Of a stretch of DNA of 34,902 nt, positions 1 through 34,902 are shown one piece after another. The stretch is from assembly GCA_017509895.1 (NCBI GenBank), contig JAFWOH010000008.1:1-34902 (forward strand). The letters are read 5' to 3'. A model generated the notes under the pieces. It was not told where the DNA came from, made no database searches, and was given only the letters and a program-made list of their open reading frames with translations. The position numbers were made by a program, and so were the translations under genes. How positions within the stretch are numbered: the first letter of the stretch is position 1; each line of letters begins with the position of its first letter. Source of the DNA: Candidatus Saccharimonadota bacterium. GTDB taxonomy: Bacteria; Patescibacteriota; Saccharimonadia; Saccharimonadales; Saccharimonadaceae.

Positions 1-2
1 AA

Positions 3-116
3 AGACGATTAAGAAGACATCAAAATAAGACTAACAATCGCCCTATGAGACCACTAAATTACTACTCTCCTAAACAAGTTTTAGAAGACTATAAGAATAA
101 ACACTTAAACAAATAA
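3..116 (+). CDS. C-terminal end of a putative transposase/integrase (partial)
   Basis: An open frame enters from the left edge and stops at TAA 114-116. The last residues include NNRPMRPLNYYSPKQVL, which resembles the C-terminal signature of IS30/IS3-type integrase-core transposases (N-x-R-P, then L-x-Y, then S/T-P-x-x-x). Only about 37 residues are visible and the DDE catalytic residues are outside the window, so family assignment is tentative. The stretch 117-161 after it holds nothing recognisable apart from AT-rich sequence. If correct, an insertion element borders the hrcA locus. Confidence 0.35.
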   Translation, partial: RRLRRHQNKTNNRPMRPLNYYSPKQVLEDYKNKHLNK

Positions 117-161
117 TTCTCATATGTTCGTTAATCCTACAAAAATGAACTTTTTTAAATT

Positions 162-199
162 TTAGCACTCTTGCCATCAGTCTGCCAAAGTAGTATAAT
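162..199 (+). promoter_or_regulatory. Degenerate CIRCE operator overlapping the hrcA promoter
   Basis: The left half TTAGCACTC (162-170) is a perfect CIRCE half-site. After 9 nt, GTCTGCCAA (180-188) matches the right half GAGTGCTAA at 6 of 9 positions. A -35 TTGCCA (171-176) lies in the CIRCE spacer and TATAAT (194-199) follows after 17 nt. The perfect CIRCE before clpC has exactly the same placement relative to its -35 and -10, which supports this weaker site as a true HrcA operator (autoregulation). Confidence 0.75.
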
Positions 200-206
200 A
201 AAAAGT

Positions 207-971
207 ATGGATTTAACAGAGCGTCAGAAGGAAATCCTCTTTGCCATTGTCGAGGAATATTCAGAGATGGCCACTCCCGTCGGGAGTGTCACTCTCGCAA
301 AGCTTTTTGATGTCTCTAGCGCGACGATTCGCACGGAGATGGCGAGGCTCGAGAGTCTCGGCCTGATTGCTCAGCCTCATACTTCCGCCGGCCGCATCCC
401 GACAGACGCCGGCTATCGCCTTTATGTCAATTCCATGACCGAGGAAGTAGATCGCGAGATTGACAGCGAGCCAGATTATTATGAATCTCCTCTCCAGATT
501 AAAATTAGTACTCCGCCTTCCTTAGATCGCTCGGCCCATGCTCTCGAGATGCGCGTTTCTTCTCAGGCCCGCGCAGACCTTGCGATTCGTAGCGCCGTCG
601 ATTCGCTCGTCGAGCTCACCGGGAATCTCGGCCTTGCCACTATTGATGGTCAGCTTTATCTTTCTGGCATCTCTCGCCTCTTTACCCAGCCAGAGTTTTC
701 TGATAATTCTCGGGTTCAGGCCGTCGCAAAGCTCCTCGATAATCTTGAGCCTTGGCTCCGCGAGGCTGCCCCGGGTGACCCACTTAATATCTTTATCGGT
801 CAGGAAAATCCTATTGGCCGGTCTTCGGAGGTCTCACTCATCATTAGTAAATTCCGCTCGCCTTATTCGGACAATAGTTATATCGGCGTCCTCGGCCCCA
901 CTCGCCAGAATTACAGTCGGGTGATGTCGCTCGTTCGCCACGCTGGAAATAAATTGGAGGAAATCTTATGA
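207..971 (+). CDS. hrcA: Heat-inducible transcription repressor HrcA
   Basis: Repressor of class I heat-shock genes that binds CIRCE operators. The N-terminal winged helix is clear: a LTERQKEILFAIVEEY start, SSATIRTEMARLE recognition region, and SAGRIPTDAGYRLYV. The C-terminus carries IGVLGPTRQNYSRVM, another family hallmark. The start is ATG 207 rather than the upstream TTG at 171: TATAAT ends at 199, 7 nt before this ATG, so the mRNA should be essentially leaderless, and the TTG lies inside the operator. At 254 aa it is far shorter than typical HrcA (about 340 aa); the loss is in the middle GAF-like/dimerisation region. It overlaps grpE by ATGA and is probably co-transcribed with it. Confidence 0.93.
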   Translation: MDLTERQKEILFAIVEEYSEMATPVGSVTLAKLFDVSSATIRTEMARLESLGLIAQPHTSAGRIPTDAGYRLYVNSMTEEVDREIDSEPDYYESPLQIKISTPPSLDRSAHALEMRVSSQARADLAIRSAVDSLVELTGNLGLATIDGQLYLSGISRLFTQPEFSDNSRVQAVAKLLDNLEPWLREAAPGDPLNIFIGQENPIGRSSEVSLIISKFRSPYSDNSYIGVLGPTRQNYSRVMSLVRHAGNKLEEIL

Positions 972-1468
972 AAAAACCTTTTAAAAACCAATCTAATCAG
1001 CCTGAGTCTCAGGTCGAGGCGCAAGCTCAGCCAAAACCAACAGCCACATCTACTCCGGACCCTCGCGATGTAAAAATTACAGAATTGACCAATGATCTCC
1101 AGCGCACTCGTGCCGATTTTGAAAATTATCGGAAACAGATTGATACCCAAAAGGCCACCGCGATAAATCTCGCAAGGCTCGATACGGTAGAAAAGCTCCT
1201 TCCGCTCCTTGACGATATCGACCGCGCTATCTCTAGCACACCAGCATTAAAACCTCTGGAAAAATCTCTTGAAAAAACGGTCAAGGAACTTGGTCTCACT
1301 AAAATCGAGGCCACGCCGGGCTCAGATTTCAATCCAGATTTTCATGACGCCATCTCTATGGAAGACGCCGGTGGCGAAAAGGAAGTTATCGCCGAGGTTC
1401 TCCGCCCGGGCTATCTCTATGGCTCCGAGGTTCTCCGCCCCGCCATGGTCAAAGTAAAAACTGTCTAG
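968..1468 (+). CDS. grpE: Nucleotide exchange factor GrpE
   Basis: Co-chaperone that releases ADP from DnaK. The 166-aa product has a polar, Gln/Pro-rich N-terminal tail, a helical region around LQRTRADFENYRKQ (GrpE signature-like), and a C-terminal beta domain with FNPDFHDAISMED and EVLRPGYLYGSEVLRPAMVKV, matching the family pattern of HEA...v...l..GY...rvlRpa.V.V. ATG 968 overlaps the hrcA TGA (969-971), indicating translational coupling and shared HrcA/CIRCE control. No dnaK or dnaJ follows; the next gene has its own promoter, so those partners must lie elsewhere. Confidence 0.93.
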   Translation: MKKPFKNQSNQPESQVEAQAQPKPTATSTPDPRDVKITELTNDLQRTRADFENYRKQIDTQKATAINLARLDTVEKLLPLLDDIDRAISSTPALKPLEKSLEKTVKELGLTKIEATPGSDFNPDFHDAISMEDAGGEKEVIAEVLRPGYLYGSEVLRPAMVKVKTV

Positions 1469-1498
1469 ATTCCCGTTCACTATGATATAATAGAGAAT

Positions 1499-2254
1499 AT
1501 GAGTAAAAACGACCCTATCGTCATTGATTACAATGGCTATGATTACGAAAAATTTTGGAAAGATTCTGGGCGGGATTATGAAGATGCGGCGGACAAGCTC
1601 GCGATTCGAAAACTTCTCCCGAAGGAAATCGAGAGCATCGTCGATATCGCTGGTGGCTATGGTCGCCTCGCACCGGAATATATCAATCGTGCGAAAAAAT
1701 CCACTCTCTTTGATTATTCAAAGACCGAGCTAGCACAGGCCAAGGAAATTTATGGAGATAAACTCGCGACCAAGGCCGGCGATGCTTATAATATGCCCTT
1801 TCAGGACGGGGAGTTTTCTGCCGTCATCATGGTCCGCGCCACTCATCATTTTGAGGATGTCGAAAAGGTCATCAAGGAAATCTATCGCATCTTAAAGCCC
1901 GGCGGTGTCGCGGTCATCGAAGTCGCCAATAAAAAGACCTTCCCCCGGATGATTCGCTATTGGCGTGGGAAGTCCGATGTCAATCCTTTTGATCTCTCAA
2001 TTGAAAACCGTAAAGATGTCTCAAAAACCGTCTTTTATAATTATCATCCAAAATACATTGAAAAAATCTTTAGAAATGCCGGCTTTAAAATCGAAAAGGT
2101 TCGCTCCGTCTCTAATTTCCGCTCGAAAAAACTAAAAAAAGTCTTTCGTAAAAAAGGTTTGATGTTTCTCGAGCATGGCGCCCAAAAGGCCCTCGCCCCG
2201 GTCCGCTTTGCCCCCTCGATTTACTATCGCCTGAGAAAGCCAATAGAGAATTAA
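1499..2254 (+). CDS. Class I SAM-dependent methyltransferase
   Basis: A Methyltransf_11-type Rossmann methyltransferase of 251 aa. Motif I is IVDIAGGYGRLAPEY near residue 45, the acidic loop is around LFDYSKTEL, and the post-motif region PFQDGEFSAVIMVRATHHF leads into ILKPGGVAVIEVANK. The substrate cannot be deduced; the basic C-terminus (many Lys/Arg from about residue 200) could contact membrane lipid or RNA. TGATATAAT (-10 at 1486-1491) ends 7 nt before ATG, predicting a leaderless mRNA independent of grpE. Its stop codon overlaps that of the convergent phosphoketolase gene in the tetranucleotide TTAA (2251-2254). Confidence 0.8.
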   Translation: MSKNDPIVIDYNGYDYEKFWKDSGRDYEDAADKLAIRKLLPKEIESIVDIAGGYGRLAPEYINRAKKSTLFDYSKTELAQAKEIYGDKLATKAGDAYNMPFQDGEFSAVIMVRATHHFEDVEKVIKEIYRILKPGGVAVIEVANKKTFPRMIRYWRGKSDVNPFDLSIENRKDVSKTVFYNYHPKYIEKIFRNAGFKIEKVRSVSNFRSKKLKKVFRKKGLMFLEHGAQKALAPVRFAPSIYYRLRKPIEN

Positions 2255-3474
2255 ACTAAAATATCCGTCCCTAGCTCTCTTGCGTGCTGTCTATTCAGCT
2301 TTATCAAACTCTCATATTTCACGATTAAATCTTCGCGTCCTAAATCGCGCACCACTTCTAGTGCCAAATCATATCGCGAAGCGTGGTTTAAAGCCAGCAT
2401 CTCAAACGGCGTCGTCGTCGAGCCTCGCTCATTAAAGCCATGCGCCCGAATCCGAATCGGGTCGGTATATTGCATTAAAATACTCTTCAAAGTCTCTGGA
2501 TAGCCATGAAAATTCGCAATAATCGCCGCCCGCTCCCCGAAATAATGTTTAAATGTTTCTAGTCCAAGCGGGTTTAAAGTCGTCCCAATCTGATTATAGG
2601 ATAAAGCCGCAATATTTATTGTCCGGATTTTTACCTCTGGCAAATCTTCGTTTAAAATCCGCGTGGCATAAATCGCCTCGCGTGTCGTAATATCTCCAAC
2701 GCCAAGAAACACATAATCTGGCTCCATAAAATCATCACAGTTTGAGGCAAAACCGAGTACGCTCGCCCCGCCATTTTCGAGCTGAAACTTAGCGTGGTTT
2801 TTATCAATCCATCGTGGCTCCGGAGATTTATTGAATGTAGTAAGATTTACCACATTAGACGAAGAAAGCATAAAATCAAATGCCGCCGTCGCCGCCACAT
2901 CATCTATCGGGAATAGACAGTTTACCCGCCTATTCGGTACAGCGAGCAAAGTCGAAATTAAAGCCGGAGACTGATGCGAAAAGCCATTATGATCCTGTCG
3001 CCAGCAAGTACTCGTCGAAAGCAAATTCATCGCCGGGAATCGCTCTGGGCTCCCGTCCGGCTCCTTTCGCCACTCCGTCTCCTCGACTTGTTTTAAGAAT
3101 TTTAGATGTTGCAAAATCTGTGAAGAAACAATCTGGAAAAACGCCTCATAGCTCGTCATAAAGGCCTGCTCCTTATTTCCGAGTACATGCCCCGCCTGCA
3201 TCGCAAATAAAGTATTCTCAGACAGAAGCTCAATAATCCGTCCCTTTGCTGATTCTGGCAAATCCCAAATTTTGATGTCCTCTAGAAAGGCCCTTTCTGA
3301 AACATCATAAACCGCATCCAGCCGGTTGCTCGTCGTCTCGTCTGGCGAAAAAAGATAAAGATGAGGGTCTTTTTGCATCTCGAGGGCTAGTAGTTTTCCA
3401 ATCTGGCGTGCCGGAGAAAAACTTTCCGCGCCCGGATTCTCGATTCTATCTGGCATTTCGTCTATATAGCTCAT
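2251..3474 (-). CDS. Phosphoketolase, C-terminal half (split gene)
   Basis: This 407-aa protein corresponds to the second half of xylulose-5-phosphate/fructose-6-phosphate phosphoketolase (XFP and XFP_C domains). Visible hallmarks are FSPDETTSNRL, LSENTLF, SYEAFFQIVSSQILQHLKFLK, CWRQDHNGFSHQSP, and near the end IIANFHGYPETL and IRAHGFNERGSTTTPFEMLALN, which parallel the canonical FGPDE, WRQDHNGFSHQDP, FHGYP and GTTTPFDM motifs. Its ATG overlaps the TGA of the N-terminal half gene (ATGA at 3471-3474), so the two are translationally coupled. The two products together (about 760 aa) match one normal phosphoketolase. Function requires the partner; alone it lacks the main ThDP-binding half. Confidence 0.82.
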   Translation of the reverse strand: MSYIDEMPDRIENPGAESFSPARQIGKLLALEMQKDPHLYLFSPDETTSNRLDAVYDVSERAFLEDIKIWDLPESAKGRIIELLSENTLFAMQAGHVLGNKEQAFMTSYEAFFQIVSSQILQHLKFLKQVEETEWRKEPDGSPERFPAMNLLSTSTCWRQDHNGFSHQSPALISTLLAVPNRRVNCLFPIDDVAATAAFDFMLSSSNVVNLTTFNKSPEPRWIDKNHAKFQLENGGASVLGFASNCDDFMEPDYVFLGVGDITTREAIYATRILNEDLPEVKIRTINIAALSYNQIGTTLNPLGLETFKHYFGERAAIIANFHGYPETLKSILMQYTDPIRIRAHGFNERGSTTTPFEMLALNHASRYDLALEVVRDLGREDLIVKYESLIKLNRQHARELGTDILV

Positions 3475-4532
3475 AGCAAAAATCCTTTCTCTGGGTCAAA
3501 CAGCTCATTAAATTTATAGGACGAAAGCCAATGCTGTAATTCTGAAAGTTCCTCCGGGTCCGTCTTTGCCTCTGGCAAAGGTATCTGGTGAGCCAAATAA
3601 TTCCCAGCCACTTTTTTGCCCTTAACATATTCCGGCCCACCCGCACCTTTCTCGGTCCGCATAATAATAAATGGTGGGTTCTTAGTATAAGCATCTTCTT
3701 TTATACCATAAGCATTTATATTGTTACCATAAGCACTTCCAGATTTACCACTATCATTTTCAAAATTACCATTATCATTATGCAACTTAGCGTAAAAACT
3801 TTCAAAAACTAATAGCGCTCGGTAGAATCTGTCTGGGCTACCATCAATCAAAATCGGATTAAAACCAAAACCACGAATCAGCGAAAAAAGCTCTCTTTCC
3901 GCCTTTCGCCCCGAAATCGTCGGGCCAGAAATTTTATAGCCATTAAGATGCAAAATCGGTAGTACGGCCCCGTTAAATCGCGAAGCACAAAGTTTTACTA
4001 AGTTTAATGAGGAAAGACAAGTCGCCGTCTCAAATTCTCCATCGCCAAGTAAAACCGCGATGGTTTTTTCTGGATGCCCGAGTGCCGCTCCATAGGCCTC
4101 CCCTAGGGCATACCCCAGCTCGCCTCCTTCGCAAATCACTCCCGGCGTCATCGGGCTGGCATGAGAGGGGTATCCACCCGGCCAAGAAAAATTCCGACAA
4201 ATCTCAATCAAATTTTCATACGGACTCCCCTGCAGATTCGTATCCACGCGCGAAAGTTCTCCATCGATAAACAAATTCGCCTGCAGAGCCGGAAATCCAT
4301 GCCCCGGCCCGAGGATAAAACTAAAATCTTTAGTCCGCGCGTCAAAATACGCCTTTAAATTAGCATAAGCCACATCAATCCCATGGCATGTCCCCCAATG
4401 CCCGAGCAATCTCGGCTTTATATCGTCAAAGGTCAAATCTCTTTCAAGCAAAAAGTCATCCTGCAAAAAAAGCTGTGCCACGACAAGATAATCTGCCGCC
4501 CGTATGCGCTTTTTAATGGCCTGCTTATCCAT
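3471..4532 (-). CDS. Phosphoketolase, N-terminal ThDP-binding half (split gene)
   Basis: The 353-aa product matches XFP_N: RAADYLVVAQLFLQDD, IKPRLLGHWGTCHG, GPGHGFPALQAN, FSWPGGYPSHASP, GGELGYALGEAYGAA, the ThDP/Mg motif GDGEFET, GAVLPILHLNGYKISGPT and LAHQIPLP, all recognisable phosphoketolase signatures. The enzyme cleaves xylulose-5-P or fructose-6-P with phosphate to acetyl phosphate. The start was set at 4532 because a minus-strand TGGTATAAT (-10 at 4540-4545) lies 7 nt upstream; an ATG 15 codons earlier would put the promoter inside the gene. Residues about 247-280 are an Asn/Gly/Tyr-rich low-complexity stretch not expected in this family. GDGE is followed by divergent sequence compared with the usual TGPLATSWHSN, so substrate preference may differ. 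Confidence 0.82.
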   Translation of the reverse strand: MDKQAIKKRIRAADYLVVAQLFLQDDFLLERDLTFDDIKPRLLGHWGTCHGIDVAYANLKAYFDARTKDFSFILGPGHGFPALQANLFIDGELSRVDTNLQGSPYENLIEICRNFSWPGGYPSHASPMTPGVICEGGELGYALGEAYGAALGHPEKTIAVLLGDGEFETATCLSSLNLVKLCASRFNGAVLPILHLNGYKISGPTISGRKAERELFSLIRGFGFNPILIDGSPDRFYRALLVFESFYAKLHNDNGNFENDSGKSGSAYGNNINAYGIKEDAYTKNPPFIIMRTEKGAGGPEYVKGKKVAGNYLAHQIPLPEAKTDPEELSELQHWLSSYKFNELFDPEKGFLL

Positions 4533-4627
4533 ATATATAATTATACCATAAGCGAAATCATTTAGATTTAGATGCAAACAAAAATCTATATCTATCTTAT
4601 CGGACCGGCTTATGCTATAATAATTTC

Positions 4628-5113
4628 ATGGATTTTTCACAAGCGGATATCAAGAACATCAAAAACCTCAAGACCGCTAAAAATCTTCGCACCGCTAAAC
4701 ACTCTGCTCCTCTAGCAAAGCGTTTTGCCATTATCATCATTATTTTTTGTTCCGCAATCATTCTATTAAACATCGTCGCCAATGCCTATTTCAATCCGGG
4801 GGCCGTCGTAGATCGCGAGATTAATAATCTCGCTAAAGAATATTATGAAGATTATCTCTATCAAAATATGACCACAGGTCTCAGCGAAGAGGAAATTGCA
4901 AAAGAGTTAGCCCGTTATGAAAAATCTGGCACCGGAAATGTCTATCTGCGCCAGCTTCTCCTCTATGATTCCGGCCGTCGCGAAGATGCCGCCAGCTATT
5001 TTAACCATAAAGGCTACACTTGCGACCGCAATAAGACTTATGTTAAATATTATCCCGAACCTCCTTTCAAAAAAGAGAATTATCATTTTGAAATAAAATT
5101 AGCTTGTGAATAA
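4628..5113 (+). CDS. Small single-pass membrane protein of unknown function
   Basis: I do not recognise this 161-aa protein. It has a basic N-terminus of about 32 residues, one strongly hydrophobic helix (FAIIIIIFCSAIILLNIVA, roughly residues 33-51), then a Glu/Tyr-rich soluble domain with two cysteines near the C-terminus (in YTCDRN and KLACE) that could form a disulfide outside the membrane. TGCTATAAT (-10 at 4616-4621) ends 6 nt before ATG, so the start is well supported and the transcript should be leaderless. It sits divergent from the phosphoketolase genes and 42 nt upstream of the PBP gene. An extracytoplasmic role in the envelope is inference from topology only. Confidence 0.7.
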   Translation: MDFSQADIKNIKNLKTAKNLRTAKHSAPLAKRFAIIIIIFCSAIILLNIVANAYFNPGAVVDREINNLAKEYYEDYLYQNMTTGLSEEEIAKELARYEKSGTGNVYLRQLLLYDSGRREDAASYFNHKGYTCDRNKTYVKYYPEPPFKKENYHFEIKLACE

Positions 5114-5155
5114 TAAACTGTGATATAATTATATACACAGTGTATGGAGAAAGCT

Positions 5156-7909
5156 ATGAGTAATAATAAGAGTGGGCAAAAAACTGCACCAAAAAGAAGT
5201 CATTTTGCAAGAAAAAATAAAAGTAAATCTACCTATACTAGTCTAATGTATAAGTCTAAGGTTAAAAGAGACGAGAAGGCTAGAAAAAAGGCAGAAGATT
5301 TAGCGACTCTTCCAAAGACTCCGGTCAAGCGTTTTTTTGCACATCTTCATCCAAAGCGGGTTTTCCACTATTGGTTCTCTTGGAACGGCCTGAAAAAAAT
5401 CGGGAAGTTTCTTGCCGCCTGTGTTCTCCTCGGTATTATTGCGGTCGGTGCCCTCTTTCTCTATTACAAAAAGGACCTCGAGGCTATTCGCCTAGATGAG
5501 CTCAAGGTCTCTGAGACAGTCAATACTTATCTTGATAGAAACGGTGAAATTCTTTGGGAAGATCGTGGTGATGGCGATTATCGCCTCGTCGTCGATGGCA
5601 GCGAGATTTCCACTTACATGCGTCAGGCTACCGTCGCGATTGAGGATCGTAATTTCTATAATCACAACGGCGTTGATTTGTTCTCCCTTGTCCGTGCTGC
5701 CTTCTCTACCCTCTCCGGCAAAAGTGTCCAGGGCGGCTCTACCCTTACGCAACAGCTCATCAAGCAGGTTTATTTCTCCGACGAGTCTAGTGACCGCGGC
5801 CTGACCGGTGTTCCTCGAAAGATTAAAGAGGCGATTCTTGCTCTCGAGGTCGAAAAGATGTATGACAAGGAGCAGATTATCTCCATGTATCTCAACGAGT
5901 CTCCTTATGGCGGCCGCCGAAACGGTGTTGAGTCTGCCGCCCAGACTTACTTTGGCAAATCTGCGCGAGATTTGACTCTGGCGGAGTCTGCTCTCCTTGC
6001 GGCCATTCCTCAAAATCCTGCTGTCTTCAATCCCTATAATGAATATGGCCATGAGCAACTTATCTGGCGCCAGCAATATACTCTTGATGTCATGGCCGAA
6101 CTTGGCTTTATCACCGAGGCTCAAAGAGACGAGGCTAAGGCCGTCCCGATTTTAGATCAAATCCAGCCTGAACAAGAGCAGTATAGCAACATGAAAGCGC
6201 CTCATTTCGTCCTCGCCGTTAAAAGCTATCTGGAAGATAAATATGGGGTCAAGACCATGCGCTCCGGTGGCTTTACGATTAAAACTACCCTCGATTACCG
6301 CGCTCAACAAATGGCTGAGCAGGCTGTCGCCGATGGTGCCGCGCTCTTTTATACGAACGCATCGGATAACATCTCCTTATCATCAGTCGATGTCGAGACT
6401 TCCCAAGTCATCGCCATGGTTGGCTCCGCTGACTGGAACGCCCCGGTCTATGGCCAGGTTAACGCCGCCACTTCTCCACTTGAGCCGGGTTCTTCAATCA
6501 AGCCGATTCTGGACTACGCTCCTCTCTTTATGCAGCGTTCCGATATAAATTATGGCCCGGGCTCGGTCCTCCGTGACGAAAACATTGACTCCCTCTATTG
6601 CGCGGGCTACAGCGGTACTTGTGCCCTCCGTAATGCTTCTGGCCAGTTCTATGGCAATATCACAATCAGAAAGGCTCTTGGCAACTCCCTAAACATCTCG
6701 GCGGTTAAGGCTCTCTACATTAACGGCATTGATAATTCTCTGGAAATTGCTCACGCCCTCGGCGACCAATATTATTGTTCAGAAAACAACAATGCTGGGC
6801 TCTCGATGGCTATCGGTTCAGGTTGCAATGTCATTCCAATTGAACACGCCAATGCTTATGCCTCGATCGCTCGTGGTGGCTCGGCTAAACCTCTAGCCTA
6901 TGTCCTCGAAGTTAAAAACTCTGCTGGTGACATAATTGAACAATGGGAAGATTCCGCCGGTGAGCGTGTCATCGACGAACAGGTTGCCTACATGATCTCA
7001 AACATTCTTTCCGACGCTAGCGCCCGTACCATTACCTTCGGTTCTCAAGCGCGCGACTACGGTTTCTACATGGATGGTATCTGGAGCGCATCTAAGACCG
7101 GTACGACTACTACTGCAGTATATACTCAAGCCAAGGATTCCTGGATGGTTTCTTACACTCCGGCGGTCGCTACGGTCGTCTGGAACGGTAATCATGACGG
7201 CTCCGCCCTAGGTGCGAACACTAACTATGTCGTCAGAAAAGTGATTGATTCATATATGCGCCCGGTTCACTTTGATTTGTATGGCCCAGAGGGTCGCTGG
7301 TCTCAGAATCAAGAGCCGGTCAAGCCGGCTGGTATCCAGACCCTCACCGTCGGCGGCACGACTGACATCTGGCCTAGCTGGTATGGTTCCTCTTCCTCTG
7401 GTGTTTCCACTCAGAAATTAACCTTTAACAAGCTCAATAAAAAGCTCGCCTCCGATTGTACCCCGGCCAATCTCAGAGTTCAGGTTGAGGCCACCGTCAC
7501 GATTGATCCAATGACTAAACAAGAGGTCTGGTATGTCCCAGATGAATACAAGCGCGATGAAAAAGACGATTGTACCGAGGGATATAACGCACCAAAAGTC
7601 AATCTAGAGGTCATCAAGAAGACACCTTCCGGAGACAGTACCGATAAAGACAAGGATAAAACCGAAACAGACAAGAAAGAGAATACTTCCGAATATGCCG
7701 GTGCGACCCTAAGGATTACCGCCTCGAAAGGTTCCGGGGACCTCAAGAGCTGGCAGCTCATCGTCGATGGCAGCGTCGTAAAGAGTGGCAATATCAGTAA
7801 TACGACCTTTGACCCCGGATACACCTTAAAGGGTACCGAGAAAAATATCAAGGCCGTCGTGACTGATGTCAATGATTATGAAAACGCCGCCGAGGTCAAT
7901 CTAAAGTAG
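5156..7909 (+). CDS. Class A penicillin-binding protein (transglycosylase/transpeptidase)
   Basis: Bifunctional peptidoglycan synthase of about 917 aa. Order: Lys/Arg-rich cytoplasmic tail; membrane segment near residues 82-105 (AACVLLGIIAVGALFLYY); GT51 glycosyltransferase with AIEDRNFYNHNGVD, QGGSTLTQQLIKQ and YLNESPYGGRRNGVESAAQTYFGK; transpeptidase with SxxK in EPGSSIKPI (about residue 445), SxN in GNSLNISA and KTG in ASKTGTTTT; then a charged linker (Asp/Lys-rich) and a C-terminal Ig-like region. ATG 5144 is also in frame, but GGAG at 5146-5149 correctly spaces the ATG at 5156, and the -10 (TATAAT 5124-5129) gives a leader of about 20 nt. With FemAB and UppP in the same window it supports an autonomous cell wall. 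Confidence 0.93.
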   Translation: MSNNKSGQKTAPKRSHFARKNKSKSTYTSLMYKSKVKRDEKARKKAEDLATLPKTPVKRFFAHLHPKRVFHYWFSWNGLKKIGKFLAACVLLGIIAVGALFLYYKKDLEAIRLDELKVSETVNTYLDRNGEILWEDRGDGDYRLVVDGSEISTYMRQATVAIEDRNFYNHNGVDLFSLVRAAFSTLSGKSVQGGSTLTQQLIKQVYFSDESSDRGLTGVPRKIKEAILALEVEKMYDKEQIISMYLNESPYGGRRNGVESAAQTYFGKSARDLTLAESALLAAIPQNPAVFNPYNEYGHEQLIWRQQYTLDVMAELGFITEAQRDEAKAVPILDQIQPEQEQYSNMKAPHFVLAVKSYLEDKYGVKTMRSGGFTIKTTLDYRAQQMAEQAVADGAALFYTNASDNISLSSVDVETSQVIAMVGSADWNAPVYGQVNAATSPLEPGSSIKPILDYAPLFMQRSDINYGPGSVLRDENIDSLYCAGYSGTCALRNASGQFYGNITIRKALGNSLNISAVKALYINGIDNSLEIAHALGDQYYCSENNNAGLSMAIGSGCNVIPIEHANAYASIARGGSAKPLAYVLEVKNSAGDIIEQWEDSAGERVIDEQVAYMISNILSDASARTITFGSQARDYGFYMDGIWSASKTGTTTTAVYTQAKDSWMVSYTPAVATVVWNGNHDGSALGANTNYVVRKVIDSYMRPVHFDLYGPEGRWSQNQEPVKPAGIQTLTVGGTTDIWPSWYGSSSSGVSTQKLTFNKLNKKLASDCTPANLRVQVEATVTIDPMTKQEVWYVPDEYKRDEKDDCTEGYNAPKVNLEVIKKTPSGDSTDKDKDKTETDKKENTSEYAGATLRITASKGSGDLKSWQLIVDGSVVKSGNISNTTFDPGYTLKGTEKNIKAVVTDVNDYENAAEVNLK

Positions 7910-7944
7910 ACCAGAATTTAATAATATGATAGAATAGAACAGAT

Positions 7945-8676
7945 ATGGATTTTACACAAACAGTTATTTTGGTGATTTTGATTGCAATATTTCTTGAAGT
8001 GACTGCATTACTCATTATCACTAGCATTAAAAAGTATCACGAATTTCGCCGTCCAAAAGTCTTTATTGATACCTCTGCTCTGATGGACGGGCGGATTTTG
8101 AATGTTGCTAAAATTAATTTCCTAGGCTACACTCTCGTTATTACTAAAAGTGTTTTGCGCGAGCTCCAGCTCGTCGCCGATAGTAAGGATAGCGACCGTA
8201 GAGATCGCGCCCGTTTTGGTCTTGATGTCGCTAGCGAGCTTACTAGGTTAGACAATGTCGAGGTCGAGATTTATCAAGATGAGCTCGGCCGCGGGCAGTT
8301 TGTCGACGAGCGCCTTGTGGAGCTTGCCAAAAAGACCGGTAGCTATATCTGTACTAATGATTTTAATCTTAATAAAGTCGCCTCGGCTAATGGCATCAGA
8401 GTTCTTAATATCAATGACCTTGCCATCATTATGAAAAATCTCTATGTGCCCGGCGAGCGCATTCGCGTCCGCATCACCGGCACCGGCAATAATGCTAGTC
8501 AAGGCATCGGTCATCTTCAGGACGGCACCATGGTCGTTATCGAAAACGCTGCCACCCGCGTCAACACTGAAGTCGATGTTGATGTCTTAAAATACATTCA
8601 GACTTCCGCCGGCCGGATGATTTTCGCCAAAATCAGCAAAAATCAAAGTGGTAAAAAGAAAAAGAAGAAAAAATAA
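7945..8676 (+). CDS. Membrane-anchored PIN/TRAM-domain protein
   Basis: 243 aa with an N-terminal transmembrane helix (VILVILIAIFLEVTALLIITS), a PIN nuclease-like domain beginning KVFIDTSALMDGRI (first catalytic Asp near residue 43) with further acidic residues in ICTNDFNLNKVA, a TRAM RNA-binding domain (GERIRVRITGTG ... GIGHLQDGTMVVIENA) and a seven-lysine tail. This order is that of the YacL family, which usually has several membrane helices; here there is one. Role unknown, possibly membrane-linked RNA cleavage (inference). The -10 TAGAAT (7930-7935, extended TG) ends 9 nt before ATG, so a near-leaderless transcript separate from the PBP gene is likely. Confidence 0.85.
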   Translation: MDFTQTVILVILIAIFLEVTALLIITSIKKYHEFRRPKVFIDTSALMDGRILNVAKINFLGYTLVITKSVLRELQLVADSKDSDRRDRARFGLDVASELTRLDNVEVEIYQDELGRGQFVDERLVELAKKTGSYICTNDFNLNKVASANGIRVLNINDLAIIMKNLYVPGERIRVRITGTGNNASQGIGHLQDGTMVVIENAATRVNTEVDVDVLKYIQTSAGRMIFAKISKNQSGKKKKKKK

Positions 8677-8682
8677 TCAGAA

Positions 8683-8786
8683 TATGTTATAATATGGAAA
8701 AATAAGTCGCCGTAGGTTTTACCTTCGGCAACAGCGTTCGTCACGTAGAATTTAAAACTTCGTTTTAAATTCTAAGTTCCTCACTT
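8683..8786 (+). other. Promoter and hairpin-rich leader upstream of tRNA-Arg
   Basis: TGTTATAAT (-10 at 8688-8693) is about 95 nt before the tRNA. The transcribed leader contains GTCGCCGT (8707-8714), identical to the tRNA-Arg 5' end at 8787; an imperfect hairpin GCCG-T-AGGT/ACCT-T-CGGC around 8710-8729; and a perfect 13-bp hairpin TAGAATTTAAAAC (8746-8758)/GTTTTAAATTCTA (8762-8774) with a TTC loop. The tRNA would be released by RNase P from a structured precursor. Confidence 0.6.
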
Positions 8787-8861
8787 GTCGCCGTCGTTCA
8801 ACGGATAGGACATATCCCCTCTAAGGATACAATGCTGGTTCGATTCCAGCCGGCGATGCCA
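8787..8861 (+). tRNA. tRNA-Arg (anticodon UCU) with CCA encoded
   Basis: Cloverleaf read by eye: acceptor GTCGCCG/CGGCGAT (G1-U72 wobble), D stem GTTC/GGAC, anticodon stem TATCC/GGATA with 7-nt loop CCTCTAA, T stem GCTGG/CCAGC with loop TTCGATT, discriminator G, and CCA. The anticodon is TCT at 8820-8822. The base before it (position 33) is C instead of the nearly invariant U. The extra region is only 4 nt. Confidence 0.88.
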
Positions 8862-8900
8862 TAATAACACTATGCATGTAGATAAAATTTCCGTGTAAAA

Positions 8901-8915
8901 GGCCCCTACGGGGCC
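8901..8915 (+). terminator. GC-rich hairpin GGCCCC-TAC-GGGGCC between tRNA-Arg and the FemAB gene
   Basis: A 6-bp perfect hairpin preceded by an A-run and ending 6 nt before the femAB-type gene's -10 (8922-8927). It has no T-run on the plus strand; read on the minus strand it is followed by TTTT. It could end tRNA-Arg transcription or act as an operator over the -35 position of the next promoter. Confidence 0.45.
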
Positions 8916-8933
8916 GTATGTTATAATAAATAT

Positions 8934-10034
8934 ATGTTAGAATTTGTTGAGCTGAGTCTGGCTGAATATCGAAAATTTGTTAAGAAAGCGCCCGGTAATA
9001 ATTTTTTCCAGTCAGAAGAAATGTATCGGCGCTACCGTGACAACCCTAGTAAATTCGAGGCATATTTGCTCGGTGTTAAAGACGGCCAAGAAGTCGTCTT
9101 AGTTGCGTTAGTAACCAGAATGTCTACAAGAAAAATTCCAATTTTGGGAGAGAACAAACTGTTCGCGGCCTTGAGAGGCCCAGTCATGGACTATGATAGA
9201 AAAGACGCCAAAGAGATTCTTCAAGTATTTTTCCGGGGTGCAAAGACATTTTTAAGAGCGCATGGCGGGGCAGTCCTCCGAATATCTCCAAATGTATGCT
9301 TACGGCCAAGAGATAATGACGGCCAAGTAAAGCCGGCGGATGAGTTCCAAAAGAATCATGAATATTTACTGACTTGGTTCAAGGACATGGGACTAAAAAA
9401 TCTTGGCGAGTATGGCCTAGGTAAATGGCTCTATGCCATAGACATCAAGGGCAAGACCCCAGATGAGATTTTTAAAGATTTTCGGAAGGGGCTGAGATAC
9501 AATATCAAGTGGGCGGAGAATCGTTACCATGTCGTTATCAAAGAAATCCATCCGGAAAAATCCAAGGCGGAGTTAGAAACTTTTAATGACATCCTCCGCG
9601 AAACTGAGTCAAGGCAAGGTTTCCATGAGCAACGCTCTGAGGACTGGCAAAAAGACATGATGAAATATTTTGGCGAGCAAATGAAATGTTACCTCGCCGA
9701 AATAACACTGCCTAAAAAAGTGCCGATTGCCGTCGGTATGTTCGCGATGTATGGCGACGAAGCCACCTACCTCTTGGCCGGTACGCGCCGGGAATATCAA
9801 AAATATGGCGGAGCTTCGCTCATTATTTGGACTGCGATTAAAGAGGCTTGTCAACGAAAAATGTCAATGGTCAATCTTTACGGAGCAAAGCCAGAGCGAG
9901 GGAATAAACTGTTTGAATTTAAACGCGGCTTCCACGGCCATGCGCTTGAGCTGGCCGGGACTTTTGCCTTGCCGCTTAATGTCTATGGAAAAATCTATAC
10001 CAGTTCTAAAAAATACACCGAATATCTTTTATAG
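8934..10034 (+). CDS. FemAB-family peptidoglycan bridge ligase
   Basis: 366-aa GNAT-fold aminoacyl transferase of the FemA/FemX/MurM family, which adds amino acids from aminoacyl-tRNA to the peptidoglycan stem peptide in the cytoplasm. Family features: an N-terminal NNFFQSEEMYRRY segment, KTFLRAHGGAVLRISPNV, the FRKGLRYNIKWAEN region, FNDILRETESRQGFHEQ, VGMFAMYGDEATYLLAGTRREYQKYGG and the C-terminal MVNLYGAKPERGNKLFEFKRGFHG motif. TGTTATAAT (-10 at 8922-8927) ends exactly 6 nt before ATG, so transcription should start on the start codon. A downstream weak hairpin (10061-10066/10074-10079) lacks a T-run. Substrate amino acid cannot be told. Confidence 0.88.
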   Translation: MLEFVELSLAEYRKFVKKAPGNNFFQSEEMYRRYRDNPSKFEAYLLGVKDGQEVVLVALVTRMSTRKIPILGENKLFAALRGPVMDYDRKDAKEILQVFFRGAKTFLRAHGGAVLRISPNVCLRPRDNDGQVKPADEFQKNHEYLLTWFKDMGLKNLGEYGLGKWLYAIDIKGKTPDEIFKDFRKGLRYNIKWAENRYHVVIKEIHPEKSKAELETFNDILRETESRQGFHEQRSEDWQKDMMKYFGEQMKCYLAEITLPKKVPIAVGMFAMYGDEATYLLAGTRREYQKYGGASLIIWTAIKEACQRKMSMVNLYGAKPERGNKLFEFKRGFHGHALELAGTFALPLNVYGKIYTSSKKYTEYLL

Positions 10035-10084
10035 AGGCGACTCTACCGTAGGGCTAAAACGTGTTTTTGACTGAAACACCTAGA

Positions 10085-10106
10085 CTTTTCTTACAAGAAA
10101 AGCCCC
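10085..10106 (+). repeat. Palindromic repeat copy 1 (upstream of pyk)
   Basis: CTTTTCTT-AC-AAGAAAAG followed by CCCC. The palindrome covers the probable -35 TTACAA (10091-10096), which is 17 nt from the pyk TATAAT (10114-10119). The same element occurs at 11614, 12871 and 21177. It is not followed by a T-run, so it is not a normal intrinsic terminator. Confidence 0.7.
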
Positions 10107-10125
10107 ATAATGATATAATATAAAT

Positions 10126-11559
10126 ATGAGTAAGCTTTTTAAACGAACCAAGATTTTAGCAACTATCGGCCCGGCGACTTTCTCAAAGCAGAAAATCGAG
10201 GACCTCATCATGGCCGGCGTCAACGGCTGTCGCCTTAATTTCTCCCATGGCGATTATGTCGAGCGTGACCAACAAATTGCCTGGATTCGCGAAGCCGCCG
10301 AGAAGAAGGGCCGCTCCGTCGCGATTTTACAGGATCTCCAGGGCCCGAAAATTCGCCTCGGCGACATAAAGGATAACCATTATGAAGTCAAAACCGGAGA
10401 TCACTTAATTTTAGACCATGAAGTAAAAGAACATACCGGCGACAACATCCTTCCGGTACAGTATAACCTCGCCGAAAAAGTTAAAGCGGGTGAACCCATC
10501 TCCTTCTTCGACGGTAAAATCAAGGCACATGTAATGAGGATTCTCTCTAAAACCGCCATTGAAGTTGAAATCGAAAACGATGGTATTTTAATGAGCCACA
10601 AGGGCCTCAACCTTCCCGATACCGATTTTGGTGGCGACATCATCACCGAAAAAGACATGGCTGATATTGAATTTGGCGCCAGTCGCGATTTTGATTTCGT
10701 GGCCCTAAGTTTCGTTCAGTCTGCTGACGACATTGAAAAATTACGCCAAATTTTGCTTTCTCATGGCTCTACTGCCCAGATCATCGCCAAAATTGAGACC
10801 AAGAAAGCCATTGAAAGTGACGAGACCATGGAGGCCATCGTCAAGGCTACGGATGGTATTATGGTTGCACGCGGGGACATGGCGGTCGAGGCCGGCGCTG
10901 AGGTCGTGCCAATTGTCCAGAGGAAACTAATCGCGATGTGCCGCGAGCATTCAAAGCTCTGCATCGTCGCGACCCAGATGATGGGTAGCATGGTCGACAA
11001 TCCAGAGCCGACTCGTGCAGAAGTCTCGGATGTCGCGAATGCGGTAATTCAGGGTGCAGACGCCGTAATGCTTTCGGACGAGACTGCTAATGGTAAGTAT
11101 CCGCTCGAGACGGTCAAGGCGATGAAAAAAGTCATTCTCTACACCCAAAATCATTCTCATGTTTCGCCAATCAATCATGAGGTCACCGGCGACTTTAAAA
11201 ACTATGATGCTATTTCTGGTGCTGTGACTAATCTCGCCGAAAAAATCGGTGCAGATTTCATCATCTGCCAGACCGCGACTGGCGCCACCGCTGCCGCTAT
11301 CGCCGCCCAGCGTCCAAAGCTCCCGATCATCACCGTAACCTCCAATGCCCGCGTTGCTGGCCAGCTTGCCTTGACCTACGCAAACTCCGCCTTCGTCCGC
11401 CCCTATACCGAGACCTATGGCCTCGATCTCGCTCAAGAATTAAAAGAGAATGGCTATCTTCAGGTCGAAGAGGGGAAAGACAATCTCCTTGCCGTGATTA
11501 TCTCCGGACACAAGGATGCTCTTGGTGGGACTGACACCATCCAGCTTATCCATGTCTAA
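10126..11559 (+). CDS. pyk: Pyruvate kinase
   Basis: Last step of glycolysis: phosphoenolpyruvate plus ADP to pyruvate plus ATP. The 477-aa sequence carries KILATIGPATFS at the N-terminus, CRLNFSHGDY, AILQDLQGPKIRLG, the signature around IIAKIETKKAIE (catalytic Lys) and GIMVARGDMAVEAG (Mg-binding Glu/Asp), CIVATQMMGSM, and a C-terminal alpha/beta domain ending in GGTDTIQLIHV. TGATATAAT (-10 at 10114-10119) ends 6 nt before ATG, predicting a leaderless mRNA. It is followed by a strong terminator (11572-11600) and then pgk with its own promoter, so the two glycolytic genes are adjacent but separately expressed. Confidence 0.96.
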   Translation: MSKLFKRTKILATIGPATFSKQKIEDLIMAGVNGCRLNFSHGDYVERDQQIAWIREAAEKKGRSVAILQDLQGPKIRLGDIKDNHYEVKTGDHLILDHEVKEHTGDNILPVQYNLAEKVKAGEPISFFDGKIKAHVMRILSKTAIEVEIENDGILMSHKGLNLPDTDFGGDIITEKDMADIEFGASRDFDFVALSFVQSADDIEKLRQILLSHGSTAQIIAKIETKKAIESDETMEAIVKATDGIMVARGDMAVEAGAEVVPIVQRKLIAMCREHSKLCIVATQMMGSMVDNPEPTRAEVSDVANAVIQGADAVMLSDETANGKYPLETVKAMKKVILYTQNHSHVSPINHEVTGDFKNYDAISGAVTNLAEKIGADFIICQTATGATAAAIAAQRPKLPIITVTSNARVAGQLALTYANSAFVRPYTETYGLDLAQELKENGYLQVEEGKDNLLAVIISGHKDALGGTDTIQLIHV

Positions 11560-11571
11560 ATCATATTCAGT

Positions 11572-11600
11572 AAAAAGTCGCGGCGTGTACGCGACTTTTT
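11572..11600 (+). terminator. Bidirectional intrinsic terminator after pyk
   Basis: Perfect 11-bp stem AAAAAGTCGCG (11572-11582)/CGCGACTTTTT (11590-11600) with a 7-nt loop; A-run on the left and T-run on the right. Confidence 0.88.
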
Positions 11601-11613
11601 AGTATACTAGGTT

Positions 11614-11635
11614 CTTTTCTTCCAAGAAAAGCCCC
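11614..11635 (+). repeat. Palindromic repeat copy 2 (upstream of pgk)
   Basis: CTTTTCTT-CC-AAGAAAAG then CCCC. It ends 12 nt before the pgk -10 (11644-11649), almost the same distance as copy 1 from the pyk -10 (11 nt), so both palindromes sit on the -35 position. Confidence 0.7.
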
Positions 11636-11672
11636 ACTTGTGTTATAATAATTAGAGAATACTAGGAGGAAA

Positions 11673-12749
11673 ATGTTTACTAAAGAGACAGTTAAAGATG
11701 CCAAAGTTAGAAATCAAAATGTTTTAGTCCGGGTCGATTATAATGTCCCGATGAAAGACGGTAAAATTACCGATGATTTAAGGATAAAAGCCAGTCTCCC
11801 GACCCTTGAACACCTCATCAAAAAAGGTGCTAGGCGGATTATTTTAATCTCTCATCTTGGTCGCCCAGAGGGTGAAAGAGTCCCAGAGCTATCCTTGCGG
11901 CCTGTCGCAGAGCGCCTTGCTGAGCTTCTGCCTGATAAAAAAGTCAGCTTTATAGGCGATGTTTCCGGGCCAGATGTTGAAGAGGCGGTTAGAAAAACTC
12001 CCGCTGGTGGCATCCTCCTTCTTGAAAACCTTCGTTTCTTCCCGGGTGAGGAAAAAAATTCTAGCGAATTTGCCCGCGAAATTGCCGAGACTACCGGAGC
12101 GGACATCTTTGTTCAGGATGGCTTCGCCGTCATTCACCGCGCCCATGCTTCTACCGATGCGATTACTAAGGAGCTTCCGTCCGTCGCTGGCTTTCTCGTC
12201 GAGAAAGAGGTTTCCGAGTTAAATAAAGTTGTCACCTCTCCAGCCCATCCCTTTGTGATTATCATCGGTGGTGCCAAGGTCGATGATAAACAGCCGCTGA
12301 TTGATAAACTTTCTCCGATGGCGGATGCCATCTTTGTGGGCGGAAAAATCGCCGCCGATGGCTATAAGTCCGATAATCCTAAGATTCATGTTTGTGATAC
12401 CTTCGTCGAGGATGGCGAAGGTGGCAAGCGCGACATCGGTGAGCCTTGCATTGAAGCTCTTTTGAAGCTCATCGAAAATGCCAAAACCGTCCTCTGGAAC
12501 GGCACGCTCGGCGAGACCGAAAAGCCAGAGTTTAGAAAAGGCTCAGAGCGGCTTGCGGACTTCCTCGGGTCTCATCCCGAAATCAATTCGATTATTTGCG
12601 GCGGCGACACCGCCGGCTTCGCCGAAAATTACCTAAAAGACCACCCAGACCATTCCTTCTCCCTCATCTCCACCGGCGGCGGCGCCTCTCTCGAGCTCCT
12701 CTCCGGTCTTGATTTGCCCGGCTTAGACAGTCTCGATGAAAAATATTAG
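11673..12749 (+). CDS. pgk: Phosphoglycerate kinase
   Basis: Converts 1,3-bisphosphoglycerate plus ADP to 3-phosphoglycerate plus ATP. Motifs: VLVRVDYNVPMKDGKITDD, IILISHLGRPEG, LLLENLRFFPGEEKN, HRAHASTDA, FVIIIGGAKVDDKQPLID, TVLWNGTLGE and the nucleotide loop SLISTGGGASLELLSG. At 358 aa it is shorter than usual (390-415) and several normally fixed positions are altered, for example QDGFAVIHRAH where DAFGTAHRAH is typical; catalytic Arg/Lys positions appear kept. TATAAT 11644-11649 plus AGGAGGA (11664-11670) three bases before the ATG: this gene has a real leader and a strong SD, unlike its neighbours. Terminator at 12816-12850. Confidence 0.94.
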   Translation: MFTKETVKDAKVRNQNVLVRVDYNVPMKDGKITDDLRIKASLPTLEHLIKKGARRIILISHLGRPEGERVPELSLRPVAERLAELLPDKKVSFIGDVSGPDVEEAVRKTPAGGILLLENLRFFPGEEKNSSEFAREIAETTGADIFVQDGFAVIHRAHASTDAITKELPSVAGFLVEKEVSELNKVVTSPAHPFVIIIGGAKVDDKQPLIDKLSPMADAIFVGGKIAADGYKSDNPKIHVCDTFVEDGEGGKRDIGEPCIEALLKLIENAKTVLWNGTLGETEKPEFRKGSERLADFLGSHPEINSIICGGDTAGFAENYLKDHPDHSFSLISTGGGASLELLSGLDLPGLDSLDEKY

Positions 12750-12815
12750 AGCAAATGCTAGGGCAAATACTAGAAGCCCTTGCCTTCTGAACAATGCTTC
12801 ATTATTTTATAAACA

Positions 12816-12850
12816 AAAATCAAATCAGGACATGTGCCTGATTTGATTTT
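12816..12850 (+). terminator. Intrinsic terminator after pgk
   Basis: 14-bp perfect stem AAAATCAAATCAGG (12816-12829)/CCTGATTTGATTTT (12837-12850) with loop ACATGTG. The AT-rich arms give an A-run and a T-run. The preceding 12750-12815 holds the tandem motif GCAAATGCTAGG/GCAAATACTAGA and no gene. Confidence 0.85.
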
Positions 12851-12870
12851 CGAGCTAGGTTCTTTTCGTT

Positions 12871-12904
12871 GGGGCTTTTCTTCCGAAGAAAAGCCCCACT
12901 ACCT
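12871..12904 (+). repeat. Palindromic repeat copy 3, extended form (upstream of clpC)
   Basis: GGGGCTTTTCTTC (12871-12883) and its perfect complement GAAGAAAAGCCCC (12885-12897) around a single central C, then ACTACCT. The 34 bases are identical to 21177-21210. The core CTTTTCTT/AAGAAAAG is shared with copies 1 and 2. It ends just before the CIRCE site. Confidence 0.85.
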
Positions 12905-12907
12905 CAT

Positions 12908-12945
12908 TTAGCACTCTTGACGCTAGAGTGCTAATCATGTATAAT
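12908..12945 (+). promoter_or_regulatory. Perfect CIRCE operator overlapping the clpC promoter
   Basis: TTAGCACTC (12908-12916), 9-nt spacer, GAGTGCTAA (12926-12934): the exact CIRCE consensus. The spacer contains the -35 TTGACG (12917-12922), 17 nt before TATAAT (12940-12945). HrcA bound here would mask the -35, giving heat/stress-inducible expression of the Clp operon. Confidence 0.95.
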
Positions 12946-12952
12946 AGATACC

Positions 12953-15424
12953 ATGGATGACGATTTTAGCGAAATAATGAACAAACTCTCTGAGAACGCT
13001 CGTTTTGCTATCCAGAAAGCGGATTATTATAGTAAAAGATATAATAATGGCTATATGGGTACAGAGCATCTTCTTCTTGGAATTTTAGCAATGGATGCCT
13101 CTACCGGTGCAAGGCTGTTAAGGGATGAAGGTATCGATTTAGACACTTTGGAAAAGGGTATGAACCGTACGGCGGTCGAGGTCCCGGGTTCCCAGATGGC
13201 GATGATGTCGCTTTCCGAGGCCATGGTCCTCACTCTTCGCATCGCTACGAATTTTGCCAAGGAGCAAGGGCTCGAGACGGTCGGGACAGAGCATCTTCTC
13301 TATGCGCTGATTACCCAGACAAACTCTCGCGCCGCCCTAGTCTTGGCCCAGCAAGGTGTTAATCTTGATGAACTTGCCGCTACGATTGAGGAGCTTGCCG
13401 AGAAACAGGCTAAAGAAGCTGAAAATAAAAAGGAAAAAGCCAAATATTCTAATAAGGCCGAGTTAAAATGGCTGAAGCGCTATGCGACAGACTTGACCGA
13501 GTCCGCTAAGAAAGGTGAGCTCGATACGGTCATTGGTCGTGACTCCGAGATTGAGCGGGTCGTAACCGTACTCTGCCGCCGGACCAAGTCTAATCCGGTC
13601 TTAATCGGTGAGGCCGGTGTCGGCAAGACCGCCATCGTCGAGGGTCTCGCCACTCGTATCGCTAAAAATGATGTCCCCGGAAAACTAATTGGTAAAAGGT
13701 TGTATGAAGTAGATCTTTCCGCGATGGTCGCCGGCACAAAGTTTCGCGGCGAATTTGAGGAGCGCATTAAAGGCGTGATTGACGAAGCAGTTGAAAACTC
13801 AGACATCATCCTCTTTATCGATGAGCTCCATCTTTTGAGCGGCGCTGGCTCCGGCGAAGGCACGATGGATGCGGCAAACATTCTAAAGCCCGCCCTTGCT
13901 CGTGGCAAGCTCCATCTTATCGGTGCTACCACTCTTGATGAATATCGCAAGGGTATCGAAAAGGACAAGGCACTCTCTCGCCGCTTCCAGACTGTCGTGG
14001 TTGATGAACCTTCTGATACTGTGACCTTAAGAATCTTAAAGGGTATCAAGGGTCACTATGAGAAACATCATGGCATCGAGATTCCGGACAGCGTTTTAGA
14101 AACTGCAGTTGTAATGTCAAAGCGCTATATTAATGATCGCTTTATGCCAGATAAGGTTATCGATATTATCGACGAGGCTAGCGCCATCGCGAAGGTTTCC
14201 GCCGACAAGAAAGACGGCGGGAAATATAAAAAGCTAAAAATCGAGGCCCAGCAACTCGAAGAAAAAATCGAAGAGGCCGCCGAGGCAGAAAACTTTGAAA
14301 AAGCCGCCATGCTAAAGACGAATCTCTTAAACCTAGAAAAGGAAATTAAAAAGCTCGAGAAGGCCGGCGCTAAAAATCAGGAAACACCCAAATTGACCGA
14401 GGAATATCTCGCCAAGGCGATTTCCTTGAAGACCGGCATCCCCGTCTCCAAGGTTCATGGTTCCGAGTTAGAGCTTTTAACGAAGCTCGAGGAGCATATT
14501 GATAAATCTATTATCGGTCAGGACGAGGCAGTTCATGCCGTCGCCAAGGCGATTCGTCGTGGCCGCTCCGGGATTGCCAATCCCAATCGCCCGATTGGCT
14601 CCTTCCTCTTTATGGGTCCGACCGGCGTCGGCAAGACAGAGCTCGCCCGGGTTATCGCCCGCGAGGTTTTCGGCGGAGAGAATGCCCTCTTTAAGATTGA
14701 CATGTCCGAGTTTGGCGAGAAACACAATGTCTCTCGGCTCGTCGGTGCTCCGGCCGGATACATCGGCTATGATGATGGTGGTAAATTAACCGAGGCGATT
14801 CGCCGCCGGCCCTACAGCGTCGTGCTCTTTGATGAGATTGAAAAGGCTCATCCAGATGTCTTTAACCTCTTGCTCCAAATCCTCGAGGATGGTGTCTTGA
14901 CCGATGGTCAAGGAAACAAAATCAAATTCAATAACACCATTGTGATTTTGACATCGAATCTCGGTTCAGAGGCGATGTATGACGAAGATAATTTTGGCTT
15001 CCATTCTGAAAAGACCAAGAAAAATCGCGAGGCCGAGTATGCCGTCCAAAAAGAGGCGGCCATGCGCGCTCTAAAAAAGCGGATGCGCCCAGAGCTTATT
15101 AACCGCCTCGATGCCATTCTTGTCTTCCATTCATTATCTAAGAAACAAGTCGAGCAGATTTTTGATACCATGCTAGAGGATTTGAGAAAGCGTCTTGCCA
15201 CGAAGTCTCTCGGTCTTAAGATTACGCCAGAGGTAAAATCTTGGCTCATCGAGCAGGGCTATGATCCGAAAAACGGCGCCCGCCCGCTTCGCCGCGCGAT
15301 TGAAGATTATCTCGAAACTTTGATTTCAGATGCTATAATAAAAGGGGAACTTAAAAAAGGTGATATCGCCTATATCGATATCGATAAAAAAGGTCAATTT
15401 AAATTAAAGGTGGGTAAAGAATGA
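12953..15424 (+). CDS. clpC: ATP-dependent Clp protease ATPase subunit ClpC
   Basis: HSP100 unfoldase feeding ClpP. The 823 aa contain a duplicated Clp_N domain (residues 1-150: [22 protein letters not shown]), AAA1 with Walker [10 protein letters not shown] (about 219) and Walker B ILFIDELH, a UVR/M-domain coiled coil (about 425-470), AAA2 with Walker [10 protein letters not shown] (about 556) and [16 protein letters not shown], and a C-terminal D2-small domain. The loop DNFGFHSE (about residue 680) contains the x-G-F tripeptide that docks ClpP, consistent with the clpP gene downstream. -10 TATAAT ends 7 nt before ATG, so leaderless; expression is under CIRCE. Its TGA overlaps the next gene's ATG (ATGA at 15421). 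A TGCTATAAT at 15331-15339 inside the 3' end could be an internal promoter. Confidence 0.96.
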
Positions 15425-16419
15425 AAGAAGAACAACAGCCAAAATCGCAACATAAAAAACCAATTTTAATCACAGTTTTTGTTTTAATATTGGTCGGTCT
15501 TGGCGTTTTTGCAGCCCTAAATTATCAGTTCATCGCCGATATTTTCTCTAGCCTAGGCTATCAGCCAGAGGGTGAGATGGCTAATATTAAAACTTCGCTT
15601 GATTTAAACGGTACCGGCGAGCGCATCTTTTATGCCTCCCGTCCGAGTTTAGAGGCTAGAGAAAAGTTCAATGAAGATTGCAATTCTCATGAGGCCGGCA
15701 CCTCTGTTCTTGGTTGTTATACTAATCGCACCATTTATGTCTATGATATTAATTCGGATGAGCTAAAAGGTGTTAAAGAGTCCACTACTGCTCATGAGCT
15801 CCTTCACGCGGCTTGGGCCCGCCTCTCCGATAGCGAGAAAAATCGTCTCGGCGAATTTTTGAATAAGATTTATGCAGATGAAAAATATCACGAGCTCTTA
15901 GATGCCGATCTTAAAAATTACGAGGAAAAAGATCGCCTTGATGAGCTTCATTCCCGCATCGGCACAGAGATAAAATCTCTGCCAGATGAGCTAGAAAAGC
16001 ATTATGCCGAATATTTTAAAGACCAAGATAAAATCGTCGGATTTTATGATTCCTATGTCAAGCCGTTTAATGAGTTGAAGGCTGAGATTGAGGCTCTAAG
16101 CAAGGCTATTACAGACCTCAGAAATTCCATCAATTCTAAAAGCACCGAGTATGAAAATCGTGCCAATAGTTTAAATCTTGAAATTTCCGAGTTTAACAGT
16201 TGTGCAAACACTCTGAATTGCTTCTCCTCTCAGTCCGCCTTCTATGGCCGCCGCGGAGAGCTCGTCGCCGAGCAAGAGGCGATAAACGCTCTCTATGCCG
16301 AGACCGATGCCCTGATTAAGGATTATAATGCTAAAGTTGCCGAATACAATGCTAATATCCTGAAGAATCAAAGTCTAGAAAATCTGATTAATTCAAATAA
16401 GGAAGTAAATAATTTATGA
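15421..16419 (+). CDS. Membrane-anchored putative zinc metalloprotease (HELLH)
   Basis: 332 aa: short Lys-rich cytoplasmic tail, one transmembrane helix ([19 protein letters not shown], about residues 16-34), and an extracytoplasmic domain with [14 protein letters not shown] (HExxH zinc motif near residue 126), followed by helices rich in Glu, Leu and Lys with coiled-coil character (about 215-330). Acidic residues downstream, such as in [21 protein letters not shown], are candidates for the third zinc ligand. Four cysteines ([23 protein letters not shown]) may form disulfides. I know no named family with this layout. It is translationally coupled to clpC by ATGA and leads into clpP, so it should be part of the HrcA-controlled protein quality-control operon. 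Confidence 0.75.
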
Positions 16420-16430
16420 AAGGAAATAAT

Positions 16431-17012
16431 ATGAAAAACTATCTCGTCCCGACCGTCGTCGAAGAAACTGCAAAAGGTGAGCGTGCCTATGATATTTATT
16501 CGCGCCTCCTGACGGACCGCATTATCTTTCTCGGCGAGGATGTCAATCCGCATACCGCGAATCTCGTCGTTGCGCAGCTCCTCTTCCTCGCACATGAGGA
16601 TCCTAAAAAAGACATTAAGCTCTATATCAATTCTCCCGGTGGCTCCGTCTATGATGGCCTCGCCATTATTGACACGATGAATTATATTGAGCCTGATGTC
16701 CAGACCATCGGTATCGGTCTTCAGGCCTCCATGGGCGCGATGCTCCTCTCTTGCGGCGCAAAGGGCAAGCGCTATTGCCTCGAAAATTCCCGCATCATGA
16801 TTCATCAGCCATCTTCCGGTACGGAGGGGAAGATTACCGATCAAGAGATTGCCCTAAAAGAAGGTATTTATCTTAAAAAACGCCTTGCTGAAATCTTTGC
16901 CAAAAACACCGGCAAATCTCTTGCCGAGGTCGAAAAAGACATGGACCGCGACAATTGGATGTCTGCCGAGGAAGCTCGCGCCTACGGCATTGTCGACGAA
17001 GTAATTAAATAG
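16431..17012 (+). CDS. clpP: ATP-dependent Clp protease proteolytic subunit ClpP
   Basis: Serine peptidase that forms the degradation chamber for ClpC. 193 aa, normal length. N-terminal [22 protein letters not shown], oxyanion region [15 protein letters not shown], catalytic Ser in [11 protein letters not shown], catalytic His in [10 protein letters not shown] and catalytic Asp in [12 protein letters not shown] are all present. An in-frame ATG at 16416 overlaps the previous stop, but AAAGGA (16419-16424) is spaced 6 nt from ATG 16431 and the family N-terminus aligns there, so 16431 is preferred. Last gene of clpC - metalloprotease - clpP; converges on ruvC with a 2-nt gap. Confidence 0.95.
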
Positions 17013-17014
17013 TT

Positions 17015-17524
17015 TTAGTTCAGCCGGTGCGGCGAGGGCGCGAGCAAGTCTGCTCTCGATGAAAACAGGTGCGTAATCGCGGCGGCGAGCGCATCGGCCG
17101 CATCGTCCGGCTTTGGGGCAGTTTTAAGGCCGAGTTGAACCCGAACCATTTCCTGCATCTGTTTTTTCCCAGCCGAGCCATAGCCGGTCAGGGTCTTTTT
17201 GATTTCATTCGGGGTATATTCATAAATTGGGAGATTTTCCTGCTTTGCGACGAGCAGACAAATCCCCCTCGCCTCGGCAACAGAAATCCCGGTCGTAATA
17301 TTTTTACTAAAGAAAAGTTTTTCAATACTGATTAAATCTGGCTGATTTTCTTTAATAATTTCATGGATAGAATTATAAATATCTTCAAGGCGATCCGGGA
17401 GCGGAGTATGCGGCGGGGTGGCAATCACGCCAAAATCGCGTGCAATGGGCTTATTTAACTTTGTAATTTCTACCACGCCAAAACCGCAGATGCCGGTGCC
17501 GGGGTCGATACCGAGAATCTTCAT
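17015..17524 (-). CDS. ruvC: Holliday junction endonuclease RuvC
   Basis: Resolves Holliday junctions as a dimer with RuvAB. 169 aa, usual size. RNase H-like fold: first catalytic Asp in MKILGIDPGTGICGFGV (residue 7), Glu in ISIEKLFF, and the paired acidic residues in KPDDAADALAAAITH. Its ATG overlaps the radA stop by one base (TAATG), so it is expressed from the Bro-radA-ruvC unit rather than with ruvA or ruvB, which lie on the opposite strand several kb away. Confidence 0.94.
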   Translation of the reverse strand: MKILGIDPGTGICGFGVVEITKLNKPIARDFGVIATPPHTPLPDRLEDIYNSIHEIIKENQPDLISIEKLFFSKNITTGISVAEARGICLLVAKQENLPIYEYTPNEIKKTLTGYGSAGKKQMQEMVRVQLGLKTAPKPDDAADALAAAITHLFSSRADLLAPSPHRLN

Positions 17525-18882
17525 TACTTCTCCATATACTTAATTAAGGCGCTTCTTAGGTCTTTAACCGGGAGAACGAAGGAATCTTTGGCCGTCGCCG
17601 GGGCAATCGCCTTGGTAAAGCCGAGTTTCTTCGCCTCGTTTATCCTCTGATCCGGGCGAAAAGCCGAGCGGATTTCTCCGCCAAGGCCGATTTCGCCAAA
17701 GACGACATATTTCTCGTTTAATTTTCGGCCAGCCACCGCGCTCGCAATCGCCATACAGACGGCGAGGTCCGCCGCAGAATCTTGGATTTTTAGACCCCCG
17801 ACGACATTGATAAAAATATCCGATTCAGAAAGCCGGAGCTTTGTGCGCCGCTCAAGCACCGCGATTAAAAGATTCAGGCGGTTGAGGTCAAATCCAGAGG
17901 CTGTCCGTTTTGGATAGCCAAAATTAGTTTTATTAACCAGCGCCTGTATTTCGACTAAAATCGGGCGCGTCCCCTCGAGTGTCGCGAGGATAATCGAGCC
18001 ATCTGTGTTCGTCCGCTCCGCGAGAAGGGTCGCAGAGGGGTTCTCGACTTCCTTCAGTCCCTCCTCGTTCATCTCGAAAATCGCCACCTCGGATGTAGAG
18101 CCAAAACGGTTTTTTACGGCCCGCACCGTCTTAAATCCGCCATAGCGATCCCCCTCAAAATTTAAAACGACATCGACGAGGTGCTCGAGGACTTTCGGCC
18201 CGGCGAGCGTCCCGTCCTTCGTGACATGCCCGACAATCACGACGGCGGTGTCCGTCGCCTTGGCGGCGCGGATGATGAGGTTACCACAGTTATTAACTTG
18301 CGAAACCGTCCCGGGGGCAGAGGAAATCTCATTCATCGCGAGGGTCTGGATAGAATCGACAATCACGAGTTTATAATTTCCGGTTTCGATAGTTTTTGCG
18401 ATGTCATTTGCAGAGGTACTAGCAGCGAAATAGAGATTTTCCGAGCTCGCGCCGAGCCGTGTCGCCCGGAGCTTGACCTGCCCAGCCGATTCCTCGCCAG
18501 AGATATAAAGCACCGGCACCTCGCGTGAGACATATGCGCAGATTTGCATGAGGAGCGTAGACTTCCCAATCCCCGGCTGTCCAGCGAGTAAGGAAACGGA
18601 GCCCTGCAAGATTCCTCCGCCAAGCACAGTATTTAAATCTTTAAATTCGGTTAAAAGCCTAGCTTTCGCATCCGAGGGAATAATGTCGCCAATCTTATCA
18701 GGATTTAAACTTTTACCAGAAACCTGCCCCTTCGCTATCGCGGTCTTCGCCCGCGCCTCCTCCGCAGCATCCACTACCTGTTCTGTAAGAGTGTTCCATT
18801 CGTTACAATTCTCGCATCGCCCCGCCCACTTAGCAAACCTCGCCCCGCAGTTACTACAGACAAAATTAGTTTTTGATTTCAT
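17524..18882 (-). CDS. radA: DNA repair protein RadA (Sms)
   Basis: Recombination helicase-like ATPase that drives branch migration with RecA. 452 aa. Zinc finger with C9, C12, C23, C26 (CSNCGARFAKWAGRCENC), RecA-like core with Walker A AGQPGIGKSTL near residue 95 and Walker B KLVIVDSIQTL, the RadA-specific AVKNRFGSTSE motif, then a Lon-type C-terminal domain (ASGFDLNRLNLLIAVLERR). Its ATG overlaps the TGA of the Bro-N gene (ATGA, 18879-18882), so expression depends on that upstream promoter; ruvC follows with a one-base overlap. Confidence 0.95.
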   Translation of the reverse strand: MKSKTNFVCSNCGARFAKWAGRCENCNEWNTLTEQVVDAAEEARAKTAIAKGQVSGKSLNPDKIGDIIPSDAKARLLTEFKDLNTVLGGGILQGSVSLLAGQPGIGKSTLLMQICAYVSREVPVLYISGEESAGQVKLRATRLGASSENLYFAASTSANDIAKTIETGNYKLVIVDSIQTLAMNEISSAPGTVSQVNNCGNLIIRAAKATDTAVVIVGHVTKDGTLAGPKVLEHLVDVVLNFEGDRYGGFKTVRAVKNRFGSTSEVAIFEMNEEGLKEVENPSATLLAERTNTDGSIILATLEGTRPILVEIQALVNKTNFGYPKRTASGFDLNRLNLLIAVLERRTKLRLSESDIFINVVGGLKIQDSAADLAVCMAIASAVAGRKLNEKYVVFGEIGLGGEIRSAFRPDQRINEAKKLGFTKAIAPATAKDSFVLPVKDLRSALIKYMEK

Positions 18883-19457
18883 GTTTCATCCCCCTTATAC
18901 TCTTTTGTATCTAGGCCGAACCCCGCTTTATAAATCTCGTTAGTCAAAATTGCATAATCCCGCCCCTTCTTAGCGCCACGACTATCCCATTCGTCAGTTA
19001 GTTTGTTTCTAGTCGCAATTCCGCGTTCGCGCTGCTGAATCCAAGCTTTTGAATAGCCTTTTTGCTCATAGATTTTTCGCATCCTAATAGCCGCAAGTTC
19101 AGGATTTTGTATCTCTTCTATTCTTTCGGAGCCAACCGTTGCGAGCCATTGTTTAAAAGGCTCAGCCTTTTTGGAAGGTATAGACTGAATAATACGCAAA
19201 ATGCCTTTTGTGTCGGCGCAATTCATTTTCTGCTTGCCACCGCGGGTTTCTATCTTAAGGGTATGGACAATTTGTCCATACCCTTCCCTGAAAAACTCAT
19301 CACGCCTACGCATTTTGTTAAGGTAGTCTTTAGGGTTTGGTGTATCCGTCAACGCAGCAACGACATCCTCCACGCTAAAAAACCATTTGCCATACTTCCA
19401 TGTCCTACGGATAGTCCGCTCCTCAAACAATGCTAGATTTTTATCTTCTTCTGTCAT
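18879..19457 (-). CDS. Bro-N domain protein (phage antirepressor-like)
   Basis: 192 aa of the BRO/antirepressor type. The N-terminal Bro-N domain is clear: ALFEERTIRRTWKYGKWFFSVEDVVAALTD with NPKDYLNKMRRRDEF, then CADTKGILRIIQSIPSKKAEPFKQWLA, the characteristic GSERIEEIQNPELA, and GYSKAWIQQRERGI. Proteins of this type are commonly 270-290 aa with a further C-terminal domain; this one stops at TKEYKGDET where it overlaps radA, so it looks shortened. Such genes are often phage-derived DNA-binding regulators. Being first in an operon with radA and ruvC suggests a regulatory or repair-linked role (inference). SD GTGGAG lies 5 nt before ATG. Confidence 0.8.
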   Translation of the reverse strand: MTEEDKNLALFEERTIRRTWKYGKWFFSVEDVVAALTDTPNPKDYLNKMRRRDEFFREGYGQIVHTLKIETRGGKQKMNCADTKGILRIIQSIPSKKAEPFKQWLATVGSERIEEIQNPELAAIRMRKIYEQKGYSKAWIQQRERGIATRNKLTDEWDSRGAKKGRDYAILTNEIYKAGFGLDTKEYKGDET

Positions 19458-19480
19458 ATTAACTCCACTTTTCTATCTTT

Positions 19481-19509
19481 ATTCTAGCAAGAGCATGTGG
19501 AAAAGTCAA
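19481..19509 (-). promoter_or_regulatory. Promoter of the Bro-radA-ruvC operon
   Basis: On the minus strand TTGACT (19504-19509) and TAGAAT (19481-19486, preceded by TGC) are separated by 17 nt. The start is about 17 nt before the ATG, leaving room for the SD. This is one of the few promoters here with both a good -35 and a true leader. Confidence 0.75.
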
Positions 19510-19548
19510 GAAAACTAGTCATACTCTCTGCATCATGTACTTGCTACG

Positions 19549-19567
19549 CAGTTGTGAATCACAACTG
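19549..19567. promoter_or_regulatory. Perfect inverted repeat between the Bro-N and Fic genes (candidate operator)
   Basis: CAGTTGTG-AAT-CACAACTG, an 8-bp perfect dyad. It lies 40 nt upstream of the Bro -35 and 35 nt upstream of the fic -10, in the divergent intergenic region. No T-run follows, so an operator is more likely than a terminator. The rest of 19458-19613 holds only the two promoters. Confidence 0.5.
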
Positions 19568-19613
19568 AATTTAACACCTTTTCACGCTCTAAAAAATATG
19601 CTATAATATAAGC

Positions 19614-20513
19614 ATGATTAGTCCGAATCTAAAAAACCGCCTTGATTTATTAAGTGCCGAATATCAGGCTCTTGCCAAAAAGAATAAGACTGCCATCAAG
19701 GAAATCGCCCTTGCCGAGGTCCCGGAGATGGTTTTTCATTCCAATGCGATTGAAAATTCTACGCTCACCTTAGAGGACACAGAAGACATTCTAATCCGCG
19801 GCCAGATTAAGCATGATGCATCTGTAAGAGAGGTATATGAAGCCAAAAATCTCGGTAAAGTCATGGAACTTTTAATTGAAAATCCGAATGAAAAATTAAC
19901 GCCTATACTAATTTTAGCGCTTCATAAAATGCTTCTTGAGGGCATCAATGACGAATGGGCCGGACGCTTCCGCACAGGTGATCAATGGGTCCGCGTTGGG
20001 ACACACATCGGCGCAAATCCAGATTTCGTGAATGGCCTAGTATATGAATTAGTCGACAATTTCAATCAAAAAGATAATCGTGAATTATTAGAAAAAATCG
20101 CCTATTTTCACGCCGAATTTGAAAACATCCATCCTTTCCCAGATGGCAATGGCCGTATCGGCCGGGTTCTCGTCAATCAGCAGCTCATGAAAGAAAATCT
20201 CCCTCCGATTATCATCCGTAGCAAAAACAAGCAAACCGATTATTATCCTTTCTTCGACAGCTACTTAAAAACCGGCCGCGCAGACGATTTTGAAGCTCTC
20301 TTTACGAACCTTTTGCTTGAATCTCTTCATAAACGCATCGCCATTCTCTCTGGCGAAAAGATTATTCCTCTTACAGACTGGGCTAAAAAACATCAAGTCC
20401 CGGCAAACTCTATCTTAAACAAGGCCCGTCGCCAAACCATCCCTGCCTTCCGCATAGAAGACCGTTGGATGGTCGCAAAGGATTTTGTCGATACTCCCGA
20501 AGTAGACCTATAA
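19614..20513 (+). CDS. Fic-family AMPylase with N-terminal inhibitory helix
   Basis: 299 aa. The Fic core motif HPFPDGNGRIGR (about residues 172-183) is intact, including catalytic His and the anion-binding GNGR, so AMP transfer to a target hydroxyl is expected. FHSNAIENSTL near residue 43 matches the (S/T)xxxE(G/N) inhibitory motif, placing it in class II, where the inhibitory helix precedes the Fic domain in the same chain. The C-terminus (IIPLTDWAKKHQVPANSILNKARRQ.IPAFRIEDRWMV) looks like a small helix-turn-helix domain. TATAAT 19602-19607 ends exactly 6 nt before ATG: leaderless. Target unknown; no separate antitoxin is needed or seen. Confidence 0.88.
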   Translation: MISPNLKNRLDLLSAEYQALAKKNKTAIKEIALAEVPEMVFHSNAIENSTLTLEDTEDILIRGQIKHDASVREVYEAKNLGKVMELLIENPNEKLTPILILALHKMLLEGINDEWAGRFRTGDQWVRVGTHIGANPDFVNGLVYELVDNFNQKDNRELLEKIAYFHAEFENIHPFPDGNGRIGRVLVNQQLMKENLPPIIIRSKNKQTDYYPFFDSYLKTGRADDFEALFTNLLLESLHKRIAILSGEKIIPLTDWAKKHQVPANSILNKARRQTIPAFRIEDRWMVAKDFVDTPEVDL

Positions 20514-20537
20514 TAAAATCCGCGGTATAATAAAGAT

Positions 20538-21119
20538 ATGATTGCACACATCAATGGCACCATCGCCGAAAAATTCCCGCCGAGCAGCATCATCGTTGAT
20601 GTTAATGGTGTCGGCTATGAAGTAAATTTGACAACGCTAGATTTTGAAAATGCTAATTTAGAGGACAAGACTAAGTTTTATACTTATCATTCCATTCGCG
20701 AGAATGCCGAGGATCTCTATGGCTTTTCCACGCTCGTCGCGAAAAAACTTTTCGAACTCTTAATTTCTGTCCAAGGCATTGGCCCAAAGGCCGCCATGGC
20801 GATTCTCAGCCTCGCCTCTCCCGAGGATGTTCGAAACGCCATCGCCAATGCCGATAGCGTCTTTATCTCAAAGGCTTCTGGCGTCGGCAAAAAATCCGCC
20901 GAGCGCGTGATTGTCGATTTAAAGGACAAGGTTGGCATCCCCTCTCATTACGGCGCCACCGAAACCGTCAAGACAGAGACTCCAAAGAACGAAAAAGACG
21001 AAGCCCTCGACGCCCTTATCGCCCTCGGCTTCCCGCTAAAAGAAGCCTCCGCCGCCCTCGAAGGCGTAGACAGGACCCTCCCTATAGAAGAACGGGTGCG
21101 ATTAGCACTTAAAAAATAG
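20538..21119 (+). CDS. ruvA: Holliday junction branch migration protein RuvA
   Basis: Binds four-way junctions as a tetramer and loads RuvB. 193 aa: N-terminal OB-fold (MIAHINGTIAEK, VDVNGVGYEVNL), two helix-hairpin-helix motifs (LISVQGIGPKAAMAILS and ASGVGKKSAERVIVDLKDK), an acidic/polar linker, and the C-terminal domain III (EALDALIALGFPLKEASAAL) that contacts RuvB. TATAAT 20526-20531 ends 6 nt before ATG, predicting a leaderless message separate from fic, only 24 nt upstream. ruvB is not directly downstream; the rubrerythrin gene on the other strand intervenes. Confidence 0.95.
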   Translation: MIAHINGTIAEKFPPSSIIVDVNGVGYEVNLTTLDFENANLEDKTKFYTYHSIRENAEDLYGFSTLVAKKLFELLISVQGIGPKAAMAILSLASPEDVRNAIANADSVFISKASGVGKKSAERVIVDLKDKVGIPSHYGATETVKTETPKNEKDEALDALIALGFPLKEASAALEGVDRTLPIEERVRLALKK

Positions 21120-21120
21120 T

Positions 21121-21170
21121 TCAAGAGTCGGAAACCGCGCTTTTCGACTCTTGAACCGAACTGGGTTCGG
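21121..21170. terminator. Tandem hairpins between convergent ruvA and rubrerythrin genes
   Basis: First hairpin TCAAGAGTCG (21121-21130)/CGACTCTTGA (21145-21154), starting at the base after the ruvA stop; the loop begins AAA and ends TTTT, extending the stem. Second hairpin CCGAAC (21156-21161)/GTTCGG (21165-21170). Neither is followed by a strong T-run, so termination efficiency is uncertain; the palindromic repeat at 21177 follows. Confidence 0.55.
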
Positions 21171-21176
21171 ATCAAT

Positions 21177-21210
21177 GGGGCTTTTCTTCCGAAGAAAAGC
21201 CCCACTACCT
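21177..21210 (+). repeat. Palindromic repeat copy 4, extended form (3' of ruvA and rbr)
   Basis: Identical over 34 bases to 12871-12904: GGGGCTTTTCTTC, central C, GAAGAAAAGCCCC, then ACTACCT. Unlike the other copies it lies between convergent gene ends, not before a promoter, and reaches the rubrerythrin stop codon. Confidence 0.85.
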
Positions 21211-21754
21211 AGTAGTTTATTGCGCGGATTTCAAAAAAGCTTTGCGGATGGTCGCAAACCGGGCAGGTCTCCGGCGCTTTCTCGCCGACATAGATATACC
21301 CACAATTTCTACACTTCCAAACCGTCACTTTGGCAGACTTAAACACGATGTCTTCATCAATATTTTTAAGCAACTTCGCATATCGCTCGCGGTGCTCCTT
21401 CTCAATTGCACCTACGCCTTCAAACTTCTCGGCGATCTCCTCAAAGCCCTCCTCGCGCGCCGTCTCCGCAAATCGCTTATACATGTCTTTATATTCATAA
21501 TCCTCGCCGGCAATCGCATCCTCTAGGTTTTCCGAGGTATCTGGCACCGCCCCGCCGTGCAGGAGTTTAAACCAAATTTTTGCGTGCTCCTTTTCATTCC
21601 CAGCGGTCTCATCGAAAATCGCGCCGATTTGCTCATAGCCATCTTTCCTCGCTTTCGAGGCATAATAAGAATATTTCGTAAACGCCTGCGCCTCGCCCGC
21701 AAACGCCTCCTTTAGATTTTCCCAAGTTTTTGAACCTTTTAGTTCTTTTGCCAT
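21209..21754 (-). CDS. rbr: Rubrerythrin
   Basis: Non-haem diiron peroxidase used against hydrogen peroxide in anaerobes and microaerophiles. 181 aa in the classic two-domain order: ferritin-like four-helix domain with E21 (AGEAQAF), ExxH in NEKEHAKIW, GEDYEYKDMY and the second ExxH in IEKEHRERY; then a rubredoxin-type Fe(SCys)4 domain, CRNCGYIYVG...CPVCDHP. AAGGAGG sits about 5 nt before ATG and the minus-strand TGTTATAAT (-10 at 21781-21786) leaves a leader of about 20 nt. Divergent from ruvB with nearly touching -10 boxes, so the two promoters probably compete. Confidence 0.95.
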   Translation of the reverse strand: MAKELKGSKTWENLKEAFAGEAQAFTKYSYYASKARKDGYEQIGAIFDETAGNEKEHAKIWFKLLHGGAVPDTSENLEDAIAGEDYEYKDMYKRFAETAREEGFEEIAEKFEGVGAIEKEHRERYAKLLKNIDEDIVFKSAKVTVWKCRNCGYIYVGEKAPETCPVCDHPQSFFEIRAINY

Positions 21755-21770
21755 ATTCCTCCTTAAAATT

Positions 21771-21786
21771 TGATATAATAATTATA
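21771..21786. promoter_or_regulatory. Abutting divergent -10 boxes of ruvB and rubrerythrin
   Basis: Plus-strand TGATATAAT (-10 at 21774-21779) serves ruvB; minus-strand TGTTATAAT (-10 at 21781-21786) serves rbr. The boxes are one base apart, so RNA polymerase cannot occupy both at once. Confidence 0.75.
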
Positions 21787-21792
21787 ACACAT

Positions 21793-22803
21793 ATGGGAAT
21801 AGAAAGACTAGTTGATACCACCACAAATATAGAAGATAGCGAAGAGCAAATTTTAGAAAACTCTCTCCGCCCTATTTCCTTTAATGATTACATCGGCCAA
21901 GAGCGGATGAAAAATAATTTGAAGGTCGCGATTGATGCCGTTAAAAAGCGAAATGACGGCACGACTCTCGACCATATTTTATTGTATGGCCCGCCCGGTC
22001 TCGGCAAGACGACGATGGCCGCCGTCATCGCTCATGAGATGGGCGCTAATTTCCGGGTTACTTCCGGCCCGGCCATCGAGCGCGCCGGCGACCTCGCCAG
22101 CATCTTGACTAACCTCGCCGAGGGTGATGTTTTATTCATCGATGAGATTCACCGCTTAAGGCGCGCCGTCGAGGAGATTTTATACTCCGCCATGGAAGAT
22201 TTTAAGCTCGATATTGTCATTGGCAAGGGTCCGGCGGCGAGCTCCGTCCGCCTTGATCTCCCGAAGTTCACTATCATCGGTGCCACTACCCGCGCCGGCG
22301 CCATTGCAAAGCCTCTTCAGGATCGCTTTGGTCTCGTCCAGCGCCTTGAATATTACACCGAAGACGAAATCAAAAAAATCATTTCCCGTACCGCCAGCAT
22401 CTTAAATACCGAGATTAAGCCAGATGCCCTCGATTTAATCGCCACTCGCTCGCGGAGGACTCCGCGCATCGCGAACCGCCTGACAAAGCGCGTCCGCGAT
22501 TATGCCGATGTCAATGGCGACGGCATTGTTGATAAAGAAATCGCCGAAAAATCTCTGAGCCTCATGGAGATTGATGAGCTCGGTCTCGATCCAGCAGATC
22601 GTAATATGCTAAAGCTGATGCTCGAGAATTATGGCGACCGCCCCGTCGGCCTTTCCACTATCGCTGCCCTGACCGGCGATGAGGAGACCACGATTTCCGA
22701 TTATTATGAACCATACCTTCTCCAAATGGGTCTGCTCGAGCGCACTAAAAACGGCCGTAAAATTACCGCAAAAGCTAGACGCCATCTCGAAAAAATGGTA
22801 TAA
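21793..22803 (+). CDS. ruvB: Holliday junction branch migration ATPase RuvB
   Basis: Hexameric AAA+ motor of branch migration. 336 aa: SLRPISFNDYIGQERMKNNL start region, Walker A LLYGPPGLGKTTMA (about residue 65), Walker B VLFIDEIHRL (about 115), sensor region TIIGATTRAGAI, and the C-terminal winged helix (EDEETTISDYYEPYLLQMGLLERTKNGRKI type; here GDEETTISDYYEPYL). An upstream in-frame ATG (21730) is inside the promoter and rbr; ATG 21793 lies 13 nt after TATAAT, giving a short leader of about 7 nt without SD. The stop codon overlaps the -10 of the next gene. Confidence 0.95.
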   Translation: MGIERLVDTTTNIEDSEEQILENSLRPISFNDYIGQERMKNNLKVAIDAVKKRNDGTTLDHILLYGPPGLGKTTMAAVIAHEMGANFRVTSGPAIERAGDLASILTNLAEGDVLFIDEIHRLRRAVEEILYSAMEDFKLDIVIGKGPAASSVRLDLPKFTIIGATTRAGAIAKPLQDRFGLVQRLEYYTEDEIKKIISRTASILNTEIKPDALDLIATRSRRTPRIANRLTKRVRDYADVNGDGIVDKEIAEKSLSLMEIDELGLDPADRNMLKLMLENYGDRPVGLSTIAALTGDEETTISDYYEPYLLQMGLLERTKNGRKITAKARRHLEKMV

Positions 22804-22824
22804 TTAAAAAAAGGAATCGTCAAG

Positions 22825-23427
22825 TTGAAACAGGATCTTGTCAAAGTACACCACGCTCGTAGCAAGAAGGATTTCCCAGAGCTAAAATTAAAGGACGATG
22901 AATATGTCGCCCTTGCGGTTTATCGTTCAAAGCTCGGCCTGACTTTTATCTGGGCTGCCGCCGCCCTTGCAATTATCTTGATTACCTTTGCCATGTCTGT
23001 TGTCACTATTAGTACCGCCGGCCAGACCACCGGCCTTATTAATGACAATTCTCTTCCTTATCTTTATATGATTGTGTTTGTTCTATTTGCCGCGATTATT
23101 TTAATAGCCTCTGTTTCCACAAAGGTTTATAAGGGCAATCGTCTCTATGTGACTAATAAACGCCTAATTCATTATGAACAGACCTCGCTCACCGCTAAGT
23201 CCGTTAATACCATCGATTTAGTCTCCGTCGAGGATGTTTCTTTCAAACAAAAAGGAATTATTGATCAGTTTTTCCAGCTCGGCTCGCTCCGTATGTCTAC
23301 CGTTGGCGACGAGACTACCTATACTTTTAAATATGCCGCCAAGCCGACTGATGAGCTCGAGACGATTTCTTATCTAATCCATGTCGCTAAGACCCGCCGC
23401 AAGATTAAATCGCCAGACGACAATTAA
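22825..23427 (+). CDS. Bacterial PH-domain membrane protein (YdbS/YdbT-like)
   Basis: 200 aa with two hydrophobic helices (FIWAAAALAIILITFAMSVV near 38-57 and YMIVFVLFAAIILIASV near 80-97) followed by a bPH2-type domain: VYKGNRLYVTNKRLIHYEQTSL, TIDLVSVEDVSFKQKGIIDQFFQLGSLRMST, matching the N-K-R-L and G-x-L/I patterns of that family. The start is TTG 22825 with AAGGA at 22811-22815. The -10 TATAAT (22799-22804) overlaps the ruvB stop. Likely a membrane stress or envelope protein; the precise role is unknown. Ends 2 nt from the convergent pilin-like gene. Confidence 0.75.
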   Translation: MKQDLVKVHHARSKKDFPELKLKDDEYVALAVYRSKLGLTFIWAAAALAIILITFAMSVVTISTAGQTTGLINDNSLPYLYMIVFVLFAAIILIASVSTKVYKGNRLYVTNKRLIHYEQTSLTAKSVNTIDLVSVEDVSFKQKGIIDQFFQLGSLRMSTVGDETTYTFKYAAKPTDELETISYLIHVAKTRRKIKSPDDN

Positions 23428-23429
23428 TT

Positions 23430-23816
23430 CTAGCGGTTCTTCTTAATATAGGTAGCTTCTTTTTCTAGCTCCGCCCGGAGGGTGTATTCTTTACATTTTC
23501 CGTCTTCGCAGTTTGCCGGTGTATAGGTATAATTACTACCCTCTTGCCCGAGGTTTACCCCGTTTGGGTCAGTAAATAATGCCGGATCCATCACCGTCAG
23601 ATTACTCTCGGAAATCGTCTCTGGATAGTATTTATTTGTCGCGTAAAACCCTTCCTCGAGCGCATAATACATCGCGTTAATCGCGATCTTCCTATCTTCA
23701 TCCCGCTTCATCGCATCCATGTTTGACTTCTGTATAAAGAATAACACCAAAGCAATCGTCACAAACAAAATCACAATCGCAAGTTCCAAAATCGTAAATC
23801 CAGATTTTTTCTTCAT
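23430..23816 (-). CDS. Type IV pilin-like protein (prepilin N-terminus)
   Basis: 128 aa. MKKKSGFTILELAIVILFV is a class III signal: short basic leader, G/F cleavage site for prepilin peptidase, Glu at +5, and a hydrophobic helix that packs the pilus core. The C-terminal part is a small soluble domain with a Cys pair in ANCEDGKC, which may close a disulfide loop. Minus-strand TGTTATAAT (-10 at 23823-23828) ends 6 nt before ATG; a longer frame running back into the tRNA is therefore spurious. No other pilus genes are nearby, so it could be a minor pilin. Confidence 0.82.
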   Translation of the reverse strand: MKKKSGFTILELAIVILFVTIALVLFFIQKSNMDAMKRDEDRKIAINAMYYALEEGFYATNKYYPETISESNLTVMDPALFTDPNGVNLGQEGSNYTYTPANCEDGKCKEYTLRAELEKEATYIKKNR

Positions 23817-23837
23817 ATTAAAATTATAACACAAAAA

Positions 23838-23914
23838 TGGTAGCACGGACAAGAATCGAACTTGTGACCTTGGGCTTATGAGTCCCACGCTCTAACCAAC
23901 TGAGCTACCGTGCC
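23838..23914 (-). tRNA. tRNA-Met (anticodon CAU, elongator type) with CCA encoded
   Basis: 77 nt. Acceptor GGCACGG/CCGTGCT (G1-U72 wobble), D stem GCTC/GAGC (C11-G24, elongator-like), anticodon loop CTCATAA on stem TGGG/CCCA with an A31-G39 mismatch, T arm ACAAG TTCGATT CTTGT, discriminator A and CCA. A CAU tRNA could instead be tRNA-Ile2 modified by TilS; the sequence alone does not settle this. The pilin promoter starts 10 nt beyond its 3' end. Confidence 0.9.
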
Positions 23915-23978
23915 ACTATATCAGTAATTGTATCATAAGCTCTCAAGATTAACAACCCTTGCAAGGAGGAACATTTAA

Positions 23979-24032
23979 TGGTATAGTAGATTCATGCTAG
24001 AAATAATCATTAGCACAGTTACACTTTACTAA
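23979..24032 (+). pseudogene. Possible beheaded leaderless gene start (12 codons)
   Basis: TGGTATAGT (-10 at 23982-23987), exactly 6 nt, then ATG 23994 opening MLEIIISTVTLY and a stop at 24030-24032. The promoter-to-ATG geometry equals that of the real leaderless genes here, so this may be the start of a lost gene. Chance is a fair alternative. Confidence 0.3.
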
Positions 24033-24046
24033 CTTTAATGCCCTTA

Positions 24047-24168
24047 AAACTTTTCGGACTTCACTCGCTTCGTCTGGCGGTCGAACCTACGGTTCTCATC
24101 CTGTCCCAATCAAGAAATAAAATAAGACCCTACGGGTCTATTTTATTTCTTGGCGGAAGGGACAGGAT
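24047..24168. repeat. 122-bp direct repeat, copy A
   Basis: Identical to 24408-24529 (offset 361). It ends with 18 bases of the tRNA-Ser 3' end (TGGCGGAAGGGACAGGAT, minus-strand CCA end) and includes the long hairpin 24111-24152. Followed by sequence unrelated to the tRNA body. Confidence 0.95.
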
Positions 24169-24336
24169 GTGGATCCTAGCCCCTTGAAGGCGCCAAGTAA
24201 AATTAAAAAGTCTCGAAAAACTTCGTTTTTCGATTAGCTCAAGAAATAAAAAATACTAGAATAAATTCTAGATTTTTTATTTCTTTCGCCACTCTCGAAA
24301 AGCTATGCTTTTCTCGAGGCTTTTTTAATAGTGAAA

Positions 24337-24354
24337 TGGCGGAAGGGACAAGAT
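24337..24354. repeat. tRNA-Ser 3'-end fragment with one mismatch
   Basis: TGGCGGAAGGGACA then AGAT: the same 18-base tRNA-Ser 3' end as at 24151 and 24512, with one change at 24351. The bases after it do not continue the tRNA. Confidence 0.85.
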
Positions 24355-24407
24355 TAGGATTTGCTTCGCAAATCCTTCCGCCTCTCCTCGCTCGGAATCC
24401 GAAAAGT

Positions 24408-24511
24408 AAACTTTTCGGACTTCACTCGCTTCGTCTGGCGGTCGAACCTACGGTTCTCATCCTGTCCCAATCAAGAAATAAAATAAGACCCTACGGGTCT
24501 ATTTTATTTCT

Positions 24512-24529
<18 letters not shown>
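24408..24529. repeat. 122-bp direct repeat, copy B (enters the intact tRNA-Ser)
   Basis: Same 122 bases as 24047-24168. Its right end is the first 18 bases (3' end) of the functional tRNA-Ser gene, and the hairpin 24472-24513 abuts the CCA. Confidence 0.95.
24472..24513 (-). terminator. Long hairpin at the 3' end of tRNA-Ser
   Basis: Arms CAAGAAATAAAAT-AAGACCC and GGGTCT-ATTTTATTTCTTG with a TAC loop: about 19 bp with one bulged A. On the minus strand it begins at the CCA of the tRNA, so it probably ends the transcript and marks the 3' processing site. Confidence 0.65.
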
Positions 24530-24597
<68 letters not shown>

Positions 24598-24660
24598 GCG
24601 GACTATTATAACATAAAAATTTGTGTTATAATAGAGTTAAGTTTAATCGGAGTTTTTATT

Positions 24661-25362
24661 ATGTCAGGACACAGTAAATGGGCTACGACCAAGCGGCAGA
24701 AAGCCGTCGTCGATGCCAAGCGCGGCGCGCTTTTCACAAAAATCGGTAATCAAATCGCCATTGCCGCCCGGAGCGGCACCGACCCGGCGATGAACCCCAG
24801 CCTCGCCATGGTGCTTGAAAAGGCTCGCCTCGCCAATATGCCAAAGGCCAATATCGAGCGGGCCATTGCGCGCGTCTCTTCAAAAGAGGGCGCGGCGCTC
24901 GTAGAGGAAACCTATGAGGGCTATGGCCCCGGTGGCGTCGGGATTATCATCGAGGTTGCGACCGATAATAAAAATCGCACCCTCCCGGATGTTCGCAATA
25001 CGCTCTCTAAAAACGGCGGTCGTATGGCCGATTCCGGCAGCGTGATGTTCCAATTCCAGCGCAAGGGCGTCATTGTCATTTCCGAAAAGGGCGAAGACGC
25101 TTTGATGACCGCTCTCGAGGCTGGCGCTGAGGACGCTACCGAGGAAGAAGACGGCATCGAAATTATCACCGCCCCGTCAGACCTCATGAAAGTCCGTCAG
25201 GCTCTAGTTGATGCCGGCATGACAGTCACTTCTGCTGAACTTCAATACATCGCCACCAATAACGTCCCGGTCGAGGGTGAAAATGCTGAAAAGCTCGAAA
25301 AGCTGCTTGACGCGCTCGACGATTTAGACGACGTAACCGCAGTTCACACAAACGCTTCCTAG
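24661..25362 (+). CDS. yebC: YebC/PmpR family protein
   Basis: 233 aa, three-domain YebC fold. MSGHSKWATTKRQKAVVDAKRG is the conserved start, followed by ARSGTDPAMNPSLAMVLEKARLANMPKANIERAI, YEGYGPGGVGIIIEVATDNKNRT and a C-terminal acidic domain. The family is annotated as transcription regulators, and some members act on ribosomes stalled at proline runs; which applies here is not visible. TGTTATAAT (-10 at 24627-24632) and GGAG (24649-24652) eight bases before ATG fix the start; a longer frame from 24511 runs through tRNA-Ser and is not real. Confidence 0.94.
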   Translation: MSGHSKWATTKRQKAVVDAKRGALFTKIGNQIAIAARSGTDPAMNPSLAMVLEKARLANMPKANIERAIARVSSKEGAALVEETYEGYGPGGVGIIIEVATDNKNRTLPDVRNTLSKNGGRMADSGSVMFQFQRKGVIVISEKGEDALMTALEAGAEDATEEEDGIEIITAPSDLMKVRQALVDAGMTVTSAELQYIATNNVPVEGENAEKLEKLLDALDDLDDVTAVHTNAS

Positions 25363-25371
25363 TTATAGAGC

Positions 25372-25406
25372 AAAAATCGGGCTGGGCTTTGCCTAACCCG
25401 ATTTTT
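25372..25406 (+). terminator. Intrinsic terminator after yebC
   Basis: AAAAATCGGG (25372-25381)/CCCGATTTTT (25397-25406) with an inner GGC/GCC stem; T-run at the end and A-run at the start, so usable in both directions. Confidence 0.88.
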
Positions 25407-25442
25407 GAGTCATCAAAAGTCACAGTATGATATAATTAAAAC

Positions 25443-26246
25443 ATGAATATTTTTATCGCCATTTTCCTTGGTATCGTCCAAGGTCTAACAGAGTTTATCC
25501 CGGTTTCTAGCTCCGGTCATCTCGAGCTAATTCAGCAGATTATCGGTGGCCGCGCGGATGATTTTCACCTTTTCATTGAGCTAATCAATCTCGGTACGGT
25601 TATCGCCCTCTTGATTTACTTCCGAAAGCGCATTGCTAAAATTCTAAACGACATCTTCAAGAAGAAAAATTATAAACTTGCAATCAACATCATCATCACT
25701 TGTATCCCCGCCGGCCTCGCCGGGCTCTTGCTCAGCCATTTTATCGAGACTAATCCTTTCTTTTCCTCACTTTACACCGTCGCGACGGCTATGCTCGTCG
25801 TCGGTATCTTGATGGTCGCCTCGGATAAGCTCCCGCATATGTCTAAGCTCAAAAACGAAGATAAATTGACCAAGCCTCGCGCCCTCGGCATTGGCATTGC
25901 GCAGGTTTTTGCTTTGATTCCGGGCGTCTCCCGCTCCGGCTCGACCATTCTCGCCGGCCGCGCCGTCGGTCTCTCTGCCGCCTCCGCCGCAGAATATTCC
26001 TTCCTTGTCTCCATCCCTCTGATGCTCGCTGTCTGTGGAAAGTCTCTCATTTCTAGCACTACCCGTACTTACCTCTTTAATAATCTCGGCCCGCTCCTGC
26101 TCGCAAACCTCGCGGCTTTTGTCTTTGGCATGATTGCCTTAAAAATCGTCATGGACTATGTCAAAAAACAAAATTCCATCCGCGCCTTTGGCTTTTATCG
26201 CATCATTTTGGCGAGCGTAGTCTTAATCTACCTACTCATTCAGTAG
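25443..26246 (+). CDS. uppP: Undecaprenyl-diphosphatase UppP (BacA)
   Basis: Integral membrane phosphatase recycling the undecaprenyl carrier for peptidoglycan synthesis. 267 aa with about eight hydrophobic segments and both family signatures: QGLTEFIPVSSSGHLEL near residue 14 and LIPGVSRSGSTILAGR near residue 160. TGATATAAT (-10 at 25431-25436) ends exactly 6 nt before ATG: leaderless. Stands alone; nearest functional relatives in the window are the PBP and FemAB genes. Confidence 0.95.
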   Translation: MNIFIAIFLGIVQGLTEFIPVSSSGHLELIQQIIGGRADDFHLFIELINLGTVIALLIYFRKRIAKILNDIFKKKNYKLAINIIITCIPAGLAGLLLSHFIETNPFFSSLYTVATAMLVVGILMVASDKLPHMSKLKNEDKLTKPRALGIGIAQVFALIPGVSRSGSTILAGRAVGLSAASAAEYSFLVSIPLMLAVCGKSLISSTTRTYLFNNLGPLLLANLAAFVFGMIALKIVMDYVKKQNSIRAFGFYRIILASVVLIYLLIQ

Positions 26247-26304
26247 AATTTACATTATACCGGGCCTCTGTCAAAACACCTGTCAGAACATAAACGGAAT
26301 AGAT

Positions 26305-26333
26305 TTGCAATAGTTTTAAAAATTTGCTAGAAT
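26305..26333 (+). promoter_or_regulatory. Promoter of a small transcription unit
   Basis: TTGCAA (26305-26310), 17 nt, TAGAAT (26328-26333) preceded by TGC. Predicted start is about 26340, at the foot of a hairpin TTGACTC (26342-26348)/GAGTCAA (26369-26375). The region 26247-26304 upstream holds nothing recognisable. Confidence 0.65.
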
Positions 26334-26405
26334 AGTTCTCGTTGACTCATTTCAGGGCTAGGTCGTTAGAGTCAAGAATTAAATAGGAGATTAAATTTTA
26401 GGAAT

Positions 26406-26492
26406 ATGCGTATCAGACCAAAGCGAAGTCATCATCGTAAGTCAAAGTACGAGCTTCCTCCCGCCCCATGGCAGGAATTCATCGAAATCTAG
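26406..26492 (+). CDS. Candidate 28-aa basic small protein
   Basis: ATG 26406 to TAG 26490-26492. The product begins MRIRPKRSHHRKSKYE and ends LPPAPWQEFIEI: a strongly basic first half and a Pro/Trp-containing acidic end. It sits in its own unit of about 175 nt with promoter, 5' hairpin and intrinsic terminator. SD placement is poor (AGGAG 16 nt upstream, AGGA 2 nt upstream), so translation is uncertain and the unit may be a non-coding RNA instead. I do not recognise the peptide. Confidence 0.45.
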   Translation: MRIRPKRSHHRKSKYELPPAPWQEFIEI

Positions 26493-26515
26493 GAGGGTTC
26501 CCCTCCTAGATTTTT
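26485..26515. terminator. Palindromic bidirectional terminator shared by the small ORF and CBS gene
   Basis: 13-bp perfect stem AAATCTAGGAGGG (26485-26497)/CCCTCCTAGATTT (26501-26513), TTC loop, T-run after. The TAG in each arm is the stop codon of the gene reading into it. Confidence 0.9.
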
Positions 26516-27054
26516 CTTCGAATTACCGCCCCGAGCGAAGTGTCTTCATCAAAATCATCTTTCGGGTAGTATCCAAGTATCACACCGACTATTTCCTTAA
26601 AATTCAAAGTCCCGGTGAGCTGCCCCATTTTATTTACTACGATAAAGAAAAAGCAATGTGTCCGAAGAAACGCCGAGGTCGCCTGCTCTAAGGAATAATC
26701 CTCACGGAGATAACAGACTCGCGGGTCCATATATTTTTCCGCCGTATCATTCTCCCGAATTTCTAACGAATTCAACCTATCCACCGAAATTGTCCCAATT
26801 ACCTGCCGCCCAGTTTCGTCCACTACCGGGAACATCGAGGTTCCAGAGCGGTATAATCTATCCAGCGTTAAAGGCCCCAAAAAATCCCGGATATTCACGA
26901 AAGCGACTTTTTCCCTAGGGGTCATAATGTCTGAGACTCGGAGATTCTTAAACTCCATCGCCGCGACAATCATCATCCGCTCTTTTTGGGATAAAACCTC
27001 TTCCGGTAAATCTCTTAAAATCTCGATAAATTCTTTTAGCGTTTTTGGTTGCAT
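26506..27054 (-). CDS. CBS-pair domain protein (CorC-like, without membrane domain)
   Basis: 182 aa. Two CBS repeats: VSDIMTPREKVAFVNIRDFL with MFPVVDETGRQVIGTISVDRL, and KYMDPRVCYLREDYSLEQATSAFLRTHCFFFIVVNKMGQLTGTLNFKEIVGVILG. These usually bind adenosine nucleotides. The layout matches the CBS part of HlyC/CorC proteins, but there is no N-terminal membrane DUF21 domain and no C-terminal CorC domain. TATTAT (minus strand, 27061-27066) ends 6 nt before ATG, so it is leaderless. The last codons and stop lie in the shared terminator. Confidence 0.8.
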   Translation of the reverse strand: MQPKTLKEFIEILRDLPEEVLSQKERMMIVAAMEFKNLRVSDIMTPREKVAFVNIRDFLGPLTLDRLYRSGTSMFPVVDETGRQVIGTISVDRLNSLEIRENDTAEKYMDPRVCYLREDYSLEQATSAFLRTHCFFFIVVNKMGQLTGTLNFKEIVGVILGYYPKDDFDEDTSLGAVIRRKI

Positions 27055-27119
27055 CGTGGTATAATAGACTAGATATTATTTAGAGTATATTATAACATAT
27101 TTTAAGCGAGGAATAAAGT

Positions 27120-27836
27120 ATGAAACAGAAAAATTATGGGGTAGTCGCAATTTTCACAATAATCATTGTGGCTTTTGCTGCCTTGCTCATTCCACATCTC
27201 ATGAGTAAGCATCAGAATCAGCTCAATCTTGACGATTATAATTTCAATAGTTATATCGGGCCGAATGAGTTTAATGGTGAAATTGGCGATAATGTCAAGG
27301 GCGACAAAGACAAGGCTAAGGTCTATATCGTCGAGTATGCCGACTATCAATGCCCCGGCTGCGCCTCGCTCAATAATTATGTTAATAAAATCCCGAGTAA
27401 ATTTGAGGACAAAGTCGCAGTAATCTATCGAAATTATGTCATGAGCTATCATCAGAATGGTACCGCTGCCGCCTCCGCTGCCGAGGCTGCCGGTCTTCAG
27501 GGCTATTGGAAAGAGATGGGGAATTTACTCTTCTCTAATCAGGCTAATTGGCAGTACGCCGATGTCGAGGAGCGGACGGAGCTCTTCATCTCTTATTTTA
27601 AAACCGCCTCAAAGGACAAAGGAGATGTTGATAAGTTTAAGTCCGACATGAGCTCAAAGGCCGTCCAGAAAAAAATCAGTTTCGACCAACAAATCGCCGA
27701 TAAAATCGAGGTTCCTGGCACCCCTTCGCTATATTTAAACGGCGAGCGCCTTGATTATTCCTCAACTAAGACTGAGGACGACTTCTTTAAATTCCTCCAC
27801 GAAAAAATCGACCCACTTTTAAAGGAGACTAAATAA
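27120..27836 (+). CDS. Membrane-anchored DsbA-like thiol oxidoreductase
   Basis: 238 aa: N-terminal signal-anchor (VVAIFTIIIVAFAALLIPHL, residues 8-27) then a Thioredoxin_4/DsbA fold with active site YQCPGC (near residue 80) and cis-Pro loop KIEVPGTPSLYLNGE. Expected to form or rearrange disulfides in exported proteins, matching the Cys pairs in the pilin-like, metalloprotease and small membrane proteins of this window (inference). GAGGA (27108-27112) is 7 nt before ATG. The stop overlaps the aspS start by one base (TAATG), so the two are co-translated. Confidence 0.88.
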   Translation: MKQKNYGVVAIFTIIIVAFAALLIPHLMSKHQNQLNLDDYNFNSYIGPNEFNGEIGDNVKGDKDKAKVYIVEYADYQCPGCASLNNYVNKIPSKFEDKVAVIYRNYVMSYHQNGTAAASAAEAAGLQGYWKEMGNLLFSNQANWQYADVEERTELFISYFKTASKDKGDVDKFKSDMSSKAVQKKISFDQQIADKIEVPGTPSLYLNGERLDYSSTKTEDDFFKFLHEKIDPLLKETK

Positions 27837-29632
27837 TGGAAAGATTAAAATCACTAGAACTTAAAAACTATCTAGGTAAAGAAGTCATAGTCGAGGGCTG
27901 GGTCAATTCCCGCCGGGACCATGGCGGTCTAATTTTCATTGACTTAAGAGACGACAAGGGAATTATCCAGCTCGTCGTCACTCCCGATACAAAAGATAGT
28001 TTTAAGCTAGCAGAGACCGTCCGCGATGAATTTGTCTTAAAAGCCGTCGGCAAGATGCGCGAGCGCGCCGAGGATTTGAAAAATCCTCATATCGAGACTG
28101 GCGATATCGAGCTTGTCGTCTCGGAATTAACCCTCTTAAATCGCTCGGAGCCACTCCCGGTCAATACTCATGACGACGGCCCGGAGACCGGCGAAGATTT
28201 GCGCCTAAAATATCGCTATCTCGATCTTCGTCGCCCCTCGATGCAAAACTTGATTAAAAAGCGCTCAGAGTTTTATCAGATTCTTAGAAAATACATGATA
28301 GACCGCGATTTTATCGAGGTCACAACCCCGATTTTGGCGAACTCTTCCCCGGAGGGTGCGCGTGACTTTCTAGTACCTTCGCGCTTAAAGTCTGGCCTAT
28401 TTTACGCCTTGCCTCAGGCCCCGCAACAGTTTAAGCAGCTCCTGATGGTCGGCGGTGTCCCGCGCTATTTCCAGATTGCCCCCTGTTTCCGCGATGAAGA
28501 CCCTCGGGCAGACCGTCTCTATGGTGATTTTTATCAGCTAGACCTCGAGATGGCCTTTGTCGAGGACGGCGAAACCGTCAGAAAGGAAATGGAACCACTC
28601 ATGAAGTATCTCGCTACAGATTTTGGCGGCAAGACTCTCGAAATTGTTTCTGAGCCAGCTAAAAAATACCTGCCAAAAGATAGCGATGTCCCGCGCATCC
28701 CTTATACCTTCGCAATGGAGACCTATGGCGTTGACAAGCCAGATTTAAGATACGGCATGGAGCTAATCGAATTAACTGACGCACTTAAAAATACCGATTT
28801 TAAGGTCTTTAAATCTCCCTGCGTAAAGGCTCTTTGCGTTAAAAATGGCGCCAGCCTCTCTCGCAGCCAGATTGATAATTTCACCGAAGAAGCTAAAAAG
28901 CTCGGCGCTGGCGGCCTCGCCTATATTATCTATGAAAACGGCGCGGAAAAATCCCCGATTGCGAAATTCTTGAAGCCAGAAGAACTAAAGGCTATTAAAG
29001 AGCTAACTAAAGCAGAGGACGGTGATGCGGTCTTCTTTGGTGCGGATGAAAGAGAGAAGGTCAATAAGGTCTTAGGCCAGCTCCGTATCTCCTTTGCCGA
29101 GCATTTTGAGCTCGCCGACAAAAACAAGGTTGCCTTCTGCTGGATTACCGACTTTCCGTTTTATGAGTGGAACGATGGCGAAGAAAAATTAGATTTTGGC
29201 CATAATCCGTTTAGTATGCCAAAGGGCGGCCTGAAGGCTCTAGAAGATGCCAAGACCGATGAGGATAAGCTAAAAATCGTCGCCGATCAATACGATTTTG
29301 TGATGAACGGCATCGAGATTTGCTCCGGCGCAGTTAGAAATTACAGCCCAGAGATTATGTATAAGGCCTTCGGCCTCCTCGGTTACGATGAAAAATATGT
29401 CGAAGCCCGCTTCGGCGGGATGCTAAACGCCTTTAAATTCGGCGCTCCGCCCCATGCCGGCTGTGCCTTTGGTATTGACCGTATCTTTATGGAGCTAATG
29501 GATGCAAAGTCTATCCGCGATGTCGTCGCCTTCCCGAAGAATGGCTCTGGCATCGATCTGATGATGAATTCGCCTTCCGAGGTAGACGCTTATCAGCTAA
29601 AAGATGCCCACATCCAGCCCATCGAAGACTAG
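27836..29632 (+). CDS. aspS: Aspartyl-tRNA synthetase
   Basis: Class II bacterial-type AspRS, 598 aa. N-terminal anticodon-binding OB fold (VIVEGWVNSRRDHGGLIFIDLRDDKG), catalytic motif 2 around YFQIAPCFRDEDPRADR, GAD insertion domain in the middle (about 290-420), and motif 3 in GAPPHAGCAFGIDRIFMELM. In the anticodon-binding region the sequence RRDHGG has His where discriminating E. coli AspRS has Leu (RRDLGS); His here is associated with non-discriminating enzymes that also charge tRNA-Asn, so Asn-tRNA may be made by GatCAB amidation (inference). Coupled to the DsbA-like gene by a TAATG overlap. Confidence 0.95.
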   Translation: MERLKSLELKNYLGKEVIVEGWVNSRRDHGGLIFIDLRDDKGIIQLVVTPDTKDSFKLAETVRDEFVLKAVGKMRERAEDLKNPHIETGDIELVVSELTLLNRSEPLPVNTHDDGPETGEDLRLKYRYLDLRRPSMQNLIKKRSEFYQILRKYMIDRDFIEVTTPILANSSPEGARDFLVPSRLKSGLFYALPQAPQQFKQLLMVGGVPRYFQIAPCFRDEDPRADRLYGDFYQLDLEMAFVEDGETVRKEMEPLMKYLATDFGGKTLEIVSEPAKKYLPKDSDVPRIPYTFAMETYGVDKPDLRYGMELIELTDALKNTDFKVFKSPCVKALCVKNGASLSRSQIDNFTEEAKKLGAGGLAYIIYENGAEKSPIAKFLKPEELKAIKELTKAEDGDAVFFGADEREKVNKVLGQLRISFAEHFELADKNKVAFCWITDFPFYEWNDGEEKLDFGHNPFSMPKGGLKALEDAKTDEDKLKIVADQYDFVMNGIEICSGAVRNYSPEIMYKAFGLLGYDEKYVEARFGGMLNAFKFGAPPHAGCAFGIDRIFMELMDAKSIRDVVAFPKNGSGIDLMMNSPSEVDAYQLKDAHIQPIED

Positions 29633-29693
29633 ACAAAAATCCAAGTTTAGAGTATAATATTACGAATGTTTTTGAAAAAGGAGCGTAATATTT

Positions 29694-32567
29694 ATGGACG
29701 ATAATATGATTAAAATTCGGGGCGCTAGGCAGCACAACCTAAAGAACATCGATGTCGATATTCCGAGGGATAAGCTCGTCGTTTTGACCGGCCTTTCCGG
29801 CTCTGGAAAGTCCAGCCTCGCTTTTGATACGATTTACGCCGAGGGTCAGAGGCGCTATGTCGAAAGTCTGTCCAGCTACGCTCGAATGTTCCTCGGGGTC
29901 ATGGACAAGCCGGATGTCGATACTATTACCGGTCTCTCCCCGGCGATTTCGATTGACCAAAAATCGACCAGCCGCAACCCCCGCTCCACCGTCGCTACTG
30001 TGACCGAGGTTTATGATTATCTCCGTCTCCTCTTCGCTCGCGTTGGCGTGCCTCATTGTCCGATTTGTCATTCCGAGGTCTCCAGAAGGACCGATGAAGA
30101 CATCGTGAATGAAGTCATGAAGCTCCCGCTGGGCAGTAAGCTCATGCTCCTCGCCCCGATTGTCCAACAGAAAAAGGGCGAGTTCCAGCACATCTCCGAG
30201 CAATACACCGCGAAGGGCTTTTCGCGCGTCCGCGTCGATGGCATCGTGTATGCGCTCGATGAATTCCCAGAGCTAAAAAAGCAGGAAAAACACGACATCG
30301 AGATTGTCGTGGACCGCTTCATCTTAAGCCCAGATTTACAGTCGCGCATCGCCGGCTCCGTCGAGCAGGCTCTAGAGCTAGGTCAGGGAATTATTAAGCT
30401 ATTAAAAATTACTGACAATTCCACCGCCGTCGATCAAAATCCAAATAAAGACAATACCGAGGTCTACACCTTTTCAAAGCGCTATGCCTGCCCGAATCAT
30501 CCGGACGAGCTCATCCCAGAGCTAGAGCCGCGCCTCTTTTCTTTCAATGCTCCGCAGGGCGCCTGTCCGACTTGTACCGGCCTTGGCACGCGAATGGAAA
30601 TAGACCCGGCGCTAGTTTTTAACGAAAATCTCACTATCGCCGAGGGTGGCATCCGCCCCTTTAATCGCGTCAATCAGGATTCTTGGTGGCTCCGCCGCCT
30701 CGATGCGGTCGGGAAAAGGCATGGCTTTGATGTCTATACCCCGATTGGCCAATTCTCGGAGGAGACTAAACACATCATTCTCTATGGCACCGGCGAAGAA
30801 AAATACCGAGTCTTAATCGGTGGTTCTGGTAAATTTGCTAAAGGTACAACTTATGAAACTACTTATGAAGGTGTCATCCCGACCCTCGAAAGAAGACACA
30901 AAGAAACTGAGTCTGACTTTATCAGAAAAGACATCGAGCGTTTTATGCGCATCAAGGAGTGCCAGACCTGTCATGGCGCGAGATTAAAACCGGTCGTCCT
31001 CGCTGTTACCGTCCACGACCTCAATATCGTCGATATGTGCAGTTTCGATGTCGACCATACACTCGAAGTCCTGAATCAGGATCTTGGCTTTACTGAGTCC
31101 GAATTGCAAATCGCCGGCCCGATTATCAAAGAAATTAAAGAGCGGGTGAAGTTTATGCAGGACGTCGGCCTTGGCTACATGGAGCTCGGCCGCGCCGCGA
31201 ATACCTTGTCCGGCGGCGAGGCCCAGAGAATCCGCCTCGCGACCCAAATCGGCTCTGGCCTTCAGGGAGTTTTATATGTCCTTGATGAGCCATCCATCGG
31301 CCTTCACCAGAGGGATAACGATAAATTAATTGCGACTCTGAAACACTTAAGAGACCTCAAAAACACCGTCCTCGTGGTCGAACACGATGAAGATACTATG
31401 CTTTCGTCTGATTATATCATCGATATTGGCCCTGGTGCCGGCGCCAATGGCGGGGAAGTGGTCGCTGCCGGCACCCCAGAAGAGGTAATGAAAAATGATA
31501 ATTCCATCACCGGCCGCTATCTCTCCGGCAAAGAAAAAATCGAAACTCCGAAAAAGAGAAGAAAAGCGAAGCTTGGTCTAGAATTAGTCGTAAGGGGTGC
31601 TCGCGAAAATAATCTCAAAAACATCGATGCTCATTTTCCGCTCGGCGTGATGACCGTCGTCTCCGGGGTTTCCGGCTCCGGTAAGTCCACGCTCGTCAAC
31701 GAGATTTTAGCCAACGAGCTTCTTGCTCGGCTTCATCGCGCCCAGACCGTCGCCGGCCTCCACGATAATATCGAGGGCATCGAAAATCTTGATAAATGTA
31801 TCGTGATAGACCAGTCCCCGATTGGCCGCACTCCGCGCTCTAATCCTGCGACTTATACTGGGGTCTTTAACCAAATTCGTGAACTCTACACCAACCAGCC
31901 CGAGGCCGAAATCCGCGGTTACAAGCCCGGTCGTTTCTCCTTCAATGTCAAGGGTGGTCGTTGCGAAACTTGTCAGGGCGACGGCGTCAACAAAATTGAA
32001 ATGCATTTTCTCCCGGATGTCTATGTGACTTGCCCGGCCTGCCATGGCCGCCGCTATAATCGCGAGGCCCTCGAGATTAAATATAAGGGCAAAGACATTT
32101 CCGAAGTTCTCAATATGACGATTGACGAGGCGGTTAAATTCTTTGAAAACATCCCAAACATCGCCCCGAAGCTCAAAACCCTCCAAGAGGTCGGTCTCGG
32201 CTATATCCGCCTTGGTCAGCCGGCCACCACTTTCTCTGGCGGCGAGGCCCAGCGTATAAAACTCGCGACCGAGCTCGCCCGCCGCAGCACCGGCCGGACT
32301 CTCTATATTTTAGACGAGCCAACCACCGGTCTCCATACTGCCGATGTTAAGCGCCTTCTAAAAATCCTGAATAAACTTGTCGACGGTGGCAATTCGATGA
32401 TTATTATTGAGCATAATCTCCATGTCATCAAATCCGCCGATTGGATTATTGACATGGGCCCAGAGGGTGGCCAAGGCGGCGGCCGAATCATCGCCACCGG
32501 CACCCCCGAAACCCTCGCTAAAAATGCCAATACCCCCACCGGCGAATATTTAAGAACTGTACTATAG
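29694..32567 (+). CDS. uvrA: Excinuclease ABC subunit A (UvrA)
   Basis: Damage-recognition ATPase of nucleotide excision repair. 957 aa, normal size. First ABC module: [21 protein letters not shown], Walker [21 protein letters not shown], zinc-binding CPICHSEV region near residue 121, signature [11 protein letters not shown] near 504. Second module: [15 protein letters not shown] near 659, zinc finger CETCQGDG...CPACHG near 757-785, signature [11 protein letters not shown] near 846, Walker [19 protein letters not shown] (29653-29658) and AAGGAG (29678-29683) ten bases before ATG give a leadered mRNA. uvrB and uvrC are not in the window. Confidence 0.96.
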
Positions 32568-32599
32568 TAATTTAAGGGATTGTATTTTCTACTCACTCA

Positions 32600-32675
32600 T
32601 GCTATAATATAAACAATCACGAATGGAAATGCTCCCTTGTAAAGTTCCGTCTTTACGAGGGACTTTCTTTTCGGA
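32600..32675 (+). ncRNA. Candidate small structured RNA (own promoter and hairpin)
   Basis: TGCTATAAT (-10 at 32603-32608) predicts a start near 32615. Then comes an 11-bp stem CCCTTGTAAAG (32634-32644)/CTTTACGAGGG (32651-32661), TTCCGT loop, followed by a pyrimidine-rich ACTTTCTTTTC tail. An outer ATGCTCC/GGAGCAT pairing (32629-32635/32674-32680) could close a larger or alternative structure. It may be a short RNA of about 55-65 nt or a terminator after uvrA. No ORF with convincing features; a 22-codon frame from 32624 lies within the stem. Confidence 0.45.
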
Positions 32676-32683
32676 GCATAGTT

Positions 32684-32867
32684 TGATATAATAAGCCCAT
32701 GAAAAAGGAGAACAACTACGCTTTTATTGATGCGCAAAATCTTAATTTGAGCATAAGATCGCTAGGTTGGGAACTTGGAACGATATTCTAGCTTATTAAA
32801 ATACAATTTTATAAAGCCATACCATAGGTTTGTATCGGACTTGAAGAAAAAACTTGCTCGAAAATAA
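32684..32867 (+). pseudogene. Internally deleted NYN-domain (LabA/DUF88-like nuclease) gene
   Basis: TGATATAAT (-10 at 32687-32692) plus 6 nt leads to ATG 32699, opening MKKENNYAFIDAQNLNLSIR then SLGWELGTIF and a stop at 32789-32791. The IDAQNLN segment with its Asp is typical of the first strand of NYN-domain proteins. In the next frame, 32784-32867 encodes YSSLLKYNFIKPYHRFVSDL then KKKLARK and a stop, resembling the C-terminal end of the same family (YSxLL... FVSDLKxKL). The middle, normally well over 100 residues, is missing and the frame shifts at about 32780. The promoter is still intact, so a 30-aa peptide could be made. The stretch 32868-32916 is AT-rich with nothing recognised. Confidence 0.7.
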
Positions 32868-32928
32868 ATTGTAAAATGTAATTTAAACAACTCTATAAAA
32901 CCAGAAACTTTTATGCTAAAATGGTATT

Positions 32929-34737
32929 ATGAGTAATGTGTTAATAATTGGGAATGTGCATCAAGATGTCTATCTTCGTCTTGATGAACAAAAAAATCAG
33001 TTCGAAACCGGCGAAGGTGGGATTCCTTGGCTAGACTTGAGTTTCGACGGCAGCAGCCATCCATATATAAAAGAAACCCGCGTCTATGCCGGCGCGACTG
33101 TCGCACTAGAGGTTTTGAGCCGTATGGGCGCGAATGCAAAGATTATGGGTTCTCTCGCGGAGTTTAAGGGCGGCGAAATCGTCCCGGGCGAGCAGGAAAT
33201 TAAGACTACCCGCTATATCTTAAGCAAGGAAAATAAAATCACTTATCTCGTCCCGAGCGTACGTGAAAACACTCCTTGGGTCAATCCGGTAGATCCGGTA
33301 GATTGGATTTTCGTCGATCGTTCCGCCAAGATTACTCCTGATTTTATCAAGGGCTTAAAGGGCTTCCTCTCGATGTCCTCCCATACTCGTCTCGTAGTCT
33401 ATGCCCCGAAGGACATGACCGAGGCGGATCGCGAGCTCGTCGAGATGGCAAATCTGGTCTTCTCAGACGGCCTACTCACCGGTACAAAATACTATGGTTC
33501 TGTTTGCCAATTATCAGACCATGAGATTATTTTCGGCGACTATAAAATCATCTGGTCCGCCGAAAATGCCGATTTAATGACACATCTAACTCTCTATTCC
33601 ATCCTCGCCGCCACTATCTTTGGCGCTTTGCTTCGCGGTAAAACCATCGAGGATTCGATTATGATGGGCCGCGATAATGCCTTGAACTCCTCTCTGAAGG
33701 GTACGGCCACCCTTGAAAAATTAGAGGAAATGCTCTCCGTTGCCCGTTCCGAGGAGGCCGATACTGCGATGATTGCTAAGACTCTGATGACCCCAGGAAA
33801 GGGTATTCTCGCCGCGGATGAGTCTGGCGGCTCTATCCACAAAAAATTCGAAAATATGCGTATTCCTGATGACGAAGAGCATCGCCGCGATTATCGCAAT
33901 ATCTTCTTCACCACTCCGGACCTCGAAAAATACGTCTCTGGTGTCATCCTCTTCGACGAAACCGCTCGTCAAAAGGCGGACGACGGTCGCGATTTCGTCT
34001 CTTTCCTTACTTCTAAGGGTATCGTCGCCGGTATCAAGGTCGATCAGGGCCTTGAGAATTTTGAAAATTCCGAAGAAAAATATACTAAGGGCCTCGATGG
34101 CTTGCCGGGCCGTCTCGCCGAGTATTATAAAATGGGCCTCAGATTTTGCAAGTGGCGCTCCGCCTTTGAAATCGGCCCCGGCCGCCCGTCTGATATGGCA
34201 ATCGAAAGAAATTGCAATGACCTCGCAAAATACGCTCGCATCTGTCAGGATGCAAAGATGGTTCCGATTGTCGAGCCAGAGGTGGTTTATGACGGTAATT
34301 ATACGATTAAACAATGTGCCGATGTCACCTCAAAGATTCTTGATACGCTCTTTGATGCCTTGAATCGCGAAAAGGTCCGCCTTGATCAATGCATTCTAAA
34401 GGTCAATATGATTCTCGCCGGTAAGCAATATCCGATTCCGTCTTCTAAAGAAGAGGTCGGCCGCGCCACCGCCGAGGTCTTAAGAGTCCATGTCCCCCAG
34501 AGTCTCGCCGGTGTCGTCTTCCTCTCTGGTGGTCAGACCGTCGTTCAGGCGACAGAAAACCTTCAGGAAGTCACCAATAACGGCCCATTCCCATGGCCGG
34601 TCACCTTCTCTTTCGCCCGCGCGCTCCAGGACCCAGCCCTTACCGCCTGGATGGGCAACAATGAAAATGCCGATACCGCCCGCGAAGCCTTCCGCCAGCG
34701 CCTCATCGCTAATGCCGATGCCTTACAGAAACGGTAA
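32929..34737 (+). CDS. PfkB-like domain fused to class I fructose-bisphosphate aldolase
   Basis: 602-aa fusion. Residues about 1-270 resemble ribokinase/PfkB sugar kinases (NVLIIGNVHQDVYLRLDE start, YAGATVALEVLSRMGANAKIMG, and ALLRGKTIEDSIMMGRDNAL near the end), but the catalytic DTxGAGD motif is absent; the equivalent stretch reads ENADLMTHLT. Residues about 280-602 are a complete animal-type class I aldolase: PGKGILAADESGGSI (Asp), GIKVDQG (Lys107 equivalent), FCKWRSAFEIG (Lys146), VEPEV (Glu187), ILKVNMILAGK (Schiff-base Lys229), FLSGGQT and TFSFARALQ (Arg). The aldolase should be active; the kinase-like part is probably non-catalytic or regulatory. TGCTAAAAT (-10 at 32917-32922) ends 6 nt before ATG: leaderless. 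A long terminator hairpin follows. Confidence 0.9.
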   Translation: MSNVLIIGNVHQDVYLRLDEQKNQFETGEGGIPWLDLSFDGSSHPYIKETRVYAGATVALEVLSRMGANAKIMGSLAEFKGGEIVPGEQEIKTTRYILSKENKITYLVPSVRENTPWVNPVDPVDWIFVDRSAKITPDFIKGLKGFLSMSSHTRLVVYAPKDMTEADRELVEMANLVFSDGLLTGTKYYGSVCQLSDHEIIFGDYKIIWSAENADLMTHLTLYSILAATIFGALLRGKTIEDSIMMGRDNALNSSLKGTATLEKLEEMLSVARSEEADTAMIAKTLMTPGKGILAADESGGSIHKKFENMRIPDDEEHRRDYRNIFFTTPDLEKYVSGVILFDETARQKADDGRDFVSFLTSKGIVAGIKVDQGLENFENSEEKYTKGLDGLPGRLAEYYKMGLRFCKWRSAFEIGPGRPSDMAIERNCNDLAKYARICQDAKMVPIVEPEVVYDGNYTIKQCADVTSKILDTLFDALNREKVRLDQCILKVNMILAGKQYPIPSSKEEVGRATAEVLRVHVPQSLAGVVFLSGGQTVVQATENLQEVTNNGPFPWPVTFSFARALQDPALTAWMGNNENADTAREAFRQRLIANADALQKR

Positions 34738-34793
34738 GAGCAAGTTCAGGAACCGCATTCCCTAGACAATGCGTTACTCGCCCCGCAAAAATG

Positions 34794-34872
34794 ACAATAA
34801 ATACCCATCCGAAGAGCTCCCCCTAGATTCCCGCATGAGAGCTCTGAGGATGGGCTATTTATTGTGATTTTT
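34794..34872 (+). terminator. Long terminator hairpin after the aldolase fusion
   Basis: Extended inverted repeat: ACAATAAATA, CCCATCC and AGAGCTC on the left pair with GAGCTCT, GGATGGG and TATTTATTGT on the right (34794-34819 with 34838-34865), interrupted by small bulges, then GATTTTT. The remaining 34873-34902 shows nothing recognisable. Confidence 0.8.
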
Positions 34873-34902
34873 CGGCGGTAGCAGGCGGCGAGTAGCGTCT
34901 AG

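Follow-up and report, generated by a model that had tools for sequence, protein, structure and literature searches.

A PfkB-derived pseudokinase fused to class I fructose-bisphosphate aldolase in Saccharibacteria and apparently constrained after decay of the aldolase

The window analyzed here, a stretch of 34,902 nucleotides, is contig C37 of a 724-kb genome (92% complete). Named organisms closely related to it are Candidatus Saccharibacteria bacteria, two of them from roe deer gut; Saccharibacteria are tiny bacteria that depend on a host. It carries a single open frame of 602 aa (32929-34737, plus strand), for which length, frame, and coordinates were verified and which joins a PfkB-derived pseudokinase to a class I fructose-bisphosphate (FBP) aldolase (FBA). 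The pseudokinase domain (32929-33753, plus strand, residues 1-275) contains neither the GAGD nor the NxxE motif, and the aldolase domain (33754-34734, plus strand, residues about 276-602) has intact catalytic residues. The same architecture was found across the genus of the window, denoted g1 (the neighboring genus is denoted g47). Considering that the N-terminal domain is present in 55 of 60 same-genus genomes, the fusion is not a chance event. A scan of viral contigs detected no relatives.

The upstream neighbor of the fusion, located 361 nt away, is probably uvrA by sequence inspection (29694-32567, plus strand). Of the 23 other flank regions compared, 8 contain a probable uvrA gene, which is therefore probably not an operon partner. 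An operon explanation for the fusion was set aside: the neighbors, namely bL25, probable uvrA, a tRNA methyltransferase-like gene, L27, hrcA, grpE, and tpiA (most of these names come from sequence inspection only), differ between genomes, flip orientation, and for the most part serve housekeeping functions. Ribosomal protein bL25 is encoded close to the fusion, in either orientation, in 20 of 24 flank regions (L002-L004 and L148-L167). A possible extended -10 promoter element, TGCTAAAAT (32914-32922, plus strand), recognized by consensus match only, ends 6 nt before the ATG with the hexamer TAAAAT. A scripted search that allowed a single mismatch found a TATAAT-like -10 element, ending at most 12 nt before the start, at 35 of 39 homologous starts, mostly 6 nt before the start codon. 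This pattern suggests leaderless transcription from a promoter belonging to the fusion gene itself.

The aldolase half matches PF00274 over residues about 281-600 (E = 2e-112, 375.8 bits against a cut-off of 22.2) and the class I FBP aldolase family NF033379 (402.9 bits against a curated cut-off of 250). All ten active-site residues that were checked are present: D33, K107, K146, R148, E187, E189, K229 (the Schiff-base lysine), S271, S300, and R303, in the numbering of the rabbit enzyme. The protein is apparently a working class I FBP aldolase, and many solved structures exist among the relatives of this half. It shares the ten residues and the full-length domain with rabbit aldolase A and the NF033379 enzymes, but differs from them by the 275-residue N-terminal pseudokinase. 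Within g1, one subclade (L010, L011, L013, L014, L015, L017, and L018) has a fast-evolving aldolase half with the substitution S300A; its branch measures 0.93 in the aldolase tree, in which four members were included. E189D occurs throughout this subclade except in L010, which carries S271G, and L015 has R303Q. Genome G374 encodes an intact fused copy and, on contig C7 (99729-100724), a second class I aldolase match in pieces with stops, probably a pseudogene.

Residues 1-275 alone yielded no useful match in Pfam, NCBIfam, or PDB, and homology with PfkB was established through family-level intermediates. A profile built from 33 same-genus sequences matched GAGD-bearing PfkB proteins from the same family and order, which themselves score against PF00294 (PfkB) at 1e-29 to 1e-41. 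Profile-profile comparison with seven intact PfkB proteins using hhalign gave a probability of 99.0% (E = 2.7e-18, 266 columns), and, reciprocally, a hidden Markov model profile of the intact kinases recovered the pseudokinases. Given the hhalign score and the reciprocal matches, descent of the domain from PfkB appears secure, albeit by way of intermediates; the pseudokinase is related to the PfkB proteins that adjoin class II aldolases in other Saccharibacteria families. The first-pass annotation, made from the sequence by inspection, had described a complete class I aldolase, with all catalytic residues kept, fused to a PfkB-type domain that had degenerated, and the hhalign, PF00274, and NF033379 matches, together with the active-site check, bear this description out. 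AlphaFold2 modeling of the N-terminal domain from four sequences (the window and L002-L004) resulted in a mean pLDDT of 36.

The segment that replaces the PfkB signature DxTGAGD (33571-33600, plus strand) comprises residues 215-224, D-L-M-T-H-L-T-L-Y-S. A register with THLT directly under GAGD was replaced by an ungapped one, in which T218-H219-L220-T221-L222-Y223-S224 aligns with D-R-T-G-A-G-D. In this refined register, Ser224 occupies the position of the catalytic Asp, and T-L-Y takes the place of the GAG anion hole. The absence of GAGD itself was upheld: it was found in none of the 50 pseudokinases of g1, g47, g68, and g149, and none of the alignments revealed an intact catalytic Asp at another position. 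Among these 50 homologues, the place of GAGD is usually taken by THL[TS]-x-x-S, with THLT or THLS in 44; the THL positions vary in three of five g47 fusions examined, in one g1 member (L137), and in g68 and g149. The NxxE motif is lost in 14 of 14 sequences, with Asp or Glu in place of Asn and a gap at the Glu position. The glycine loop has lost its substrate Asn, and the TDGxxG strand has likewise been replaced. Several deletions, including some in the nucleotide site, have shortened the domain by about 60 residues compared with its intact relatives.

Conservation of the domain follows a distinct pattern. The first strand and a lid-like region are conserved, and D13, G55, R95, D130, T218-H219-L220, S224, and N250 are invariant in the 33 same-genus sequences, D13 corresponding to the sugar-binding Asp (D16 of RbsK). 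Several of the conserved positions are new, that is, absent from intact relatives: R95, D130-R131-S132, T218-H219-L220, and S224 (nearly invariant in this comparison). By alignment to E. coli ribokinase, the new residues fall at positions of its sugar-binding cleft and of phosphoryl transfer. The ligand cleft thus appears to have been remodeled.

GAGD-bearing PfkB domains fused to class I aldolase were identified in two genera of the same family, g45 (L095, L096, and L101) and g164 (L131), each as one chain of 666-669 aa. Fusions from g43, g57, g149, g153, g47, and g1 lack GAGD. In the aldolase tree, the g45 and g164 fusions are the first of the family's aldolases to branch off (support 97/95 and 99/97) and group outside the remaining family members (99/97). 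Support is weak (83/36) at the base of the degenerate clade, which leaves room for more than one loss of GAGD. In the simplest history, the kinase was still active when it was fused, and its function disappeared afterward, on one or several occasions.

Outside the family, a different arrangement was found. In seven genomes, each from a different family, a standalone PfkB gene lies about 20-120 bp (distances taken from match coordinates) from a class II FBA gene on the same strand, and these seven PfkB proteins match the intact profile at about 1e-150. Class II aldolase was detected in none of the 36 g1 genomes searched, as against 21 of the 24 from other families. From this distribution we infer the following order of events. 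The ancestral state would have been a PfkB gene beside a class II FBP aldolase gene, an arrangement widespread in Saccharibacteria; in the family of the window, the class II enzyme would have given way to a class I aldolase fused with a PfkB of this kind; the fused kinase would then have lost its catalytic residues, and a second, unfused PfkB would have stayed intact. The intact PfkB proteins of g46, g49, g53, and g56 (L088-L092, L098, and L099) are extended at the N-terminus by about 165 aa, giving a chain of about 500 aa, and in L088-L092 a second PfkB gene adjoins the extended one.

Upper glycolysis in Saccharibacteria has been described as missing or ambiguous at the phosphofructokinase (PFK) step (PMC8386444, PMC7304191, PMC12815258): PFK was reported missing in Saccharibacteria (PMC8386444) and very infrequent across CPR (PMC7304191), and, for the saccharibacterium TM7x, a PfkB encoded beside an aldolase was predicted to act as phosphofructokinase (PMC12815258). 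Classical PFK (PF00365) was not detected in any of the 36 g1 genomes searched. This agrees with the lack of a classical phosphofructokinase for which the fusion had first been singled out; nevertheless, that argument is weakened by the TM7x prediction and by an intact GAGD-bearing PfkB in the same genome. A second, unfused PfkB with GAGD is present once in 33 of the 36 g1 genomes. In the genome of the window, it resides on contig C36, in the order GAPDH, RpiB-type isomerase, ribulose-phosphate epimerase, and PfkB (cluster L116:3565-6704, PfkB itself L116:5685-6704), a cluster conserved in other g1 genomes. The best NCBIfam match of this PfkB is ribokinase, far under the cut-off. The notion of a genome without any candidate sugar-phosphate kinase was accordingly rejected.

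The most informative result is that the two halves of the fusion have been lost asymmetrically. Among the g1 and g47 sequences on the pseudokinase tree, 12 of 48 retain the pseudokinase with a degenerate or missing aldolase. On the full tree of 50 sequences, which includes g68, 13 lack a working aldolase, implying at least nine changes of state, although these counts are not frequencies given that the sequences were partly chosen for short frames. The aldolase half is gone in L012, L028, L136, L137, L138, and L139 and, in g68, in L097; it is a shortened remnant without most of the checked catalytic residues in L025 and L140-L143, and lacks several of them in L144. Conversely, the g1 and g47 surveys turned up no intact class I aldolase that lacked the pseudokinase, if contig ends and one broken assembly (G011) are disregarded; elsewhere in the family, there is one standalone aldolase (G404, g173). 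Genome G005 (97% complete) encodes a pseudokinase, with neither an aldolase nor an intact PfkB detected. The apparent double pseudoenzymes keep a frame open over 429-469 aa (L140:1070-2446, L141:674-2065, L142:647-1936, L143:544-1833, L144:480-1886, and L025:1498-2907).

The dN/dS of the N-terminal domain (Nei-Gojobori) was 0.04-0.09 in four pairs with estimable dS. Two of these pairs, with dS above 2.5, are unreliable, and the other two, which are better conditioned, gave 0.087 (L023/L026) and 0.076 (L142/L143). In L142/L143, the aldolase half is degenerate, and its remnant has a dN/dS of about 0.13. The low value for the N-terminal domain in this pair indicates that the pseudokinase is apparently still constrained, under purifying selection, even after decay of the aldolase. 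Among the close relatives of the window, the N-terminal domain diverges faster than the aldolase, with 78-85% identity versus 94-95%.

Considering that the pseudokinase is kept where the aldolase has decayed or vanished, it likely has a conserved role of its own, independent of the attached aldolase. On balance, we lean toward a non-catalytic module, for ligand binding or for docking and scaffolding, with its own conserved role. Under this reading, a PfkB-family sugar-phosphate kinase domain would no longer have the residues needed to bind ATP and transfer a phosphoryl group, but would have kept the PfkB fold with a remodeled substrate cleft (D13, G55, R95, D130-R131-S132, T218-H219-L220, and S224), and the remodeled domain would act by binding a ligand or a partner. 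The first-pass annotation had tied the role of the pseudokinase to its own aldolase, through regulation or substrate delivery. As the sole role, this does not fit with persistence of the domain without a working aldolase; in the protein of the window, the domain may additionally position, gate, or otherwise regulate the aldolase.

An alternative that appears unlikely, albeit the best placed of those considered, is a heteromeric scaffold, in which the cell's separate, intact PfkB (type A) is the pairing partner of the pseudokinase, so that an active kinase is tethered to the aldolase. PfkB proteins commonly dimerize, and the single intact PfkB in 33 of 36 g1 genomes would supply a partner. In g49, g53, and g56, two PfkB genes are adjacent, and in G033 the fusion follows the GAPDH-rpiB-rpe-pfkB cluster on the same strand with one gene in between. 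Nevertheless, three genomes, G224 (98% complete), G262 (97%), and G013 (91%), encode the fusion without a detected intact PfkB; the pseudokinase of G005 has neither of the partners to be bridged; and in the genome of the window, the fusion and the intact PfkB are on different contigs. Such a scaffold is therefore plausible in most genomes but not universal.

Acquisition of a new enzymatic activity seems improbable. Here, THL[TS]-x-x-S, R95, and D-R-S would form a new catalytic site, for example that of a sugar-phosphate phosphatase or isomerase, in the old kinase cleft, which is compatible with the location of the new invariant residues and with persistence of the domain without an aldolase. 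No known catalytic motif was recognized, though, and the THL positions vary in the g47 fusions and L137 mentioned above. We attach equally little weight to the domain being a structural relic, kept only for folding, solubility, or oligomerization of its fusion partner: faster divergence than that of the aldolase in most pairs and conservation of the first strand and the lid-like region would be expected of a relic, but the domain is retained in six g1/g47 sequences with no aldolase partner at all (L012, L028, and L136-L139), and dN/dS is low in L142/L143. Retention of the sugar-binding D13 notwithstanding, a divergent but active kinase that uses other residues is very improbable, given the genus-wide loss of the catalytic Asp, the GAG anion hole, and NxxE and the deletions in the nucleotide site.

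The preferred reading, a non-catalytic module, has partial precedents. FLN1 and FLN2 are PfkB-type proteins in a plant plastid complex, where their role has been called unknown, and sugar kinase-like proteins that regulate without catalysis, such as yeast Gal3p, have been discussed (PMC3409070). FLN1 PDB entries were matched by the profile of intact PfkB relatives; however, FLN1 and FLN2 are subunits of the plant plastid transcription machinery that are not fused to an aldolase, and the likeness is at the level of the PfkB family. In Nanosynbacter lyticus, TM7x_02415, a PfkB-type putative phosphofructokinase, is encoded beside the aldolase TM7x_02420 (PMC12815258), an arrangement from which the fusion may have arisen; these are separate genes, the kinase is presumed active, and the comparison is one of gene arrangement, not sequence. 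The NF047869 and NF041633 fusions likewise combine a sugar kinase and an aldolase in one chain, but are named bifunctional or fusion enzymes and involve other aldolase types, whereas the window encodes a dead kinase with a class I FBA. Thus, kinase-aldolase fusions and complex-bound PfkB-type proteins are already known, and in the literature searched, with most subscription journals outside its scope, we found no description of a bacterial PfkB pseudoenzyme or of a PfkB-FBA fusion in Saccharibacteria.

More tentatively, the sugar kinase of the kinase-aldolase step of upper glycolysis might have become a non-catalytic regulator or a new enzyme with a ligand site of its own, first fused and then repeatedly freed, sometimes leaving both halves as pseudoenzymes. 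The locus would explain part of the PFK ambiguity in these bacteria, the aldolase-linked PfkB having turned into a pseudokinase while the other, intact PfkB remained. It also provides, in phylogenetic order, the steps between an intact kinase-aldolase fusion and a pseudokinase that apparently outlives its enzyme, so that recombinant proteins of close relatives would allow a direct test of why a metabolic enzyme is retained once dead.
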